This document shows positions 1 to 64,000 of a DNA stretch of 64,000 nt, piece by piece (positions within the stretch are counted from its first letter, which is position 1; every line of letters begins with the position of its first letter). The notes under the pieces were generated by a model. It searched no databases and was not told the origin of the DNA. It saw only the letters and a list, made by a program, of their open reading frames with translations. Origin of the DNA: a virus; the IMG/VR virus record IMGVR_UViG_3300049491_000383, positions 1 through 64,000 of that record, one strand, 5' to 3'. A program made the position numbers and the translations under genes.

Positions 1-239
1 TATTGCAGGGCTTTTCGTTGTGCATTAGCCTTGCCGCCATTCTCGTCAACAGTATATACGTTAACACCCGTGCCGCGTGCGATCTTGGCGGTTTCGTCAG
101 TGGATTTGTCATCCACGACATAAATGTGTTCTTTGGAACATCCAGCAACCAACAATGATGCAACCGTGCCTTCAATAACGACTTCCTCGTTATAGGCCGG
201 GATCAAAATTGCGATTCTGGGTTGCTGATTTGTGTACAT
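1..239 (-). CDS. Glycosyltransferase family 2 (N-terminal part, runs off left edge)
   Basis: The first 79 codons are present; the rest lies beyond the left edge. Residues about 8-20 read AILIPAYNEE, followed by a central VVDDKSTDETA, the two hallmark stretches of the GT-A nucleotide-sugar binding fold in family 2 glycosyltransferases. Such enzymes transfer a sugar from a nucleotide sugar; in phages they may modify DNA, virion proteins or host surface glycans, which cannot be decided here. The start is the ATG at 239. A sigma70-like promoter has its -10 box ending 6 nt before this ATG, although AGGGA just upstream could also act as a weak ribosome site. Confidence 0.85.
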   Translation of the reverse strand, partial: MYTNQQPRIAILIPAYNEEVVIEGTVASLLVAGCSKEHIYVVDDKSTDETAKIARGTGVNVYTVDENGGKANAQRKALQ

Positions 240-245
240 TCCCTA

Positions 246-274
246 ACTATAAAGGAAATGGCTTGACGAGTCAA
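246..274 (-). promoter_or_regulatory. Sigma70-like promoter for the glycosyltransferase, leaderless geometry
   Basis: On the minus strand TTGACT (274-269), a 17-nt spacer and TATAGT (251-246). Only 6 nt separate the -10 box from the ATG at 239, so transcription should begin at or next to the start codon. The -35 box lies inside the hairpin at 257-280. Confidence 0.5.
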
Positions 275-280
275 GCCATT
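257..280. terminator. Perfect 10-bp hairpin after the bS21 gene
   Basis: AATGGCTTGA and TCAAGCCATT are separated by 4 nt. On the minus strand the stem is followed by a moderately T-rich tract (TTTCCTTT), so it may end the clpX-bS21 transcript. The T-run on the plus side is better (TTTTT), but no plus-strand gene precedes it. It also overlaps the promoter of the next gene. Confidence 0.5.
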
Positions 281-303
281 TTTCAATCTGAAGTAGTTAT
301 ATC

Positions 304-564
304 TTAATACTTCTTATCTTTGTGCCAATGTCCAGAAGCAATCATTTCCTCTACTTGCTTTTCCCAACGCTTGCGGGCTTGCTTCTTCATACGCTGCTTC
401 TCAACAGCCGGCTTTTCGTATGCCATCCTGTCTTTTACTTCTTTAAGCAACCCAGAGTCCTGGACTTTCTTAGACCATGTACGCAATGCGCGACCGAAAT
501 CATCACCACGCACCTCCACAGTGATACCTCTGCGCTTCTTTCCATCTCTAAAGTTATTGCCCAT
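304..564 (-). CDS. rpsU: Phage-encoded ribosomal protein bS21
   Basis: An 86-residue basic protein that follows the bS21 pattern along its whole core: ITVEVRGDDFGRALRTW (residues 14-30), then SGLLKEVKDR and YEKPAVEKQRMKKQARKR (49-66), matching the bacterial V-R--E-F--ALR-F, G-L-E-R-R and Y-EKP---R-RK-A--R signature. bS21 is a small-subunit protein next to the anti-Shine-Dalgarno region and acts in initiation; viral bS21 homologues are known in environmental phages. The start is the ATG at 564, which lies inside the last codons of clpX (overlap of 11 nt), so the two are probably translationally coupled. The reading frame stays open further upstream, but only as a shadow of clpX. Confidence 0.9.
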   Translation of the reverse strand: MGNNFRDGKKRRGITVEVRGDDFGRALRTWSKKVQDSGLLKEVKDRMAYEKPAVEKQRMKKQARKRWEKQVEEMIASGHWHKDKKY

Positions 565-1798
565 TGTTTGCTCGTTTCTTTGCCTTGTATACATGTTTAA
601 TAGCACCATTTGCGTCAACAAAAATCTTGTTGACCCCTTCCTTTGCAATTCTAGGCAATATAAATTGTGTTGCCTGTAGGTCTCTTTCAATAATTGTACG
701 CAAGCCTCTTGCGCCAACTTTCTGTTTCAAACATTCGTCTGCAACATTCTGTAGGTATTTATCATCGAAGTCCAAAGTGATGCCTTCATATTTAAATAGG
801 GCTTTAAACTGGCTGATAATGCTGTTCTTTGGTTCTTTAAGGATACGGATCATCATCTCGGGTGTCAGATCGTCAAATACAACATGAACTGGATGGCGAC
901 CAACAAACTCTGGAATCAATCCAAACTTTACAAAGTCATCCGGAGTGGCTGTCTTGGCTGTTTTCGAGAATGCTTGCTTCGTATTAAGTGCAGCACCGAT
1001 ACCAATGCTTGATTTTGAACGGTTCTTACGGATTACCTCATCCAAGCCAACAAATGCACCACTACAAATGAACAATACATCCTTTGTATCAAAATTAATT
1101 GTTTCGTCGTAGTCATCAATGGTGATAATGGTGCCTTCAATCAACTTTAGAAGAGATTGTTGAACACCTTCACCGGAGACATCCCTACTAACAGTGGCAG
1201 ATTCACTCTTTCTACTCTTTTTATCAATTTCATCAATAAAGATAATGCCGTGTTGTGCCTTCTCTACGTCATCATCGGCGTTTGCCAGTAACTTCTTAAC
1301 TAAATTCTCTACATCTTCACCGACGTAGCCGGCCTCTGTCAATGTTGTAGCGTCTGCTATCACGTACGGTAGATCAAACAGTTTTGCAATGGTTTTTACA
1401 GTGAGTGTCTTGCCACATCCGCTTTCGCCAATCATCAAAAGATTGGATTTTTCAATCTCTGTCTTTGATGTGCTGTGGAGACGCTTATAATGGTTATAGA
1501 CTGCAACAGAAATGGCAATCTTTGCGTCATCTTGACCAATAACATATTCGTCGAGATGGACTTTAATCTGTTCCGGGGTAGGAATCTTCTCTTTACGCTT
1601 CTTGACAATCTTTTCCGGCTCTTCATTATGGAGTGTATCATAAGATACATCCACACATTCATTACAAATGTAGATATTCTTGCCACCAAATTCCGGACCC
1701 TCAATCATCTGTTCTACTTGATGACGTCCTTTATGGCAAAACGAACAATTAATGATTCTCTTAATGCCAGGGTCTACGGTTTCTGTCGTTTCTGTCAT
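554..1798 (-). CDS. clpX: ClpX AAA+ unfoldase with zinc-binding domain
   Basis: A full-length ClpX (414 aa; bacterial ClpX is about 420). The N-terminal zinc domain is intact (C18, C21, C45, C48). Walker A is GESGCGKT (124-131), the substrate-gripping pore-1 loop GYVG is at 157-160, Walker B IIFIDE at 185-190, the RDVSGEGVQQ segment at 205-214 and sensor-2 GAR at 362-364. Two functional loops differ from bacterial ClpX: the segment that carries the RKH loop is replaced by a short acidic stretch (about 224-236), and the ClpP-docking IGF tripeptide reads IGI (265-267). It may therefore be an unfoldase with altered substrate choice or altered ClpP docking. No ClpP is encoded in the window. It is followed directly by bS21 and preceded after 1 nt by a membrane protein gene. 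Confidence 0.95.
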   Translation of the reverse strand: MTETTETVDPGIKRIINCSFCHKGRHQVEQMIEGPEFGGKNIYICNECVDVSYDTLHNEEPEKIVKKRKEKIPTPEQIKVHLDEYVIGQDDAKIAISVAVYNHYKRLHSTSKTEIEKSNLLMIGESGCGKTLTVKTIAKLFDLPYVIADATTLTEAGYVGEDVENLVKKLLANADDDVEKAQHGIIFIDEIDKKSRKSESATVSRDVSGEGVQQSLLKLIEGTIITIDDYDETINFDTKDVLFICSGAFVGLDEVIRKNRSKSSIGIGAALNTKQAFSKTAKTATPDDFVKFGLIPEFVGRHPVHVVFDDLTPEMMIRILKEPKNSIISQFKALFKYEGITLDFDDKYLQNVADECLKQKVGARGLRTIIERDLQATQFILPRIAKEGVNKIFVDANGAIKHVYKAKKRANNGQ

Positions 1799-1799
1799 T

Positions 1800-3410
1800 T
1801 TATGTCCTCTTAAATTCTCTCAACCAGCTTAAGGCTTTGGGGTACTTATGATTTTGATTCCCCTGAACTGACGCAATATGGCTGCTCTCCAGGCTTTCCG
1901 ATTCTTGATCATTTCCCTGTCCTTCTTCAAATATTTCTTCAGTTTTGGCAATCTGGCTCGACGCGGACGTCTGGTCTCCGGTATTGGGGGCGGGTGTTTC
2001 CACCTGTGTAAGCTTTTCTTCTTCATTAATTTTTTGTGGAATAAAATGTGGCCCCGAACCTATCAATTCTCTCATCACTGCGTTCTGACTTGCCCACGGT
2101 ACTATATTATCCTTTCGTACTTCAACAGGTGCTTCTTGTACCTTAACTTCCAGCTCGGTTCGTTCTTTGGGCGTAATGGATTGGCTCGGTTCGCTCGATA
2201 CTCGTGAAGGGCGTGGTGAACGAATGACGGCGAACGATGGATTAAACTTGGCAACTGAAAATTTCGCCAATGTTGGCACTTCTTTCTCACTTAAATCCTC
2301 TTGTACCGTTTCTTCGGCTTTGCCCGAGGTGGTGGTTTTGGGTTCTTCCGCAAGAATCTCACGAATGATATCAGTTGGTGTCTCGTTCGCGATGTTGGGT
2401 AATCTGTCCTCTCCCGTATCACTTTCTTCGACAACGATTTTCTCTTCTTCATTTAGAACTTCCACATCTTCTCGAGGTATCTCTGCATGTACCGTGGTTT
2501 CCTCATTCGGCGTAGAGCTGATTTCAATCCCGCTAGGTGACTCCGATGGGTTGCAGAGAAGAGTAGTTTCTTTAATGCCCTCAGGGCGCGCCTGTTCGGC
2601 ATCTCCGTCGTTTCCATGTTCGAATCCAACCAACTTCTCTTCGGCTTTTTGCTTTTTCTCATTTTGACGCCTCAGGATGCTATGGTTCGCGGCCACTAAC
2701 AGTATAATGGCCAAAGGGTCAAGAGTCGACACAATTAGGAGTGTGAATATCTTAACCGCACTTTCAATGTTCTTGGTGCTATTTCCTTCTGCACCATACA
2801 TTAGTTCAGCAATGTATCGGATTGGCCCAACTTCTAATTCAAGTGACCTAATTTCCGACTGTAACTTAAACTTTTCATCACTAAATCCATCAATGCGCTT
2901 ATTAGCGGCATCAATTTCGTCTTTTAGTTGCTTACGCTGAGGAGCTTGACTGCGACGAATGGAAACGGACCTGTCTGTGCGGTCTTTTCCAAGATAAGAA
3001 TTGATTGTTGCATCAAGTTGTGCAATAACTTTTTCATTATCGGTAATGATTGCCTTCTCTCTAGTTATTTGTTGCTCAATTCTTTCCACTTTTGGGCCAT
3101 TGTCAATGGTCTTGGCACCCTGTTCTAAGTGTGCCTTAGATAAAAAGCCAAAAACCCCTATACTTGTTGCAAGCATAAGGGCTGCTGTGAAATAAATTAA
3201 AGGGCCCTTGAGCCCCCAACCAGCGAATTTCCAGTTTCGGTAGACCCACGACGTCGTTACAAGCTTGGCAAGCTCAAGAACCACACCCATAACAAGCGCG
3301 GCATGGTATGGAGCACCGGCAAAAATTGCCATTACACCGATAATTGAGAACCAACCTGCCACTGCGGCCACGGCTAAAGCAGAGAATAGAGTTAATAGTG
3401 CGAAAATCAT
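1800..3410 (-). CDS. Coiled-coil membrane protein with long acidic tail
   Basis: A 536-residue protein of unknown function. Hydrophobic segments lie at about 3-30, 35-55 and 69-91, then a charged heptad-like region (about 105-195), a fourth hydrophobic segment (about 217-244), and a low-complexity Glu/Ser/Thr/Pro-rich tail from 250 to the end. The cytoplasmic tail could be a scaffold. The segment PYHAALVMGVVLELAKL looks like a conserved phage membrane family, but I cannot name it. The ATG at 3410 has no clear Shine-Dalgarno; the octamer GCTAAATA ends 4 nt before it. The stop lies 1 nt from the clpX start, so ClpX and this protein are co-expressed and could work together at the membrane (inference). 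Confidence 0.8.
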   Translation of the reverse strand: MIFALLTLFSALAVAAVAGWFSIIGVMAIFAGAPYHAALVMGVVLELAKLVTTSWVYRNWKFAGWGLKGPLIYFTAALMLATSIGVFGFLSKAHLEQGAKTIDNGPKVERIEQQITREKAIITDNEKVIAQLDATINSYLGKDRTDRSVSIRRSQAPQRKQLKDEIDAANKRIDGFSDEKFKLQSEIRSLELEVGPIRYIAELMYGAEGNSTKNIESAVKIFTLLIVSTLDPLAIILLVAANHSILRRQNEKKQKAEEKLVGFEHGNDGDAEQARPEGIKETTLLCNPSESPSGIEISSTPNEETTVHAEIPREDVEVLNEEEKIVVEESDTGEDRLPNIANETPTDIIREILAEEPKTTTSGKAEETVQEDLSEKEVPTLAKFSVAKFNPSFAVIRSPRPSRVSSEPSQSITPKERTELEVKVQEAPVEVRKDNIVPWASQNAVMRELIGSGPHFIPQKINEEEKLTQVETPAPNTGDQTSASSQIAKTEEIFEEGQGNDQESESLESSHIASVQGNQNHKYPKALSWLREFKRT

Positions 3411-3414
3411 TAAG

Positions 3415-3422
3415 TATTTAGC
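3415..3422 (-). promoter_or_regulatory. Late-promoter-like octamer GCTAAATA
   Basis: GCTAAATA on the minus strand, 4 nt upstream of the ATG at 3410. It could drive the membrane protein-clpX-bS21 chain with almost no leader. Confidence 0.4.
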
Positions 3423-3457
3423 TGGAAAATACGGTCGTAAGTGTTAACCCGGACACA

Positions 3458-3694
3458 TTAACCGTATAGGCTTTCGGATTCGTTGAAACTTTTTCTTAGA
3501 ATAGATTCTTCAATAAGTTCATCCATCGACCATCCAACTTTACGAAGTTCTGGTTCGGCAAGCTCGGCTAATATGTGAGCTGCTGTCGTAGATGGATGTT
3601 CTATGCAGGCCATCGTATAAACCGCGCAAGCGCCGTTGTAATCGACGCTGCGTTTTAGTTTTCTATAGGTGTCCTCAGGAGACATTTCCCTCAT
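3458..3694 (-). CDS. Small phage protein, DDTF/GWS paralogue family (copy A)
   Basis: A 78-residue protein of unknown function. It shares an N-terminal EDTY-(R/K)-x-L segment and a C-terminal GWSMDEL segment with the proteins at 3675-3914 and 4370-4711, so the three look like diverged duplicates. It begins inside the end of copy B (20-nt overlap). No signal or membrane segment is seen. ATG at 3694 is chosen; the ATG at 3685 is the alternative. Confidence 0.65.
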   Translation of the reverse strand: MREMSPEDTYRKLKRSVDYNGACAVYTMACIEHPSTTAAHILAELAEPELRKVGWSMDELIEESILRKSFNESESLYG

Positions 3695-3914
3695 AGGCTC
3701 TTAAATTGAATAGCTTATCGTGTGACCAACCATAGGGCTTAAGAATAGGATCCAATCTTGCTCTTAGGAGTGATATTGGTAACCCATTTATAGGATGATT
3801 ATATTCTGTGGCTATTTTAATATACTCGTTGTTGTATATTTCAAATGCCTCATCCTCTGTGATGCTTTTCAGCATCTTAAAGGTATCATCTTCAGTCGAA
3901 TTCACGATCTTCAC
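3675..3914 (-). CDS. Small phage protein, DDTF/GWS paralogue family (copy B)
   Basis: A 79-residue protein with TEDDTFKMLK near the N terminus and YGWSHDKL near the C terminus, the same two landmarks as its neighbours at 3458-3694 and 4370-4711. The start is a GTG at 3914 with GAAGGA just upstream; a second in-frame GTG lies at 3905. It overlaps the end of the PTPS-like gene by 23 nt. Function unknown. Confidence 0.65.
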   Translation of the reverse strand: MKIVNSTEDDTFKMLKSITEDEAFEIYNNEYIKIATEYNHPINGLPISLLRARLDPILKPYGWSHDKLFNLRAYEGNVS

Positions 3915-4368
3915 GGTGTCCTTCTCTGTATGCCATATTGGATGGTGTTTCTCGTACCTCTACCCTGAAACACCAAATGCGCGCCGCTTCTTGTTGACCA
4001 TAGTTAGGTAAGAAGATGGTATTGATGTACTCATATAGGTAATCTGCAAGTCCTTCGCAGCCAGTCTTTTCAACTTCAGTGATCTTTGCAAGACCTAGTT
4101 CTCCCAAACGCTTAATATCGGCGTAATGTGGATCATCCTGCGCCAAAAGCATTGCGTGATCGAAGTGCTCTTCAAGAAATTCCTTAAGTGGCTTCAATCC
4201 ACCGTAATCCATTGCCCAATTTCTTACATCAAGTGTGTCGCACTCGAAATAGAACTTAAAACTCAGGGCATAACCGTGAATTTGGTTGCAATGTGAATCT
4301 GCACGCCATTGCCTATATGCAAGTGGTGCTAGATGCGAATATTCTTTTGTTGATACGTATTTTGACAT
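3892..4368 (-). CDS. 6-pyruvoyl-tetrahydropterin synthase / QueD-like protein
   Basis: 158 residues. The family's catalytic segment is recognisable as SHCNQIHGYALSF (25-37): Cys27 matches the catalytic Cys and His31 one zinc ligand of E. coli QueD. MDYGGLKPLKEFLEEHFDH and the closing VRETPSNMAYREG match the later conserved parts, including the substrate-binding Glu. The first zinc ligand (AHR in QueD) appears as AYR, and the third (HGH) as HGY, so two of three zinc histidines seem replaced by Tyr. It may be a specialised subfamily with a different metal site. FolE, which makes the substrate of this family, lies in the same gene chain. The ATG at 4368 is preferred over an upstream in-frame ATG because it directly follows the previous stop. 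Confidence 0.75.
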   Translation of the reverse strand: MSKYVSTKEYSHLAPLAYRQWRADSHCNQIHGYALSFKFYFECDTLDVRNWAMDYGGLKPLKEFLEEHFDHAMLLAQDDPHYADIKRLGELGLAKITEVEKTGCEGLADYLYEYINTIFLPNYGQQEAARIWCFRVEVRETPSNMAYREGHREDREFD

Positions 4369-4369
4369 G

Positions 4370-4711
4370 TTATTCCAATTCAATTTTTGCTTGTGTAAAC
4401 TTTGCGTTAGGGAAGAATTCTTTTGCTCTTTCAACTAGGTCCAATGGAAAGGCACTTTCCTTATTGTACTCATCGATCGCTGCAATTATATTACGTTTCT
4501 CTGACTCAAGTACAAACTCTTCAAGAGACCAACCCTGTTTTTCTAAACATTTGATTCTTTCGTAATGTCGAACCAATTCATGCTTCTTAGTTTCAAAGGC
4601 TACACCGGAAAAATTGTATATTGGTGGAGATTTGGGGAGTGCATCCAGAAACTGTTGTAACTCGTCAAATGGAGTTCTTCTTAGGATGCGAAATGTATCA
4701 TCTTGATTCAT
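4370..4711 (-). CDS. Small phage protein, DDTF/GWS paralogue family (copy C)
   Basis: A 113-residue protein that opens with NQDDTFRILRR and has KQGWSLEEF at about residues 58-66; these correspond to the landmarks of the shorter copies downstream. It has an extra C-terminal extension of about 40 residues. It sits between a membrane protein gene (1 nt away) and the PTPS-like gene (1 nt away). Function unknown. Confidence 0.65.
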   Translation of the reverse strand: MNQDDTFRILRRTPFDELQQFLDALPKSPPIYNFSGVAFETKKHELVRHYERIKCLEKQGWSLEEFVLESEKRNIIAAIDEYNKESAFPLDLVERAKEFFPNAKFTQAKIELE

Positions 4712-4712
4712 A

Positions 4713-5264
4713 CTACGTTGTAGATAATGAGTTTCTCTTGTCTCTTAACTCTTCCGGAGTTAAGCCCTTATTTTCTGGTGCTTCTTCATCGATCTTAGGT
4801 GTTAGAATTTCTTCTAACGGAATATCGGCAATAGACAAATCATCTCTGTCACCCTTCTTATCTTTTCCGGGGGCACCAAACTCTCCGCGCTCTCTTTGTC
4901 CGTTTTTCTTACGTGTCTTAGCTTTGGCTAGTTGATTTTCTGTCTTTTCGCTGTAAGGAATTAGATGCAACCTTGATTTATTTTCTTGTATAACCCAAAG
5001 CTCTATCCTCTTAATACCTTTGTCCACGATAACACGATAATCAACGAATTCGAACTTACCTTCAGGGCGAACATCATATGCTCGTCCCAACATCTGATCG
5101 CCCTGCACCACAAGAATGTAGGTTGTCAGCAGGATCAATGGAATTGCCACATATTTTACAGCATATCGCATCGGAACTTTAATAATCAGTATACAACATA
5201 GAATTGCAAGTGTCAAGTCTAGAAACATTAACACATTAAAGAAATGTAATACAGATAGAAACAT
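4713..5264 (-). CDS. Two-pass membrane protein next to the TolQR-like pair
   Basis: 183 residues with hydrophobic segments at about 5-28 and 36-55, followed by a soluble domain and a basic, then acidic, probably disordered C-terminal part (about 105-183). It follows the TolR/ExbD-like gene after 1 nt and has GGAGAG upstream of its ATG. Position suggests a third component of the membrane complex, but no family is recognised. Confidence 0.7.
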   Translation of the reverse strand: MFLSVLHFFNVLMFLDLTLAILCCILIIKVPMRYAVKYVAIPLILLTTYILVVQGDQMLGRAYDVRPEGKFEFVDYRVIVDKGIKRIELWVIQENKSRLHLIPYSEKTENQLAKAKTRKKNGQRERGEFGAPGKDKKGDRDDLSIADIPLEEILTPKIDEEAPENKGLTPEELRDKRNSLSTT

Positions 5265-5265
5265 A

Positions 5266-5934
5266 TTATCTCTCCTGAGGACTATAATGATAGCCGCTTG
5301 CGGGATTTTGTTCCAATATAAATGGTTCTTCTATGTCTAGTTCGATTCCCGAAACTATTTCATTCTGAACAAGAAAGGAAAATGCAGTTCTTTCCTCTTT
5401 AGACTTAGTGAGGATGATTTCTTTTCTTGCTAGAATCTTATAGCTTGGATTTATTTGAATCAATTCAACGATGACAGGTATTGGCTCACCTGTATAGGTT
5501 GCGACTCCCTTTCCATCTTCGGTCTTAGGCAAGAAGAAATTGATATTTGTCACATATCGTCCGGGGATTTTTCCTCTGAAGGAAATAACCTCACGTCGTG
5601 GGGATAGTGCAACTTTCTTTTCATCTTTTATGACAAAATTGTTTGAAATTCCCAAATCATCACGTTCTAGGAATACATAGGTATTTTCTTTATGATTATA
5701 CCCAATTGCCTGCCCCTCAGGCACCTTAAGCCACAGATCAATGTCGTGTGGTGACAGATCGGGCCATGTCATGGTAATGATTATGTCGGCTCTTGCTTCA
5801 ATATCTTTTTTCTTTGCAGGCTCATTAATGAGCATCAATGATGCAAAGAAAAGTAATACGAATACAATGATAATGTTGAATAACATATCGATAAACGATA
5901 TGTTACTACCGTAATAGATGCTGCTCTTTTTCAT
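5266..5934 (-). CDS. ExbD/TolR-like membrane protein with extracytoplasmic beta-rich domain
   Basis: 222 residues. A short cytoplasmic N terminus is followed by a single hydrophobic segment (about 14-36) with an acidic residue at its start (FIDMLFN, Asp16). This matches the layout of TolR/ExbD/MotB, where a membrane Asp carries protons. The remainder should lie in the periplasm; its opening (TMTWPDLSPHDIDLWLKVPEG) recalls beta-sandwich domains of the YfaP/DUF2135 type. There is no recognisable OmpA-type peptidoglycan-binding motif. It follows the TolQ-like gene after 1 nt. Role unknown; a proton-driven inner-membrane machine is inferred from the pair. Confidence 0.7.
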   Translation of the reverse strand: MKKSSIYYGSNISFIDMLFNIIIVFVLLFFASLMLINEPAKKKDIEARADIIITMTWPDLSPHDIDLWLKVPEGQAIGYNHKENTYVFLERDDLGISNNFVIKDEKKVALSPRREVISFRGKIPGRYVTNINFFLPKTEDGKGVATYTGEPIPVIVELIQINPSYKILARKEIILTKSKEERTAFSFLVQNEIVSGIELDIEEPFILEQNPASGYHYSPQER

Positions 5935-5935
5935 T

Positions 5936-6424
5936 TTACTTCTCCGGTAGAGAAGTATCTAGATTGATAAGTTGTAGCTTGACTAATTGACTGGTAATTA
6001 GGCCAACAAGTGTAGTCAGCACCGCTGTACTCATGCCGCCTGCCATATTAACAATTGCCGACTTCGCAGTGACAATATTCGATGGATCAAGCCCTACAAG
6101 TGCTGGGCCAAGCATCATTGTGAACCCGATAAGAGTTCCCATCATACCAAGCGCCATCAATAGTTCTGATCCATACCAGCAAGGCTGCATATAGATAACA
6201 TTTTCATTGTAAATCTTACTACCCGGCTCGTTATTAGTTAGCCGATGTGTGAGAACTCCAACAAAGCCCGTTAGAATCAAATAAAGAATCATTGTAATGA
6301 AGCTTAGTCCTGATAAATCTGCAATCCAAAGTGCTGCAAATAAACCCTTACCCTGGATTACTCCCATTGACACTAGCGAAGAGAGGAATATAACAAACCA
6401 GCGCAACATTACAATGTTTTTCAT
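5936..6424 (-). CDS. MotA/TolQ/ExbB-type proton channel subunit
   Basis: 162 residues, short for the family. Hydrophobic segments lie at about 8-28, 38-60, 87-111 and 127-149. The last two carry the family signature: ALGMMGTLIGFTMML (compare GLLGTVWGI in TolQ) and AGGMSTAVLTTLVGL (compare PGIAEALIATAIGL). It forms a tandem with the TolR/ExbD-like gene that follows. TolQ and ExbB form pentameric channels around TolR/ExbD and use the proton gradient to move partner proteins. The start overlaps the stop of the cupin-like gene (TAATG). Confidence 0.8.
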   Translation of the reverse strand: MKNIVMLRWFVIFLSSLVSMGVIQGKGLFAALWIADLSGLSFITMILYLILTGFVGVLTHRLTNNEPGSKIYNENVIYMQPCWYGSELLMALGMMGTLIGFTMMLGPALVGLDPSNIVTAKSAIVNMAGGMSTAVLTTLVGLITSQLVKLQLINLDTSLPEK

Positions 6425-6903
6425 TACTTGATCATCCTTTCAGAAATGTATTTCTCGTGTTGTACCCACTTGAATGTACTACTTATCCAATTCTTGTGAG
6501 TTAGAAATCCCCATTCTCTCTTCTGGGGTCCTGGCATGAACAGTGTCCAACAATCGACACCTGGTTCAACCTCAATACGATGATAACTGTTTGCTTTGCA
6601 AACTCTGAAATGACCCGGACCTCTCCAAACTTTCTTTTCGCCAACAATTGTCATTGTTGTGTCGAAGATTGGAATCCATTCCCAATAACCACCCTTTAGA
6701 ATAAGTGTTGCATAGGGCCAAGGATGGTCATGCAGGTCATCCGGATCACTACGAAGAAATTGATGCAGGAAAATGTTGAAGGGAAACTTCTTTCTATCCT
6801 TCAGAAACACATAGTAACGAACCAGATATGGTTCTTTGCTTTGTCTGTCCTTAATAACTCTCTTACGATCAACTCTTTCTAGATAATTCAAGAAAAAGTT
6901 CAT
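6424..6903 (-). CDS. Cupin-like protein
   Basis: 159 residues. A central His-rich beta-barrel pattern reads HQFLRSDPDDLHDHPW, then LILKGGYWE, and later a conserved Tyr-His-Arg (SYHRIEVEPG), which fits a cupin fold with possible metal-binding histidines. Function unknown; related proteins occur in other T4-like phages. The ATG at 6903 is chosen because GGAAAGGAG lies 5 nt upstream; a GTG at 6909 overlapping the folE stop is possible. Confidence 0.6.
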   Translation of the reverse strand: MNFFLNYLERVDRKRVIKDRQSKEPYLVRYYVFLKDRKKFPFNIFLHQFLRSDPDDLHDHPWPYATLILKGGYWEWIPIFDTTMTIVGEKKVWRGPGHFRVCKANSYHRIEVEPGVDCWTLFMPGPQKREWGFLTHKNWISSTFKWVQHEKYISERMIK

Positions 6904-6905
6904 AA

Positions 6906-7595
6906 TCACTCCTTTCCGAGCGATACCAACCTCATGAATTCGGTTCTAACGTTCGGATCTGTTTTGAAAACACCACCTAACTTACTGGTCACTGTGCTAG
7001 AACCGGTATCTTCAACTCCTCTGCTCTTAACGCAGAAGTGTTGTGCATGAACTACCACACCGATATTGTCTGTTTCCAGAATATACTGTAATGCGTGGTA
7101 AACTTGCTCTGTAAGACGTTCTTGGATCTGTGGTCGCTTGCTGAAATATTCAACTACGCGATTGATCTTGCTCAGACCTAGAACTTTCTGATTAGGAATG
7201 TATGCAACTGTTGCAAGACCGTCGATGATGACGAAATGATGCTCACAGTTTGATTGAACGTTGACATTACGCTCGATAACCATCTCATCATACTTCATTT
7301 TGTTGTCTACTGCGGTGCATTTTGGAAATGCATCGTAATCTAGACCCCAAAAGATTTCGTTTACATACATCTTGGCAACACGCTTAGGTGTTTCCATTAG
7401 ACTGTCATCAGACAAGTCTAATCCCAGAGTTTGCATGATTTTCGACATATGATTTTCGATAATGTCGATCTTTTCTTTACGATCGAGACTATTACCGTAG
7501 CCGTCTTGCATTGGAGTTTCTACACCGCACTTTACCAAGTGTTCGTGTACACGATGACCCAATTCTGGGTCGCATTTTGTTTTATTGTATGACAT
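6906..7595 (-). CDS. folE: GTP cyclohydrolase I
   Basis: 229 residues, typical length. It converts GTP to 7,8-dihydroneopterin triphosphate, the first step of folate, pterin and 7-deazaguanine synthesis. Zinc ligands are visible at Cys117 and His120 (NCEHHF) and Cys188 (HFCVKSRG); the substrate loop SKINRVVEYFSKRPQIQERLT is intact. AAGGAAGGA precedes the ATG. The gene could feed folate for the adjacent ThyA-family enzyme, or the PTPS-like protein downstream; QueE and QueC, needed for a full preQ0 route, are absent from the window. Confidence 0.95.
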   Translation of the reverse strand: MSYNKTKCDPELGHRVHEHLVKCGVETPMQDGYGNSLDRKEKIDIIENHMSKIMQTLGLDLSDDSLMETPKRVAKMYVNEIFWGLDYDAFPKCTAVDNKMKYDEMVIERNVNVQSNCEHHFVIIDGLATVAYIPNQKVLGLSKINRVVEYFSKRPQIQERLTEQVYHALQYILETDNIGVVVHAQHFCVKSRGVEDTGSSTVTSKLGGVFKTDPNVRTEFMRLVSLGKE

Positions 7596-7632
7596 ATGAA
7601 TCCTTCCTTAAGCGGATATGAGTTTTGAAAAG

Positions 7633-7654
7633 TTGTCACCGTTGTGTGACACAA
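7633..7654. promoter_or_regulatory. Nested inverted repeats upstream of folE
   Basis: TTGTCAC-N6-GTGACA (7633-7651) overlaps a second palindrome, TTGTG-TGA-CACAA (7642-7654), just downstream of the GATAAATA octamer. It could be an operator or an RNA hairpin in the folE leader. Confidence 0.35.
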
Positions 7655-7655
7655 T

Positions 7656-7663
7656 TATTTATC
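7656..7663 (-). promoter_or_regulatory. Late-promoter-like octamer GATAAATA upstream of folE
   Basis: GATAAATA on the minus strand, 60 nt before the folE ATG, in the 70-nt gap after the gene at 7666. Confidence 0.5.
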
Positions 7664-7665
7664 CG

Positions 7666-7992
7666 TTAATATAAGCTATGCCTACTTTTCAGGTTCTGGA
7701 AATCTTGATTATATGGTACTGTGAACAATGCAGTATTCAATGCCTTCATTAATTCCTTGAAATCGTTCTTTAGGACTTGGTTATCGGTCTTCAATTGCAT
7801 AACATCCATATATAGTATGTCATGTTCCTGAATTATCCGCTTAAGGATGGATGGATTCTGATTGGTTCCCTTAAGGATGGCAACAACTTGCTCAGTTTCT
7901 GTAAATGCCTTAAGTTGTTCAACACTTAATGCTCCAAAAAGCTTGTCTAGTAGGTCGATTTTATCGACCTGTTCACCGGTCATTGTTATCAT
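7666..7992 (-). CDS. Small hypothetical protein downstream of thyA
   Basis: A 108-residue, probably helical soluble protein (VEQLKAF..., then ILYMDVMQLKTDNQVLKNDFKELM, coiled-coil-like). No family recognised. Its ATG overlaps the thyA stop (ATGA), so it is translated with the synthase. Confidence 0.6.
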   Translation of the reverse strand: MITMTGEQVDKIDLLDKLFGALSVEQLKAFTETEQVVAILKGTNQNPSILKRIIQEHDILYMDVMQLKTDNQVLKNDFKELMKALNTALFTVPYNQDFQNLKSRHSLY

Positions 7993-8906
7993 ACTGCCAT
8001 CCCCGGTTTGTTCTGCACATCAGGATAAGGATCGTAACCAGCAAGCTCGATATCTTCCCATTGCAGATTCAAAATATCGTCGAATGTAGGCAAATTTTTC
8101 TTGATAGTGAGTGTAGGTAACGCACGTGGCTTACGATCAAGCATCTCTGCCACCATATCCATCTGATTCTGGTAGATATGAACGTCCCAGCCAAAATAAA
8201 CAAGGTCGCCAGGAGTCATTCCCAGATGCTTTGCAAAGATATGGTTAATCAATGCATAGGATGCAATGTTAAATGGCAACCCGAAGGGAACGTCGTTACT
8301 ACGCATAACGAAAGAATTATTCAGTTTGCCATTGCCGACCGTAAAATCGCCCTCAACGGAGTACATATGAAGCATATGGCATGGGGGTAATGCCATTTCG
8401 TGAAGTTGCCCAGGGTTCCAACCAGTAACTACGTGGCGACGTCCATAAGGATCCTTCTTTATGCCGGAAAGCAAATCAGCAATTTGGTCTACTTCGGGAC
8501 CACGCTTAACAATTTCAATGTTTTCTTCGTTTGCCCAACTCCACTGAGTCTTTGCATCCAGTGTCTCCCAATGACGCCATTGGTATCCATAACCTTTTCC
8601 CATGTCACCTTCCGGTAAATGGCTTAGACCACGCTTGTCTAGGAACTCACGCGATGTGTTTCCTTTCCAAATGTTGATTTTTTTGTCTTCAAGGACCTTA
8701 GTTTGTGTTTCTCCACGTAGGAAAAACATGGTCTCTTCAAAGGCAATGCGCAGAGGAACCCTGCGTGTTGTCTGAATCGGGAATCCCTTTGAAAGATCCC
8801 AGCGGAGCATTCTCCCGAACACTGCACGCGAGCCAATACCGGTGCGGTCTGGCTTGTCGACGCCATTTTCTATGACGTCTTTTAATAAATCGATGTAATT
8901 TTGCAT
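7989..8906 (-). CDS. thyA: Thymidylate synthase family enzyme (TS or dUMP hydroxymethylase)
   Basis: 305 residues, with the ThyA catalytic Cys at 176 (LPPCHMLH), Arg21 (PDRTGIG), the dUMP-selecting Asn213 (GLPFNIASYAL) and the folate-clasping C terminus MAV. The insertion SREFLDKRG resembles eukaryotic TS. Two parts are unlike ordinary TS: the YQRS-D motif reads FVMRSNDVPFG, close to T4 dCMP hydroxymethylase (NMRSNDVVFG), and IWD/GPVYG read IWK/GKGYG. Retained Asn213 points to dUMP rather than dCMP as substrate. It is thus either a thymidylate synthase or a dUMP 5-hydroxymethylase; sequence alone does not decide. AGGGG precedes the ATG. Confidence 0.9.
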   Translation of the reverse strand: MQNYIDLLKDVIENGVDKPDRTGIGSRAVFGRMLRWDLSKGFPIQTTRRVPLRIAFEETMFFLRGETQTKVLEDKKINIWKGNTSREFLDKRGLSHLPEGDMGKGYGYQWRHWETLDAKTQWSWANEENIEIVKRGPEVDQIADLLSGIKKDPYGRRHVVTGWNPGQLHEMALPPCHMLHMYSVEGDFTVGNGKLNNSFVMRSNDVPFGLPFNIASYALINHIFAKHLGMTPGDLVYFGWDVHIYQNQMDMVAEMLDRKPRALPTLTIKKNLPTFDDILNLQWEDIELAGYDPYPDVQNKPGMAV

Positions 8907-8915
8907 CCAATCCCC

Positions 8916-8947
8916 TAACTACGAAACGTAATATTACGTTGTAGTTA
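8916..8947. promoter_or_regulatory. Palindrome over the thyA -10 box (possible operator)
   Basis: A perfect 14-bp palindrome ACGTAATATTACGT (8926-8939) is flanked by TAACTAC (8916-8922) and GTAGTTA (8941-8947). Its centre coincides with the -10 box of the predicted thyA promoter, as expected for a repressor site. Confidence 0.4.
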
Positions 8948-8959
8948 TGGGCTGGTCAA
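8931..8959 (-). promoter_or_regulatory. Sigma70-like promoter for thyA
   Basis: TTGACC (8959-8954), 17-nt spacer, TAATAT (8936-8931). Start of transcription would be near 8924, giving an 18-nt leader that contains the AGGGG ribosome site. The -35 box overlaps the stop codon of the preceding gene. Confidence 0.5.
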
Positions 8960-9219
8960 AGATTTTCGGCTAACTTTCTGACAATGTACTCTGCTTCAGA
9001 GATGTTCTCAATGAAATCAGTATGGCCATAATCCCACTGAGACATTGCTGGCGCATGATGATTATTCCATTGAGTGTATTTCTTATAGTAGTTTGAAAAC
9101 CAGATGGTTGTCCCATCATTACAAGTGACTGGGTACCATGCAAATTTTCTCTTATAGAGATTGGTAGAAACAAGCCCTTGCTCGTCTCTCCAATTTGGCA
9201 ATGGTTTATCACCGATCAT
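8956..9219 (-). CDS. Small hypothetical protein after the lysin gene
   Basis: 87 residues, rich in Trp and Tyr (FAWYPVTCNDGTTIWFSNYYKKY, QWDYGHTDF). No family recognised. ATG overlaps the lysin stop (ATGA), so it is in the lysin transcript and may be a lysis-associated or unrelated passenger gene. Confidence 0.6.
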   Translation of the reverse strand: MIGDKPLPNWRDEQGLVSTNLYKRKFAWYPVTCNDGTTIWFSNYYKKYTQWNNHHAPAMSQWDYGHTDFIENISEAEYIVRKLAENL

Positions 9220-9755
9220 TCCTTTGGCTCCGGCATCCTATAGAAATCGTGGTTACCCACACGCATAGTTCTTCTCATCTCGAAACGCCAAGTCGGATGA
9301 CTTGTGTACGGATTATGGAAATGCGTTGCCCCGTTTGTGTTATCATCAACTTCACCACTGAGAATTTGTATCGCTACAATACTCGCAACCTGAAATTGAT
9401 CAACAACACGTTGATTTATCGTACCGTCCTTATTCCTAATCGGAATTTCCTTGCCTTTTTTATCGTTCTCACAGTACCAAGAGAACGCGCAAACGACCTT
9501 CTTTGTGACACGGTGGATATTGGCTTGTTTAACTACATCGCACACGGTACTCGGGAACCTGCCGTCATTGACGCGGTTTAGAGTAACGGATCCGACTGCA
9601 AATTGACCTCGAATATCCTCATTGCGTGACTCATAATAGATGTTTTCGGCTAGGCAATAAGCCTGTTCCGGATCAATCTTTGATGTGTCAATATCCATAC
9701 CAACGACGCTGGCGGACTGCAAGAGGTAAGCGAGGAGAAGTTTTGCTGTTATCAT
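9216..9755 (-). CDS. SleB-type cell wall hydrolase (probable endolysin)
   Basis: 179 residues. After a hydrophobic signal-like N terminus (about 3-19) comes a Hydrolase_2/SleB domain: YCLAENIYYESRNE (33-46, with catalytic-type Glu37 and family-conserved Glu42), AVGSVTLNRV, FPSTVCDVV, and the closing GATHFHNPYTSHPTW and VGNHDFYRM. SleB enzymes are lytic transglycosylases that cut peptidoglycan glycan strands. The export signal suggests a secreted or signal-anchored endolysin that may not need a classical holin. AGGAG precedes the ATG. It has both a consensus sigma70 promoter and a late-like octamer upstream. Confidence 0.85.
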   Translation of the reverse strand: MITAKLLLAYLLQSASVVGMDIDTSKIDPEQAYCLAENIYYESRNEDIRGQFAVGSVTLNRVNDGRFPSTVCDVVKQANIHRVTKKVVCAFSWYCENDKKGKEIPIRNKDGTINQRVVDQFQVASIVAIQILSGEVDDNTNGATHFHNPYTSHPTWRFEMRRTMRVGNHDFYRMPEPKE

Positions 9756-9801
9756 CAGTTTTTCTCCTATTTCCTCTATTCTGAATTTCCAAAATAGAAT
9801 A

Positions 9802-9809
9802 TATTTAGC
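9802..9809 (-). promoter_or_regulatory. Late-promoter-like octamer GCTAAATA for the lysin
   Basis: GCTAAATA on the minus strand, 46 nt before the lysin ATG and 14 nt downstream of the sigma70 -10 box; it would give late expression in addition to early expression. Confidence 0.4.
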
Positions 9810-9823
9810 TCACTAGCTTCCCC

Positions 9824-9852
9824 ATTATATACATTGTGAACTGAGTTGTCAA
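9824..9852 (-). promoter_or_regulatory. Consensus sigma70 promoter for the lysin operon
   Basis: TTGACA (9852-9847), exactly 17 nt, TATAAT (9829-9824): a perfect consensus promoter, reading toward the SleB gene. Confidence 0.8.
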
Positions 9853-9858
9853 TAAATG

Positions 9859-9866
9859 GATAAATA
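9859..9866 (+). promoter_or_regulatory. Late-promoter-like octamer GATAAATA for the plus-strand gene
   Basis: GATAAATA on the plus strand, 23 nt before the ATG at 9890, with AAAGGA between them. It is divergent from the lysin promoter. Confidence 0.6.
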
Positions 9867-9889
9867 AGCTAAACGGAAAGGATTCTGCA

Positions 9890-11683
9890 ATGAAACTAGA
9901 ACAATTTGAGTCTGAAGGTAGAGAACGTAGGGAAATGCCGTGGAGAAAGCACGCACCTCCAGTAAACAAGCCTACAAATCCAGATAACCCTAATCACAAG
10001 GGACCTATCAACCACGATGAATGGAATCGCTCAGCTAATCAATACCCAAAGAAGAGTGTTGAAGAAGAAGTAGACGGTATTCCAGAAGTTGGTGATGTTA
10101 TTCGTACCAAGAAGATGCAAATGGAAGGCAAAGTTGAAAGCCTTGGACAAAACCGTGCTGGTTATCCAGAAGTAATGTTCCGCATTGAAGATGGTCGCCT
10201 AATGAAAACTCCCTTGTCCAATGTTACAGTTGTACAGAAACTTGCAGATGATGATATTGTTATGGAAGTTGCAGGTGAACGTGTAGATGAAATCTCCACT
10301 GAGGTTTTAGCCAAGTATAAGGCTGCTGCCGGTAAAGATGCTTCAGAGGCAGACAAGAAGGGAGACTTTGCTAAAGGAAACAAGCGTTTCAGTGGTATTG
10401 TCAAAGCAACAAAGAAGCAGTTTGACAACGACTCAAAGAAAAGAGAGATAAACGAACTTACAATACCAGGAGTAGAAGATAATTTCACGGCAGATGACAT
10501 TAAGAGATTAGAACAAATCACAGACATACCAACACTGAAAGCGCAGGCAAAGGAATTAGTAAAGGGTAAGGCAGCAAGAAGAATGAAGCCTGAGAAAATT
10601 TCCTGGTTTTACAATGCCATTGATGGAAAATCAAACAAAATGGCTGTTATAAAATTGATGTATGATTTATTGTTGGCTGGTGAGGGTAATAGTGTCGTTG
10701 GTACCAGACATAGTATGAGGCAAAATGATTATCGGGATAGGTTTGGCGAAGGCTCTATGGGCGGAATTAACCGTTCTGCGCCAGCCCAAGACGTAAGTTA
10801 TGAGCACGTACTAGATGAAGTTAAAGCAATGTGGGAAAAGGCTCAAATCAATGAATTAAGCGTTGAGACGCTGAAGGCATACAAAGATGCTGCTACCTCA
10901 CAAGAGACTCTAAAGCATAGTCCACTAAGGAAAGTTGCTAAACACATGCAAGGTGCGGGTATTGCCAACCAAAAGATCAAGACAAAGACCGGTGACAAGG
11001 TTGGTATGCACCAACCTGATCGTGGCACATATGAAAATGTGAACGAGGATGATCCAATGGTCTCCCAGCTAAAGAAGCAATACGCCGATTCGCAGGCACA
11101 GGCCCCAAAAAGAAAAGCTGTTCCATTTGATTTTCACGGATACACTATTAAATATCTCGCTCAGTCGAAACCGACTGATAAGGTAGAATGGGTAGTCTAT
11201 AACAAGAAAGATGAAAAAGTAGGTTCCGGAACTGCAATGAATGATAAGGAGGCAGTTACTGCTGCCCAAGATCATATCAAGCAAGGAAGTATGTCAAAAG
11301 AAAAAGTTACATCCAATGTAACTATCGACTTTAATGAGCAGTTTAGGGATTGGTTCTCCAAAGAGGGAGATAAATTCTATGCGACTATTGTGAATGATAA
11401 CGGTGTTCCAACACTTTTATTATCTACCGAGCCACAGAAGACGCTCAAGACTAGCCATTCGAGGTCTAGCACACACTTACCAATGATTAGCCTGACAGCA
11501 AACGAATCCAACGACGCTGGATTACAACCGTTTGGTAGATATTTGCTCGGTAGTAAAGAAGACCTGGGTGATAATCTTTTAATGTTCCCGTTGATCTTAC
11601 AGGATACAACTCAAAGTAAGACAGATAAGAAGAGACTCGGTGCACCCGGGCTAACTGTTGCTGCCTCTGGTAGAGCAGAATGA
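9890..11683 (+). CDS. Large phage protein with repeated ETLKAYK-type motifs
   Basis: 597 residues, one of only two plus-strand genes. Residues about 62-118 (VGDVIRTKKMQMEGKVESLG...) look like a small SH3-like beta barrel. Two helical repeats follow the pattern E-(I/L)-S-x-E-(V/T)-L-x-x-Y-K-x-A-A, at about 133-150 and 322-338, each followed by a basic segment ending in an Ala/Lys helix. The C-terminal half has a short alpha/beta unit (FDFHGYTIKYLAQ...) and a beta-rich end. Similar repeat proteins occur in T4-like phages, often as virion or injected proteins; the role here is unknown. The gene has its own late-like promoter and ends at a strong terminator. Confidence 0.75.
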   Translation: MKLEQFESEGRERREMPWRKHAPPVNKPTNPDNPNHKGPINHDEWNRSANQYPKKSVEEEVDGIPEVGDVIRTKKMQMEGKVESLGQNRAGYPEVMFRIEDGRLMKTPLSNVTVVQKLADDDIVMEVAGERVDEISTEVLAKYKAAAGKDASEADKKGDFAKGNKRFSGIVKATKKQFDNDSKKREINELTIPGVEDNFTADDIKRLEQITDIPTLKAQAKELVKGKAARRMKPEKISWFYNAIDGKSNKMAVIKLMYDLLLAGEGNSVVGTRHSMRQNDYRDRFGEGSMGGINRSAPAQDVSYEHVLDEVKAMWEKAQINELSVETLKAYKDAATSQETLKHSPLRKVAKHMQGAGIANQKIKTKTGDKVGMHQPDRGTYENVNEDDPMVSQLKKQYADSQAQAPKRKAVPFDFHGYTIKYLAQSKPTDKVEWVVYNKKDEKVGSGTAMNDKEAVTAAQDHIKQGSMSKEKVTSNVTIDFNEQFRDWFSKEGDKFYATIVNDNGVPTLLLSTEPQKTLKTSHSRSSTHLPMISLTANESNDAGLQPFGRYLLGSKEDLGDNLLMFPLILQDTTQSKTDKKRLGAPGLTVAASGRAE

Positions 11684-11706
11684 AAAAGGGCCGTTAAGGC
11701 CCTTTT
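11684..11706. terminator. Bidirectional intrinsic terminator between convergent genes
   Basis: AAAAGGGCC-GTTAA-GGCCCTTTT: a 9-bp stem whose A and T flanks serve both strands. It ends the plus-strand gene and overlaps the stop codon of the minus-strand gene at 11705. Confidence 0.8.
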
Positions 11707-12796
11707 ATTTGCTTGTTTTGTAGTATTTTCCAACTGCCAACGTAGAGGCAAAGGCATCGAGTGGCACATCTGTTTGATTGATGATGCCTTTAACTTTTCC
11801 TTCAATCATAAGTTCCAACATTGCAACCCCAGATGATGCTGTTGTTGCTTGGATACCAGACAAGCCATCCACCCCGTAGAATTTGTTAGAATAACTCCTA
11901 CGTACAGGTTTTCCATTCTCATCCTTACCATGTGCATTTGCATACACAATGATAACATCATCGTCAGTGAACGGAAATTTTTCTTCGAAGATCTTCTTGA
12001 TCTTCTTGAAGTTGCCGTGATTATCCTGTACCACAGAGCGAATATATCTATAGTGCCCTGGATAACGAATAGTCATATAAGCAACGTTTGGAACATTGCT
12101 AAGGTCACGGGCTAAACTTCCCACACCGCCGGAAGTGTAGGCTGCTTCATATTCAATCCCGTCTAGAACAACCTTAGTCAAATTTCCAAGAGCCGGAACT
12201 TCCATTAGTTCGCCATTACGTCTAATTCTGCAAGGACGGATATACTCATTAACCAACCCATCAACACTCCAAGTTAGATTATAGGAGTATTCCGGATGAT
12301 TAATATCGTAAGAAACATTCCTAGGCAATGCACCAACGCTAATAATAAGTGAGTCGGGTGTATCTATTTTACCAACCAAATCGTATCCGATATAGTTAAT
12401 AAAGCCTGGTGCTAGTCCGCACTTTACGGCGCAGTCTAGATTAGTGCTTTGGAAAATTTTCTGTACTTTATCTGCCATTACATCGTCTTCAGTAAAGTCG
12501 ATATAAGAGCAGTTTGCGGCGGCGGCCGCAGATGCCACTTTTTCATTAAAGGAAAAAGGCAGAGCATTGATTACATACTCCGCCTCTTCATCCAACAAAA
12601 GCTTTACAATTTCGTCGTGGGTTGCCGATGTAAGATTGGTAGTGATATGAGCTCGACATCCACCGTGCCTAATCAATCCAATGTTGTCAGGATTTGCATC
12701 CACAACAACCGAGTTTACATCCTTATATAGAGTAAGGATGATTTGATTTACTGCACGGCCAATCTGTCCTGCTCCAAATATCACTACCTTTTTCAT
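11705..12796 (-). CDS. Saccharopine dehydrogenase-like oxidoreductase
   Basis: 363 residues. It begins with an NAD(P)-binding Rossmann motif (VVIFGAGQIGRAV, Gly-rich loop 8-13), followed by VINALPFSFN and CGLAPGFINYIGYDL, which match the saccharopine dehydrogenase family (saccharopine reductase, lysine 6-dehydrogenase, carboxynorspermidine dehydrogenase). The C-terminal half has the matching catalytic domain and ends with TTASSGVAMLELMIEGK. Which amine or amino acid it acts on cannot be told. Such a gene is unusual in a phage. It follows NAMPT in the same direction, so an auxiliary metabolic role tied to nicotinamide nucleotides is possible. Confidence 0.8.
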   Translation of the reverse strand: MKKVVIFGAGQIGRAVNQIILTLYKDVNSVVVDANPDNIGLIRHGGCRAHITTNLTSATHDEIVKLLLDEEAEYVINALPFSFNEKVASAAAAANCSYIDFTEDDVMADKVQKIFQSTNLDCAVKCGLAPGFINYIGYDLVGKIDTPDSLIISVGALPRNVSYDINHPEYSYNLTWSVDGLVNEYIRPCRIRRNGELMEVPALGNLTKVVLDGIEYEAAYTSGGVGSLARDLSNVPNVAYMTIRYPGHYRYIRSVVQDNHGNFKKIKKIFEEKFPFTDDDVIIVYANAHGKDENGKPVRRSYSNKFYGVDGLSGIQATTASSGVAMLELMIEGKVKGIINQTDVPLDAFASTLAVGKYYKTSK

Positions 12797-12819
12797 ACAT
12801 GCCCCATTATGTGAGCACT

Positions 12820-12827
12820 TATTTAGC
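12820..12827 (-). promoter_or_regulatory. Late-promoter-like octamer GCTAAATA overlapping the NAMPT stop
   Basis: GCTAAATA on the minus strand includes the TAA stop of NAMPT and lies 23 nt before the ATG of the saccharopine dehydrogenase-like gene. Confidence 0.35.
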
Positions 12828-14208
12828 GAACGGCCTTTCGCGAGTTCTCACGAACTTGGTCGAAAGTTGTCTCGTTGTACAAACGACCGTCCATGTAGCG
12901 ACGGTGTAAGTGGTCAACAATATCCTTGCCGTATTCGATCACCTTGGTAACAAACTTGCCAGTTTCGTCGGTAACAAGCATCAAGCGACCCTTCTTGCTC
13001 TTCTTCATTGAAGAAGTAACAGGATCCTTGTACACTTCTACCCATACACCGTTGATCATGGCAGCCGAACACTTCATTGCAAATTCCAGAGTGTCACGAT
13101 TGACCATCTGAAGCAATGCACCACCCTGGCCGAATGCCACGTTGTCGGCACTGTAACCGTTCATATCCATCACAGTCAGGATAGCACGGATCATTGCATG
13201 ATCAATACCGTCGCCCTGGATGATACGAACGTTGTTCAGGACCTTGTAGCCCTTGGCGTTCACGGTGTGGCCGAAATACTTGTCGAGGATCTTCAAGCAA
13301 TCATTCACCACCTGTACCGGATCGCCGCTGTCGGGACGCACAACAACCACGGCGCCGCTGGCGATAACTTCATCCTTCAGTTCGGTACCCCACTTCTTGC
13401 AGGCCTCATAGATGTCGTAGCTGTCACTCACGCAAGCAAGGAGCGCGCCCGGCCTTGCATAATGCTTCATCATGTTGCGATAAGCCTTGACTTCGTTTTC
13501 GCGACCCCAACTGGTAACGGTGCTGTGCTCCATGGCTGGGATACTGAAACCGCAAACCGGCGCATCGTAGTATTCCATCGCGGCAAGAACACCGGACAGA
13601 GTATCGGTGCCCATGAAATTGATCAAGTGTGCCATGCCACCAAGTGCAGCACTTTCAAGACTGGAAACACCACGGGCACCAAAGTCGTGCAACTTGAAAT
13701 CGATCAGCGAAGGATCGCCGTTCTTCTCCAGGAAGTGTGCAATGATGGTCTTGCTAACGTAGCTATTGGATGCAACAGTAGTCGGATACCAGATTGCACG
13801 AAGCAATGCAGTTTCCAGGAAGCTGGTTAGCCAATAGCACTTCGGATCGGTGTTGACGATTGAAACCAGAACGTTCTTCTGGCGCATCACAGTGCCCTCA
13901 TCCACGGCCTTGATTTCGACCGGAAGGTGTCCGCCGTGTGTGTTGACGATGTACATCCATCCTTCATAGTTGAACGGTTCGCCGTGTGCTTGTAGGATTT
14001 CGCGTGCCTGGATAACCATTGCTGCGGTGACCGGTGTGGTCATGTATTCACGCAGGAAGGCCTGCAGGCCGAAATAGACCAATTGGTCATACGCGCCGCC
14101 ACGGGATTCGATGTACGAGTACACAAATTCAGTGCCTTCGGGGTATTGCACCCACTGGCTGTACTTGTAACTGTCGCTGTTGAGAATGATGTTCTTTGCA
14201 AATTTCAT
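12823..14208 (-). CDS. nadV: Nicotinamide phosphoribosyltransferase (NAMPT)
   Basis: 461 residues, the family's usual length. It joins nicotinamide and PRPP to NMN, the committed step of NAD+ salvage. The catalytic His is His228 (SIPAMEHST, human His247); HDFGARGVSS (174-183) holds the Arg that stacks with nicotinamide, and GTDT (200-203) the Asp that selects it. The ATG at 14208 with AAGGAG 8 nt upstream is preferred over an in-frame ATG 33 nt earlier. The gene appears richer in G+C than most of the window. Together with the NMN adenylyltransferase at 15070-16140 it makes a two-step route from nicotinamide to NAD+. Confidence 0.95.
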   Translation of the reverse strand: MKFAKNIILNSDSYKYSQWVQYPEGTEFVYSYIESRGGAYDQLVYFGLQAFLREYMTTPVTAAMVIQAREILQAHGEPFNYEGWMYIVNTHGGHLPVEIKAVDEGTVMRQKNVLVSIVNTDPKCYWLTSFLETALLRAIWYPTTVASNSYVSKTIIAHFLEKNGDPSLIDFKLHDFGARGVSSLESAALGGMAHLINFMGTDTLSGVLAAMEYYDAPVCGFSIPAMEHSTVTSWGRENEVKAYRNMMKHYARPGALLACVSDSYDIYEACKKWGTELKDEVIASGAVVVVRPDSGDPVQVVNDCLKILDKYFGHTVNAKGYKVLNNVRIIQGDGIDHAMIRAILTVMDMNGYSADNVAFGQGGALLQMVNRDTLEFAMKCSAAMINGVWVEVYKDPVTSSMKKSKKGRLMLVTDETGKFVTKVIEYGKDIVDHLHRRYMDGRLYNETTFDQVRENSRKAVR

Positions 14209-14256
14209 GATAAACTCCTTATCAGTTAATGCCCAATTCACTGTTGGGACTTGTGG

Positions 14257-14490
14257 TTATATTAGCACGGATCTGAGCTTAATTACAACCTGTTCCTCGC
14301 TGGTGTACTGGTGTTCTGTACCCATTCTATCTTTGTAATAATGTGTCTTGCCATCTATAAACATAAACACGAAATCGGCTCCTTGCACCAAGTCTCTGGG
14401 TATCCTAGATACAGCAATTGAATTGTATGCAAGGTGTCTTGGAATCTTGGCGTGTTCGGCCAATGCTTCGTGCATTATGAGGTAGATCAC
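14257..14490 (-). CDS. Small hypothetical protein
   Basis: 77 residues from a GTG at 14490 that overlaps the stop of the preceding gene (GTGA); an ATG at 14475 is the alternative. The middle reads RIPRDLVQGADFVFMFIDGKTHYYKDRMG. No family recognised. It is the last gene before the NAMPT leader. Confidence 0.55.
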   Translation of the reverse strand: MIYLIMHEALAEHAKIPRHLAYNSIAVSRIPRDLVQGADFVFMFIDGKTHYYKDRMGTEHQYTSEEQVVIKLRSVLI

Positions 14491-14804
14491 TTGACTCCTA
14501 GTATCCTTATTTCCTCAGGGGTCAGTTTTGCCTTGATACGGGCTCTCTTTTCCTGGAGTTCTCTTTCGGCTTCGAGTCGTTTTCTCTTTGCCTCTTCTAT
14601 CGCCTTTGCACGACGGTCTTCTTCCTTGTGTTGTCTCCACCAGTCGGCAATTTCCTTGTCTTGCAGAAGAATGAATTCTAGGCCGCCTGCATCGCCCAAT
14701 TCTTCGAGCGCGGTAAGTGCCTTGCATGCAATTCTTGCAAGCCTATCTCTAATCTCTCTTTCGTTTACAGTATCTCTCGGATCTTCATAACTTTGGCAAG
14801 GCAT
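14487..14804 (-). CDS. Conserved phage protein, charged helical C terminus
   Basis: 105 residues: an N-terminal MPCQSYEDPRDT, a helical middle with ADWWRQHKEEDRR, and a highly charged coiled-coil-like segment (KAIEEAKRKRLEAEREL). The MPC-Y-DP start and WW--H--D motif recur in small proteins of many phages, so it looks like a known family without assigned function. Confidence 0.65.
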   Translation of the reverse strand: MPCQSYEDPRDTVNEREIRDRLARIACKALTALEELGDAGGLEFILLQDKEIADWWRQHKEEDRRAKAIEEAKRKRLEAERELQEKRARIKAKLTPEEIRILGVK

Positions 14805-14824
14805 GATAATCTCCTTATATTAGC

Positions 14825-15073
14825 CTAATCTACCTCCGGCCTTGTATCTTCCGGAACTTTTGTTGTATAGAATCCACCATGCGCTAAAACCCACGCCATG
14901 GCATCCTCTTCCCTTTCAAACTTCAAATGTGGGTGGAGGTTATAGACACATTGGTCCGCCCAACCACCCTGATGATAATCAACTTCTATCACCCCACTTT
15001 GATTTAGCCATTCACCGAGTAGAGAATGGTCTTGACGACCATTCAGTCTCCGGATCTTGACATAGAAGCTCAT
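14825..15073 (-). CDS. Small protein with EEDAMAW motif
   Basis: 82 residues. The C-terminal part (EREEDAMAWVLAHGG) resembles EEDAMAFTLKFG in the protein at 43462-43692, so these seem to be distant members of one small family. Its ATG overlaps the stop of the NMN adenylyltransferase gene (ATGA). Function unknown. Confidence 0.6.
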   Translation of the reverse strand: MSFYVKIRRLNGRQDHSLLGEWLNQSGVIEVDYHQGGWADQCVYNLHPHLKFEREEDAMAWVLAHGGFYTTKVPEDTRPEVD

Positions 15074-16140
15074 TTCTTCGCTCTTGCCACCAAAGTCTTA
15101 ATGATGTGGGCGTGATCACCATACAAAAATTCGCCCATTTCTTCTACTTCCGAAAGCTTAAACCACTTTGCCTTCTTGGCATCGTCGGATCCTTTAACAC
15201 GCGGAAGTTCGCCATTTCCACCATCCAGCTCAATCAAATAAGCCATAGTGATGGTACGGCCACGCAAGTCACGATCTGGATGATCAAATACTTCGTTGTA
15301 GGTAATACCCTTGCGAAGTACAATCTCTGGAACCTTGATCTTGGTCTCCTCCACCAGTTCACGGATCACGCAATCTTCAAGGCGCTCCTTTGGATTAATA
15401 AATCCACCCGGCAGTGCCCAAAGTCCCTTACCCGGAGAGAAACCGCGTTGGATAAGGAGGATGTGGCCACCCTGGATAACGCAAGCATCGGTAGTCTGGA
15501 AAATAGGTACGAACGGTGCAGGTTCCCAGGACTTGTGGTAGTTCTTGTAGAACTTGTATTCTTCCACCATATCGGTGTAGAATTCAGTTTCCATGAACTC
15601 TTTCAGATAGTTGAGCACCGCCGAAGGAATTGCGCCCGACAAGAAATCGAGGTGACCTTCGAAATACAGTTCGCGGATCTTCGTTGCGTCGATGGGTCTA
15701 GAGCCATGCTCAACAAATCCTTCAAGCGGAATGAAGTCCCATTCCGGGAATGCGTGGTTGTACCAGCTGGATTCATCCTTGTCGTAACCCAGGATACAAA
15801 TATCCTTGTCACTCACGCCCGGATGCTGTGTAGCAACAGTCTTCTGCACTTGTGCAATCCAGCTATTGTCGCTGTACTTGAAGTCACGAAGGGCATGGAT
15901 GGAATAGTTTTGTTTGAGTGATCCCAACACCTTTTCAGATCTGCCAAGGCTGGCAGAAATCATCTCCATGCGCTCATGGAACTTGAAAGGATTCTTGGGT
16001 GTACGTGGTTGGTAAGAACTACCAATCAGAATTTGTACATGGTCTGCAAGGCTGAATGCTTGAGCGATGTTGGCTTGATGGCCATTGTGGAAAGGTTCGA
16101 AGCGTCCGATCAGGACTGCCACTGCGTAGCGTTTTGTCAT
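15070..16140 (-). CDS. nadM: Bifunctional NMN adenylyltransferase / Nudix hydrolase
   Basis: 356 residues with two domains. The N-terminal nucleotidylyltransferase domain (about 1-185) has GRFEPFHNGH (HxGH 18-21) and the later SRPIDATKIRE, and makes NAD+ from NMN and ATP. The C-terminal Nudix domain (about 205-350) has a complete Nudix box at about 245-267 (GGFINPKERLE then RELVEET). Bacterial fusions of this type hydrolyse ADP-ribose to AMP and ribose 5-phosphate. With NAMPT it could rebuild NAD+ and recycle ADP-ribose, which is what a phage would need against NAD+-destroying defences. Confidence 0.93.
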   Translation of the reverse strand: MTKRYAVAVLIGRFEPFHNGHQANIAQAFSLADHVQILIGSSYQPRTPKNPFKFHERMEMISASLGRSEKVLGSLKQNYSIHALRDFKYSDNSWIAQVQKTVATQHPGVSDKDICILGYDKDESSWYNHAFPEWDFIPLEGFVEHGSRPIDATKIRELYFEGHLDFLSGAIPSAVLNYLKEFMETEFYTDMVEEYKFYKNYHKSWEPAPFVPIFQTTDACVIQGGHILLIQRGFSPGKGLWALPGGFINPKERLEDCVIRELVEETKIKVPEIVLRKGITYNEVFDHPDRDLRGRTITMAYLIELDGGNGELPRVKGSDDAKKAKWFKLSEVEEMGEFLYGDHAHIIKTLVARAKK

Positions 16141-16188
16141 ATTTGGCTCCCAAATAAGGTTGATTGTAGAAGTCTGTCTCTACGTGTT

Positions 16189-16196
16189 TATTTAGC
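16189..16196 (-). promoter_or_regulatory. Late-promoter-like octamer GCTAAATA upstream of nadM
   Basis: GCTAAATA on the minus strand, 48 nt before the nadM ATG, just inside the region downstream of a weak sigma70-like match. Confidence 0.35.
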
Positions 16197-16201
16197 CTCT
16201 A

Positions 16202-16230
16202 GTGTTACATAGAGACCTGTTTTAGGTCAA
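16202..16230 (-). promoter_or_regulatory. Weak sigma70-like promoter for the NAD+ salvage genes
   Basis: TTGACC (16230-16225), 17 nt, TAACAC (16207-16202). The -35 is good but only three -10 bases match consensus. Confidence 0.3.
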
Positions 16231-16234
16231 GTAA

Positions 16235-16555
16235 TCAGTCATTATAATAACGATCTTCAACTTTTACTACTGAGGGCGTGGGAATACCCTTTAACTTTCT
16301 CACAATTGCGACATCTGGTGTGGGGCGCGCATCTTCAAATTCCCTCCACATACCACGGAGCCAATAGAAGACGCCGTAGATACCCCAGGCAACAGCGACT
16401 GATACTGCACCACCAAAAGCAAGTGTGACACCGAGCTTGCCGATGAATATTGTGGATATAAAACAAGGAATTGCCCAAACACCAATAACCGAAATAGTGC
16501 GAGTAAACCAGTCATTCTGATCCCAATACCATTGAAAAAATTGAATAAATCTCAT
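16235..16555 (-). CDS. Small membrane protein, duplicate of 16737-17093
   Basis: 106 residues: a Trp-rich N terminus (FFQWYWDQNDWFTRT), two hydrophobic segments (about 20-40 and 43-65), then a charged tail with KLKGIPTPSV. The order of Trp-rich start, RT-S, two membrane segments, W-EF and G-PT matches the protein at 16737-17093, so they look like tandem paralogues. The ATG at 16555 (AGGAA upstream) is preferred over an in-frame TTG. Function unknown. Confidence 0.65.
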   Translation of the reverse strand: MRFIQFFQWYWDQNDWFTRTISVIGVWAIPCFISTIFIGKLGVTLAFGGAVSVAVAWGIYGVFYWLRGMWREFEDARPTPDVAIVRKLKGIPTPSVVKVEDRYYND

Positions 16556-16572
16556 GTGTGTTCCTGTCTGTG

Positions 16573-16737
16573 TTAATTCGGACCGGGCCAATCCGTTGCG
16601 TGTCTGTTTGTGCCCTTCAGCCTGTCAATAATGTCAAGCTCTTCTTCCTGCTTCATCCTAAATTTGTGATTGTTTATCAATGCGAGAAAAATTGGAATGA
16701 CAACAAATATCATTACCAATAAGAATGCTGCACCCAT
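16573..16737 (-). CDS. Micro-protein, 54 aa, single membrane segment
   Basis: A short frame of 55 codons between the two paralogous membrane proteins. It starts MGAAFLLVMIFVVIPIFLAL, one membrane helix, followed by a charged tail (KQEEELDIIDRLKG). The ATG shares one base with the upstream stop (TGATG), and the hydrophobic-then-charged layout matches its neighbours, so it is likely real. Confidence 0.6.
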   Translation of the reverse strand: MGAAFLLVMIFVVIPIFLALINNHKFRMKQEEELDIIDRLKGTNRHATDWPGPN

Positions 16738-17093
16738 CACGGACGAGACTTTCCCGCCCTTGCACGTATAGAAGCAATGATTCCTTCTGTGCCTGTTGAT
16801 AATGGTACAGATGTCGGGACACCACCCAGGCGTGCAATTATTTGTTGTGCTTCACGTTCACGTTCTTGCTTGAACTTATTCCATTGGCCCATAACTGCCA
16901 GTACCATTTGCGTCAAGAGGAATCCGATGAGACAGAGAACAATACCACACAGCCAAATCAGAATTGCCTTGAATCCAAATACAAACAGACTCGGAATCAA
17001 GAGCGCAGTCCAAATCCAAAAGGACGACATTGTTCTCTCGATTGTCGTCCTTTTATTCCACCACCACTTTAGAAAGCGGAGAACATCCATCAT
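16737..17093 (-). CDS. Small membrane protein, duplicate of 16235-16555
   Basis: 118 residues: FLKWWWNKRTTIERTMS, hydrophobic segments at about 24-44 and 46-68, then a charged helix (QWNKFKQEREREAQQ) and LGGVPTS. It parallels the protein at 16235-16555. GGAG lies 7 nt before the ATG at 17093, which overlaps the previous stop (ATGATG). Confidence 0.65.
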   Translation of the reverse strand: MMDVLRFLKWWWNKRTTIERTMSSFWIWTALLIPSLFVFGFKAILIWLCGIVLCLIGFLLTQMVLAVMGQWNKFKQEREREAQQIIARLGGVPTSVPLSTGTEGIIASIRARAGKSRP

Positions 17094-17248
17094 GTGGTTG
17101 CTCCATCCATTCCGTCGTTTTCTGGATCATTCAAGATCTTTAGAAACTCTTCTTCTTCCTCTGCCGTCCATTCGAGGAATTCCTCAAAATCCCCATCGGG
17201 GATAGGAACAGAATCCGGAACATTCTTTGGTCTCTGTGGTGTGTTCAT
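17090..17248 (-). CDS. Acidic micro-protein, 52 aa
   Basis: A 53-codon frame with an acidic, probably disordered product (FEEFLEWTAEEEEEFLKIL). Its ATG overlaps the stop of the cytidylyltransferase gene (ATGA) and its stop overlaps the next start (ATGATG); this double coupling supports it as a gene. Function unknown. Confidence 0.6.
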   Translation of the reverse strand: MNTPQRPKNVPDSVPIPDGDFEEFLEWTAEEEEEFLKILNDPENDGMDGATT

Positions 17249-17673
17249 AGCTTTGCCTTTTCCGCTTCAAAAACTCTCTTTCTCAGATTTGATGTTGAGA
17301 ATCCATGATTTCTAGAGTTGAAGACTACCTTTGTCTGCATCCCCGGAATATCCCAACCGGTATATTCTTTATCTTCCCAGTCAGCACCTATAAATCGTTT
17401 GTCAAATTTAACAGAACACAAAAGGTTATGCAAGTCCTGCTCGGTTTCATATACCACCACCTCGTCTACATACTTACAAGCTCTCACCTGCAGATAGCGT
17501 TCGTGCGTGCTTTGAACGGGAATATTCTTATCTGGACGATCAATGTGTGGATTAGTCTGCAAGAAGACAATGAGGTAATCGCATTGTCCCTTGCATTCTT
17601 CAAACATCAAAAAGTGGCCGGCGTGTGTAAGGTCGAAGCTACCGGCGGTAACTCCAATCACGCCCTTATTCAC
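17245..17673 (-). CDS. TagD-like cytidylyltransferase family protein
   Basis: 142 residues. GVTAGSFDLTHAGHFLMFEECK carries the nucleotidylyltransferase HxGH motif (His17, His20), and RFIGADWEDKEYTG and a closing STSNLRKRV match the glycerol-3-phosphate cytidylyltransferase / ADP-heptose synthase-like branch. Such enzymes activate phosphorylated alcohols or sugars with CTP or ATP. The substrate here is unknown; a link to the glycosyltransferase at the left edge or to phage DNA or surface modification is only a guess. GTG start overlapping the previous stop. Confidence 0.8.
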   Translation of the reverse strand: MNKGVIGVTAGSFDLTHAGHFLMFEECKGQCDYLIVFLQTNPHIDRPDKNIPVQSTHERYLQVRACKYVDEVVVYETEQDLHNLLCSVKFDKRFIGADWEDKEYTGWDIPGMQTKVVFNSRNHGFSTSNLRKRVFEAEKAKL

Positions 17674-18002
17674 GGCTTACTAGATGTGGGGAATGGCCAG
17701 CGGGCCTTATCGGTAATATCGCCCTTCGCAGCGACCGACGCCGATGTAGGAAATGCCCACGGCTTTGGAAGATTAGCAGTTCCGCCCTTCACAGTCTTCA
17801 CCTCGGGTTCAACATACGCAATGAAATCGTACTGATCCTTGATGTTATCGCCGAAGAACTTACCGAGTGAATCCGCGTTGACGAAATCTTCATAAACATC
17901 CTTCGGCACATTTTCGTACTCGTAGAACTTACCAGACTTCAACCTAACAAATAGATTACCATTGTTCCAGATCACTTCCTTAATAAAACTCGAATCTTTC
18001 AT
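17670..18002 (-). CDS. KTSC-domain protein
   Basis: 110 residues. The first 65 match the KTSC domain (IKEVIWNNGNLFVRLKSGKFYEY, VPKDVYEDFVNADSLGKFF), a small domain found alone in many phages and next to lysyl-tRNA synthetase in some bacteria, of unclear function. The tail (about 70-110) is Pro/Ser-rich and probably disordered. Overlaps the phosphoesterase stop by 4 nt. Confidence 0.75.
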   Translation of the reverse strand: MKDSSFIKEVIWNNGNLFVRLKSGKFYEYENVPKDVYEDFVNADSLGKFFGDNIKDQYDFIAYVEPEVKTVKGGTANLPKPWAFPTSASVAAKGDITDKARWPFPTSSKP

Positions 18003-18778
18003 TTGAACTCCACAAATTTGTCTAATACAAAACCTTTCTTGCCGTGTAACATCACGGCACCGGTTAAGAATCCACCCTTGCCGCAGCCAGTATCCATAAA
18101 GATTGCCTTGCCGCCGCTTGCATTAGTTACCTGCATAGGTTCGCTGATAGGCTTATTGTGGATCGGTTGCTTATCGTGTCCAACGATGACAGTTTTACCC
18201 ATAGGGATTTCGTCAATCCAATTGTACAAGCGTACAGGATATCCATCATCCATTGTTTCACCGTTGGTTTCTCCAACCAAGAAGCGTGAACGAGCAGTCT
18301 TACCTGTTGAGCCTTCTTTGGGCTCTTCCCAGATGCTAGGATGACTTGCAGCATGAACTAAGGTAAAGTCTCCGAATTTATGGTACAAACCAGACAACAT
18401 CTTATCTTCAACGATGGCCTTGTACATGCGTTTGTATTCATCCATGCGCTCGGGTCCAACATCTGCCAAAGTCTGTTTCGCATCGCGTGAGAAACTAACC
18501 TTGTTGCCGACGATTCCACGATAATGCTTATCGTCATGGTTACCAAGCGTAAAGGCTGCACGTCCATCGTACATCATTTTGTACATGGCTTCAACAACTT
18601 CAAAGGGCTGGCGATCTCTGTCAACCAAATCACCCAATGACATGAATAAAAAGTTCTCACCCACAGCAAATTTGCGGGCCCGTTCGAAGGCGTTGAAGTT
18701 GCCATGCACATCGGCAAAAATCAACATTCCATCAAAACTTTCCTTAACGTAATTTGCTACGGTAAACATATCATTCAT
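17999..18778 (-). CDS. Metallophosphoesterase (PPP-like)
   Basis: 259 residues with the full calcineurin-type motif set: DVH (23-25), GDLVDR (49-54), GNHD (79-82), VHAA and VGHDK. Two metal ions would be bound by these residues. The layout is close to phage lambda-type Ser/Thr phosphatases and bacterial PrpE or ApaH-like enzymes, so it may remove phosphate from proteins or hydrolyse dinucleotide polyphosphates. Substrate not decidable. The ATG at 18778 overlaps the previous gene by 8 nt. Confidence 0.85.
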   Translation of the reverse strand: MNDMFTVANYVKESFDGMLIFADVHGNFNAFERARKFAVGENFLFMSLGDLVDRDRQPFEVVEAMYKMMYDGRAAFTLGNHDDKHYRGIVGNKVSFSRDAKQTLADVGPERMDEYKRMYKAIVEDKMLSGLYHKFGDFTLVHAASHPSIWEEPKEGSTGKTARSRFLVGETNGETMDDGYPVRLYNWIDEIPMGKTVIVGHDKQPIHNKPISEPMQVTNASGGKAIFMDTGCGKGGFLTGAVMLHGKKGFVLDKFVEFK

Positions 18779-19145
18779 CTTCTAAATAACCGGCGGGATA
18801 CCAACCCATCCTGTCAAAACATTCTCTGACTAAATCTGCAACCTGGCCTTCGTTGCCAGCACAGTAGTAATCCATGTAATCTTCTTTTGTGCCGTGATTT
18901 ATATTCCTAATCTCAGCAATGAATCCACCAGCGGTTCTCCAAGAGCAAGACCATGCTTTCTCATGATCGCCCTTTAACTTGTTTATTATACGCTCATCGT
19001 CGGGAATGGGCGGCCTTTTGGGGTACCAATCCACATTACACAAAGCACCGTAGAAATCTGTGGCAATAGAGCGATCTTTCAGGTAGTCAATAACTATCCT
19101 GTCTTTCGTCATTTCTTCGTATAGGTCCCTATCTTCTAGGTCCAC
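18771..19145 (-). CDS. Conserved phage protein of unknown function
   Basis: 124 residues with DFYGALCNVDWYP and WSCSWRTAGGFIAEIRN in the middle and an acidic C terminus. I recognise no domain. The start is a GTG at 19145 inside the end of the previous gene; ATG at 19112 is an alternative. Confidence 0.6.
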   Translation of the reverse strand: MDLEDRDLYEEMTKDRIVIDYLKDRSIATDFYGALCNVDWYPKRPPIPDDERIINKLKGDHEKAWSCSWRTAGGFIAEIRNINHGTKEDYMDYYCAGNEGQVADLVRECFDRMGWYPAGYLEDE

Positions 19146-19909
19146 AGGTGGTGCCTTACATTCATGAGGCGAATAAGCATTGCATCATCCTCAAGTTTCC
19201 AATCTTCTTCTTGTTTGTTTTGCTCTTCCATTGCGTCACGGTGAGCCTTGAAGTCTGGAGCCTCGCGGTCGAAATCGTCGTCGAAGCAGGCCATGAAATC
19301 ATCCAACCCCTGATCGGCGTATGGTGGTGCCTCGATTTCTTTTCTGGCAGGACGCTTATTTACCCACCAGTCATACAACTCACGGATTTCACGTGCGGCG
19401 ACAGCCTGGTGATCACAGCGTTCGCTCGGTGGAAGTGCCGGGTCATCCAGTGTTGCTGCCCAGGCAAGATGTTCCAATCCCAGATCAGGACGACGGAACT
19501 TTAGGCGAAAGAAGAAAGGCAACCATCTTTCGAAGTTTGTCTTGCTATTTTTTCTTTCGTCGGACCAGATATAGTGGTGCCATGCGGTTTCAACTTCAAC
19601 AAAATCTTTGAGAAGGTTGAAGTTTGCATTCAGCATCTGTGTTTCCACGCCGTAATAGCTGGGCGCAAGGCCAGTATCTACGAGATGGTAACGATCGTAG
19701 GTTCTATAACGAATCCAATCACTGATAGCTTCTTTCTTCCATTTGATAGGAAGGATAACCGAGTGTCTGAAATCGTTATTGAGCCAATAGCGGATTGGCG
19801 CATTCTTCTTGAATTCCTTCTTGAAGAGGCGCCAACCTTTCGATGATAGGGCACCGGGAGGATTGTAGTCCAACCAGCTTCCAATTTTGTGCTTTAGTTT
19901 CTTAAACAT
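19136..19909 (-). CDS. Conserved phage protein of unknown function
   Basis: 257 residues. A basic N terminus is followed by YHLVDTGLAPSYYGVETQML and FNLLKDFVEVETAWHHY, a pattern I associate with a widespread phage family without a known role, and an acidic C-terminal region. The ATG at 19909 has no Shine-Dalgarno, but a sigma70-like promoter ends 7 nt upstream, so the mRNA may be leaderless. It is the first gene of the chain running down to 16235. Confidence 0.65.
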   Translation of the reverse strand: MFKKLKHKIGSWLDYNPPGALSSKGWRLFKKEFKKNAPIRYWLNNDFRHSVILPIKWKKEAISDWIRYRTYDRYHLVDTGLAPSYYGVETQMLNANFNLLKDFVEVETAWHHYIWSDERKNSKTNFERWLPFFFRLKFRRPDLGLEHLAWAATLDDPALPPSERCDHQAVAAREIRELYDWWVNKRPARKEIEAPPYADQGLDDFMACFDDDFDREAPDFKAHRDAMEEQNKQEEDWKLEDDAMLIRLMNVRHHLWT

Positions 19910-19916
19910 GCATTGT

Positions 19917-19945
19917 ATGTTACATGCATCCTACCAACAAGTCAA
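19917..19945 (-). promoter_or_regulatory. Sigma70-like promoter, leaderless geometry
   Basis: TTGACT (19945-19940), 17 nt, TAACAT (19922-19917); 7 nt from the -10 box to the ATG at 19909. Confidence 0.45.
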
Positions 19946-19946
19946 G

Positions 19947-20147
19947 TTAGTGGTTAGCTTTGGAGATGAATGCGTTCATCTTATCAGCTTCTGCAATAAC
20001 TTCCTCTGTTGTTGGCGCTGTGGTAACATTGTCACCATTAAGTACGCCGGCGGCTTGGTGCTTTTGAATTAGAACATCAAATGCAAGTTGCAAAAGATCG
20101 AGTCTAATTTCATACGGGGTTTTTGGTGCAGTTCTATTTGACATCAT
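19947..20147 (-). CDS. Small conserved phage protein
   Basis: 66 residues: a helical N-terminal half (PYEIRLDLLQLAFDVLIQK) and a closing TTEEVIAEADKMNAFISK. Similar short proteins with the TTEEVI pattern occur in T4-like phages; function unknown. AAAGGA lies 5 nt before the ATG. Confidence 0.65.
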   Translation of the reverse strand: MMSNRTAPKTPYEIRLDLLQLAFDVLIQKHQAAGVLNGDNVTTAPTTEEVIAEADKMNAFISKANH

Positions 20148-20176
20148 ATATTTCCTTTGTGTTGTGTTTGTTATTT

Positions 20177-20488
20177 TTAATTGGAAGTAACATCCGATGC
20201 ACCAGACACCGCTGTTCCAGATCCACCCTGAATAACTATAACAGGGTCTCCTATTCTTACTTGTCCAAGATTGTTAGTTTGAACATCTGACGATCCAGCA
20301 ACTGCCTGAAATGTGTGTCCACAATCTGTTATTCCGAGATCGCCTACCCTAATCATTCCAATACCATCAGCCGTAACATCTGATGCACCAGTCGTCCAAA
20401 ATCCAGTAAAATTTCGTGGATGGCCAGATGCACTTGCATTGCATACACCAGTTACAATATCGCCGACCCTGCAGCATCCACTAAACAT
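20177..20488 (-). CDS. PAAR-repeat protein, probable tail spike tip
   Basis: 103 residues made of repeated VGD/IGD-turn units (CCRVGDIVTGVC, MIRVGDLGITDCGH, QVRIGDPVIV), the pattern of PAAR proteins. These small conical proteins bind a metal and sharpen the spike at the centre of contractile tails (T4 gp5.4) and type VI secretion tubes. The next gene upstream (20490-21074) may be a baseplate partner. Confidence 0.75.
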   Translation of the reverse strand: MFSGCCRVGDIVTGVCNASASGHPRNFTGFWTTGASDVTADGIGMIRVGDLGITDCGHTFQAVAGSSDVQTNNLGQVRIGDPVIVIQGGSGTAVSGASDVTSN

Positions 20489-20489
20489 C

Positions 20490-21074
20490 TCAAGTTGCCC
20501 AATTCTTAACTTTATTCAATACATCAGTTACATATGATGGATTGGTTGTTGAAGTTACATACTTAGCGAAAGAGTCTGCCTGTAACGTGCTTAATCCGCC
20601 TAAAGATGCAGTATTTGCAACACTAAAAGAAGACGTTAATGCAGATTGTGCGCTATCAGCAGTGGATTGCAAAGATGCAATTGCACCTAAATCTCCACTG
20701 TTTAATTGTGTAATAAAGCTAGGAGTAAGTAACGATTGAACACCACCAATTTGTGTACTGATATCCGAAAATGGTGCAAATGCCTTATTGAACGTTTGAC
20801 TTGCGCCATTTGGGTCAATAACTGCAATGCCCAATTGTTTTTCAATATTGTCTGCCGCTGTCATAATTGGCAGTTGTGTTCTTATACTACCTACCATTCC
20901 GCCAATCTTTGCTTGAGTGTCGGACAACATAGAGGTTACGCTCGTCACTGCGGCCGCTGCCGCAGGATTGGTTACCTGACTAGTCAGCGCAGTGACCTGT
21001 GATGCTAATGCATCAGCAGGATTTTTAAGAGCAGTGCCTGCCTTAAAGGAATTGAACGTATCTAGAAATGACAT
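20490..21074 (-). CDS. Putative baseplate-associated protein next to PAAR
   Basis: 194 residues, rich in Ala, Ser and Thr and largely helical (ALASQVTALTSQVTNPAAAAAV). No Cys, no signal peptide. The composition and placement directly before the PAAR gene suggest a virion component, perhaps a hub or spike partner; no family can be named. Confidence 0.55.
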   Translation of the reverse strand: MSFLDTFNSFKAGTALKNPADALASQVTALTSQVTNPAAAAAVTSVTSMLSDTQAKIGGMVGSIRTQLPIMTAADNIEKQLGIAVIDPNGASQTFNKAFAPFSDISTQIGGVQSLLTPSFITQLNSGDLGAIASLQSTADSAQSALTSSFSVANTASLGGLSTLQADSFAKYVTSTTNPSYVTDVLNKVKNWAT

Positions 21075-21075
21075 C

Positions 21076-21363
21076 TTACTTCTTCAGTAATTGAATTGGA
21101 GAAATAGCTTGTTCATATTGCTCTTGCAATTTTGGTGCAGGTTGTGCTGTGATTGCCGGCTTCGGGACAGTAATAAATTTTTCAGGATCGGCCATCATAA
21201 TAAACGGCGCAAACTGAAATCCCTGTTGTGTTGCTACCATACAGAGCGGACTCTTGATATGGTAGGCCATCATTGTTTCCTCGACAACCTTACCGATAAA
21301 TTCTTCACCCGCGCCAGTTTTGAAAACTGCGATATACGGTGTTTCACTTTTATTAACTAACAT
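21076..21363 (-). CDS. Conserved phage protein, beta-rich
   Basis: 95 residues. The core (FKTGAGEEFIGKVVEETMMAYHIKSPLCMV) has the short-strand pattern of an Sm-like or small beta-barrel domain and ends PFIMMADPEKF plus a Pro-rich tail. The pattern recurs in T4-like phages; role unknown. Its ATG overlaps the nrdB stop (TAATG). Confidence 0.6.
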   Translation of the reverse strand: MLVNKSETPYIAVFKTGAGEEFIGKVVEETMMAYHIKSPLCMVATQQGFQFAPFIMMADPEKFITVPKPAITAQPAPKLQEQYEQAISPIQLLKK

Positions 21364-22379
21364 TAAAATTCATCCCATCCATCAACGGCTTCACTGCGGC
21401 TATATTCTGTTACCTTTGTCTCAAAGAAGTTTTCACGCTTCTCTGCATTCAGATATTCATACGGGTTCTTTGTGTAACCCTTATATACCACACCTAAGCC
21501 TAGTAATTTAGTTCTTTGGTTGGCAAGGTACTTTACATAGTTTTCTGTACTATCTTGGGAGATACCTAAAATTCTATCTCCGTAAATATCCTTACCCCAT
21601 TCTATTTCTTGCTCTGCTGCTTGCGTAATATTGTCAAGCAAAATCTTTCTATCACCATCATCGTTAAGATCAAATATTTCACGGATGATATTAGAGAACA
21701 TATTGACGTGAGTTACCTCATCGTTCTCAATGTACTTGATCATTTTAGCAACGTTTGCGACCTTATTGCGAGCCGCCAACTGATAGAAGAATTGGAATCC
21801 GTTGTAGAAATAAATGCTTTCTAGTGCAAAGTTAGCTGCTACAGCGGTCTTAAAATTCTCTACTGTCTTGCTGTCAATGAATCTCTGATATTGGCCGGCA
21901 ATAAACTTGTTACGCTTTAGCAATAGAGGATTGTTTCTCCAATGATTGTAAATTTCTTCACGTTCAACATTTGGAAACAATTCTTGTAACAAATACTGAT
22001 AAGACTGAGAATGAATCAATTCCTGAAATGCCTGGATAGTAAACAAACCGCCAACTTCCGGTGCGGTAATATAGTCTGCTATATTTGGCAAATTCGATAC
22101 CTGCATACTATCTAGTGCAATTAAGAACGACAATGTGTTCTTGAATGCTTCCATCTCGTCTTTGGTCAATTCGCGGATTGTCACCTTGTCATCAACGAGG
22201 GAGATCTTTTCAGGAATCCAGAAGTTGTTTACCATAATCTTGTACAACTTTGGTGCCCACTGGTACTTAACACTGTTTAGGTTAAGAATACCAGTAGCTG
22301 TACCATTAATCATTTGACGAGCAGTAGTGGAATCGTCCCCTAGTTCATCAAATATTTTCTTCTGAGTGAGTTCTGACAT
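21363..22379 (-). CDS. nrdB: Ribonucleotide reductase class I, small subunit
   Basis: 338 residues. It holds the diiron-tyrosyl cofactor that starts radical chemistry in NrdA. Ligands can be aligned with E. coli NrdB: Asp90 (IALDSMQ), Glu120 and His123 (FQELIHSQSY), then Glu in ALESIYF and Glu/His in NDEVTHVNMF. The radical Tyr is present (Tyr127 in HSQSY), so this is a class Ia/Ib-type enzyme rather than a tyrosine-free subclass. The ATG at 22379 has AAGGA 7 nt upstream; the TTG before it is less likely. Follows nrdA after 9 nt. Confidence 0.95.
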   Translation of the reverse strand: MSELTQKKIFDELGDDSTTARQMINGTATGILNLNSVKYQWAPKLYKIMVNNFWIPEKISLVDDKVTIRELTKDEMEAFKNTLSFLIALDSMQVSNLPNIADYITAPEVGGLFTIQAFQELIHSQSYQYLLQELFPNVEREEIYNHWRNNPLLLKRNKFIAGQYQRFIDSKTVENFKTAVAANFALESIYFYNGFQFFYQLAARNKVANVAKMIKYIENDEVTHVNMFSNIIREIFDLNDDGDRKILLDNITQAAEQEIEWGKDIYGDRILGISQDSTENYVKYLANQRTKLLGLGVVYKGYTKNPYEYLNAEKRENFFETKVTEYSRSEAVDGWDEF

Positions 22380-22388
22380 CAATATTCC

Positions 22389-24602
22389 TTATCCGGCGCA
22401 AGCTACGCAGTCTTCTTCTGCTTTAACTGGTGTATCAACTGTGGCATTCTTCTTGATAGCTCTAATGTAATAGATTGCCTTCAATCCCTTATCGTGTGCA
22501 TAATGAATTGCATCATAGAGTTCTTTAGCATTGAACGTATCTTTACGCTGGTCAAATATTAACTCCATCGAGCAGCCGGTGTCAATGAACTTCTGCAATT
22601 CAGAGACCACATCAATAATTTCTGTGGCACTATGTTTTGAGAATGTCTTACCATAGGCGATAGGATTATCTTTAAGATACTTCGCAACCACAACGAGTTT
22701 ACCATTCTTGTTATCTTCAGAGAAGAATGCATCATATACTGGTAACACGCTTGCACTTGAGTCCATATAGATTGAAGTGCTTGTATTTGGGGCTGGACTC
22801 GTGAGCTGGCTATTTCTAATACCAAATTCGTTAATCTGACTTTGCAAGAAATCCCAATCGTATTTGCCGGATGCATGTTCTGCAAACTTTGCAACACGAT
22901 TGCCGTTCTTCCATTCCGAGTGTTCGTATGCATCAAAAGTACCAAAACGCTTTGCCAATTCAACACTAGCTAATGCTGCATTGTATTCTACGCATTCTGC
23001 GATTTCCCTGATGTAATCTAGGTCACGGAAATTCAGATACTCACGTGCTAGGTGATCATGCAGACCCTGCAGACCAATGCCAATGGTGCGATAACGTTGA
23101 TTATGTGCGGCGGTAATCTTGTCAGGAGCATTAGTTAGACTGATGCCATAGTCAAGAATCTTAGTGGTTAATGCCGAAATTTTACCTAATTCCTTAAAGT
23201 CCTTGATGTTGCCTAGCACAATAGAGGCTAGATTACATACGTGACCGAGCTCGTCGGGCTTTACATTAGAGAATGATTCTGTACACAAATTCACGCAAGG
23301 AATACCCACGTGTCCGTTGGTGTCTCCCTTGTTAGGATTGTACTCATTGATTGTATCAGTGAAGGAGATGTACGGTAAGCCTGTTTCAAACTGAATACGC
23401 ATGATAATCTTCATTAGGTCACGCGCATTGTCAAACTTACGTGTGGTTAGAAGCTTACCCTCTTCAGCAGCCTTCTCAATCTTTAGATACGCCTGTGTGA
23501 ATGCTTCACCATGCAGGCCACGCACATCAATGCCAAGCTTTTTCTTAACTTCAAACGGCGAAAAGGTATACCATTGCCCCTTCTCCTTATCACGTTGCAT
23601 AAAGATGTCCGGAATACAAACTTGTGGGAATACGTCGTATGCCTTCATGCGTGGATCACCGTGTTCGGTTTGCATATCAAGGAAATCTAGAATATCGTTG
23701 TGCCAAATTGGAAGTGCAATTGTACCTGCACCGGCACGCTTTCCGCCTTGGTTAACGGCGACAAGAGTGTCGTTTAGGATCTTAATCCACTGAACAACAG
23801 TACCTGCAGCATTGGAATAACCATTTACGTCATCACCCTTGGCACGTAGATAACCAAGGAATAGTCCTAGGCCGCCGCCATTCTTGGAAATCAATGCAAC
23901 GCGCTTAATGTTATCAAAGATTGAATCAATGTCGTCTTCAACGGCGATAATGAAACAGGATGCTACGTTTCCTCCTTTGCGTAGATTCGCAAGGAAAGGT
24001 GTAGCTAATGAAATCTTACGTTGAGAAAGTGCGTTGTAGACTTCCTTAACAAACTTAGTTCGTGTTTCTTCGGGCTCAAATTGTCCAAAGCGCATTGCAT
24101 TCACCATATGCATATGCTGATTCAATTCATACTTGCCTAGATACTTTTTCTTAGCTGTGATTAGACTGGCATAGCTGTAGTCCAAGTCGCGAACTGTCTT
24201 TACTGCTGCACCAAGGTCGTCGAGTTGTTCGTCAGAATAAAACTCTAGGAGTTCCTTAGAGTAGTGACCTTTTTCAATATTGAATTGCACTACCTCTCTG
24301 AAGGACTTTCCACGCAGGGGAAAGTTTGCCCATTCATCCATGGCTAAAGCACGACCGGCAACATTAACCCAATCTGGTGCTGCCGGTGTTGCTAGTTGAA
24401 TGGCGTGCTGAATTACATTCAACTGAATGTCGCGTGTCTTAATACCGGGCTTCAGAAACTGATCAAATTTTGATTCTAGTTCTAGTGGATTTACATCTTG
24501 CCCTTCGGATGCCATCTGGATGGACTTTTTAATCTTTGAAACGTCGTAGGGCTCTTTTGTACCGTCACGCTTTTCCACTAGAATTTCTTTCATTGATGCC
24601 AT
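22389..24602 (-). CDS. nrdA: Ribonucleotide reductase class I, large subunit
   Basis: 737 residues. It reduces ribonucleoside diphosphates to deoxy forms for phage DNA synthesis. An N-terminal ATP-cone (about 5-90) suggests dATP/ATP activity control. Active-site landmarks include NVASCFI, PCVNLCTES, the PAPNTSTS loop and the radical-transfer YY pair (AIYYIRA). The C terminus ends DCVACAG, with the two redox cysteines at 732 and 735 that accept electrons from a thioredoxin or glutaredoxin, neither of which is seen in the window. GAAAGGAA precedes the ATG. Confidence 0.96.
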   Translation of the reverse strand: MASMKEILVEKRDGTKEPYDVSKIKKSIQMASEGQDVNPLELESKFDQFLKPGIKTRDIQLNVIQHAIQLATPAAPDWVNVAGRALAMDEWANFPLRGKSFREVVQFNIEKGHYSKELLEFYSDEQLDDLGAAVKTVRDLDYSYASLITAKKKYLGKYELNQHMHMVNAMRFGQFEPEETRTKFVKEVYNALSQRKISLATPFLANLRKGGNVASCFIIAVEDDIDSIFDNIKRVALISKNGGGLGLFLGYLRAKGDDVNGYSNAAGTVVQWIKILNDTLVAVNQGGKRAGAGTIALPIWHNDILDFLDMQTEHGDPRMKAYDVFPQVCIPDIFMQRDKEKGQWYTFSPFEVKKKLGIDVRGLHGEAFTQAYLKIEKAAEEGKLLTTRKFDNARDLMKIIMRIQFETGLPYISFTDTINEYNPNKGDTNGHVGIPCVNLCTESFSNVKPDELGHVCNLASIVLGNIKDFKELGKISALTTKILDYGISLTNAPDKITAAHNQRYRTIGIGLQGLHDHLAREYLNFRDLDYIREIAECVEYNAALASVELAKRFGTFDAYEHSEWKNGNRVAKFAEHASGKYDWDFLQSQINEFGIRNSQLTSPAPNTSTSIYMDSSASVLPVYDAFFSEDNKNGKLVVVAKYLKDNPIAYGKTFSKHSATEIIDVVSELQKFIDTGCSMELIFDQRKDTFNAKELYDAIHYAHDKGLKAIYYIRAIKKNATVDTPVKAEEDCVACAG

Positions 24603-24615
24603 AATTCCTTTCTCT

Positions 24616-25053
24616 CTATGTTATTGTTTTTATTTGCTGTTTTGAAAATTTCTGCATGACGATGAAATAATCGGAGATCAGCGAGTGTTTACTTACCACA
24701 CCCAACTCGTAATTCAAAACAAATTGATCATTAATTACAGGCAGAAGATAATCACCGTCATTATCCTTTACCAACCACAATTCTATCTTATGTTGACTGT
24801 CCAACATTGTGAGTGTGTGGTACATTAGAAGACTGATTGAACTGACACAAAATGACCCATGAAATAAAATTTCCCATGGTGTAGGCCAATCTTCTGGACT
24901 ATAGTAGTCCAACGACCTAGAACCAAAGGGAATTGATGCACAGAATTTTGCTACTTCAGCAAGTTGATCTTCTAGACTTAGCTCCTTTAAGTCATCTCTT
25001 AATTTTTTCCAAAGGCGAAGGCGTTCCTCGTCGGGTATAGCATTCCAAATCAT
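24616..25053 (-). CDS. Conserved phage protein of unknown function
   Basis: 145 residues, with PFGSRSLDYYSPEDWPTPWEIL and SISLLMYHTLTMLD in the middle and LNYELG, FSKQQI near the end. I recognise this as a pattern conserved among T4-like phages of unknown function. The pairing with nrdA (14 nt away) may only reflect gene order. Confidence 0.65.
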   Translation of the reverse strand: MIWNAIPDEERLRLWKKLRDDLKELSLEDQLAEVAKFCASIPFGSRSLDYYSPEDWPTPWEILFHGSFCVSSISLLMYHTLTMLDSQHKIELWLVKDNDGDYLLPVINDQFVLNYELGVVSKHSLISDYFIVMQKFSKQQIKTIT

Positions 25054-25057
25054 ATCT

Positions 25058-25669
25058 TTAGAATGGTTGCCAGATTATCGAAGACGAACTAAATGTTAGG
25101 TTACCGGGAAAATCATGCATATACTTGATTTCAATTAATGTGTTTGTGCCATCGTATTCTGCAATGAAACTAATTGTGCTCGGGGATGCATTATTGATTT
25201 CTGTCCCCACATCTGTAAGTGTCGCGTATGGAGGAGCAGCACAAGTAATCTGAAGTGCTCCGTTTCTAGAAAAGTCTATACCAGGAACATTCTGGTCCGG
25301 ACTTAGGGAATCTGTCAAATCATATAGAAGATTAAAGAAGGGTGTTGCTGTGTATGTGAGCGCGGCAATTGTTGTGAAAACTGCTGCGGGTGGAAGTTGA
25401 ATTACAACAGGTGGTAATGTTAGAGCACCGGCATTTGATTCTGCCAATTCGATGTATTCCGCATTGATATTGCCGACAAATGTTCTACGTGAATCAGTAC
25501 ATAAGGCAATTTCACCAGGAAATAATACATCTGGAAAATTTGTTGAAGTGAAGCCCGGCTGACTGCCGTAGCCACCGATTCCATCATACCCGGGTGGATA
25601 CAATAGGTCGAACTGTGACTGTAAACCTCTGCGGTTTTGTATTCTGGATACTACGACAGGTGATACCAT
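25058..25669 (-). CDS. Virion fibre-type protein
   Basis: 203 residues. The start VSRIQNRRGLQSQFD, then LFPGEIALCTDSRRTFVGN and AEYIEL, is the N-terminal pattern seen in phage tail-fibre and neck-fibre proteins (an RGL-type opening followed by a GE-A--TD-R-F-G strand pair). The rest is beta-rich with low charge. A late-like octamer lies 25 nt upstream. Confidence 0.7.
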   Translation of the reverse strand: MVSPVVVSRIQNRRGLQSQFDLLYPPGYDGIGGYGSQPGFTSTNFPDVLFPGEIALCTDSRRTFVGNINAEYIELAESNAGALTLPPVVIQLPPAAVFTTIAALTYTATPFFNLLYDLTDSLSPDQNVPGIDFSRNGALQITCAAPPYATLTDVGTEINNASPSTISFIAEYDGTNTLIEIKYMHDFPGNLTFSSSSIIWQPF

Positions 25670-25694
25670 TTCTTATTCCTCTTAATCTGTGATG

Positions 25695-25702
25695 TATTTA
25701 GT
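25695..25702 (-). promoter_or_regulatory. Late-promoter-like octamer ACTAAATA overlapping the exonuclease stop
   Basis: ACTAAATA on the minus strand contains the TAA stop of the nuclease gene and lies 25 nt before the fibre gene's ATG. Confidence 0.45.
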
Positions 25703-26363
25703 CATATCCGAACTGATCATAATAAGCGCATACTTTGTTGGCCCACATCGTTTCATAATGAGTAAATTCATCACCTTCAATAATAAATTCTTGATACTTT
25801 GCTTCTCGTGTTGCAATCATAACAACACCACGGTGAATATCTGTACCGTACATTTCATTGTGTGACATAGAATATGCTGCCAACTGCATAAAATAGTCTT
25901 CAATCCATTCACGCCTCTTGTCCTTCAAACTATTCTTAAAGTCCATGATAGAGGGAATGCCCTCATGAAGTCCAATGAGGTCAGTAGTTCCTGCGTAGAG
26001 TTCCTTAGAGTATAAAGAAACTTCGGTGCCCCAGACCTCATTAACCTTTGGCAACCCCTGCTTAATGATGACCTTTGCGAGTGTCTGAGCCATGAATGAA
26101 CCATCCATGGATTCACCAAGAATATACCTTTCAAGATTCTTGTGCATACCGTTGCCCAAGTTACTTGCGGTGGTTTTGATCTTGTTGGCTTCTTCTAGAC
26201 CTACACGAGCTTGCCATTCTTTAATGAATGTCATGTCCTTGGTCTTGCCGAGAATTGTCGTGACACTAGGCAATGGTCTACCTTCGCCGACTATATATCG
26301 ACGTCCGTTGCCATTGTCTACACGTTTCAGTGGTTGGTAATTAAACTTTTGTACTATCTGCAT
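25698..26363 (-). CDS. PD-(D/E)XK nuclease, RecB/Cas4-type exonuclease
   Basis: 221 residues. The nuclease core is visible: His74 (GNGMHKNLERYI), a conserved Glu (GTEVSLY), Asp128 (GTTDLIG), Asp141-x-Lys143 (MDFKNS) and the QLAAY box (Gln160). This is the order seen in RecB-like phage exonucleases, which degrade DNA ends during recombination or host DNA breakdown. No Walker motif and no iron-sulfur cysteines are seen, unlike true Cas4. It has its own sigma70-like promoter and probably a leaderless message. Confidence 0.85.
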   Translation of the reverse strand: MQIVQKFNYQPLKRVDNGNGRRYIVGEGRPLPSVTTILGKTKDMTFIKEWQARVGLEEANKIKTTASNLGNGMHKNLERYILGESMDGSFMAQTLAKVIIKQGLPKVNEVWGTEVSLYSKELYAGTTDLIGLHEGIPSIMDFKNSLKDKRREWIEDYFMQLAAYSMSHNEMYGTDIHRGVVMIATREAKYQEFIIEGDEFTHYETMWANKVCAYYDQFGYD

Positions 26364-26369
26364 TGACGA

Positions 26370-26399
26370 ATTGTAACATAAAGAGTATCACAAGGTCAA
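26370..26399 (-). promoter_or_regulatory. Sigma70-like promoter, leaderless geometry
   Basis: TTGACC (26399-26394), 18 nt, TACAAT (26375-26370); 6 nt from the -10 box to the nuclease ATG at 26363, no Shine-Dalgarno. Confidence 0.6.
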
Positions 26400-26403
26400 A
26401 GCT

Positions 26404-27834
26404 TTACCAGCAAATCTTCCACTGTATAGTAGACCCTGTTGCTGGATTTGTTTGAATCTGAATTGTGTAGCCCAGACCTTTAAAGTAGGACAAGACAGAG
26501 TTCAATTGAAGTTGAATTGGTTTGTTGGTTGCAGTGCCTACCCAAACTTGATAGTACAAATTAGGGTTTGTTCCAAAGGTATTTTCAGCCACAACAATAT
26601 CAACAACTGCAGGATTTGCAGGAGGATTTGGAAGCGGTGCTGTTGGAGGATTAAATACCACGCCGGTAGCTGCACTTGTATAACCTGTACCGGGCGAAAG
26701 AACAGTAATTGACGACACCGAGGTGCCGCTTAGGTTCACTTGTGTTACTGCACCTGTCCCAGGATCAGTTATCACCAAATACGGCAAATATGTAGCATAT
26801 CCAGCACCTGGATTGTCAACAGTGACGGCGGTAATTGTTCCTGCGATATCAGTGAATACAGAGCCTAAGAAGCCTGTGCCCAAAGGATAAGCAACCAATG
26901 GGTTTAGACTAGAAACAATAATTGGAGTAGTGACACTGTCCTGATAACCAGAACCCGGATTCAATACTGCAACTGATAGGATTTGACCTGTAATGCTTAC
27001 TGCGGTAATCTTAAATACTGCGTCAACATAAGCTAGGTTAGGAAGAACTGCTCGTGTTGCTGTAACTGTATCATTAACTGTATAATTTAGACCAGCATTG
27101 GCAATATTAACAGACACAACACCACCAGCACCATTTACAAGCGGTTGTAGAACTGCACCAGCACCAAGAATTGAGCTTACGCTCATTGTAGCAGGGATAG
27201 GTTGATAACCTAGTCCGCCATTTGTGATGTTGATTGCAAGAATATTTCCACCGTTAGTTGAAACTGTTCCAGTAGCTACTACGCTAGGAACTGCGCCAAC
27301 AGGTGGTACAAAGAATACAGATGGTGTATCTGCATAGTACCCACTTCCTCCACCAAACGAAACACCGGTGGCATACGAATAAATCGCAATGCTCATACCG
27401 AGCGTTAATGGATAAGTGAAAGTGATTTGATTTGCGCCGGTAACTGTGTATTGAAGGAGTGCACCTTCCATTTGCATAACACCGTTAACGAAAACTAATA
27501 GATATGAAGTATTGCCAGAGATTGGAATTGTATTCACAATAGTGTTTACAACTGTCTGGCCAGCGGTTGCTGTTTGACCTTCGTATGATGGAATTGCGCT
27601 TGAGCCACCATTTGTAACAAGAATTTCTAAAATTCCCGAAACAAATGTCATTGGTGTTGTGCCACCAATAGTGGCACACATTTGACCACCACCTACTTGA
27701 CACTGGCTAGAGGCTGCAAGGATTGCTTGCTGAAGCATGCAAATTTCTTCCCATACTACTGGGAAGTTAGTTGCGAGCTGCTGCATTGTGGCAGCATTTG
27801 GAAAACCCGTTCCGGGTGTGCAGCAATCTGACAT
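26404..27834 (-). CDS. Virion protein with GxGY beta repeats
   Basis: 476 residues, low in charge and rich in Gly, Thr, Val. After an N-terminal part with Cys residues (SDCCTPGTGF) and a GMSIAIYSYATG domain (about 70-155), at least five repeats end in G-x-G-Y or a close variant: NGGLGYQ, NAGLNYT, NPGSGYQ, NPGAGYA and SPGTGYT. These beta-strand repeats are common in phage fibre and baseplate decoration proteins. The C-terminal domain (about 410-476) may trimerise. AGGATA precedes the ATG. Confidence 0.7.
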   Translation of the reverse strand: MSDCCTPGTGFPNAATMQQLATNFPVVWEEICMLQQAILAASSQCQVGGGQMCATIGGTTPMTFVSGILEILVTNGGSSAIPSYEGQTATAGQTVVNTIVNTIPISGNTSYLLVFVNGVMQMEGALLQYTVTGANQITFTYPLTLGMSIAIYSYATGVSFGGGSGYYADTPSVFFVPPVGAVPSVVATGTVSTNGGNILAINITNGGLGYQPIPATMSVSSILGAGAVLQPLVNGAGGVVSVNIANAGLNYTVNDTVTATRAVLPNLAYVDAVFKITAVSITGQILSVAVLNPGSGYQDSVTTPIIVSSLNPLVAYPLGTGFLGSVFTDIAGTITAVTVDNPGAGYATYLPYLVITDPGTGAVTQVNLSGTSVSSITVLSPGTGYTSAATGVVFNPPTAPLPNPPANPAVVDIVVAENTFGTNPNLYYQVWVGTATNKPIQLQLNSVLSYFKGLGYTIQIQTNPATGSTIQWKICW

Positions 27835-27837
27835 TTC

Positions 27838-28158
27838 TTATCCTATTTTTGTCGCCTTGGAAGCCATATCACTGACTCTCGAGGCACTATCTTGGTCGCC
27901 TGTACCGTCACCCTGGACTGAACCTTCCGGCGCAGTCAACGAAATCATTTCAGGAGTTGCATTCATTACTGTAGGATTATTGGATAATAGTGACATAATA
28001 CTATTGTTATCCACTGAATAACCCATACTATAAAGCTGGTCAACGATGCCCTGAGTCTTTATCTGCTGAACACCGTTACCCTTTGCGCCTATGAGAAGAT
28101 TATTCAAATCCGATTCAAGGCTTTGATTATAGTTCTCAAATAATTCTCTGGCTCTCAT
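27838..28158 (-). CDS. Small conserved phage protein
   Basis: 106 residues, starting MRARELFENY, then helical, with a Gly/Ser/Asp-rich tail. ARELF starts are frequent in small T4-like virion proteins that follow structural genes. No Shine-Dalgarno is seen; translation probably re-initiates 8 nt after the previous stop. Confidence 0.5.
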   Translation of the reverse strand: MRARELFENYNQSLESDLNNLLIGAKGNGVQQIKTQGIVDQLYSMGYSVDNNSIMSLLSNNPTVMNATPEMISLTAPEGSVQGDGTGDQDSASRVSDMASKATKIG

Positions 28159-28166
28159 GAGGCGGC

Positions 28167-29564
28167 TTATGCTACTACACCACGCAACTTACGTGCCTTT
28201 TCAACAAGCTTTTGCATCTGAGCAACCTTCTGTTGCAATGATTCTGTCTTCATTGCGCGGCCAAGTGGTTCGTCTTCTTCAGCACCACCAAATTCGTCTG
28301 CCGCATCTAGGTCACCATCAATGTTATCTAGGTCTGCGTCCATACCGGCATCTGCGTCCATTGCCATTGGATCTTCCATTCCGCCGTCCATACCGTCATC
28401 CATTCCATCAACTGGAACATCCATATCGGTTTGTGCGTCGAATTGACCCGTTGAAGCCATGTTACCGACTGCATCATCAACTTGAGTCTTAGCTGTGAAC
28501 AATGCATCCATAACACCTTGCATTGCACCATAGATTTGAGTCTGGAATGCTGCTGCCGAATCTTGTCCGTATGTTTCGCGCATTTGATCAACTACTGGTG
28601 GAAGATCTTCGTTTTGTAGACGACCAATCTTTTCAACCATTTCTTGCAACTCTTGAGCAAAGCCCTTAGCTGCCATCATAACTTCAGCCTGACTTACTTC
28701 TGTTTCAAGAAGACGGCGCAGGTTCTTTACTAGATTATCTTTTTCTTTCATTACAATTCCTTTAGATCTTGCTGCCTTCTGTGCAGCAAATGGGTCTGGT
28801 ACCATACGGCCATTCTTGTCACGAATCATTGGGACTGGCTCATCGCCTCCCTGTGGTGCAAGAGAAAGCTTTGGATTATCTAAAACCCTTGCAGCATGTT
28901 TTCCCATTGCTGTTGTTGGTGCAGAAGCGGAGTGACCACCAGCGGCGGTGTCACGAACTCTTGCTCCCTTTGGAGTATTACCCCACATATCCCCGGATTC
29001 GCCGATGTCAATGCCTTTCATTTCTGAGTCCTCAATTGGTGTTTCGTCTTCTTCTTCAAACATAGATTCCATGTCAACACTTGTTAATGGCGAAGCACTT
29101 GAGGCTGCCTGAATTTTTGACATTGCACCTTGTCTTACTCTTTGTTCAATAAGATCGTCTGGGAAACGGTATTTACTTGAACGATATTGTTTCATAGCGT
29201 CCTTTACGGACTCTTCAAAATCTGCGTGATGCATACCACCGAGTCTGAAATGATTCGAGACAAAGTCGCACATACCATTAATTACATTCTCCAAATCTGG
29301 AGATTGAAATTGCATAATTGCAAATTCGCGAAGTGTTTTGATACCTTCTAGCACCAGAAGTCTTTTCGAGATTTCTGGAGAACCTTTTGCATCATCGCCC
29401 TTAATCTTCAGATCAGTAATTTCATCTCTGATCTGTTCCATAATGGCAACTAGGTCGCGGTCGCTCGCATCCTCGGCAATTTTGAAACCGTAGTTGGTTT
29501 CAAGATGCTGATTGATCATTTTAAAGGTGTTATCTGGTGATTTGCCAATATCGTTTAAAAGCAT
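28167..29564 (-). CDS. Conserved virion-associated protein
   Basis: 465 residues. A helical N-terminal domain (about 1-150) is followed by an acidic linker, a conserved helical core (NLVKNLRRLLETEVSQAEVM and QNEDLPPVVDQMRETYG, about 278-355), and a Met/Asp-rich low-complexity acidic region (about 395-435) before a basic end. The core pattern is conserved in T4-like phages and usually annotated as structural. The GATAAATA octamer lies 31 nt upstream, consistent with late expression. Confidence 0.65.
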   Translation of the reverse strand: MLLNDIGKSPDNTFKMINQHLETNYGFKIAEDASDRDLVAIMEQIRDEITDLKIKGDDAKGSPEISKRLLVLEGIKTLREFAIMQFQSPDLENVINGMCDFVSNHFRLGGMHHADFEESVKDAMKQYRSSKYRFPDDLIEQRVRQGAMSKIQAASSASPLTSVDMESMFEEEDETPIEDSEMKGIDIGESGDMWGNTPKGARVRDTAAGGHSASAPTTAMGKHAARVLDNPKLSLAPQGGDEPVPMIRDKNGRMVPDPFAAQKAARSKGIVMKEKDNLVKNLRRLLETEVSQAEVMMAAKGFAQELQEMVEKIGRLQNEDLPPVVDQMRETYGQDSAAAFQTQIYGAMQGVMDALFTAKTQVDDAVGNMASTGQFDAQTDMDVPVDGMDDGMDGGMEDPMAMDADAGMDADLDNIDGDLDAADEFGGAEEDEPLGRAMKTESLQQKVAQMQKLVEKARKLRGVVA

Positions 29565-29595
29565 ATAAACCGTTCCTGTTAAGTTTTATTTCTAG

Positions 29596-29603
29596 TATTT
29601 ATC
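29596..29603 (-). promoter_or_regulatory. Late-promoter-like octamer GATAAATA
   Basis: Minus strand, 31 nt before the ATG at 29564, with AGGAACG between. Confidence 0.6.
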
Positions 29604-29613
29604 ATTCTAATGG

Positions 29614-30063
29614 CTATTTTACTCTCTTGAAAACTGAGATACTATCACGTGTATCCTTAGCCTTCTGCTCAGCGAGTTGAAATTTATCTTCAAGGATTGC
29701 CATTCTATCTAGGTCCTGCCGTTTCTTGGCAGACTTCATGCAACTTAGATAATGAATCATGTCATTATGATATTTAGAAAATCTTTCTTCTAGAGTTAAG
29801 ACTTGTTTGATAACACCAGTTTCATGTTGGTTATATCTTTGTGCAACGATTACCGCAACGTCAAACACCGAGATATTTTCGTAAAGGGCTGATCTATCAA
29901 AAGTTAGTACATCGTAGGAACCCAGTTCATTCTTCTCAATGATTACATTCCCAATCATTACTGATTTTTTAGATACTTGAATAGGTGACCCGCGTTGGAT
30001 CGCAAAGGATGCTGCTCTATCCGCTGCCTTATTAAGTTTCTCGAGAATGCCGGGTCTGTCCAT
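29614..30063 (-). CDS. Conserved phage protein, probably virion-associated
   Basis: 149 residues: a short alpha/beta region (VMIGNVIIEKN, YDVLTFDRSALYENI) and a C-terminal coiled-coil-like helix pair (DRMAILEDKFQLAEQKAKD). Its ATG overlaps the stop of the preceding gene region and it sits in the late gene chain. No named family. Confidence 0.6.
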   Translation of the reverse strand: MDRPGILEKLNKAADRAASFAIQRGSPIQVSKKSVMIGNVIIEKNELGSYDVLTFDRSALYENISVFDVAVIVAQRYNQHETGVIKQVLTLEERFSKYHNDMIHYLSCMKSAKKRQDLDRMAILEDKFQLAEQKAKDTRDSISVFKRVK

Positions 30064-30854
30064 TATCGCCTCTTTCTTCCGTTGTTTGCTCTTCCAGCCG
30101 ATACCTTACCAGATGCTGCTAAGTCTGCTGAAAGCTTACCAGTAGCTTGATTTGGCTTTGTATCGCCGGCAATTGTTTGTGCTGAGCTTCTAGGTGTATA
30201 TTCTGTCTGCAATGATTCTTCCGGGTATTGGCGCTTCTTCATTTTGCCCATTGGCATGGCAGCACCTGCAATAGATCCTGCACCTGTTGCACCACCGCTG
30301 CAATTCTCCCCAATACCAGCTAATTCGCGCAATCTAGACAGGCCGGCAATGTCTAGCTCCTCTTGAGTAGGTTGCTGAGTTTGAGTTTGAGTACCAGGCT
30401 GAATATTGGCTGATCCGCCCGGGGCACCTGCTGCCATAAACGGCTGCAATGCATCCATATTCATCCATTCGTCTTGACCAGTTGTTGGATTCTTAACCTT
30501 TACGCCCTTTGCGCCCATATCTACCTGTGAGACTTCTCCGGGAGCAGGCAATCCGTTTGGGCCCTTCACACCTACTGTCATTCCGACTGTGATTGGACCT
30601 TTTCCCGACCATGTAGATTTTGCACCAGGTGTATTTGCTTGCTGCTGTTGCGTATTCTGGGTGGTAGGACCAATGGTATTTCCGGATGGTGGAGTAATAG
30701 CAGTGTTGTCTTCCTCTAGATCTCTGTATTCCTTGAAGGACATTTCTGCAATCAAAATCCTTGCTTCTGTAAGTCCTACATTTCTTTGTGCAGCAACTTT
30801 CCTAACCATATCGCCATAGATAAGATCATTAGCCAAATTATCAAGTTTCTTCAT
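30063..30854 (-). CDS. Conserved phage protein with Gln/Pro-rich linker
   Basis: 263 residues. N-terminal helices (LTEARILIAEMSFKEYRDL), a disordered Gln/Thr/Pro linker, a small beta barrel (about 88-130, GMTVGVKGPNGLPAPGEV), another Gln-rich linker, the LSRLRELAGI helix (about 175) and a basic Gly-rich end. The layout resembles scaffold or prohead-associated proteins of T4-like phages, but this is inference. AGGAG precedes the ATG. Confidence 0.6.
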   Translation of the reverse strand: MKKLDNLANDLIYGDMVRKVAAQRNVGLTEARILIAEMSFKEYRDLEEDNTAITPPSGNTIGPTTQNTQQQQANTPGAKSTWSGKGPITVGMTVGVKGPNGLPAPGEVSQVDMGAKGVKVKNPTTGQDEWMNMDALQPFMAAGAPGGSANIQPGTQTQTQQPTQEELDIAGLSRLRELAGIGENCSGGATGAGSIAGAAMPMGKMKKRQYPEESLQTEYTPRSSAQTIAGDTKPNQATGKLSADLAASGKVSAGRANNGRKRR

Positions 30855-31351
30855 AGTGACTCCTGCCTTTCAAAGGCTATATTTTGTGCCCATCCACTTG
30901 GACTACCGGGTACGGTTGTAATTCTTACTGTGCTTGGGATGATTACGCCATCAAGATCATCAACTAAGAGTCCGACGGGGCCGGGTGAACCATAGGGTGT
31001 GAAGTTGTAGAACTGAACTCCGCGTTCAACAGCAAACTTCCAAATAAAACCCTCACCAGAGAGTTCCATAGTATAATCAGCAAGTTCAAGTACAGGAAAT
31101 GGATCAGAGAGAATAACAGGCATGGCACGAAGTCCGATGCTCATCAGCAAAACTTCAAAGTTCTTCTGACTTTCATCCAGGGGACTACCAGTAACCTGAA
31201 TATTAACTAAACGTGCAACTTCTTGGGAAGGAGGAGGATTTGGATTAGGATCTGTAAACGCACCCGGAGAGGCTGCATAGCAGACATAATACTGCAAATC
31301 GGCAGTCAAGTTCTGCATTGCTGTTGCGGCGCCGTGAATTTGTTTTGGCAT
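30851..31351 (-). CDS. Hypothetical protein in the virion cluster
   Basis: 166 residues with a mixed alpha/beta pattern (ARLVNIQVTG, FEVLLMSIGLRAMPVIL, ELSGEGFIWKFAVERG) and a late Pro/Gly turn. Possibly a structural protein with an immunoglobulin-like fold. GGTAAATA lies 20 nt before the ATG, with AAGGA between. Confidence 0.55.
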   Translation of the reverse strand: MPKQIHGAATAMQNLTADLQYYVCYAASPGAFTDPNPNPPPSQEVARLVNIQVTGSPLDESQKNFEVLLMSIGLRAMPVILSDPFPVLELADYTMELSGEGFIWKFAVERGVQFYNFTPYGSPGPVGLLVDDLDGVIIPSTVRITTVPGSPSGWAQNIAFERQESL

Positions 31352-31371
31352 TGCTTAATCCTTATCTTCTC

Positions 31372-31379
31372 TATTTACC
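31372..31379 (-). promoter_or_regulatory. Late-promoter-like octamer GGTAAATA
   Basis: Minus strand, 20 nt before the ATG at 31351. Confidence 0.45.
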
Positions 31380-31388
31380 TGGGTTTTA

Positions 31389-32306
31389 TTAATTGACTGA
31401 TCCAATCTGGAGTTCCCAGTCGTTAGGACCACTAACAACAAACACCAATTCTTGAGTTGCATCAAATTCAATTTCGTCTGTTGAGCCCAAGTCTGTATTA
31501 ATTTCATCTGACGGATTACCAACGTCAATCAAAACTGTAATATTCACGGGTTTTGTTACTGTTACAGAACTGCCAATAGGTGTGGCACCACTTATTGCCG
31601 GTAATGTAACCGTTCCTGCTGATGTTACAAAATACTTTTCGTGAAGTAACATTGCCGACCCACCCGGAATAGGAATGTAATCATTTGAACCGGTTGCATT
31701 GATTGTTACTTCTTTTGTGAAGGCATTCGTTGTAATAACGATGTTTGAACCGGGTATGATTGTAAGAGTATCACTACCTACCGCTGAAATTGTTGGCTGT
31801 GTTGGAACTGCTACAAAAGAGAAAGCGTTTGAGCCTGCTGATGCTGGCAAGAAAATCAAGCCATCTTCTGTAGGATTGACTGTTACTACATACCCTGCCG
31901 AACCTGCGTAGGTATCCGGAGTATCAGTTAAATCTAGAAAAGACTCTGAACCATCACCGCAGCACCATACATAAGGAACTCTTGTGCAAACACAAACAGA
32001 ACAGTCAACATGATCGACACCCACATCTGTTCCCAGGGATTGAATCATTGCCGTTAATGATGCTTCATCCCAGGTAGACCTATCTTCTTCGAGGGCGAAG
32101 GACAAATTTACCTCGTTGGGATTCATAATGTTTACATAGGCGCTGGCTTCAATCTTGTTAAAGATAATTTCGGCCGCAGAGAATGGAACTGGTTGTCCGA
32201 AGCTGTTTATCGCACCACTGAAATCAGCACCGCACACAACCCAATGGGACAAGGAACCAGTTAACATCTGGTCATTAAAGACGCCACCGCTCGTTCTAAT
32301 TGGCAT
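31389..32306 (-). CDS. Fibre-like virion protein
   Basis: 305 residues. It opens with TSGGVFNDQMLTG, an N-terminal tag shared with the protein at 32405-32977. FLDLTDTPDTYAGSAGYVV and PTEDGLIFLP (about 125-155) form a motif typical of phage fibre shafts. The remainder is beta-rich and nearly Lys/Arg-free, ending with a small domain (about 225-305). Probably a surface fibre or decoration. Late-like octamer 25 nt upstream. Confidence 0.7.
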   Translation of the reverse strand: MPIRTSGGVFNDQMLTGSLSHWVVCGADFSGAINSFGQPVPFSAAEIIFNKIEASAYVNIMNPNEVNLSFALEEDRSTWDEASLTAMIQSLGTDVGVDHVDCSVCVCTRVPYVWCCGDGSESFLDLTDTPDTYAGSAGYVVTVNPTEDGLIFLPASAGSNAFSFVAVPTQPTISAVGSDTLTIIPGSNIVITTNAFTKEVTINATGSNDYIPIPGGSAMLLHEKYFVTSAGTVTLPAISGATPIGSSVTVTKPVNITVLIDVGNPSDEINTDLGSTDEIEFDATQELVFVVSGPNDWELQIGSVN

Positions 32307-32331
32307 AAGGGTATTCCTTGATTATTTCTAG

Positions 32332-32339
32332 TATTTATC
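32332..32339 (-). promoter_or_regulatory. Late-promoter-like octamer GATAAATA
   Basis: Minus strand, 25 nt before the ATG at 32306, with AGGAATA between. Confidence 0.6.
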
Positions 32340-32366
32340 AAGAAATCCAGTTCGTGAGATCAAAAG

Positions 32367-32384
32367 AAAAGGGCCCGAAGGCCC
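32367..32384 (-). terminator. Intrinsic terminator with UUCG loop
   Basis: Minus strand GGGCC-TTCG-GGCCC followed by TTTTCTTTT. It lies 20 nt after the stop of 32405-32977 and isolates that gene from the next. Confidence 0.85.
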
Positions 32385-32404
32385 TAGACTCGAATTGACT
32401 AAAA

Positions 32405-32977
32405 TTAAGCCAATGTGTAGTAAGTTGCTGTTCCTAATGAGAACGAAACCTCAGTAACTGTGCATGCTGCAAAGGATGCTACCACTGGCACCGGTGGTGT
32501 CAATGGATTAGGAGCACCTACAGTGATATAAACTGTTGCATTCGGCAATGCCTGTAATGCTGCCTGCATTTCAACTGCTGCGTTTGTTGGCGAAGTTGGA
32601 AGCTGTTGTTCGTCGGCGTTTGCTGGAGGAACGCTATACAAAGGTAGATCAGAACCCCAACCAAATGCTGATGCAGATACAGCAATATGAATTTCTGTTG
32701 TGGCTCCGTATACGTTTGGCAACAGACCAATGACAACAATGTCAGCTTGTTTGCTAATTTCCTTTAGGGCAATAGCTGCTGCACTGTTTGGAACAGGACG
32801 CTTATCACCTACTACAAAATATGTTGTTGTTAAAACTGCGCCACCTTGAACTGTAACAGGCAAGTTGACCGAGCCATCTGAAACTGTCCAAGCAAAAGGG
32901 CCTGTAATTTTGAAAAATCTCATGCCACCTGTCAATGTCTGATCATTGATGATGCCACCGTTAACTTGGAATACCAT
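32405..32977 (-). CDS. Virion surface protein sharing the GGxxNDQxLTG tag
   Basis: 190 residues. Begins VNGGIINDQTLTGGMRFF, like the 31389-32306 protein, then a soluble alpha/beta domain and a beta-rich end, with very few charged residues. It is a single-gene unit with its own GATAAATA octamer and its own terminator, which suggests strong late expression, as for a capsid decoration or fibre protein (inference). GGAG precedes the ATG. Confidence 0.65.
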   Translation of the reverse strand: MVFQVNGGIINDQTLTGGMRFFKITGPFAWTVSDGSVNLPVTVQGGAVLTTTYFVVGDKRPVPNSAAAIALKEISKQADIVVIGLLPNVYGATTEIHIAVSASAFGWGSDLPLYSVPPANADEQQLPTSPTNAAVEMQAALQALPNATVYITVGAPNPLTPPVPVVASFAACTVTEVSFSLGTATYYTLA

Positions 32978-33003
32978 GTTTGTAATCTCCTACAATGTTG
33001 ATG

Positions 33004-33011
33004 TATTTATC
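33004..33011 (-). promoter_or_regulatory. Late-promoter-like octamer GATAAATA
   Basis: Minus strand, 26 nt before the ATG at 32977, 23 nt after the terminator of the next unit. Confidence 0.6.
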
Positions 33012-33033
33012 ACTAAACAGAAATTTTAGTCAA

Positions 33034-33057
33034 CAAAAAAGCTCGCAGAGCGAGCTT
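33034..33057 (-). terminator. Intrinsic terminator after 33082-33678
   Basis: Minus strand AAGCTCGC-TCT-GCGAGCTT followed by a T-run (TTTTTTG). Confidence 0.85.
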
Positions 33058-33081
33058 CTTGTTTGGTACCTACTAAACGAA

Positions 33082-33678
33082 TTAGTATGGTAGGCCGACT
33101 GGGTAGTAGCCTGGAGTACCAGTTGGGCTGTTGGTAGGTGTTGCACCCGAAGTTGCACCTGGTCCGAAGTCCAAGTCGCCTGCTGCGAATGTTGCTACTG
33201 GCATTGTGCCGTCGAATGCTGCGAATTCCATTGAGAATGTAACTGCGGCTGCTGCGACGCTAACCAATGCGCCAACTACGTTTGTTGGTGCTGCACCAGC
33301 TGTTGTTACAACTGCTTGTGCGCCAAGAACTGGAAGGCCAGTTGCGATCAAACCAGCTGCATCAGAGAACCAACCTTCTGCATAACCAAGCATAACGTCG
33401 ACTGACGATTCTGTTGGGCTAACGACATCCAATTTGCTGATAGCAAGAACTGTCGACTTTGTTTCTAGAGCCTTAAGAGCCTGGACCATTGCGCTTTCAA
33501 CAACTGCGAAAGACGAATCAGCCACAGTACCTGCGCCGGCTGGTGTTAGTGTGCCAAGAACCAATAGGTCAGCTGCTGCAAGAGCAGAGATGTCCTTGTT
33601 GAACTTTAGCTTGATGAATGTAACTTGCTTTTCTACCCAGATACCTGCGTAGGCTGCACCATTTACTTTTGTTGTCAT
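33082..33678 (-). CDS. Ala/Thr/Val-rich virion surface protein
   Basis: 198 residues, rich in Ala, Val, Thr and Gly, with few charges and a Gly/Pro-rich tail (GYYPVGLPY). It begins MTTKVNGAAYAGIWV, loosely similar to the openings of 31389-32306 and 32405-32977. Like 32405-32977 it forms a monocistronic unit with AGGAG, a late-like octamer and a terminator, a layout that suits an abundant virion component such as a decoration protein. Family not recognised. Confidence 0.65.
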   Translation of the reverse strand: MTTKVNGAAYAGIWVEKQVTFIKLKFNKDISALAAADLLVLGTLTPAGAGTVADSSFAVVESAMVQALKALETKSTVLAISKLDVVSPTESSVDVMLGYAEGWFSDAAGLIATGLPVLGAQAVVTTAGAAPTNVVGALVSVAAAAVTFSMEFAAFDGTMPVATFAAGDLDFGPGATSGATPTNSPTGTPGYYPVGLPY

Positions 33679-33725
33679 GATAAAAAATCTCCTGAATTTG
33701 TGATGGGGTTATCCCATTCATAAAC

Positions 33726-34610
33726 TTATTTATCATTTGGTGGAAGATATGCGGCAATTTCTGGGGGATATTCGAACAGTTTTCCTTGTGGCCAGTCATA
33801 AAAGTTGCTGGCTGCACGCTTCCAAATGCGTTCCTGATCGGTCATTCCATAGTTACTCTTAACTGCTGCCATCAAAGTTTCAAGACTATTAAGGTCTCCA
33901 ATGTGACTACTGTAAGGAAATAGTACAGTCCTCACCTCATACGGATCTAGGTAGGGTCCATCTAAAACAATATCCTTTTGCTTACGCATCCAGTTACCGT
34001 CTCTATCTTTCTGGCTCAATCTATTTACCTGTATCAATCCATCTTCGCCAAATTTCCAACGAATAACAGATGTGGGGCGATTAAACTGATCCCATGGTTC
34101 AACAATTGTATTTTCTGGTATGGGTCCTGGTTCTACATTTGTTACAGCACAAATTGCTGCAATGAATAGATTTCGATGCGCTCCTTTGTATTCGCTATTT
34201 GCATCGGAATAATGGTAGAACTTCTGCCATTCTACATTACCAAAGTTGAAATCTATTTGAACAAAACCCGTGCGTGGTAATGCTTCCTTATATTCAGCAT
34301 TATATCCAACAATGGGATATCTTAGATGAATCATATTTCCATGGCGCGATACACAATCTTTGCCAAATTCATCCTCAAGCAACTCTCTAAATGCTGCGAT
34401 ACCATCAGTTGGGATTACGACATCAATATCGCCGGAATACTCACGTTTTCCAGTTGAACCAAGTGTGTTTTCGTTCAAGTCAAACGACAACCCAATATCC
34501 TCTGATAGTTTGGTCAGTGTCTTATCAATCTCTGTAGAATGGATTGTGCCACAACCAAAAATGGCTGTTCCTCCCAAGTCAGTGGGAGTGCTGATGTATT
34601 TTAGTTTCAT
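33726..34610 (-). CDS. Polymerase-beta-fold nucleotidyltransferase
   Basis: 294 residues. The nucleotidyltransferase signature is clear: GSTGKREYSGDIDVVIP (51-67) gives the Gly-Ser motif and the metal-binding pair Asp61 and Asp63; a third acidic residue probably lies in FVQIDFNFG (about 116-124). Such enzymes add nucleotides to RNA, protein or antibiotic targets. The gene lies 3' of a ligase-like gene in the same chain, so joint action on nucleic acid ends is possible, but a toxin-type or protein-modifying role cannot be excluded. Its last codons, GAT AAA TAA, contain the late octamer of the next gene. Confidence 0.75.
   Translation of the reverse strand: MKLKYISTPTDLGGTAIFGCGTIHSTEIDKTLTKLSEDIGLSFDLNENTLGSTGKREYSGDIDVVIPTDGIAAFRELLEDEFGKDCVSRHGNMIHLRYPIVGYNAEYKEALPRTGFVQIDFNFGNVEWQKFYHYSDANSEYKGAHRNLFIAAICAVTNVEPGPIPENTIVEPWDQFNRPTSVIRWKFGEDGLIQVNRLSQKDRDGNWMRKQKDIVLDGPYLDPYEVRTVLFPYSSHIGDLNSLETLMAAVKSNYGMTDQERIWKRAASNFYDWPQGKLFEYPPEIAAYLPPNDK
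33727..33734 (-). promoter_or_regulatory. Late-promoter-like octamer GATAAATA inside the end of the preceding gene
   Basis: Minus strand; overlaps the Asp-Lys-stop codons of the nucleotidyltransferase gene. It lies 48 nt before the ATG at 33678. Confidence 0.55.
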
Positions 34611-34825
34611 TTGTCAATTATTTGATTTAGACTGATATCAATCTGGTTAAGAAGTGAGCTGTAATGCCTACGTGATCTCATTCCCTGTTGCCAAGATTGT
34701 AATACCTGATTCTTAATTCGTGTAACATTCAAGTCCTGAGGTTTAGCTTTGATGCTATTCATCAGCTTGATAAAACTGTCCGAATTAAGGACGTCGTTTA
34801 ATGTTACAATCTCGTCAAGTCTCAT
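34607..34825 (-). CDS. Small helical hypothetical protein
   Basis: 72 residues, mainly helical (SFIKLMNSIKAK, RIKNQVLQSWQQGMRSRRHYSSLLNQI). It lies between the ligase-like and nucleotidyltransferase genes, overlapping the latter by 4 nt, so it could be a partner. No family recognised. Confidence 0.55.
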   Translation of the reverse strand: MRLDEIVTLNDVLNSDSFIKLMNSIKAKPQDLNVTRIKNQVLQSWQQGMRSRRHYSSLLNQIDISLNQIIDK

Positions 34826-34826
34826 G

Positions 34827-36227
34827 TCAAATTTCGCCTAACTGTTTTCCTACTAAAATATTCAAAAGATCATTTGTGTCGTTTGCTTGTAACGCGGCAC
34901 TTTGAGCTTCAGTAATTTGTTGAAAAGCCTGTGCAAACGTCTGCTTTGTCCTTTCTTTAATCGCGGCTGACAAGAATCCTCTTGTGCCTGCGGGAAAGTC
35001 GCTCTCTTCTTTCTCATATTTATCTAATTCTCTTTCAAGTTCCTGCTGTCTTACTTCTAATAAGGAAACCCAATATTGACGTACAGTTTCGAAATTTATT
35101 CCACTAGAGAGTGTTGACAATCTCTCTTCTGTGATTGTTCCTGCCTTACGGAGATAATTCTTTGCCTGCATAGTACCTAGTTCTGGATGGCCAATTGATG
35201 TTGCCATATCCAAAAACAACTTACCCATGAAGCTTGATGCACCTTCTGTACTCTTTGCACGCTCAATAAGGGTATTTCTCTTCTTCCATGCCATCTCACG
35301 GATTGTTCCAAAGACATCTTTATCTACAAGTTTAACCATTCTGCCTGTATCTTTGTGACGTAGAACAATACCCTCAATCCATCCGCCATCTTCCACAGGT
35401 GGCCCAAATGAGCTTGCAGTTTCTCTTACAAAGTTATTCAGCAGCACAGTCTTCAATGGAAGGATATGGTCTTTCTCTAGATCGTAGCGAATTTCTTCCT
35501 TACGTTCTTTAAGATATTCCTTTACGTGTTTCCACGTACCTGTGATTACCCATTGAGGAATTTTGTTAAGCGGTGTCTCAAGAATGACGCCTAGAGGCTG
35601 CAGAGTAAATGAATCTTGCATTGCAAGATAACGCTTCATCTCAGCTAGACGACGAGTAATGAGTGCCACATTGTAATTTTTCTCAATGATGGGTACACGG
35701 GCAAACTCCCATGTATTGATCGTCTCCCTCAATGTAATACTTTTTCCATCGTCTGTGAAAGGTGACACAAGGGAGACGGAAACCGCTTGACCATCAAGCT
35801 TCTGCTTCAAACGGTCAATATTCACGGTGCCCTCGGTAGTGCGCAGGAAGATTAGATAGTTTGTATCCGCAGAATATGGGACAACATTTGGAACTTGTCC
35901 ATACAACACTTCTGCCTCAACTTGATCACCGGGTCTCAAACCAGCACCTTTTAAGACAGGCAACATCTGTTCCAATAGCTTGTGTGCGGAACGCATGTAT
36001 GTTGAAGAGAATGTTATGCCATAATCCTCTTCGTTATAAATTCTTGCTCCACCCTTAGTCTCCCGACTGGTGTAGAATCCTTTGCCATCAATGCCAAATA
36101 GAATTTGGGCACCATCAACTTTTTCGGTTATCTCAAAATTGGAGAGATTAGTGAGAATTTCTATAATCTCTCCAACAGGCACATCCTCAATATGCGATAT
36201 ACCTCTCGATACTTCTATTAGATTCAT
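34827..36227 (-). CDS. DNA/RNA ligase-like covalent nucleotidyltransferase
   Basis: 466 residues. Residues 35-40 read EKVDGA, the KxDG motif I with a candidate adenylated Lys36; FYTSRETKGG (51-60) fits motif Ia, VEAEVLYG motif III, GWIEGIVLR motif IV and GRMVKLVDKDVFG motif V. This order is typical of ATP-dependent DNA and RNA ligases and capping enzymes. The C-terminal 160 residues are helical and not a standard OB or zinc domain, so the substrate class is open. The ATG overlaps the previous stop (AAAAAAATGA). The chain also holds a pol-beta-type nucleotidyltransferase. Confidence 0.75.
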   Translation of the reverse strand: MNLIEVSRGISHIEDVPVGEIIEILTNLSNFEITEKVDGAQILFGIDGKGFYTSRETKGGARIYNEEDYGITFSSTYMRSAHKLLEQMLPVLKGAGLRPGDQVEAEVLYGQVPNVVPYSADTNYLIFLRTTEGTVNIDRLKQKLDGQAVSVSLVSPFTDDGKSITLRETINTWEFARVPIIEKNYNVALITRRLAEMKRYLAMQDSFTLQPLGVILETPLNKIPQWVITGTWKHVKEYLKERKEEIRYDLEKDHILPLKTVLLNNFVRETASSFGPPVEDGGWIEGIVLRHKDTGRMVKLVDKDVFGTIREMAWKKRNTLIERAKSTEGASSFMGKLFLDMATSIGHPELGTMQAKNYLRKAGTITEERLSTLSSGINFETVRQYWVSLLEVRQQELERELDKYEKEESDFPAGTRGFLSAAIKERTKQTFAQAFQQITEAQSAALQANDTNDLLNILVGKQLGEI

Positions 36228-37492
36228 TTTTTTGTGCGGCCAAGTTGTGTTTGTTCCTGTTGTTTAATAAGGTGCATTCTTTCGGTGCGTTCTTCTTGTA
36301 CCATAAAAGTGAATATTTGTCTAACGTCTTCCGACATTGCTTTTCTCTTATCTAAACCAAGCTCATCTGCAAACTCTTGTTCCAAAAAGGCCCTTAGTTG
36401 CTTAGACAATCCATATTCTTTAGCTAAATCTGCAACTTTCTGCACTGCTGGACTACCTGCCGGTGCATCCGAGATGTCATCGTATTCTTTATCGTCGGTT
36501 TTGAAGACTTGAGCAAATACCTTATTAATTTCCTTTTCGCTATATCCGAATTTTAACAGTATACGCTTAATGTCGTTTGTGTCATCCGAATATCCATCGG
36601 AGCCATCTCCAGAGAGACCGTCGGCCCATGCTTGACGCAAATCTTCGACATCAACTGCGTCTTTCCTTAGACCCTTGAACACCTTTCCTAGGCCAGTCGG
36701 TTTGCTGCGTAGATATGCAGCATCTTTGAAGAGTGCCTCGGCATCTGCACGGTTAATTATAGACTCTGATAGGTTTTCACCGAGCGCTCTCCACAGAGCT
36801 TTTCTTTGCGGTGGAGTCATGATCTCACGCACCATCTGCTTGAGCTTTCTCATGTACTCTTGCTTCTTGGCAATCTTTTCCTCTTCGGATGGCTCTGGCT
36901 CACCTGCTGGTTCTTCTGGTTCAGCCTTAGGTGATAGAAGGATATTGAAGATTTCCTTAATATCAGCTTCCTCAAGCTCTACACCCTGGCGATCATAGAA
37001 ATCTTCACTTAGACGGGTTGGATTCTTACCGGGACCCTTATACTTGAAACGTGGCTTTCTCTTATGTGTAAGAGTTAGTGGATCCGAAGTATCTGTTGGA
37101 TCAATATCTTCTGCATCGTCGTTTGAGTATTTCTTTGGCTTATCCTGAGGTTGCAACGGAGTTGCTGGATTTTGCCTCTCACCCGGGGTTACTTCGTTCT
37201 GAAACCAAGTCGACAAATCACCCTCGGGTTTCTTACCCGGAAGTGCTTTAGGCTCGTCTTGCGGAGCCTTTGTGCCTGCACCCTTCTTGTAGACTACAGT
37301 TCTAATTGCCTTGCGAACATCTTCTTCGTCAAAGTCAGTTTTTAAGTCAAGGAAACGGATTAATTCCTGTACTGTAGGTTTTCTATTGTATTTGAGCTTA
37401 CCGGTCTTTGGATCCGAATTACTATTTGCAATCTGATTGCTCTTTAAGAACTGGATCCATTCCCTAGTAAGTGATGTGAGATTAATTGCCAT
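36224..37492 (-). CDS. Large conserved phage protein of unknown function
   Basis: 422 residues. The N-terminal 70 residues (REWIQFLKSNQI, KPTVQELIRFLDLKTDF) form a helical unit, followed by a disordered Pro/Lys/Glu linker (about 75-150), an acidic Glu/Pro region, a helical PPQRKALWRALGENL segment and a C-terminal set of helices (LLKFGYSEKEINKVFAQVFK). It resembles phage virion-assembly proteins but no function can be assigned. It directly precedes the ligase-like gene. Confidence 0.6.
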   Translation of the reverse strand: MAINLTSLTREWIQFLKSNQIANSNSDPKTGKLKYNRKPTVQELIRFLDLKTDFDEEDVRKAIRTVVYKKGAGTKAPQDEPKALPGKKPEGDLSTWFQNEVTPGERQNPATPLQPQDKPKKYSNDDAEDIDPTDTSDPLTLTHKRKPRFKYKGPGKNPTRLSEDFYDRQGVELEEADIKEIFNILLSPKAEPEEPAGEPEPSEEEKIAKKQEYMRKLKQMVREIMTPPQRKALWRALGENLSESIINRADAEALFKDAAYLRSKPTGLGKVFKGLRKDAVDVEDLRQAWADGLSGDGSDGYSDDTNDIKRILLKFGYSEKEINKVFAQVFKTDDKEYDDISDAPAGSPAVQKVADLAKEYGLSKQLRAFLEQEFADELGLDKRKAMSEDVRQIFTFMVQEERTERMHLIKQQEQTQLGRTKK

Positions 37493-37763
37493 CGACGTCT
37501 TCGTCTCCTTCGCAACCTGTTCTAATACGCTTTACCATTCGAGTAAAACGATTAGGATCAGATCCGCGAATGCTAGAGACAAAACGCTTCTTTAATGCTT
37601 CAGCTTCTTCGGCAGTGAACGCTGCATCGATAGATTCTAACAGATTGATAGCCGAAACTATAATATGCTGCGCTCTAGCCTCGATTAGGTCTTCCTTACT
37701 CTTTTGAGGAACGTAAGTGCTAATTTCCTCTAGAATGGACCTGCTTTTGCGATTAATGGACAA
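37482..37763 (-). CDS. Conserved phage protein with TTG start
   Basis: 93 residues. SKEDLIEARAQHIIVSAINLLESI and EEAEALKKRFVSSIRGSDPNRFTR follow a pattern conserved among T4-like phages. The only plausible start is a TTG at 37763 with GGAGA 8 nt upstream. Function unknown. GATAAATA lies 25 nt before the start. Confidence 0.65.
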   Translation of the reverse strand: MSINRKSRSILEEISTYVPQKSKEDLIEARAQHIIVSAINLLESIDAAFTAEEAEALKKRFVSSIRGSDPNRFTRMVKRIRTGCEGDEDVDGN

Positions 37764-37788
37764 GTTATAATCTCCGATTATTTTTCTA

Positions 37789-37796
37789 TATTTATC
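37789..37796 (-). promoter_or_regulatory. Late-promoter-like octamer GATAAATA
   Basis: Minus strand, 25 nt before the TTG start at 37763, in the 60-nt gap after the helicase gene. Confidence 0.6.
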
Positions 37797-37823
37797 GATT
37801 AATCAGCTTTATCTGGTATTTTG

Positions 37824-39269
37824 TTACTTACGGTTTCTCTGCATTTCTCTAACTAGAGCCGCACCAGTTAAAACATTAGCTCCTGCAGAAATTTGTGTCG
37901 TAGAAGTAATCTCACCAGATTCTGGATCAACCTTCTCGCCCGACTTTACAACACTACGTTTCTTCAACTGATCATAGATATTCTTAGTTGTCGCAGTCAC
38001 AGCGTTATCTTCGCCTTCTTCGAGGTCAGTAATTCGCAAACTCTTATTATTGAATGCCAGATCAACCTTTGAGCCGACGCCAGAACTTGAACGTGTCTTA
38101 ATGAATTGAATTTGATAGCGACCACCCTCCTTCATCGCAGCACTTGTGAAAATACCCACAACATTATCTGCTGTGTTAACTTTAGAAATACCACCAGCAA
38201 TGTGACTTGGATCGTATTCAATTTCTTCATAAGATCCACGATTCAACTGCGATGCCGAAACAGTAACAGTGTTTAGTTCAACCGCAAGGTTACGCAATTC
38301 TTCAGTGATGTACTTGTCCTTAACAAACAAGTTCTCTGCAGAAATCTTCTTAGACATTGGCATCATCAAATCCAAGTAGTCAACTAGGATACAATCAACC
38401 TTTACCTTTGCGTGAATTTCGTATTCTTTGATGAATGCGCGAATATCATTAGCTGTACACCCGTTAGGTAACTGCTTTACACGAAGTGTACCATGACTTT
38501 TTTGTTGTGATGCCCTTACTCTCATGTGAACATCATCAATGTTACGCATAACCTCACGAGTTTCAAAACCCGTGTGCATTGCATCAATACGCATTGAACA
38601 CAATGCTTCGCTCAATTCGAGTGACAGGTAAACTACGTTCATCCCTGCCTGCGCCCAATTTACTGCAAGGTTCTGCAAGAATAGGGATTTACCTGCACCG
38701 GATTGCCCAGCGAAGATTGTAATTTCACCCTTGTTAAATCCGCCGTAGAGTTTTTCGTCTACTGTTTTCCATCCCGTGGATACCTGCCCTTTACCTTCTC
38801 GAATAGCTTCGAGTCTAGCTTTCGGATTTGCGTAATAATCAGTTCCGAGGTCTTTAACAAGGGCAATCTGAACCGCCGCTTTGATGGTTGCTTCAACTTC
38901 CCCATAACGTCCATTATCCAATAAGTCGGGCGAAGCTAGAATTGCATCACGCAACGCCTTGTGTCTACAAAACTTCTCAAACTCCCTTAAAAACCAATTC
39001 TCATGTGTGGCCGCCTCGACCTCCATGATTTCGATATCTTTCTTTGTGAGTGCCTTAATTTGTGGCAACGACGGAATATCCGAAAAGTCAACACTATAGC
39101 TTTCAATGAAAGCAACAGTATCTCTGTTCTGCTTATCATCAAAATAATCTGACTTTAGAATACCCTTACAACGAATAAAGAGGTCTGGCCTGCTCATCAT
39201 AAAGTTGATGAACAAGTCCTCTACATCTTTGCTGTAGTCGTTTATCTCACTTGCGTTTTCTTCGCTCAT
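37824..39269 (-). CDS. 41: Replicative DNA helicase (DnaB/gp41 type)
   Basis: 481 residues. The RecA-type helicase domain has Walker A AGQSGAGKS (187-195) and a Walker B-like ILVDYLDLM, with VVYLSLELSE between them, and SASQLNRGSYE as the DnaB DNA-binding/arginine-finger region. The N-terminal 150 residues form the smaller oligomerisation domain. It unwinds the phage replication fork and partners with the primase upstream, whose gene end it overlaps by 23 nt. No separate gp59-type loader is recognised. Confidence 0.93.
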   Translation of the reverse strand: MSEENASEINDYSKDVEDLFINFMMSRPDLFIRCKGILKSDYFDDKQNRDTVAFIESYSVDFSDIPSLPQIKALTKKDIEIMEVEAATHENWFLREFEKFCRHKALRDAILASPDLLDNGRYGEVEATIKAAVQIALVKDLGTDYYANPKARLEAIREGKGQVSTGWKTVDEKLYGGFNKGEITIFAGQSGAGKSLFLQNLAVNWAQAGMNVVYLSLELSEALCSMRIDAMHTGFETREVMRNIDDVHMRVRASQQKSHGTLRVKQLPNGCTANDIRAFIKEYEIHAKVKVDCILVDYLDLMMPMSKKISAENLFVKDKYITEELRNLAVELNTVTVSASQLNRGSYEEIEYDPSHIAGGISKVNTADNVVGIFTSAAMKEGGRYQIQFIKTRSSSGVGSKVDLAFNNKSLRITDLEEGEDNAVTATTKNIYDQLKKRSVVKSGEKVDPESGEITSTTQISAGANVLTGAALVREMQRNRK

Positions 39270-40302
39270 TCTGCTGTATATCCCAGGTTAACTGTATCTT
39301 TTCCTTTCCAGATACTGCGGTAGAAATGATAGAGTGAGTAGTCAAGAGTCTGCCATAAACTTCTGATGCCTTTGCAGCATCTTTAATGTCAGACGGCCAG
39401 CGAGGAAATGCTACTGCCCAATTGTTCTCAATTGCTGCATCAACCAAATCGCCACCACTTTTGTCTCTATCGGGGCACACAATCACCTGCTTCTGCAAAC
39501 GATTGATAATGTCTACCTTTGCTTGTCCAATTTCGCCTAATGTACTTATGCCGTCGACCGACCAGGCATCAAGCACGCCCTCATTGACGAGGACATATTT
39601 ACGTGCCCAACCTTGTTGTGGGTCGAGGTTATAGACAAAGTCCATTGGACATTGCTGATAGTATTTTGGTATTGTTTTGTCGTCGGTATCGTAGCACAAA
39701 CGTGAGGTAAATCCAACGATATTCCGCCTATAATAATAGGGTATGATGAGACGTTGATTCAGATTATGTGTACGGTCTGGACACCAATAAAATTGATCTA
39801 AATCGTAAATGCGTCGTGTCAACGCATAATTGACAACTTTTAGAAACTGTGGATCATCTAATCCGTGTTCGAGCCATTCTGTAATACGCATAGAGTCTTG
39901 TGGCAACTCCATAGGCTTCCATTGCTGGAAAAGCTTCTTAAGCTTGCTCTCTCTATCTTCTGTAACTTGTCCCTCGCGGGTGGTCTCTATCTTATTCTTT
40001 GCCCTGAAGATCTCAAACTCAATTTGCTTGATGAATTCTTCGCCCACATGCAATTGACGTAAGAAGAACTTCATTGACTTAGATAATTCTTTGCCCTCTG
40101 TATAGCCAGCGGTAAACTTGCAATTGAAACAATTGCAAGCTATAGAATCTGAATTAAACTGAATTCCAAAGCGATTGCGTGTATCTTTGCCGTGCCCTTG
40201 GGTGTGGCAAAGCATACAGTGACGTTTATACCAGCCCTTAGGGGCTTGTTTCAACGGACCAATGTTTTGTAGAATTGCGTCTTTGAGTGAGTCAAGGATC
40301 AT
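39247..40302 (-). CDS. 61: DNA primase (gp61 type)
   Basis: 351 residues. The N-terminal zinc domain has C29, C32, C56, C58 and C61 (CMLC...CNCFNC). The TOPRIM core shows VNEGVLDAWS and VCPDRDKSGGDLVDAA, the Glu and Asp metal ligands. It makes RNA primers for lagging-strand synthesis with the helicase encoded downstream. The ATG at 40302 has no Shine-Dalgarno, but a sigma70-like -10 box ends 6 nt upstream, so the message may be leaderless. Confidence 0.93.
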   Translation of the reverse strand: MILDSLKDAILQNIGPLKQAPKGWYKRHCMLCHTQGHGKDTRNRFGIQFNSDSIACNCFNCKFTAGYTEGKELSKSMKFFLRQLHVGEEFIKQIEFEIFRAKNKIETTREGQVTEDRESKLKKLFQQWKPMELPQDSMRITEWLEHGLDDPQFLKVVNYALTRRIYDLDQFYWCPDRTHNLNQRLIIPYYYRRNIVGFTSRLCYDTDDKTIPKYYQQCPMDFVYNLDPQQGWARKYVLVNEGVLDAWSVDGISTLGEIGQAKVDIINRLQKQVIVCPDRDKSGGDLVDAAIENNWAVAFPRWPSDIKDAAKASEVYGRLLTTHSIISTAVSGKEKIQLTWDIQQNERRKRK

Positions 40303-40308
40303 TGAACA

Positions 40309-40337
40309 ACTATAACAGATTCTCTATCGAAAATCAA
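40309..40337 (-). promoter_or_regulatory. Sigma70-like promoter for primase-helicase, leaderless geometry
   Basis: TTGATT (40337-40332), 17 nt, TATAGT (40314-40309); 6 nt to the ATG at 40302. Confidence 0.5.
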
Positions 40338-41110
40338 GTACGAACAATGAGCTTCTCTAAGACACCAGGATCAAGCACTTGCTGGCTTGGGAAGTATCTA
40401 AACTTCAGCCACATAAAGTTTGCCTGGAACGACCATGCTTGTGTGCCGGTGTAACCAGTAAATGTGATATCCTGTGCCATTGACGATGGATAGATTTTAA
40501 ACCAACGTGCAGAACTTAGGTATGGATCTGGTGTTTCCTCCAGTGATCCCCAAATTTCTAGTATGCCAGTGAAGTTATTTGTAAAGGTTGAAAATGTCTG
40601 AACTGACTCAATGTGGTTCAATACTCTGCCACCCGGAATTCTTGCCGAATAGAAGCAAGGTGCAGGTGCAGTCATTGTACCGACGAGAATGTCAGGTGTC
40701 CAATCTCCTGGAAGAATTGTAACACTTGGTTGCGGTGCTTTGAATGCTTGTTCTGTAATTTCAATTTGCATTGCAACATTGTCATTCATATCACTGTACA
40801 AAGGCTTTTCTACATAGTAGTCAGGTGCATTGGATACAAATTCTTGCGTTCTAATAAGAACAATTTCATACAGACCGGCGTGAACTAAAGCTAAGTCTCC
40901 ACCATCTAATTCTAATGTGATGATACCCTTTGCTGGTCCAAGGCGGCAAAGTTTTTCAAGTACAACTGTTCTGTTTTCCGGATCAATGATCCTTCCGTAG
41001 ACTTGTTGGTCACAAGCAATGTCTTGTGGAACTCTATCTGGGCCCAATACTCGGAAAATAAGCTTGTTATCGATACCCTTGTGTGCTTTCAGTGTTATGT
41101 TATTGTTCAT
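40334..41110 (-). CDS. Virion structural protein
   Basis: 258 residues from the ATG at 41110, which has AAGGA about 10 nt upstream; an in-frame ATG at 41206 would add 32 residues without an obvious domain. The opening (LKAHKGIDNKLIFRVLGPDRVPQDI) is an immunoglobulin-like strand set that I associate with structural proteins of T4-like phages, followed by a central DPYLSSARWFKIYP region and a second beta domain (FTGILEIWGSLEE, FMWLKFRYFPS). Function within the virion unknown. Confidence 0.6.
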   Translation of the reverse strand: MNNNITLKAHKGIDNKLIFRVLGPDRVPQDIACDQQVYGRIIDPENRTVVLEKLCRLGPAKGIITLELDGGDLALVHAGLYEIVLIRTQEFVSNAPDYYVEKPLYSDMNDNVAMQIEITEQAFKAPQPSVTILPGDWTPDILVGTMTAPAPCFYSARIPGGRVLNHIESVQTFSTFTNNFTGILEIWGSLEETPDPYLSSARWFKIYPSSMAQDITFTGYTGTQAWSFQANFMWLKFRYFPSQQVLDPGVLEKLIVRT

Positions 41111-41220
41111 AGGTCCATTATCCTTACAAGAGCAGAAAGTATCACCAACGGCCAACAATTGCCAAACGTGATCATACATATACATTTTATGAAAAGTTAC
41201 ATCCATTTGTGCCTATTTTA

Positions 41221-42168
41221 TCAAACAGTTACCGAAATATATGCTGTCTTGGTGTTATTATATGGTGTTCCGCCAATAGTTGCAGTTAAACTTACTGTAA
41301 AGTTGGTGTTCGATGGGAGACTATTTACAAATGGTACTGTCGGAACAGGTTGTGTTGTATCAGACCACCGAGCAACACCATTTGTAATTTCAAGATCATC
41401 AATTTGCCCAATAAAAAATTCATTTAAGAAGGATTTTCCTAATACAAAATCTGTCGATGATGATGTAGGGATAGCCGACATTAAATCATTACTTACACGA
41501 GTACCATCAACATATAATTTTAATCTTATCTCATCATATGATGCAGAAATATAATGCCAATTTCCATCATTAACTACTACTCCAAAGTTTCGAAACACAG
41601 TTCCATCTCTAATAAATTGCAATTGACCGGCTGATAAACGAATTCCATAGCCGTTTGAGCTAGTTAAGCTCGAAGTAAATAACCCGGCATTTCCTGTCTG
41701 TGATGTCTTAACCCAGAAAGAAAAGGACCACGGTCCCGAATTTAGCTGTAATGCTGATGTTAATGGACATGTAATGAGACCTGTTCCCTGAAATCCTAAT
41801 GCACCAGTTCCAAATTTTGGCGATGAGGTATCAACAGAGGTGCCCGTGCCGGTAACTGTCATAGGATTTGCTACATCACTACTATCAATGATTACAGTAG
41901 ATCCATTTGTACCGTCGCCGTGGAGACCTAATATTACAAGATCCCAATATGGATCCTCAAGGATATATGTATGGGATGGATTCTGCAGAGAACTTGTATT
42001 ACCGTCACCGAAAGTCCAATTCCAGGCGGTTGCACCACCCATAGACAGATCAGTAAAATCTACAGATAATGGAGTAGAACCCGACAATGGTGTTCCAATA
42101 AAATCAGAAAATATATTTATAGATGAAATCTTAAGACCCGAGAGATTTACCGATGATAATTTAGTCAT
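41221..42168 (-). CDS. Adhesin-like protein: LamG domain nested in a PKD domain
   Basis: 315 residues. A PKD domain begins at about 22 (VDFTDLSMGGATAWNWTFGDG then NPSHTY, to residue 68). A concanavalin/LamG-type domain follows (about 75-282; WSFSFWVKTS, GNWHYISASYD, LKLYVDGT, FFIGQIDDLEI). The last strands of the PKD domain appear only after it (FTVSLTATIGG, KTAYISV, 287-315). LamG and PKD modules bind carbohydrate or protein surfaces, so this is probably a virion adhesin or fibre. AAGGAAG and a GATAAATA octamer precede the ATG. Confidence 0.75.
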   Translation of the reverse strand: MTKLSSVNLSGLKISSINIFSDFIGTPLSGSTPLSVDFTDLSMGGATAWNWTFGDGNTSSLQNPSHTYILEDPYWDLVILGLHGDGTNGSTVIIDSSDVANPMTVTGTGTSVDTSSPKFGTGALGFQGTGLITCPLTSALQLNSGPWSFSFWVKTSQTGNAGLFTSSLTSSNGYGIRLSAGQLQFIRDGTVFRNFGVVVNDGNWHYISASYDEIRLKLYVDGTRVSNDLMSAIPTSSSTDFVLGKSFLNEFFIGQIDDLEITNGVARWSDTTQPVPTVPFVNSLPSNTNFTVSLTATIGGTPYNNTKTAYISVTV

Positions 42169-42190
42169 GAAACTTCCTTATAGTTTCACA

Positions 42191-42198
42191 TATTTATC
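42191..42198 (-). promoter_or_regulatory. Late-promoter-like octamer GATAAATA
   Basis: Minus strand, 22 nt before the ATG at 42168, with AAGGAAG between. Confidence 0.6.
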
Positions 42199-42238
42199 AC
42201 AGCAAGCACCAAAAAAAGTTTTATCCTTTGCTAAGATA

Positions 42239-42246
42239 CATAAATA
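42239..42246 (+). promoter_or_regulatory. Late-promoter-like octamer CATAAATA, leaderless geometry
   Basis: Plus strand, 7 nt before the ATG at 42254; no Shine-Dalgarno between. Divergent from the octamer at 42191-42198. Confidence 0.4.
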
Positions 42247-42253
42247 ACATCGT

Positions 42254-42625
42254 ATGATAAACCTTGACGATATCAAAGAAAAATTCCCCTTTCTTACCGG
42301 TCTGCGATGCCAAAACCACGAGTATATTGGTATTATCCAAAATTCTGACGATAAGATTATTAGTTTCTACGATTATGAATCGATCCGCTCTGCTGAAGAG
42401 AAATTGCTCTTTATTGAGCACGGAGAGACATGGTGGTGGGAAAGTAATCGCTTACTTCCAATTAACATTTTCTTACAAGGTCAAATGCAATCGTTTCGCT
42501 ATTGCATGAAGACAGTGGTAAACAAAGATGTGGAAATTATGTTTGGTCCTATCACGAGCCTAAACAATATCATGAAGAAACGGATTAAAAAGCGCCAGAT
42601 TCAGTTAATCAGGCGAATGGACTAA
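42254..42625 (+). CDS. Conserved phage protein on the plus strand
   Basis: 123 residues with EHGETWWWESNRLLPINIFLQGQM and a very basic end (KKRIKKRQIQLIRR). The TWWWESNR-PINIFL pattern is one I associate with a conserved T4-like family of unknown function, which supports this as a real gene although it lies alone on the plus strand. Its stop overlaps the stop of the convergent DnaE-like gene (CTAA at 42622-42625). Confidence 0.7.
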   Translation: MINLDDIKEKFPFLTGLRCQNHEYIGIIQNSDDKIISFYDYESIRSAEEKLLFIEHGETWWWESNRLLPINIFLQGQMQSFRYCMKTVVNKDVEIMFGPITSLNNIMKKRIKKRQIQLIRRMD

Positions 42626-43212
42626 TCCTTCGACATTTCCTCTATCAATAAATTAAGATTCACAACAATTGCCGAAGCATAGGCGATACCGTGAGCTCTT
42701 TTGAATTGGTAGGACTCCTCTCCCTCAACTTTTAGCCAAACTTCCTTCTTAATGCGCTCCCAGTCGTGCTGCTGTAGGTACGCCTTGGCTGGGCGCATAA
42801 TCGCCAGAATCATAGCTAAATCCTCCACAGATTGTGGCCTGTATCTAACTAGCAGATTGCTGTGATCCTTTAGATGGAATAATTGATCAGTAACTTCCTG
42901 ATACAAGAAAAAATCCCACGGCGGTTCTTTGTGCAATAAGTCTAACAGGTGCTGCTCCGACTTGATACCTTTGTACATATTCACATTCAAGAAGTCAATC
43001 TTGAAGTAACCATAATCCTTTGCAATTCTATGGTCAAGCGTTGATATATTAGTAGTAGGATCTCGCGGAATATTCTGAAAGTAAACCCCGGTATTGTGTT
43101 TCTCAACTTTACCGTCGGGACGGTCGATTCGGCCAAAAATACATTCGATACCTTTTAGTATCTCGTCTCTTCCAAAGACGTCTACGTCGACGTCGGTCGT
43201 AATCTTTTTCAT
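42622..43212 (-). CDS. Small DnaE-like protein (C-family DNA polymerase landmarks)
   Basis: 196 residues. It carries a compressed set of landmarks of bacterial DNA polymerase III alpha: DVDVDVF (7-13; PDFDVDF in DnaE, the first two catalytic Asp), KHNTGVYFQNIP (38-49; compare HA-GVVI), DYGYFKIDFLN (66-76; compare YGLVKFDFLGL with the third catalytic Asp, here Asp73), RPQSVEDLAMILAIMRP (125-141; compare the E-D-IAL-RPGP segment) and QFKRAHGIAYASAI (169-182; compare FNKSHSAAYA). Full DnaE is over 1000 residues, so nearly all of the palm, thumb and fingers scaffold is missing. Activity cannot be inferred. Starts by ATGA overlap with the preceding gene. Confidence 0.65.
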   Translation of the reverse strand: MKKITTDVDVDVFGRDEILKGIECIFGRIDRPDGKVEKHNTGVYFQNIPRDPTTNISTLDHRIAKDYGYFKIDFLNVNMYKGIKSEQHLLDLLHKEPPWDFFLYQEVTDQLFHLKDHSNLLVRYRPQSVEDLAMILAIMRPAKAYLQQHDWERIKKEVWLKVEGEESYQFKRAHGIAYASAIVVNLNLLIEEMSKD

Positions 43213-43487
43213 TTCGTTAAAGGCATATAGGGACAGTAATAGAAAGAATCATCAACACTTGACTTCCCTTTGTACCCCATTACCTGAGGTGGAAGTCTTT
43301 TTGAAAACTTTAAGGTGAAGGCGGTAAAGTCTTCAAGCTCCTTGAAGAAATACATTTTGCTGGTAGAGTTGCCACCATGTGCGGCAATAGCGTAGACATC
43401 CATATTACCGTCAACAACCCAATGTGCAAATTCGGTATACGAAACATCGTAATCATTTAGGTTAATCGACATTGAGAGATCGTTCAT
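43209..43487 (-). CDS. Small hypothetical protein
   Basis: 92 residues. FKELEDFTAFTLKFSKRL resembles the EEDAMAFTLKFG segment of the protein encoded just upstream, so the pair may be diverged duplicates. Starts inside the end of that gene; ATG at 43487 with GGAG about 10 nt upstream is chosen, 43472 is possible. Function unknown. Confidence 0.6.
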   Translation of the reverse strand: MNDLSMSINLNDYDVSYTEFAHWVVDGNMDVYAIAAHGGNSTSKMYFFKELEDFTAFTLKFSKRLPPQVMGYKGKSSVDDSFYYCPYMPLTK

Positions 43488-43692
43488 TTTCTATCATCTC
43501 CTCTACTTTTATTTTATGCCTATTGATTCCAAATTTTAGTGTAAATGCCATAGCATCTTCCTCTGATCCAAATGAAATCTCACCTGTAATCCATTCATAA
43601 GTAATATCGCCCAATAAGCCGTATTCTTTCAGCCAAATCCCAACATCGGCTCTCATATTCTGTGGCAACTTGAAGGTTACAGGAATATTCAC
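43462..43692 (-). CDS. Small protein with EEDAMAF motif
   Basis: 76 residues, with WLKEYGLLGDITYEWITG and SEEDAMAFTLKFG. It shares the latter with the proteins at 14825-15073 and, more weakly, 43209-43487. ATG overlaps the zinc-finger protein stop by 4 nt. Function unknown. Confidence 0.6.
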   Translation of the reverse strand: MNIPVTFKLPQNMRADVGIWLKEYGLLGDITYEWITGEISFGSEEDAMAFTLKFGINRHKIKVEEMIENERSLNVD

Positions 43693-44390
43693 AATCCTGC
43701 CTGTTCTAAAAGTGTCCTAATGTATTCAACATCGTCGTCGGCTTTCTTAAACTTGCGCATCCAGAAGCCCGGATCAATAACCTGCCCAATCATTTTTGCA
43801 TGGTCGTCATTGAATCTATCCATAAGTTCGCTACCTGTTGCACACAAATAGAGAACCCACGGGCTAATTCTACCAGTCTTAATAAGGTATGCCGCTTCGT
43901 TTGCAGAGATATTAGAAAAGAACTGGTTAAACTGTGAATTGTTTTTCTCAGACCAGGCCACAATTGTCGTAATAGATCGCTCCGCAGCACTTGAAGGTGG
44001 TTCGGTCTTAACAAGATTTTCAATGTAAAGTTCGTATACTGGATCTGTCGTCCATTTTGGCATTTTAAGACCACTTAGTATAACGAAATCAATATACTGT
44101 TCAATGTGTACTGGTTTCAGCAATGCTAAGTGATTTCCAAATTTTACAAAATCAATGTAATATGGACTATCAACAAAATCCTCAAATGATTTGATTTTCT
44201 TAGAGGTAGTTGTTAGTGTATAGAATCTTTGAAAAGCTCTCAGACCGAAACGCGATCCGTCTGTGTTGGCGTCTAAATGTCGACGCTTCTTAACACACAT
44301 ATGGGTCGCGAGTGTAGATTCCTTGTGAAACTTACTTCCACAGAACTTACAATCAAACTTTTGTTCCATTGCTTTCTTTTTTGCTAACAA
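43689..44390 (-). CDS. Zinc-finger protein of unknown function
   Basis: 233 residues. The N terminus has a C2H2-like finger, CKFCGSKFHKESTLATHMC (Cys-x2-Cys, then His and Cys), followed by a basic stretch (VKKRRHLD) and a mainly helical body (YYIDFVKFGNHLALL, TIVAWSEKNNSQFNQFF). It may bind DNA or RNA; a place among replication genes suits a recruiting or loading role, which is inference. The start is a TTG at 44390 with AAAGGG upstream; ATG at 44369 is the alternative. Confidence 0.6.
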   Translation of the reverse strand: MLAKKKAMEQKFDCKFCGSKFHKESTLATHMCVKKRRHLDANTDGSRFGLRAFQRFYTLTTTSKKIKSFEDFVDSPYYIDFVKFGNHLALLKPVHIEQYIDFVILSGLKMPKWTTDPVYELYIENLVKTEPPSSAAERSITTIVAWSEKNNSQFNQFFSNISANEAAYLIKTGRISPWVLYLCATGSELMDRFNDDHAKMIGQVIDPGFWMRKFKKADDDVEYIRTLLEQAGL

Positions 44391-44933
44391 TCACTTTCCC
44401 TTTGTCAATAGTTCTTTGATTGTCTTATCGTCAAATCCATTATCTTTGAGAAACACTTCTAAATCCTCAGTGCTGTTAATCTGCTGGAACAATTCTAGTT
44501 CCGCACCACGTAGATTTGGAAAATATTGTAGGATAACTTCCTCAACCTTATTCTTTTTCATACCCCTTGGTGGTGCAACCCACTCATGACGCTCTGGGCG
44601 ACCTGTTCCTGCAACTGCAAGCAACATCCATTGAAGTTCTTTATGCTTTGTGAGTACCTTTGAATGTACATTGCAAATCGCATTCACATTACTCAGTTGC
44701 AGGTCAGCATCTCGTACAGTTGAGCTCATCCACCGTGTTAATGTCCAGATAGAAATGTCTTTCTTCTGTTCATCGTTGAGTCTACTATAAAACTTCTTGT
44801 CGCGTCGATCAAGCGCAGGAATAACGTCCTTAAACAAGTCGTTTTTGTATTCCTTACTTTTCTTTTCCTTAGTCTCCTCTACCTTTACAGCATCCGGATT
44901 TAATTCAAAGAACTGTTCGACCCAATTACTCAA
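44391..44933 (-). CDS. Conserved phage protein in the replication cluster
   Basis: 180 residues from a TTG at 44933 with GGAG 6 nt upstream; the open frame extends 6 codons further to another TTG. Core motifs are FKDVIPALDRRDKKFYSRL, ISIWTLTRWMSS, KHKELQWMLL and GRPERHEWVAPPR. The pattern looks conserved among T4-like phages but has no assigned function. It overlaps both neighbours. Confidence 0.6.
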   Translation of the reverse strand: MSNWVEQFFELNPDAVKVEETKEKKSKEYKNDLFKDVIPALDRRDKKFYSRLNDEQKKDISIWTLTRWMSSTVRDADLQLSNVNAICNVHSKVLTKHKELQWMLLAVAGTGRPERHEWVAPPRGMKKNKVEEVILQYFPNLRGAELELFQQINSTEDLEVFLKDNGFDDKTIKELLTKGK

Positions 44934-45429
44934 AAAGTGCTCCAATATCAATTACATCGGGTAGTTTACTGACTTCCTTAACAAAGAGCACGCAATTCGG
45001 GATTGCCTTGTCTTCTACGGGCACTACTAGAATGTTTCCGTTCTTCAACTTAGGAAAGAACCATTTTACTTCTGCATACACGTTTGTAATATTGATTTCT
45101 TGTGGTCTCGGTACCATATGCCTTAGTGGATTGAAAACCATTGTATGAAAGCCTCTATCATTTAAGCTTGTAAGAGGCATAACTTCCATATCACTGTAAT
45201 CATCATCGCAAACCAGGATTGACCAATCTAAGGGCATTTGGACTGTATATTGTCCTATCTTTAGAACCACTGCTGGTGCATAAAAGCTTTCAAGGAAGAT
45301 TAATGGGATGAAAAAGTAATCAGGATTTTTAGGATCTGAATAATCCATTACGCAATAGCGTATATCCTCAATCTCATTTGGAATCTTATCTAAGTTATAC
45401 GCCCGATTTTCATTTGTTAAAATATTCAT
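44926..45429 (-). CDS. Conserved phage protein, beta-rich
   Basis: 167 residues with FFIPLIFLESFYAPAVVLKIG, MPLDWSILVCDDD, VMPLTSLNDRGFHT and VKWFFPKLKNGNILVVP. Motif density and length suggest an old conserved phage gene, but no function is known to me. It lies in a run of tightly coupled genes between UvsW and the DnaE-like gene. Confidence 0.65.
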   Translation of the reverse strand: MNILTNENRAYNLDKIPNEIEDIRYCVMDYSDPKNPDYFFIPLIFLESFYAPAVVLKIGQYTVQMPLDWSILVCDDDYSDMEVMPLTSLNDRGFHTMVFNPLRHMVPRPQEINITNVYAEVKWFFPKLKNGNILVVPVEDKAIPNCVLFVKEVSKLPDVIDIGALFE

Positions 45430-45761
45430 TATCTAAATCCTAGTTGTTCACGCCTGTATTTTTCCCAATCTTCATCTAGCTTCTTCATATCACGTTTTAC
45501 TACAGTTCTTCCAATTGAAATCATGCTAGGAGAATAACCGAGACGTATAAGATAATCAATTAACATATTTTCAAATCCAAGATGTCTAAATGACATATAG
45601 GTAATTGACAACGCTGTTTCAGAATTATCCTCATACTCCATTGTAATCAAATTCTTTGAAACTTCAGCCCTTAATGAACACTTTACGTCAAGGTTATTTG
45701 CCCTGAAGAATGTTTCTATTAGATCTAAGAAACCATATGATATAATCGAATTAATAACCAT
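45429..45761 (-). CDS. Small hypothetical protein
   Basis: 110 residues. SIISYGFLDLIETFFRANN, SITYMSFRHLGFENMLIDYL and a basic C terminus. No family recognised. ATG overlaps the previous gene by 11 nt. Confidence 0.55.
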   Translation of the reverse strand: MVINSIISYGFLDLIETFFRANNLDVKCSLRAEVSKNLITMEYEDNSETALSITYMSFRHLGFENMLIDYLIRLGYSPSMISIGRTVVKRDMKKLDEDWEKYRREQLGFR

Positions 45762-46044
45762 AGCTTATTGTTGATGACAGTATTTTCTTTTCTATCTCGT
45801 CTCTGAAATCCTTAAATGCATCTTCTATGCTCCCATATTGCAAAGTTATCATTGTTGCAGTGTGTTTTGTATCTTCGTCATCAGGAATTTCATATACTAC
45901 ATAATTTCCCGGTGCTGCCCATTTATTGGGTTTCTTTTCATAAAATCCCAATCTTACCTTATCTAATCCACTTGAGTCTAGGAAAAATTCAAAGTGCTCA
46001 AACTCTGCCACAGATATATTTGTCCGCACAGAAGTAATCATCAT
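45751..46044 (-). CDS. Small hypothetical protein after UvsW
   Basis: 97 residues from the ATG at 46044, 4 nt after the uvsW stop; the open frame extends into uvsW but that part is a shadow. Contains LDKVRLGFYEKKPNKWAAPGNYVVYEIPDDED. No family recognised. Confidence 0.55.
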   Translation of the reverse strand: MMITSVRTNISVAEFEHFEFFLDSSGLDKVRLGFYEKKPNKWAAPGNYVVYEIPDDEDTKHTATMITLQYGSIEDAFKDFRDEIEKKILSSTISYGY

Positions 46045-46048
46045 TCGT

Positions 46049-47539
46049 TCAGTACGATACTTTAGTGATAGAGAATGGGTATTGGGCTTCAGCATAAAAC
46101 TTCTTTCTCTTTGTCAAGTGCCTCTTAGAGAATTTACAATTCGAGCAAACGTCATAAACGTTTACAAAGTCCTTATCTGGCGCAACTCTAATGCCACGAC
46201 CAATACTTTGAATAACACGAACAAAACTTTTGCCTGCCTCGAATAGGACTAGGTTAAAAATACGAACGATATTTATGCCCGTAGACGCCACACCATAAGT
46301 GGCTATAATAACTTTGCCGTCAACTTCTTGAACTTCCTTGTATTCTTCTTTACGTGCTTTTGATTTCATCTTACCAGAGACGAACACCGAGTCCGGTATA
46401 AGCAATTGTAACTTTTCTCCAGTCTCAATGCGATCAACCAATATAAGTGTGTTTCCACTCTCGGCCATCTCGATAACCTTCTTGGCCAAGAACTTTAGAC
46501 GTGATTGATTTGTAGTAAGCCATTTTAGTTCAGACTGATAGTTGTCAAACTTATCACCCTTGAGTACACTGGCTGTTTGGTCTACAGGATCTTGGTCCTG
46601 CATCTGCCAAACATTCACATGAAGTTGTGCAAGTATACCCTTATCCTGAAGCTCTTTAGTGTTGATCTTACCGAGCATTGGCCCAATACATGCTATTACA
46701 GAGACTTTCTCATGCTCCTCTTCTGGCATTGTACCAGTCAATCCCCACCTTACCGGGGCGTTCTTCAAATATGTCGATAATAACTTTCTCAATACATCGG
46801 CTTTTGCTTTGTGAACCTCGTCCACCATAACGCAAACCACTCCCTTGAAGAAATCGTTTATATCGATCTCTAAATCGATTTCTTTTGAACGCTTTGCTAG
46901 GCTTTCTAGACTTTGCCATGTGCATATTGTGTGAGTCTTAAGATATTCTTTTCTGTCGCCGAAGAATACACCCACATCTAATCCTAAATTTTTATAATCG
47001 TCTTCGGTTTGTGTTACTAAATCCTTGGTGGGTACAATTACGATGCTGCGACCGTAAGGCTGAACCTTGTGGCTTAAAATCGCCGTAATTAGTGTTTTTC
47101 CCGACCCTGTAGGGGCGATGTTTACTCCAGTGAGGTTGTTGAGATAAGAGTTAATTACCTCAACTTGGTGTTCCTGAAGTTTTATAGGATCTCCTGCACG
47201 CTGATGACCCTTAGGCCAACAGATGTTGGAATAGCTGCCTTCATTCACTTCATCAAACACAAAATTATGAGTTGTGTCTCTAAGGTCTTCAATCTCAATC
47301 TCATACCCGCTCTGTTGAACGATAGGTAACAATTTATCTAATAGATTAAGATATGATCTTGCGCCTATATCACAGAAACTCAGCATGCCATCCCATCTTC
47401 CTAATTTATAGGCCGGGGTGTGTCTTGCGTACTCTAGGAAATATTTTACTGAATCAGAAAGTTTTCTACGAGTTACAACATCGAGACCCTCGAATTTTAT
47501 GTTAACTTCGTCTTGGATGATAAGTTTGGTTACTGCCAT
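46049..47539 (-). CDS. uvsW: UvsW-type DExH helicase
   Basis: 496 residues. Superfamily 2 motifs are in order: APTGSGKT (142-149), VDEVH (239-243), LTGTMPE, and the motif V/VI segment ATYGVASTGIN ... QSIGRGIR. T4 UvsW unwinds R-loops and branched DNA and moves replication from origin- to recombination-dependent start. The N-terminal domain (about 1-110; RWDGMLSFCD) corresponds to the T4 UvsW accessory DNA-binding part. It starts by TAATG overlap with the probable UvsY gene. Confidence 0.92.
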   Translation of the reverse strand: MAVTKLIIQDEVNIKFEGLDVVTRRKLSDSVKYFLEYARHTPAYKLGRWDGMLSFCDIGARSYLNLLDKLLPIVQQSGYEIEIEDLRDTTHNFVFDEVNEGSYSNICWPKGHQRAGDPIKLQEHQVEVINSYLNNLTGVNIAPTGSGKTLITAILSHKVQPYGRSIVIVPTKDLVTQTEDDYKNLGLDVGVFFGDRKEYLKTHTICTWQSLESLAKRSKEIDLEIDINDFFKGVVCVMVDEVHKAKADVLRKLLSTYLKNAPVRWGLTGTMPEEEHEKVSVIACIGPMLGKINTKELQDKGILAQLHVNVWQMQDQDPVDQTASVLKGDKFDNYQSELKWLTTNQSRLKFLAKKVIEMAESGNTLILVDRIETGEKLQLLIPDSVFVSGKMKSKARKEEYKEVQEVDGKVIIATYGVASTGINIVRIFNLVLFEAGKSFVRVIQSIGRGIRVAPDKDFVNVYDVCSNCKFSKRHLTKRKKFYAEAQYPFSITKVSY

Positions 47540-48000
47540 TAAATGCTCGCATCATCTAAACCTGCGACCCTAAGTTTTATGATATGTCCAGTCATGAAGT
47601 TCTTTGCTTCGAAACCCTTACTTATTCCTAAGAACTTGTTTCGTAACAGAGCCACTTCATTAACCAACATAGTTGTGTCTACAATGCTCTGCACTCCATC
47701 GACATACTTTTCAGCATCTCTGGAGCTTAGTGATTTCTGATAGGCCTCTAAGAATTTCTTAAACTCTGCCGACCGTTCTCTACGCAATTTGATGTTTAGA
47801 TATTCAAGTACAGCCTCAATCTCTTGCAACTGAGAGAAACGTTGTTCAACCAAACCGGGAAGTTCGGCCGCGTGCTTCTCTAGGGACTTACCCTTTAAGG
47901 ATAGTTCCCTTCGCGCAATCTCTAGTTCCGCTTCATAGTAATCTATGAAGCCGGTTACTTGTGAGAGATCTGAGGTTACTTTGTAATACCAACTGCTCAC
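47539..48000 (-). CDS. Probable UvsY-like recombination mediator
   Basis: 153 residues, largely helical, with ARRELSLKGKSLEKHAAELP, QLQEIEAVLEYLNIKLRR and SSRDAEKYVDG. T4 UvsY is a 137-residue helical mediator that loads UvsX on gp32-coated DNA. Direct similarity to T4 UvsY is not convincing by eye; the call rests on size, helicity and its place between uvsX and uvsW. An uncharacterised conserved phage protein is the alternative. Confidence 0.5.
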   Translation of the reverse strand: MSSWYYKVTSDLSQVTGFIDYYEAELEIARRELSLKGKSLEKHAAELPGLVEQRFSQLQEIEAVLEYLNIKLRRERSAEFKKFLEAYQKSLSSRDAEKYVDGVQSIVDTTMLVNEVALLRNKFLGISKGFEAKNFMTGHIIKLRVAGLDDASI

Positions 48001-48302
48001 AATCCATGCACTCGTTTAATAGCGATTTCCATTGCTTGAATCAGCAATACTGATTTCTGAGTTCTAGACATTAATACTCGTTTGATAGCCATAGCACGGG
48101 GAGGGACACCTAGGTCTTCTGCCAAGGCCTGATGTACCCTAGTCAGATTTGCTGGTTCAGAAATCCAGGTAACGTAGTCGGCACCCACAGTCACATCTCG
48201 CATATTTGCTTTGAACTGCTGGACTTCCGTAATGGCTTTCTGAACATCCTTGCTTTTGATTGTTTCGAGTAGTAATTCTCCAGACTCTTTAGCGGTCATC
48301 AT
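47997..48302 (-). CDS. Conserved phage protein in the recombination cluster
   Basis: 101 residues: SGELLLETIKSKDVQKAI, YVTWISEPANLTRVHQAL and LMSRTQKSVLLIQAMEIAIKR. Mostly helical. The ATG at 48302 (GGAGAAG upstream) is preferred over one at 48338. Function unknown; co-expressed with UvsX and UvsY-like. Confidence 0.6.
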   Translation of the reverse strand: MMTAKESGELLLETIKSKDVQKAITEVQQFKANMRDVTVGADYVTWISEPANLTRVHQALAEDLGVPPRAMAIKRVLMSRTQKSVLLIQAMEIAIKRVHGL

Positions 48303-48531
48303 CGAAATCTTCTCCAAATTCTTCTTCAAGTTCACCATCGGACAAATGGCTTCTTGCTGCGGCGCGCATTTCCTTATCTAGATCTTCATCTAGCAAGTCA
48401 TCCTCTACAAGACCAAATTCATCAAATACCACCATAAGAATATCTGCAACTTCTAGACGTTCCTTTGGTGCAATGTGGGATTTAATTCTAGCCCACAATT
48501 CTAGTAATAGTTCGTGATTGTCGTTTACCAT
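48289..48531 (-). CDS. Small acidic conserved phage protein after UvsX
   Basis: 80 residues; VADILMVVFDEFGLVEDDL and a very acidic C terminus (ELEEEFGEDFDDDR). ATG at 48531 lies 1 nt after the uvsX stop with GAAGAGG upstream. Acidic tails like this can interact with SSB- or RecA-like proteins, which is only a suggestion. Confidence 0.6.
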   Translation of the reverse strand: MVNDNHELLLELWARIKSHIAPKERLEVADILMVVFDEFGLVEDDLLDEDLDKEMRAAARSHLSDGELEEEFGEDFDDDR

Positions 48532-48532
48532 C

Positions 48533-49630
48533 TTATACCTCTTCAACAACTTTAATGGCTATGCCATTTTCTGGTGTATCTGGAATTACAACTTTGAAGT
48601 CATCGTCGGTAAACTCATCCATGATAACCTTCATGCTTGTTTCATCAGTCTGCCATTCTTTTCTGAACATCCTGATGACTTCACCTGTCTTCTTTGAAGT
48701 GTAGGAATAGCGATTGCCTTCCTTAATAAGCACACCCGACTTTTCAAACAAGTCAAACAAACCAGACAATGGGTTCATACCCGATTCCCATGGAATGTCA
48801 ATCTTGATTGATTCGAAAGGTTTGGAATATCTTGTCTTCACAACCTTGCATGTCGAGCGAATACCTCTTACTTCTGAGACCTTGTTTCCTTCTTCGTCTT
48901 CCTTAAGTTTCCACTTTTTCATTGCAACAATGATACTTGATGCAAACATGAAGCCCGAGCCGCCGGAGATCTTGTCATCAGGATCAAACATATCTTGCGA
49001 TGCATAAGTGTGGTTAGTTACAACCATCCCAATGTTCAAATCGCCGAACATGTTTACGCAGTTGCCGACGAATGCCTTCAGCTGCTTTGCCTTACGACCC
49101 ATGTCACCCTTCATGTCACCTGCCTGGAATTGATTAATTTCAGTTGGTGTCAAAAGCATACCTAATGAGTCAATTACGAATAGGATCTTTGGACGGTTTT
49201 CTCTTGGCAAATCAATGTAATCAGCCTTGTAGGCTGTAACAAAGTCGTGAACAATCTTTGCCACTTCATCAATCATTGATGCGCTAATACGCAGCATCTT
49301 TTCTTCACTTGTGTCTACGCCAAGGTTAATCAACCACTTTTCATCAAGCGCGTTTTCTGTGTCAATCATGACAACAAAAATGTCTTGCTCTTGTGCTGCC
49401 TTAGCAATGTTACCGGAAACGATATATGACTTGCCTGCGCCGGAATCGCCTGCAAATACTGTAACCTTACCCATAGGAATTCCACGATAGAAATTACCGC
49501 TGATAAGATAGTTAAGTCCATAGGAACCTGTACTGATCCATGTGTCTGGATCATTGAATCCTGTAGAAATACCTGTGATGTTTTTAGTTAATGATTTGCG
49601 AAATTTCGCAATATCGAATGGCTTTGCCAT
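48533..49630 (-). CDS. uvsX: UvsX, RecA-family recombinase
   Basis: 365 residues. Walker A is GDSGAGKS (61-68); VMIDTENALDEKW and ILFVIDSLGMLLTP give the catalytic Glu and Walker B; VVTNHTYASQDMFD and SGGSGFMFAS give the DNA-binding loop L2 region. It forms filaments on single-stranded DNA for recombination and recombination-dependent replication, working with gp32 and the mediator. GAGGACAGGA precedes the ATG. Confidence 0.95.
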   Translation of the reverse strand: MAKPFDIAKFRKSLTKNITGISTGFNDPDTWISTGSYGLNYLISGNFYRGIPMGKVTVFAGDSGAGKSYIVSGNIAKAAQEQDIFVVMIDTENALDEKWLINLGVDTSEEKMLRISASMIDEVAKIVHDFVTAYKADYIDLPRENRPKILFVIDSLGMLLTPTEINQFQAGDMKGDMGRKAKQLKAFVGNCVNMFGDLNIGMVVTNHTYASQDMFDPDDKISGGSGFMFASSIIVAMKKWKLKEDEEGNKVSEVRGIRSTCKVVKTRYSKPFESIKIDIPWESGMNPLSGLFDLFEKSGVLIKEGNRYSYTSKKTGEVIRMFRKEWQTDETSMKVIMDEFTDDDFKVVIPDTPENGIAIKVVEEV

Positions 49631-49631
49631 A

Positions 49632-50126
49632 TTATGTCCTGTCCTCTATATAAGTTGCAATTTTTCTTGCAATTTCTGAGCTCATGTTCGACTTCAATCT
49701 ATTTGCCTCATGACTAATCATAAAAACATTTCCTTTGATATAACCGAGTTCAGGAATAACCTTATCAAACACCGCCTTAGATTTATCTTGATTTCTTTTT
49801 TCGCCGGGCTTATTGGACCAACCATAATTGAGTTTTAAACCCAAGATTGGACAAAATTCCGGTTTATCAATGTCATCTAATTCTATATCAAAAGGTATTC
49901 CCTGACTCTTAGCTTTTAATCTTAAGGAAGTAAATTGTAATCTAATGCTGTTCTCATCGGTGCGATACTTATCATAGTAGCCGGTTAGGTGTAAATCTTT
50001 TTCACATGCCAAACATGCTGATGTTTTTGTACGACGTTCTGAGAGATGCCCTCTTTTACAAGGTTTCTTTGAAGTATATGTAGGCAAATTATGCTGTAGA
50101 GCACTTCGCCTAGAAATATTGTCCAT
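49632..50126 (-). CDS. HNH-type free-standing endonuclease
   Basis: 164 residues. The N terminus has a zinc-finger-like CKRGHLSERR...CLAC (C23, H27, C38, C41). The C-terminal half reads CPILGLKLNYGW then FDKVIPELGYIKGNVFMISHEANRLKS, an HNH-family pattern (D121, G128, N133, N142) common in phage homing endonucleases; the first HNH His is replaced by Asp, as in some related proteins. It sits between uvsX and gene 32, a usual site for intruding homing genes. It lacks a Shine-Dalgarno and starts right after a hairpin. Confidence 0.7.
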   Translation of the reverse strand: MDNISRRSALQHNLPTYTSKKPCKRGHLSERRTKTSACLACEKDLHLTGYYDKYRTDENSIRLQFTSLRLKAKSQGIPFDIELDDIDKPEFCPILGLKLNYGWSNKPGEKRNQDKSKAVFDKVIPELGYIKGNVFMISHEANRLKSNMSSEIARKIATYIEDRT

Positions 50127-50134
50127 AGAAAACT

Positions 50135-50158
50135 AATAGGGATATTTCTATCCCTATT
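50135..50158. terminator. Hairpin between gene 32 and the HNH gene
   Basis: AATAGGGATA-N4-TATCCCTATT, a perfect 10-bp stem. On the minus strand it is followed by AGTTTTC, a weak T-run, so it may partly terminate the gene 32 transcript or block ribosome access to the HNH start 8 nt away. Confidence 0.6.
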
Positions 50159-50169
50159 CCTTTTACGAT

Positions 50170-51261
50170 TTACTTGTTTCTATTGCGAAGCATCGCCAGA
50201 ATCTCTTGAGGAGACTTTTCGGCCTTTACTTCAGTTTTTGCGACTTCCGCAGCGGCAATCGGCTTTACAGCATTATACAATTTTTCAACTGGATCAGCAT
50301 CAAACGGGGGATCGTTGTCATCGGCAGCCTCAACTACTGGCTTTTCAACCTGTAGACGAGTTGTCGGGACTTGGATGCGCGCTGTTTGAACTGCTGGGGC
50401 AGGTGCCGAAGAACGTGCAACACGTTGGCGTTCGCCACCGTCTGCATCTGGTTCACCAGAGTCGAAGCCGAAAGGCTTGTAATGCTGGCTGTACTTCGAT
50501 GGGTCATACAATTCACCGTCTACCGAGTCCTGGAACATTTCGAAGATGATTGCCAACTGTTCTGCGCTTGGGCGCTTTGGAAGGTATGTTGATAGGTCAA
50601 CCAGCTTGTGCTGTTCGACTGCTGCCATCATTTCTTCTGTAACGCTTGATTCTTTACGTGCCCACTTAGAAGTACCGTAGTCAGCAAAACCACCCTTGCT
50701 TGTCTTCGAAATAACGAAGTCAACGCCGTTGATGTAATCAACAGGGCTGTGTGGACCCATTTCTGGATCAAGAAGTGCTGCCTTGATAATTGCGAAAATC
50801 TGTGGTCCGATAATGAACTTACGGATTGGATTTTCTGGAGCGTCAGTTTCGTTAAGCGGATCTTGCTTGACAAAACCTTGCATGTAATAGGTACGCTTGC
50901 ACCAATACTTGCGAGCTGTGTCTTCTAGGGACTTGTCTTTCCACCATGGGCGAACTTCATTCAAAATTGGGCAGGTCTTTGGACCATCCCACATTTCGAT
51001 ACAAGGTACTTGAACGACAACTGGCTTGTTTTCATCTTGGCCTTTGATGCCTGGGAAAGGGAGCTTGATGATTTGACGTTCTGCCCAGAAGAATGTGTTG
51101 TCCTGGTTTGCGTCTGGAAGGAATCTGACGATTGCAGATGTTCCTTCTGGCATGTTCCAATGTGCGTAAGTTGTCTTATCGCCACCACTGAAATTGCTTG
51201 GGTTCTTACGGTTCTCGAGTGCCTGTAATTTCTTACGGATTTCGTCTAGTGTTTTTGCCAT
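50170..51261 (-). CDS. 32: Single-stranded DNA-binding protein (gp32 type)
   Basis: 363 residues. N-terminal helix rich in Lys/Arg (cooperativity region of gp32), an OB-fold core with zinc-ligand cysteines C87, C97 and C121 (VPCIEMWDGPKTCPI, WCKR), and a long disordered linker ending in an acidic then basic tail. It coats single-stranded DNA and organises the replisome and UvsX loading. The C-terminal end (EILAMLRNRNK) is short and basic rather than acidic as in T4. It has a strong sigma70 promoter and a 108-nt leader. Confidence 0.9.
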   Translation of the reverse strand: MAKTLDEIRKKLQALENRKNPSNFSGGDKTTYAHWNMPEGTSAIVRFLPDANQDNTFFWAERQIIKLPFPGIKGQDENKPVVVQVPCIEMWDGPKTCPILNEVRPWWKDKSLEDTARKYWCKRTYYMQGFVKQDPLNETDAPENPIRKFIIGPQIFAIIKAALLDPEMGPHSPVDYINGVDFVISKTSKGGFADYGTSKWARKESSVTEEMMAAVEQHKLVDLSTYLPKRPSAEQLAIIFEMFQDSVDGELYDPSKYSQHYKPFGFDSGEPDADGGERQRVARSSAPAPAVQTARIQVPTTRLQVEKPVVEAADDNDPPFDADPVEKLYNAVKPIAAAEVAKTEVKAEKSPQEILAMLRNRNK

Positions 51262-51369
51262 GATATTTTATTTCCTGCTTTAGTTTAAATTGAACGCTAT
51301 TATTTGAGCTGCGATCTACTCGGGCCACGTTAGTCCCTTTCGCATCATACCTGCTAAAGGTCTTCGTAT
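51262..51369 (-). promoter_or_regulatory. Gene 32 leader: structured element and AU-rich tract
   Basis: The predicted leader begins near 51369. Its 5' part can pair (ACCT-N5-AGGT; TGCGA...TCGCA enclosing GGG...CCC) and its last 50 nt are AU-rich and unpaired up to GCAGGAAA. T4 gene 32 autoregulates its mRNA through an upstream pseudoknot followed by such an unpaired tract, so a similar operator is possible. Confidence 0.35.
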
Positions 51370-51375
51370 GCAGCT

Positions 51376-51404
51376 AGTGTACGAAAACCTTGTGTGTTTG
51401 TCAA
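51376..51404 (-). promoter_or_regulatory. Strong sigma70 promoter for gene 32
   Basis: TTGACA (51404-51399), 17 nt, TACACT (51381-51376) on the minus strand. Confidence 0.75.
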
Positions 51405-51411
51405 GAACTTC

Positions 51412-52905
51412 TTAGTAGAAGTTCCTCATATATTTATCAAAGTGAGCTTCGAGGTCTACTGATTCTTTGATATCCTGTTTAGGTGTATCAACCTTCTCAG
51501 CTACCTTAATGTTTTCAAGAACCTGCGTAAGTACCGCCTTCTCGAAATCATTAACTTGACCTTCCTTGCATAACTTTGAGCCGATTTTATTAACGAACCC
51601 AGCAAGTTCATCATTTTCAACGATCCTCAATGCCAATTCGTTAAGTTTAAATCCTAGGCGAGCATTCTCACTTGCAAATTCAAACATCGGAGTAGTATTT
51701 ATTGCTTCACGGCGAACCACGACCACATTTGCGGCAGCTTCTTCGATGCGCTTGTGGAAAGTATCCTTCTCTTGAACAAGCTGTTTGATGATTGGCAACA
51801 CGCCTTCAAACTTCTCGTCAAAGCGACGAATGGTGAATAGGTCTTTAAGTTGTGATGTATCATCCTCTGCAAGTGCTTCACGTTCAAATGTTTCTAAACG
51901 TGCCTTAACAGTTTCATATGTCTTCACGCCAGTAAGCTTCTTTAGCTCGGTGCGGATTGTCTCAATGTTTTCCTTAACAGTCTCAACGATACCAGAACTG
52001 TCTTCGTTGATTAACTTGTTGGTAGTAACATAACGATTAAAGGATTGAAGCTTCAGTAGGTTGTCTGTACTTTCAATAATGTAAGCGCCTACTTTGTCAG
52101 CCATTACTCCGCCGTGTGCCAAGTGTTGAGCCATAGCTCTTGCGCCAGGTAGATATGTATTTGGGAAACGGAAACGCTCACCATTGCATTCTAGGAAAAT
52201 AGCACCGATGTGGCGTGTTCTTGCTCCACGGACGTTCTCGTCAACTGGTGTCTTGTGCTTCACCAAAATACGGACATTTTCCAATGTTTGTTGCGATGTC
52301 TTCAACGAGCCAAACATCTTGCTAAAGCTTTCCATAATGGCCTCATCTACTGCGATTGAATATTCCATGTGTCCATTCTTGCCAGGAGTTGCAGCTAACT
52401 TTCCATCTGTAACAAGTTTATTCAATACGCGACGTGCTTGATCTAAATCATGCATACCAGTATTGCTACATAGGTCAGCCTCAGAGATTTTTCCACCCCA
52501 TCTCTTTACTGTCTTCATAATTTCACCTACGAGGTGATGGCTGTGTGGATTGATTTCTTCGTTCATTGCTGCACCCTTCATCTTTGCTTGATATGCGTAA
52601 TCTTTAGGTTGAATTGATTTACCAAAAATCTTGATCTTTGAATTCATCATAAATTGATCGGACAGTTTACGAATATTCTTTTGTAGTCCAAGAACAGATT
52701 CATCTACGTCCTTACCTTTGCTGAATTCGACTGTGTTGTTATCTTCATCAATGGTGACCATGATGTTTGGACTAACAACAAAGAAACGACGACCGGCTGT
52801 TGGATCGGTAGTTTCTGCACCAGCTTCGTCGAAGATTTTGACCTGTAGGCCGTTACCCTTTAACAGAGAGAACACTTTTTCCGACAGATCGCTCATTTCA
52901 ACCAT
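51412..52905 (-). CDS. Conserved phage protein, probably virion or prohead-associated
   Basis: 497 residues. ARTRHIGAIFLECNGERFRFPNTYLPGARAMAQHLAHGG (about 233-271) is the most characteristic segment, and I associate it with a family conserved in T4-like phages. The C-terminal 200 residues are mostly helical. It has a winged-helix-like part at about 125-185. No function is assigned; the location between terminase and gene 32 with a GATAAATA octamer suggests late expression. Start ATG at 52905 with AAGGAT upstream. Its last codons (Asp-Lys-Tyr) hold another GATAAATA at 51431-51438. Confidence 0.65.
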   Translation of the reverse strand: MVEMSDLSEKVFSLLKGNGLQVKIFDEAGAETTDPTAGRRFFVVSPNIMVTIDEDNNTVEFSKGKDVDESVLGLQKNIRKLSDQFMMNSKIKIFGKSIQPKDYAYQAKMKGAAMNEEINPHSHHLVGEIMKTVKRWGGKISEADLCSNTGMHDLDQARRVLNKLVTDGKLAATPGKNGHMEYSIAVDEAIMESFSKMFGSLKTSQQTLENVRILVKHKTPVDENVRGARTRHIGAIFLECNGERFRFPNTYLPGARAMAQHLAHGGVMADKVGAYIIESTDNLLKLQSFNRYVTTNKLINEDSSGIVETVKENIETIRTELKKLTGVKTYETVKARLETFEREALAEDDTSQLKDLFTIRRFDEKFEGVLPIIKQLVQEKDTFHKRIEEAAANVVVVRREAINTTPMFEFASENARLGFKLNELALRIVENDELAGFVNKIGSKLCKEGQVNDFEKAVLTQVLENIKVAEKVDTPKQDIKESVDLEAHFDKYMRNFY

Positions 52906-52926
52906 GGTAAAAATCCTTATTCTGCT

Positions 52927-52934
52927 TATTTATC
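52927..52934 (-). promoter_or_regulatory. Late-promoter-like octamer GATAAATA
   Basis: Minus strand, 21 nt before the ATG at 52905, with AAGGAT between. Confidence 0.6.
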
Positions 52935-52938
52935 TGAA

Positions 52939-54513
52939 TTAGATAAAAATTGGCATTGGCGCATCGAAGCTCGAACTGACACCATCAGAGACGTCACTGT
53001 TAATGGCTTCCTGGGATTTATCATCCCATGTAGAAATGTAATCAGTCATTCTTACTGCTAAAATCATTGCCATAATCAAGTCATCGGTCTGTCCAATACG
53101 TGCCTCAAATGTATTACCACGTGAAACAAATACCTTCAGTTCAGACAGCAAGCCCTTTGAATTTATCTTCATCTTGCCAGATTCGATCAAGAATTTCAAT
53201 TTAGCACAAGCTTCAAGTTTAGATTTGTTGGTTGTAACAAAACCAGCACGGCGGCCTGTACGACCTTGCAGCCTATTCTTAGGATCGTGCAACATTGTAC
53301 CTGGAAAGTTTTCTTCACCAGTATCACGAATGACAACAAGTGCGGCTTCGCCAAGCGAATTACTTTCAACAGACCAATAAATGTCTCTTGCACCCAGTGA
53401 ATAAATTTCTTCGAGGATCTTCTTCATTGTACGAACCTGTTCTTCAACTGGTGCTTTGTTGTTACTCCATTCTCCAACCTGTACGAGTGTAGGCAATTCT
53501 AGAATTTGAATTGCTGCATTGTCACCACCTGTTCCCATTGAAGGATCAAGCGAGACAACATATGTAAGTTCTGGACGGATGTCGCCAAACCAACGTACTT
53601 GTCCAGTCTTTCTAATCGGAGTCTTAGCTTCAAGTTGTGCAAGCTTAACTGGATTGATAAGTGTTTCTTCGAATGTAATGAACTGACAGTTGTGTTCACG
53701 TAGGAATCTGTCCTCACCTAGAGCAGCCAATTCAGCATCGGCCCAGGTTTGGTCACGGTCTGGGTGACGGTCCCATGTTGCCATGTATGGACGGAATCCA
53801 TTTACACCAACAGTAGTTTCGTTACCGTTGGCATCAACCATCTTGTTTGCTCCCCACCAAATATCAGCAAATTGATCTTCATCGGTGTTTGGAGTAGAGG
53901 TAATAATACACTTACCACCTGTGGACAAAGTTGGTGATAGTGATGTCCAGAATTCCTTAGCAATGTTTGGTTCTACGAATGCAAATTCGTCCAGGTAAAC
54001 TAAGGACAATGACATTCCACGTCCCGTGTTTTCAGTTGTGGTTGTTGCAATAATACGTGAGCCATTATCGAAGTCTACGGAACGTTTGTTGTAGGACTTT
54101 GCACCTGCACGGATATGGTCTGGCACAGATTCGTAAGCATATCGAACTCTGTGCATAATTTCTTGCGCGCCATCGTATTTGTTAGATGCAATAAGGATTG
54201 TAGAATCTTCGTTGAACATAGCATACCATAGAAGGTAGCCCGCGGCGACAGTAGTCTTACCCATCTGTCGGCTGACCATGTTTACGGAGCGGCGCGAATT
54301 GTGGTAATTGTTAATTAAGTCATATTGGAAATCAAACAGATCGAGTTTCTGCCTACCTTTTGTGGTATGCTGAATATACATATAGTTCTGAATGAAGTAT
54401 GTAGGCCCAGTTACAGGGTCCATACATGCCTTTAATTCGTCAATCTGTTCTTTAGTGTACGATACCTTCTGGTATGCACGCTTGACAAGTTTGTCGTCTT
54501 GGTAAATCGCCAT
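52939..54513 (-). CDS. 17: Terminase large subunit (gp17 type)
   Basis: 524 residues (T4 gp17 has 610). The N-terminal ATPase has Walker A SRQMGKTT (81-88), Walker B VYLDEF (172-177) and the coupling motif TSTPNT (205-210). The C-terminal RNase H-like nuclease begins with Asp323 (VSLDPSMGTGGD) and has a later acidic pair (VESNSLG, QTDDLIMA). It drives headful DNA packaging and cuts the concatemer. AGGGA lies about 10 nt before the ATG. The small subunit is likely at 56609-57115. Confidence 0.95.
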   Translation of the reverse strand: MAIYQDDKLVKRAYQKVSYTKEQIDELKACMDPVTGPTYFIQNYMYIQHTTKGRQKLDLFDFQYDLINNYHNSRRSVNMVSRQMGKTTVAAGYLLWYAMFNEDSTILIASNKYDGAQEIMHRVRYAYESVPDHIRAGAKSYNKRSVDFDNGSRIIATTTTENTGRGMSLSLVYLDEFAFVEPNIAKEFWTSLSPTLSTGGKCIITSTPNTDEDQFADIWWGANKMVDANGNETTVGVNGFRPYMATWDRHPDRDQTWADAELAALGEDRFLREHNCQFITFEETLINPVKLAQLEAKTPIRKTGQVRWFGDIRPELTYVVSLDPSMGTGGDNAAIQILELPTLVQVGEWSNNKAPVEEQVRTMKKILEEIYSLGARDIYWSVESNSLGEAALVVIRDTGEENFPGTMLHDPKNRLQGRTGRRAGFVTTNKSKLEACAKLKFLIESGKMKINSKGLLSELKVFVSRGNTFEARIGQTDDLIMAMILAVRMTDYISTWDDKSQEAINSDVSDGVSSSFDAPMPIFI

Positions 54514-54516
54514 AAA

Positions 54517-54999
54517 TCAATAATCCCTATCATCATAATCGGGCTCATAATCGTCGCCCGGATCATACTCAGGCGGATCTAGCTTATCTAATTGAGCCTG
54601 AAATGCTCCCAACATACCTTGCGAATATATTGCCGGATTTAACAACTGCTTTAACGTAGCAGGATGAATGTATTTATTAACTGAATGGAATGGAACTTCT
54701 TCATCTTGGATTAAAAACATAGAATCTGTTGAAAAGGCTACCGATTCTACAAGCACATCGGTTCCCGAAGCATATAATGAGCTAGAATATGTGGGACTAT
54801 CAGTTCCATGATTCCAACCTGTTGGATGTTCGTCTGATTCCCATTCGTAGTCAATCTTAGCAGTAATGTCAACATCAAAGCCCACATCAAGGACTTCGCC
54901 GCTGAGACCCATGGCTTTTCCGGCCATGTTTAAACCACCTTCATAGGTGATTGTACTTCCATCGGAATCAAAGTCTCCGTTATAGTCCTGTATGGACAC
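54517..54999 (-). CDS. Acidic protein upstream of terminase, frame joined by an A10 tract
   Basis: The frame is open from the A10 tract at 55028-55037 to the stop at 54517, in a different frame from the gene ending at 55019. The likely product, up to 160 residues, is acidic (DYNGDFDSDGSTITYEGG, DVGFDVDITAKIDYEWESD) with an Asp/Tyr-rich tail. Possible own starts are a GTG at 54999 (no ribosome site) or an ATG at 54927 (GAAGGTGG upstream, 136 residues). Alternatively it is the C-terminal part of the 55019-55918 protein, made by slippage at the A10 tract or split by a sequencing error. Coordinates given use the GTG. Confidence 0.5.
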   Translation of the reverse strand: MSIQDYNGDFDSDGSTITYEGGLNMAGKAMGLSGEVLDVGFDVDITAKIDYEWESDEHPTGWNHGTDSPTYSSSLYASGTDVLVESVAFSTDSMFLIQDEEVPFHSVNKYIHPATLKQLLNPAIYSQGMLGAFQAQLDKLDPPEYDPGDDYEPDYDDRDY

Positions 55000-55018
55000 A
55001 TCGGAGACTTGTACCGCT

Positions 55019-55918
55019 TCAGTTAACTTTTTTTTTTGGTTTTGCGGTTTCACCCAAGAAAGAACGATAGCTGTAAACAAGTTCCTTGTGAACTTCAGCA
55101 ATCTGCATCTTCTTCTGTTCTGGATTGTCACCCTGACGTGCGCCCGACGGACCTGTAGCACGAACTACTGGACTATCTGCACCATTTGGAAAGTAATCGT
55201 TGCCAGATGCATCGTTTACTTCATCGTAACCGTTTTGTAAGTCGAATGCTTCTTCAAATTCCATATCGCCAGCGCCGCCGTAGTCTTCATCACTACCGTG
55301 TCCTGCGCTTGCTAGAGCATCCGCATCAGCACTCATATCGTCGGGACCATTCATTTCTGGATCGTCACCATAGCTCATTAGACCTTCTTGTTCCAATGCT
55401 TGCTCAAATTCTGCAAGTGAATCTGGATCTAGATTAGCAGAAATTCTATCAAATGCATCTTCTGGTTCCATAAAATGGTTCATAACCATATTTTGAAAAT
55501 CTGACATAGCTTGTGCAACTACATCACTACGTTCTCCCATGCCTTCCATAGCGCATGCAGCATCCGCATCCATTGGGTTCCCTTGATTGCATGAATCAAT
55601 TGCCGGAACTGACTCTGTAGCCATTCCTTGTGATTGGTCAAAGGATGCGTAATCTTGATTACGACCTACAGTGCCTGCAGTTTGCATATCAGATTCAGTG
55701 TCTTCCTTCATAGCATTGCTTAATTGCTTTGTACCGGTGTCGGCCTTGTTGAATTCCTTGGCAACATCCTGGTTCATTCCGGTCTTCTTAGCGAAGTCTG
55801 GATTGTGTGCCGCTGCGGCCATAAAACGAGCCTGCTTTTCCGATGTTGATTTTTCATTCAATCCAGGAACAGCCATAATGCCTTCCATAAGGTTGATCAT
55901 TTCTCTCATGTTCTTCAT
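55019..55918 (-). CDS. Acidic virion-assembly protein ending at an A10 tract
   Basis: 299 residues. The N terminus (TSEKQARFMAAAAHNPDFAKKTGM, VAKEFNKAD) matches a small domain found in T4-like structural or scaffold proteins; the middle is Asp/Glu/Gly/Met-rich and likely disordered; the end (KKMQIAEVHKELVYSYRSF) is helical. It stops only a few codons after a run of ten A residues (...CCA AAA AAA AAA GTT AAC TGA). Loss of one A would let it read into the downstream acidic frame. ATGA overlap with the previous gene. Confidence 0.65.
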   Translation of the reverse strand: MKNMREMINLMEGIMAVPGLNEKSTSEKQARFMAAAAHNPDFAKKTGMNQDVAKEFNKADTGTKQLSNAMKEDTESDMQTAGTVGRNQDYASFDQSQGMATESVPAIDSCNQGNPMDADAACAMEGMGERSDVVAQAMSDFQNMVMNHFMEPEDAFDRISANLDPDSLAEFEQALEQEGLMSYGDDPEMNGPDDMSADADALASAGHGSDEDYGGAGDMEFEEAFDLQNGYDEVNDASGNDYFPNGADSPVVRATGPSGARQGDNPEQKKMQIAEVHKELVYSYRSFLGETAKPKKKVN

Positions 55919-56589
55919 AGCATACCTACCTTCAATAAGTTAGGTTTCTTGATTCTACCAAAGAGACCTACATCATCCTTCTTTAGATTTTTAGGATCAT
56001 TAAAACCATCGTAGCCCTTAGGCAGTGTGGAGTGGTCGGTCTTAGCAGCAGGGCTTAGTGGGTTTTCGACAGTAACAACTTCGCGGTTCTTACGGACTTG
56101 TTCTAGCTCCTTAAGGAAACTTGTGTTGTACTTTTCACCATACTTCTCTGCTTCTGCACCTTCTACTTCCTCGTAGTCACTGCCCAGTCTTGTCTTGTAC
56201 TTTTTCTTATACTCTTCCGAGTTTCTGTCTAGGTACAAATCTGTCTCAATCTGGCGTGGATCATTTTCTGAGTATACCGCTACACATGCAGGCGAAATGC
56301 CCATGCAGTTGCAAAGATATGTTCTTAGAAAATCAAGGGAACCAGGATAACCTAGTGTTAGATCGCAAATGAATACCGCTGTATTCTTTACGTTTGGAAA
56401 GTCTAGAGGACTCTCCTGAATTGGGGTTTTTCTAAATGACGAGGCTGACTTCAAATCATACTTAGCTAGACCGGCTTCAAGTTGATCAATCATAACATCT
56501 GTCATTTCATTCACGGCGAATTTCAAGACATACTTGTATTCTGTCTTGGTTTCAGCAACGTAAGTAGCAAATGATTTCTTTTCTGTCAT
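55915..56589 (-). CDS. Conserved phage protein near the terminase genes
   Basis: 224 residues from the ATG at 56589, with GGAG 6 nt upstream; an in-frame ATG at 56601 is an alternative and the open frame before that is shadow. Contains EYKYVLKFAVNEMTDVMIDQLE, a KNTAVFICDLTLGYPGSLDFL segment and a charged C-terminal half. Likely a virion or packaging factor; not recognised by name. A late-like octamer lies 20 nt upstream. Confidence 0.6.
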   Translation of the reverse strand: MTEKKSFATYVAETKTEYKYVLKFAVNEMTDVMIDQLEAGLAKYDLKSASSFRKTPIQESPLDFPNVKNTAVFICDLTLGYPGSLDFLRTYLCNCMGISPACVAVYSENDPRQIETDLYLDRNSEEYKKKYKTRLGSDYEEVEGAEAEKYGEKYNTSFLKELEQVRKNREVVTVENPLSPAAKTDHSTLPKGYDGFNDPKNLKKDDVGLFGRIKKPNLLKVGML

Positions 56590-56608
56590 ATTCGACTCCA
56601 TGTTACGA

Positions 56609-57115
56609 CTATTTATCAGATGTTTGCGTTTTATTGGAGACAATGTATTTCAGGAGTTCATTTCTATCGAATTCGCCACCACCGGCGCCTTTACGCTCGC
56701 CGTTACCTTGATCTAGGTCGATTTGTTCTGCTCGAACCTTCTTCAACTGTAAATCAATCATCTTTAGTTTTCTTTCGGCTTTTGCATTCTTAGCCTCAAG
56801 TGCAGTCTTGAGCATCTGTCCGGCAACTTCGTAGATCTTGCCAGCATGCAAATCAGGAACATTTCCACCTAATACAATCAAATCTTCGAAAGTCTTTACT
56901 GCCTTCCTGGCAATATCATCCATTTCGCTATCGTGTGTATCCAGACCCACTACTGTAGGTAGCGCCATATCAACTTTTTCAGCAGTAGTCAGGGCGGAGT
57001 AAATCTCCCTGGCTTCTACCATTAGCTGTTCCTTAGATTTTTCAGGTAATTCTTCAACTACCTCTGCTTCAATAGTAGGGGGTAAATTGAAAAACTCTTC
57101 CATCTTCTTCGTCAT
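56609..57115 (-). CDS. 16: Terminase small subunit (gp16-like)
   Basis: 168 residues. The helical core (TAEKVDMALP, HDSEMDDIARKAVKTFEDL, IYEVAGQMLKTALEAKNAKAERKLKMID) has the long helical hairpin layout of T4 gp16, the DNA-recognition oligomer that feeds the large terminase. A Gly-rich linker (ERKGAGGGEFDRNELL) precedes the end. Similarity to T4 gp16 itself is weak, so the assignment leans on fold pattern and neighbourhood (gp4, gp17). Its last codons, GAT AAA TAG, contain the octamer for the next gene. Confidence 0.6.
   Translation of the reverse strand: MTKKMEEFFNLPPTIEAEVVEELPEKSKEQLMVEAREIYSALTTAEKVDMALPTVVGLDTHDSEMDDIARKAVKTFEDLIVLGGNVPDLHAGKIYEVAGQMLKTALEAKNAKAERKLKMIDLQLKKVRAEQIDLDQGNGERKGAGGGEFDRNELLKYIVSNKTQTSDK
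56610..56617 (-). promoter_or_regulatory. Late-promoter-like octamer GATAAATA inside the gp16 stop
   Basis: Minus strand, part of the Asp-Lys-stop end of the small terminase gene, 20 nt before the ATG at 56589. Confidence 0.6.
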
Positions 57116-57552
57116 GCTTTCCCTTTCGGATTATTGAAGATATTACCTTCATTCATAACCCTAAATGTCATGCCATGATTTCGAGCAAACGCCTGTGCTG
57201 CCTGCCATTTGAAAGTATTCAATGCGACCGCTGCCTTAGCCCTGGGACTCTTTGCCTCTTCGAGGAATGTCTCTTTGGCTGGCTTTACCTCAATAATCTC
57301 TGCCTTTTGATTACCTTTAGCGTCTACATAAGTAACAACAAAGTCTGGCACATACACAGTGTATTTACCAGTAAATGGATTCTTGTATGGTATCTTCACG
57401 GGTTCGCTGGCCCAGCTTGTAATGTTGGGATTCGAATCAAACATAACCATCACCTTATGTTCCCACGATGAGCGAAACACAATAGGATAAGTCCCTACAT
57501 ATTTTTCTGGATGGGCGGGTGTATATTTGCCTTGAACGTATGATCTGCTCAT
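57112..57552 (-). CDS. 4: Head completion protein (gp4 type)
   Basis: 146 residues. MSRSYVQGKYTPAHPEKYVG, FRSSWEHKVMVMFD, VPDFVVTYVD and IIEVKPAKE match T4 gp4 along the whole length. The fold is restriction-endonuclease-like with Asp70 and Glu88-x-Lys90 as the conserved acidic/basic residues, though in head completion its role is in capping or finishing filled heads. ATGA overlap with the small terminase gene. Confidence 0.88.
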   Translation of the reverse strand: MSRSYVQGKYTPAHPEKYVGTYPIVFRSSWEHKVMVMFDSNPNITSWASEPVKIPYKNPFTGKYTVYVPDFVVTYVDAKGNQKAEIIEVKPAKETFLEEAKSPRAKAAVALNTFKWQAAQAFARNHGMTFRVMNEGNIFNNPKGKA

Positions 57553-57554
57553 AG

Positions 57555-58028
57555 TTAAGACCTTATTTGACGTGCTTGTAGACTGTATCTGTTACTTGCT
57601 GAAGTAACAATACCAACTTGATTTCCGGGGTCTCTTAGATTGTTAAATGCTCTATATGCATTTTCAGAGAATAGTAACTGACCTGTAATATCAGCCTTTT
57701 CTAATAGTTCTTGTGGGGAGATTCCCATCTGTGCTGCCATATCAATAGCAAGTCCGGCCATTGTATCTGCGTACAATGAACCTACACCACGCGATAGGAA
57801 GAAACACTTAGTTGAATCAAAGGTGTTTGGGGAGTAGTTACCTACTACGCCGCCGCCAAGATCAGATTGTAGCACTGATCCTGCACTCGGAAACACTGTG
57901 TTACCCGATGCATATTTGAAGGTATTTGTAGGATTACCGTTTACGAACTTAACTGTCTTCTGCGCACCTAAATAGGTAAGCATCTGCGAGCTAAAACGGC
58001 CGATTGCTGCTACGTTTGAATTAGCCAC
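57555..58028 (-). CDS. Putative baseplate protein (gp53-like position)
   Basis: 157 residues with MGISPQELLEKADITGQLLFSEN and YRAFNNLRDPGNQVGIVTS, a conserved phage pattern. In T4-like phages related proteins lie next to tail-tube initiators, so a wedge or hub role is likely. GTG start at 58028 with GGAGG 8 nt upstream. Confidence 0.6.
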   Translation of the reverse strand: MANSNVAAIGRFSSQMLTYLGAQKTVKFVNGNPTNTFKYASGNTVFPSAGSVLQSDLGGGVVGNYSPNTFDSTKCFFLSRGVGSLYADTMAGLAIDMAAQMGISPQELLEKADITGQLLFSENAYRAFNNLRDPGNQVGIVTSASNRYSLQARQIRS

Positions 58029-59286
58029 CTGGATTACCTCCGGTGCGGTTTACATCTCTATATGCTGTCGAATCCCTTGTTGCAGAAGATCCAAAGGGTC
58101 TAGTAGAAATTTTAGGTGCCGATGCCGGATGGTAAGGTGTTGGGGAAATATTTGCCAACCCATCTAATGCACTTGCGCTCACCCTGCGTACAATTTTGTC
58201 AGAGGCAAATGCTCCTGTAACTGCACCGAGACTTGATTGAACGTTTTTACCAATTCTTTGTAGGATTGGATTATCAGAATTTAGTAGAGGGTTGTTTGAC
58301 TCGATGAAATCTAGCAACCTTGCATTAAATGCTAATGCAGGTAGTTCAAGAAATTCACCGTGTTCAAATTGATCAATTGTTGAATTGTTATTTGTCTCAC
58401 CACCACCTAGCTTCAAGTTTTGAATTGTGTAATATGCATACTCATATTCAAACGTGAAAGTTAGCTCAAGTGTCTTACCGCTTTCTGCGTAGCTCAGTAC
58501 ATCGTGTGTAAATGCAGAAACTCGCGGGTTGACAAGTGTAACCTGGTTAAATCGTCCACCGTGTACCTGATAGATATCAATTTCTTGAATCAAGTTTCTA
58601 ACGTTCTGTACTGTAGGTAGGTTAAAACCAAAATAATGATTATTTAACGTATCAGCTACAATGTTTTGAGTGTCGCTTTTGCTTCCCAACTGATTTGTTG
58701 CACCCGGTTTACCCGAAAAAGGATTTCCCGAGATGATTTTCTTGATGCTTGCCGGTAGTCCTAAGATGTTAGGATTGAACGATGGAGTAATATTCTTTAA
58801 GAATTGCTCTGTTGTCATTGGACCAGACAGACCCATTGGTTTCTTAGCTTCGTTCTTTCCCGGTTCTGTACCGTCACCAAAATAGTACCTATAGTACATT
58901 TCCCAAAATTTCAATGTCTTGCCATCGGCAACGTCGTGGAAAACTACCTTAACTGGTTCAAATCCGATTTTAGTTTGGCTAAGACGCTTTCGATTATATT
59001 GATTGAGCGGAGTTGTCTCAATCTTGAAAGATGGCATTTCGATGGTCTTGACTAAAGGTTGAACTTGAGCCCAGGAAGGATTGTTGAAAAACTGTGAAAT
59101 AAACGAACTAGCCGTTCCTACATTGTTGAGCTTAATATCCATGTAGTATTCAAACGGAAAACGCGGCTGATTCCTGTATAAGGATTGCGCGTCTTGGTTG
59201 AAGTTATAGGTAGCGTGGCGAGAGTTCTTTTCATAAAAGAACCCTGCCCCTGTCAACGATGTAAAAAGACTTGAAAAGCTAGGCAT
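58021..59286 (-). CDS. Baseplate / tail-tube initiator-like protein (gp48/gp54 type)
   Basis: 421 residues. VKTIEMPSFKIETTPLNQYNRKR, QTKIGFEPVKVVFHDVADG and FWEMYYRYYFGDG give the tube-protein fold with an inserted loop; YAESGKTLELTFTFEYEYAYY is the second half of the beta sheet. This matches the larger baseplate cap proteins on which the gp19 tube polymerises. ATG at 59286 with GGAGG 6 nt upstream is chosen over an in-frame TTG. Confidence 0.7.
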   Translation of the reverse strand: MPSFSSLFTSLTGAGFFYEKNSRHATYNFNQDAQSLYRNQPRFPFEYYMDIKLNNVGTASSFISQFFNNPSWAQVQPLVKTIEMPSFKIETTPLNQYNRKRLSQTKIGFEPVKVVFHDVADGKTLKFWEMYYRYYFGDGTEPGKNEAKKPMGLSGPMTTEQFLKNITPSFNPNILGLPASIKKIISGNPFSGKPGATNQLGSKSDTQNIVADTLNNHYFGFNLPTVQNVRNLIQEIDIYQVHGGRFNQVTLVNPRVSAFTHDVLSYAESGKTLELTFTFEYEYAYYTIQNLKLGGGETNNNSTIDQFEHGEFLELPALAFNARLLDFIESNNPLLNSDNPILQRIGKNVQSSLGAVTGAFASDKIVRRVSASALDGLANISPTPYHPASAPKISTRPFGSSATRDSTAYRDVNRTGGNPGG

Positions 59287-59309
59287 CAACCGCCTCCAAA
59301 AATTTCGGA

Positions 59310-59924
59310 TTAACCGAAAGTTGTACCACCAGTTGGGCTGGCGATATTTGGATATGGATCTCCACCGACTGTTGTACCTTGGTTGGTGTTTGGACCAGAA
59401 ACGTTTGTTGCGTTATCAAATCTAATTGTTAGAGTGACGATATTTGGGTCACCCGAAGCGTAATCACTGTCACCGGAGGCATATGCCTGAATCCAGCAAC
59501 CGTCTAGAACCCATGACTCAAGCTGTTCATTGTCAGTCCCGTCCATGGAATGGATTTCCATAGCGAACTTGTAATTGATACCAGCTACAGCACTTGTCTG
59601 TTCGAAATGGTTCATTTGCTTCTGAACCTGTGCACCAACAGATGAAATAACCGCATTGGTAATATCATCACGTAGTGTAATTTCGATTGTGTCATAGGTG
59701 TGCTTGCCCTGAATCCATGCAACCGAGTTGTATGAATCTAATTGGACTTCATTGTAGGTAATCTTTGGGCGTGTGCATGTAACCACGTTAGCAGTCATTT
59801 CTCGTAAGCCGTTATTCTCACCGAAGTTTTGCCATACGACTCTGAAACGATACTTTTGCTTCGGCTGTAGGATACCTAGCTTGTTTCCATCTAATGGAAT
59901 ACCGAACTTAGCTAAATTTGCCAT
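59310..59924 (-). CDS. 19: Tail tube protein (gp19 type)
   Basis: 204 residues. QPKQKYRFRVVWQNFGENNG, CTRPKITYNEVQLDSYNS and YDTIEITLRDDITN are the typical strands of the T4-type tail tube, and the closing VTLTIRFDNA completes the barrel. Monomers stack as hexameric rings that form the channel for DNA. AGGAG and a GATAAATA octamer lie upstream. Confidence 0.92.
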   Translation of the reverse strand: MANLAKFGIPLDGNKLGILQPKQKYRFRVVWQNFGENNGLREMTANVVTCTRPKITYNEVQLDSYNSVAWIQGKHTYDTIEITLRDDITNAVISSVGAQVQKQMNHFEQTSAVAGINYKFAMEIHSMDGTDNEQLESWVLDGCWIQAYASGDSDYASGDPNIVTLTIRFDNATNVSGPNTNQGTTVGGDPYPNIASPTGGTTFG

Positions 59925-59952
59925 CTTTTTCTCCTGCTATAAAAGCTAATAC

Positions 59953-59960
59953 TATTTATC
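59953..59960 (-). promoter_or_regulatory. Late-promoter-like octamer GATAAATA overlapping the protease stop
   Basis: Minus strand; the TGA stop of the peptidase gene runs into it (TGATAAATA). 28 nt before the tail tube ATG. Confidence 0.6.
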
Positions 59961-60648
59961 AAATCACAGAAATATTTTTACCAGGGGTCACTCCTGCGAA
60001 CTCAGTAATGACATATGATTCACCAACATCTTGGTAACATTCGTAAGGCAGAACACCTATTCCGCGATCTCCCCAGGTTAAACCCAGAGAATTTCCAACA
60101 ATCCATGAACCACCTAGTAGTTCATCATCATACCCTATAACTGTAACAGCATGGCCTTTATGTTTTCTATTATCTGTTGTATTTATACTTTTATATACTT
60201 GGTTTGAAATTGGACCCTTCAATTTCCAAAACATTCGACCTGTGTAAAGTCCCAATATAATTGGTGTTTCATTATGCAGGTAATCTTTGAATAAATCTTT
60301 TCCTGCCCAGTTATATGAACCAACTTTGTACTGGGCCGCATCTGCGAATGCCGTTGCATTAGGCTCTGTATTTGTGCGATTAAAGTGGAAGGGCCAGGTC
60401 CGGTCAGTCGCTACGCCATACAGGGACATCGAGTCCAATGCATCACGTAATTCGGCGCCATTATGGCCAATGCGATCTCTTATCTTGCGGGCCTGGTAAT
60501 AGACAAAGAGTCGAGAGAGCCTTTCCTTTTTACCTGCTGTAGCTAATATCATTTCGGCTGCCAATAAACTTGCTGATGCGGTACAGCATCCAATGTTGTG
60601 CTGGGATGGGAGGTGCGAAATGTATTTCTGTAGACTAAAAGACGACAT
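59959..60648 (-). CDS. Papain-like (C1) cysteine peptidase
   Basis: 229 residues. All C1 landmarks are present: Gln16 (oxyanion), Cys22 six residues later (SQHNIGCCTAS), RLSRLFVYYQAR, GAELRDALDSMSLYG, His166 (KGHAVTVIGYDD) and Asn186 (WIVGNSLGLTWGDRG). No pro-peptide and no signal peptide are seen. It lies between tail sheath and tail tube genes and directly follows a GATAAATA octamer (4 nt before the ATG, no Shine-Dalgarno), so it is probably a late, virion-linked enzyme. It may process a virion protein or act on host proteins at infection. Confidence 0.85.
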   Translation of the reverse strand: MSSFSLQKYISHLPSQHNIGCCTASASLLAAEMILATAGKKERLSRLFVYYQARKIRDRIGHNGAELRDALDSMSLYGVATDRTWPFHFNRTNTEPNATAFADAAQYKVGSYNWAGKDLFKDYLHNETPIILGLYTGRMFWKLKGPISNQVYKSINTTDNRKHKGHAVTVIGYDDELLGGSWIVGNSLGLTWGDRGIGVLPYECYQDVGESYVITEFAGVTPGKNISVI

Positions 60649-60652
60649 CCGA

Positions 60653-60660
60653 TATTTATC
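60653..60660 (-). promoter_or_regulatory. Late-promoter-like octamer GATAAATA, leaderless geometry
   Basis: Minus strand, 4 nt before the peptidase ATG. Confidence 0.5.
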
Positions 60661-60663
60661 GTC

Positions 60664-60693
60664 AAAAAAATACCCGGAGAGCTTCCGGGTATT
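60664..60693 (-). terminator. Strong intrinsic terminator after the tail sheath gene
   Basis: Minus strand AATACCCGGA-N5-TCCGGGTATT followed by TTTTTGAC. It separates the sheath gene from the peptidase. Confidence 0.88.
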
Positions 60694-60709
60694 TCTATAT
60701 CAGGTTCTA

Positions 60710-63493
60710 TCAAGGTGCTGTTAAGCTGGCACCTGTGTTCTTAATTCTGATAGGAATGTAGATGAATTCGATTGCCTTGACTGGTTGAATTGCGATATCA
60801 ATCCACAATTCATTTCTGTCGATACGAGCAGGTGTGTTATTTGACAAATCGCAAACAACCAAGAAGTCGTACAAAGCGCGAAGTGTAATCAATTCTGACA
60901 AGAATCTATCAAATGCATCCTTAACTGCCTTACGTGTTGTTGTATCGTTAGGTTCGAACAAGAACGGCATTGCAAGGTTGTTAAGTTGGTAGCGCAAGTA
61001 GTTTTCTAGACGAACTACGTTGATACGATCAGTTGCGCTTGAGTATGGTTGACGTGTCTTCTGACCAAATACAACGATACCACCAGTTGGCATTACGCGA
61101 ATTGGGTTAACACCGTTTTGGTATAGAATGTCACGTTGACCCTCATTAAGCTTAACTGAAACAAACTGGCCTGACGAATTGACATAACCTACCGCGGCAG
61201 CGTTATTGACAATACCGCGTTGCAAACCTGCTGGGGCAAACCACGGATATGCGACTTGGTCGTTGTATGCAATTGTGCGTAGAGCCATATGTGTTGGTGG
61301 AACAACAACATCAACACCGTCGACGTTTGTGCTCAATCCACTTGGATACCATGCAGCAAAATACTTGCTTGCCGATACCAAACCGTCTGGTCCGTTACCA
61401 AGAGCTGAACTTGAGTTTGTTGCCCAGTTCTGAAGTGCTGTGCCAGTTGCAGCCAATGTAAATGGTGTGTCACCAAGAACAAATGCTGTATCCTTGCGGT
61501 CATCATTCAAAGCAAGCATTTCATCAATTGCCTCAACATAACCCGGTGCTGCAATCAAGTTAAAGAACAAGTCTTCTGCACGAATTTCTTCGTTAGAAAC
61601 AATATCTGACTGAATTGCACGAACAATCATAATGTTCTGTGCTGCTGCGCCCATGTAAGGTGTACCGGCTGCATTGTTTCCAGAAACATTTGACCAACGA
61701 CCCAATGAGCCATTGTTTGTGTTGTCTGGAGAAGCTGTTACGCTATCAAAGACGTATGGAGCTTGCCATTCCTTAACATTGTCTGTCGAGTAACGAGTGT
61801 TCCACAACATGAATCCCTTTGGATACAAGTCTGCATCTGGTGCATCTGGATCCAAGTCTGGGTTTCCTGGGCCACCGTTGTATTCACCAGTTCCGCCCTG
61901 TGTATAGAGTGGATTTGGACGTGCATCTGTGAAGATGATACCGTGGTTAGATGTTTGGTCTTCGTTATCAACCAATACCCATGTTGTACCATTCCAGTAA
62001 TAAATCACTGGGTACGGATCTTGATCTGTATCAACCCAAATATCGTTTGCAATCAATACTGGTGCAGGAACGTTATCGCGTGGGTCGCCGGATTGAGCAA
62101 ATAGTGTTGGATCTGCTGGTGTTGGTGGAACGTCAACGAAAGTAAAACCTTCGAGGTTAATGTTCTGCCAGCTACCTGCACCGTCAGCAATAAGAATATC
62201 TACAGTAGATTGTCCGTTGCCATCAACGCCAATTTCAGCATTGAACCATAGTTGACCGTTTACAGGACCACTTGTTGGAACTGTTGTAGAACCAATGATA
62301 ACTGCCAAAGGAGCCCATGGACCAGAAACGCCTGTTGACTTTCTGAACTCTAATGAGTTTGTTGTTGATTGCGGCAATGCACCAGAAAGAACTGGTTCAA
62401 TGTAAACCTGACCGTTTGAACCTGCTGCGTTTGTGCTGTAGTAGGTATTCGCTGCGGCGTCGTTTGCTAGGATCGGAGCTTCAACTTGAACGAATTGCAA
62501 TAGTGTTGCATCCATTCTGCGTAGGACAAGATTTGCACCTTGTGCTGCTGATCCAGTCTTAACCCAATATTCTTCAGTTGTTGTAACTGCTGTTAGGTCT
62601 GGCCATACAGATTGAATTGTGATATCAAAGTATGCTGCCACTGTTGCTGCGGACAATGCTACCGAAGGTACAGCCGACAATGTAAATTGTGTTGGGCTGT
62701 CAACAGATAGAACTGTTGTATTTGCTGCAAATGTACCTGTACCTGCTGTAATGACTGGTGTCATTCCTGCAACTAGGCCTGCGGTTGAAGTTGTTGTAAC
62801 AACTGCACCAACGGATGTTGAGCTTAGTGCTGCCGAAGTGTAAGCGGTGTTACCAATCTGACTCCAGACTGAATTTTCCTTAACCCAATATGACATTGTA
62901 CCAGAAGCTGTTTGGTAGACAACTGCGTAATCGCCGTCGACACCATCTGCAGGAACTGGAACGTTTGCAATACCTGTTGCAAAATTGTAGATGAAATCAG
63001 GTGTAACTGATGTCCAAATTTCGTTTGGAAATACACCAGCACGAACAAACAATCCGTATGCCGATCCTGTTGAGGATTCATCAAACCAATATGTTCCGAC
63101 TGCTGCCGGGCTTGTTGGTTCTACGACTGTTGGTTCAAGTTGGGTTGTGTTGATATCTGCACGAACAATTCTTACTAGGTTTGACAAACCCAAGTATGAG
63201 TAGGCTGCAAGCAATCCATATTCGTTTAGTGGGTAACCATTCAAAGATGTACCACTTACAGAGTAGAAAATTGGATCACCGAAAGTCTGAACTAAATCGC
63301 GTTGCGAAGTAATTGACCAAACCTTTCCGGCATTTGCCTTAGTTGTGCCTTCAGCTACTGATGCTCCGTCGGGAGTCGACTTATCCTGCTGAGTAGCGAT
63401 AAAAATTAGGGGTACTGTTCCTGGACCGGCACCAACATTGATACTCTGATCAATGACTGAAATGCTTACGCCTGGTGATACTAATGTAGCCAT
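60710..63493 (-). CDS. 18: Tail sheath protein (gp18 type) with large insertion
   Basis: 927 residues (T4 gp18 has 659). N terminus (LV-PGVSISVID) and C-terminal region (INVVRLENYLRYQLNNLAMPF, VKDAFDRFLSEL, IQPVKAIEFIYIPIRIK) are typical contractile sheath domains. Between about 110 and 560 the protein carries beta-rich repeats with a Trp/Tyr pattern (TYWFDE, SYWVKEN, EYWVKTG, QLWFNAE, DIWVDTD), probably a surface-exposed module. AAAGGAG precedes the ATG; terminator follows. Confidence 0.93.
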   Translation of the reverse strand: MATLVSPGVSISVIDQSINVGAGPGTVPLIFIATQQDKSTPDGASVAEGTTKANAGKVWSITSQRDLVQTFGDPIFYSVSGTSLNGYPLNEYGLLAAYSYLGLSNLVRIVRADINTTQLEPTVVEPTSPAAVGTYWFDESSTGSAYGLFVRAGVFPNEIWTSVTPDFIYNFATGIANVPVPADGVDGDYAVVYQTASGTMSYWVKENSVWSQIGNTAYTSAALSSTSVGAVVTTTSTAGLVAGMTPVITAGTGTFAANTTVLSVDSPTQFTLSAVPSVALSAATVAAYFDITIQSVWPDLTAVTTTEEYWVKTGSAAQGANLVLRRMDATLLQFVQVEAPILANDAAANTYYSTNAAGSNGQVYIEPVLSGALPQSTTNSLEFRKSTGVSGPWAPLAVIIGSTTVPTSGPVNGQLWFNAEIGVDGNGQSTVDILIADGAGSWQNINLEGFTFVDVPPTPADPTLFAQSGDPRDNVPAPVLIANDIWVDTDQDPYPVIYYWNGTTWVLVDNEDQTSNHGIIFTDARPNPLYTQGGTGEYNGGPGNPDLDPDAPDADLYPKGFMLWNTRYSTDNVKEWQAPYVFDSVTASPDNTNNGSLGRWSNVSGNNAAGTPYMGAAAQNIMIVRAIQSDIVSNEEIRAEDLFFNLIAAPGYVEAIDEMLALNDDRKDTAFVLGDTPFTLAATGTALQNWATNSSSALGNGPDGLVSASKYFAAWYPSGLSTNVDGVDVVVPPTHMALRTIAYNDQVAYPWFAPAGLQRGIVNNAAAVGYVNSSGQFVSVKLNEGQRDILYQNGVNPIRVMPTGGIVVFGQKTRQPYSSATDRINVVRLENYLRYQLNNLAMPFLFEPNDTTTRKAVKDAFDRFLSELITLRALYDFLVVCDLSNNTPARIDRNELWIDIAIQPVKAIEFIYIPIRIKNTGASLTAP

Positions 63494-63536
63494 TATGGTT
63501 TAACTCCTTTGGAAGAATTATGCTTCTTGTTAGTTG

Positions 63537-63544
63537 TATTTATC
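63537..63544 (-). promoter_or_regulatory. Late-promoter-like octamer GATAAATA for the sheath
   Basis: Minus strand, 43 nt before the sheath ATG, in the 90-nt gap after the dNMP kinase gene. Confidence 0.6.
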
Positions 63545-63583
63545 TAGGAGAGAGTTAAATATACGGCAAATGAAGCACCAGGA

Positions 63584-64000
63584 CTATAATATCTTCTTTA
63601 CAATTTCGTACACTTGCCTGTCCAAAGACTCTAATGTGTCATTATTATTTACCACATAGTCGAATTTAGAACCCACCCACGCCCATTCACTAAAGTGTGC
63701 GCTTGAATAGGTTTTAGTCATCGCTTCTTTGGCTAGAGAATTTCCCTTGTTTGCCATCATAGCTGTTTCATACCAGACTGGTGAAGGACCACGATCGACC
63801 CTTACCATAATTCCGCCCTGACTCTTAATAAATTCAACTTCGTTTGGGAAACGAACATCACTGATAACAACGTGCAGGTCTGGATTCTTACGAATTCTGT
63901 TTTCGAGAGTCATGAACCAGATACCTTCATTGAAATGATTACGAAGAGAGTCTGTACCAATCAACTGCAATGCAAGGCGTGGGCTGAAGTTTGGAATACC
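63584..64000 (-). CDS. 1: Deoxynucleoside monophosphate kinase (gp1 type), C-terminal part
   Basis: The open frame runs past the right edge; 138 codons plus stop are visible and no true start is present. SPRLALQLIGTDSLRNHF, VISDVRFPNEVEFIKSQGG and VRVDRGPSP match the T4 gp1 family, which phosphorylates dTMP, dGMP and hydroxymethyl-dNMP. The P-loop should lie beyond the edge. If the ThyA-family enzyme makes hydroxymethyl-dUMP, a kinase like this would be needed to raise it to the diphosphate. Confidence 0.85.
   Translation of the reverse strand, partial: GIPNFSPRLALQLIGTDSLRNHFNEGIWFMTLENRIRKNPDLHVVISDVRFPNEVEFIKSQGGIMVRVDRGPSPVWYETAMMANKGNSLAKEAMTKTYSSAHFSEWAWVGSKFDYVVNNNDTLESLDRQVYEIVKKIL

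Follow-up and report, generated by a model that had tools for sequence, protein, structure and literature searches.

A clade of phage ClpX proteins lacking the RKH loop, with an altered ClpP-docking tripeptide and a candidate phage-encoded ClpP partner

Textbooks treat the docking of ClpX to ClpP and the recognition of the ssrA tag as conserved, and the E. coli enzyme is broken by single changes at the positions involved. A viral fragment of 136,079 bases (IMG/VR record IMGVR_UViG_3300049491_000383), of which the first 64,000 nucleotides were analyzed as the window, encodes a ClpX in which the loops for both functions are altered. This raises the question of which protease such a ClpX would work with and which substrates it would select.

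The phage ClpX and its clade

Every defining feature that was tested places the window protein in the ClpX family. The whole protein scored 450.0 bits against the NCBIfam ClpX equivalog TIGR00382 (cut-off 370.75) and 481.3 bits against NF003745 (cut-off 359), the Pfam domains zf-C4_ClpX (PF06689, 45.4 bits), AAA_2 and ClpB_D2-small each exceeded their cut-offs, and the alignment gave 49% identity with E. coli ClpX. The E. coli ClpX and ClpP reference sequences matched the PDB alignments over the stretches compared. Besides the Walker A and pore-1 motifs (Table 1), the Walker B motif IDEID, the arginine finger R301 (E. coli R307) and the sensor-2 residue R364 (E. coli R370) were all kept, and these motor columns were invariant in the ClpX alignment. 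The AlphaFold model had a mean pLDDT of 82.6, and its top Foldseek matches were ClpX within ClpXP complexes. The initial annotation of this DNA had listed the zinc domain, Walker A/B, GYVG and sensor 2 as retained, all of which were present, and at the level of sequence and model the ring motor would work as in E. coli ClpX.

Table 1 Features of the clpX locus (window positions; Ec, E. coli numbering)
Feature	Position	Strand	Details	Basis
clpX	554..1798	-	414 aa, ATG start, RKH-less, IGI-type	ORF and profile matches
bS21 gene	304..564	-	86 aa; directly downstream, 11-base overlap with the 3' end of clpX	
N-terminal C4 zinc-binding domain	1655..1747	-	C18, C21, C45, C48	
Zinc-domain insertion	1679..1693	-	5 residues, ~36-40, EFGGK; shared with the clade, L022, L024 and L026	
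Walker A	1406..1429	-	GESGCGKT, residues 124-131	alignment
Pore-1 loop	1319..1330	-	GYVG, residues 157-160, invariant	alignment
Pore-2 Ser204	1187..1189	-	Ec Thr199 position (ssrA contact)	alignment; PMC7652416
RKH-loop replacement	1088..1129	-	IITIDDYDETINFD, residues 224-237; modelled tight beta-hairpin	alignment
ClpP-docking tripeptide	998..1006	-	IGI, residues 265-267, for IGF (Ec 268-270)	alignment
Leu271	986..988	-	Ec Val274 position, third docking side chain	alignment; PMC7112951

The gene surroundings were those of a large myovirus, with tail sheath, large terminase, DnaB-type helicase and UvsX genes. Elsewhere in the window, a nicotinamide phosphoribosyltransferase (12823-14241) and an NMN-adenylyltransferase-like/NUDIX protein (15070-16140) resembled a phage NAD+ salvage pair, which may serve to counter NAD-depleting defences. 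GTP cyclohydrolase I (6906-7595) and thymidylate synthase (7989-8906) genes may belong to a nucleotide or DNA-modification pathway. Three consecutive small membrane-anchored proteins (4713-6424) had no Pfam match, and the product of 5936-6424 had, by eye, a MotA/TolQ/ExbB-type look.

Comparisons were made with 141 bacterial ClpX (81 and 60, from Pseudomonadota and Bacillota) and with 49 other phage ClpX aligned from IMG/VR. The window protein fell into a phage clade of 19 members, whose 18 full-length members were united in the ClpX tree with an SH-aLRT support of 100. Between clpX and its relatives dN was 0.10-0.20 while dS exceeded 2 or was saturated, indicating strong purifying selection. 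L140, a genome labelled Cytophagales, belonged to the phylum of the Caulobacterales and carried a ClpX grouping with Burkholderiales; it is probably mislabelled or contaminated.

Changes in the substrate-recognition loops

The window segment IITIDDYDETINFDT aligned to the 22-residue RKH segment of E. coli ClpX, being 6-7 residues shorter and acidic instead of basic. This agrees, down to the residue numbers, with the mostly acidic stretch around residues 224-236 that had been noted initially. In the AlphaFold model, strands 224-229 and 232-237 took the place of the RKH loop. Displacement of the loop to another position, the check proposed with the initial annotation, was rejected, as an RKH-like triplet was found nowhere else in the window ClpX in any of the alignments made with bacterial and phage ClpX. 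The loop was missing in all 21 proteins of the 19-member clade and its sister pair (L022 and L024), and was partly shortened in L026. In the clade it was replaced by 12-14 residues with a net charge of -2 to -5. Among the sampled bacterial ClpX, an RKH loop of 19 residues was present in 141/141 and H230 itself in 137/141, and the loop charge was +1 or +2 in the 81 proteins for which it was computed.

Two further specificity changes had been overlooked. One concerned T199, a pore-2 residue that is one of six ssrA-contacting residues in E. coli ClpX (PMC7652416); this position held S, T, G, N, H or I within the clade. The other was the insertion in the zinc domain, where the spacing between the two CxxC motifs was 23 in the window ClpX versus 18 in bacteria. 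Y153, V154 and V202 (E. coli numbering) were retained, and, judged from the alignment, the window ClpX has lost or relaxed the other three of the six contacts with ssrA. By analogy with E. coli structures and mutants, the loss of the RKH loop, the relaxation at T199 and the zinc-domain insertion would together give the phage enzyme a substrate choice different from that of host ClpX.

A simpler account is that the RKH loop was merely lost, ssrA-type recognition being no longer needed, and that no new specificity was gained. It is compatible with a paired phage ClpP and competes only with the proposal of changed specificity. The variability at T199, which looks like relaxation, and the intermediate loop lengths of other phage ClpX speak for it, but the length and acidity of the replacement loop were uniform down to ~68% identity and the zinc-domain insertion was likewise conserved, which argues for a maintained rather than merely lost function. 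We therefore regard simple loss as rather unlikely and favor a changed specificity.

The docking loop and its presumed ClpP partner

The alignment confirmed the initial reading of IGI in place of the IGF tripeptide. Across the 19 clade members, the position of F270 was occupied by Ile in 17, by Leu in one (L012, IGL) and by Phe in one (L013, IGF), with G269 invariant, whereas Phe was found in 49/49 other phage ClpX and 141/141 bacterial ClpX. In the model the loop (residues 263-272) was disordered, consistent with a flexible docking loop. The RKH-less sister pair still had an [I/M]GF motif, indicating that loop loss preceded the docking change. As both changes were fixed across a well-supported clade under strong purifying selection, they are not attributable to chance.

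IGI falls outside the published docking consensus [L/I/V]-G-[F/L] (PMC6110781), and the single substitution F270L severely impairs ClpP binding by E. coli ClpX (PMC7112951), on which ground poor pairing of the phage ClpX with host ClpP is plausible. The same two points could be taken as signs that docking was lost altogether and that the protein became a ClpP-independent remodelling chaperone, acting for example in replication or virion assembly. Yeast mitochondrial ClpX works without ClpP. Several observations, however, disfavor this account. The docking loop was conserved as I-G-I/L/F rather than eroded, and relatives with enough downstream sequence encoded a ClpP of their own. These phage ClpPs retained the catalytic triad S97/H122/D171 as well as R192, whose replacement by Lys in E. 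coli ClpP abolishes ClpX binding (PMC7112951), and their docking pocket was changed in step, as described below. With R192 kept and the pocket altered, IGI looks like a switch of partner to a phage ClpP rather than like abandoned docking, and a ClpP-independent chaperone appears improbable.

No ClpP (PF00574) was found in the window's own record, which stops 553 bases past clpX. This absence is no evidence for a phage devoid of ClpP, since the clpP of its relatives sits further downstream than the record reaches. In 9/9 clade records with a detectable ClpP (L008, L011, L012, L014, L015, L017, L019, L021 and L023), the gene lay on the same strand 9.8-21 kb downstream of clpX; the distance was 7.9 kb in the sister record L022, the tenth in the ClpP set, and 24 kb in L026. 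The remaining clade records, in which no ClpP was seen, had at most 14.4 kb of sequence left downstream of clpX, including L025 (14.4 kb) and L006 (13.0 kb), which lacked ClpP though within the observed range of spacing. By comparison with these relatives, we infer that the matching ClpP of the window phage lies just beyond the record end. The record of L014 also contained, immediately next to clpP, a second, divergent ClpP-like ORF (L086:2100-2754; 22-24% identity with ClpP).

The pocket change centered on two positions. Position 90, Ile in E. coli ClpP, was Tyr in all nine clade ClpPs and in 2/132 bacterial ClpPs, and position 92 was Thr in eight of the nine and Ala in the other. That position 90 contributes to pocket specificity has been proven (Sa I91, human W146; PMC9663597, PMC6110781). 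The clade ClpPs belonged to two lineages, type A (7/9) and type B (2/9; L023 and L019), the latter being ~50% identical to type A and branching among bacterial ClpPs. Type B also carried Y90 and T92. The genes flanking clpP in the L023 and L019 records were ~55-80% identical to those of other clade records, and the simplest interpretation of L089 and L104 is a swap of clpP for the other ClpP lineage within a conserved gene order. In a tree with the pocket columns masked, keeping types A and B together cost 19-22 log units, with borderline AU-test values of p=0.074 (LG+G4) and p=0.050 (LG+C20); a separate origin of the two types is thus suggested by the sequences, not conclusively. A blind scan of 193 ClpP columns found only three, 34, 90 and 92, at which types A and B shared a bacterially rare residue. 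Two of these three lie in the 11-residue pocket (hypergeometric p=0.009, with the pocket set taken from general knowledge), and the residue shared at column 34 was frequent in other phage ClpPs as well (42%).

Aromatic residues at position 90 also occurred with F270 partners, namely in two Bacillota ClpPs, the L079-phage ClpP and human ClpP (W146), so that Y90 alone does not require IGI. Since F270I arose essentially once on the ClpX tree, the correlation between ClpX and ClpP leans mainly on the two-lineage argument. The match between docking loop and pocket is one of co-occurrence, and it includes the two ClpPs of the other lineage; as for physical fit, IGI and the Leu at E. coli position 274 would be accommodated by a pocket with Tyr90 and Thr92 (Ala in one). 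Phage ClpX and phage ClpP would then form a working pair and would pair poorly with host partners.

The phage protein might instead dock onto host ClpP or mix with host ClpX subunits and thereby redirect the host protease, an idea to which the high identity of its motor and interface residues with bacterial ClpX lends some weight. Such hijacking would be expected to retain IGF, yet the change at F270 hits the most sensitive site for docking to host ClpP, and a phage-encoded ClpP is at hand; we consider this very unlikely. In the preferred reading, the window ClpX probably supplies the unfoldase of a phage ClpXP whose docking interface is co-adapted with the phage ClpP and whose recognition of degrons is altered. 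Of the retargeted ClpX proposed in the initial annotation, the kept motor, the deleted recognition loop and the altered docking loop, both loop changes being conserved in the clade, are thus supported. Its suggestion of possible work without host ClpP, if taken to mean without any protease, is not supported, as the relatives carry their own ClpP with R192 and a changed docking pocket.

Candidate substrates and the phage tmRNA

An RKH-less ClpX would degrade a set of substrates unlike that of host ClpX, and these would probably be proteins of the phage or the host that are required at particular stages of infection. A further, less certain class may be proteins that carry the tag of the permuted tmRNA encoded by the phage itself. 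This tmRNA (RF04321, 115.4 bits) lies outside the window at record positions 109349-109683 on the minus strand (L004:9350-9684). Its acceptor stem is tRNA-Ala-like, with G3-U70 and a CCA end read directly, and it encodes the 25-residue tag ANAITTETALDLSALADSDMMLLAA. Extended tags of this kind, 24-28 residues long with the core LDLSALADSDM, were present in seven viral records (the window's, G001/L008, G006/L023, G002/L012, L210, L213 and L216). Synonymous differences in the core were many and non-synonymous ones few, so selection appears to act on the tag peptide itself. The part of the record beyond the window (64001-136079, L002-L005) also contained ~55 tRNA genes in 72 kb, among them a possible amber suppressor with anticodon CTA (L004:6983-7058); L210 had a CTA tRNA as well.

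Permuted tmRNAs were found in 13 of the 23 ClpX-phage records searched and SmpB in 4 of 22, including the clade relatives G002 and G003; SmpB was not found in the window's 136-kb record, an incomplete genome. Outside the clade, tags were ordinary (ANDESYALAA, ENDEIFALAA and others). Two clade members, L015 (ANDSFYTEALAA) and L070 (ANNEMFALVA), had ordinary tags too, and a strict pairing of the extended tag with RKH-less ClpX was rejected; the link between the two is partial. Three further records with extended tags, fragments of 5.7, 20.6 and 61 kb, held no ClpX. Two other ideas about the tag found no support. For copying from hosts, the core pattern matched none of 398 genomes of the phylum containing the Caulobacterales, which may not be the host's phylum; for a role of the core as degron in further proteins of the phage, no second occurrence was found in the six frames of the 136-kb record.

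One hypothesis is that the extended tag is read by the RKH-less ClpX. On a wider and more tentative proposal, possible but clearly less likely than the paired ClpXP itself, the phage would run an insulated tag-and-shred line, in which its own tmRNA tag is read by the RKH-less ClpX while IGI and Tyr90/Thr92 bar an exchange of partners or substrates with the host, which would make it a degradation system orthogonal by nature.

Relation to known systems

The clade altered both recognition functions while keeping a working-looking motor, and the same pocket occurred in two ClpP lineages, providing a natural experiment on ATPase-protease recognition. If docking were truly exclusive, it could furnish an orthogonal ClpXP with which to control protein degradation. 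The finding also suggests that proteolysis and ribosome rescue are among the host functions assumed by huge phages. Phages with ClpX and ClpP have been described before (PMC6102473, PMC7824862, PMC9723584). No description of an RKH-less ClpX, of an IGI loop together with a ClpP pocket that matches it, or of an extended phage tag was found in the literature searched, mostly without subscription journals.

Compared with E. coli ClpX (TIGR00382; 6wrf, 6wsg, 8e91), the window protein has the same domain order, zinc domain, motor residues, V202 and fold. It departs from the E. coli type in two features, the RKH loop and IGF, and differs in detail by the absence of that loop, T199S, F270I, V274L and five additional zinc-domain residues. 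Human mitochondrial CLPX is likewise active with altered ssrA loops: its residues corresponding to T199 and H230 are both Leu, and ssrA-tagged proteins are not among its substrates (PMC7652416). Human ClpP resembles the clade ClpPs in the aromatic W146 at pocket position 90 (PMC9663597), although the docking motif of human CLPX fits [L/I/V]-G-[F/L] (PMC6110781) and CLPX is only ~40% identical to the phage protein.

Among phages, ClpX is known from the jumbo phages Atu_ph07 of Agrobacterium and PA5oct of Pseudomonas and from the Prevotella Lak phages (phrog_4339; PMC6102473, PMC7824862). In Atu_ph07 it occurs together with ClpP, as in the clade relatives. These jumbo-phage ClpX are at most 49% identical to the window protein. 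In the loop alignment, which was drawn from IMG/VR, the 49 other phage ClpX all keep F270 and mostly keep a basic RKH-like loop. Huge phages encoding bS21 likewise carry bS21 and Clp protease genes (PMC9723584); those phages infect Bacteroidetes and have bS21 beside capsid genes, whereas here bS21 overlaps clpX.
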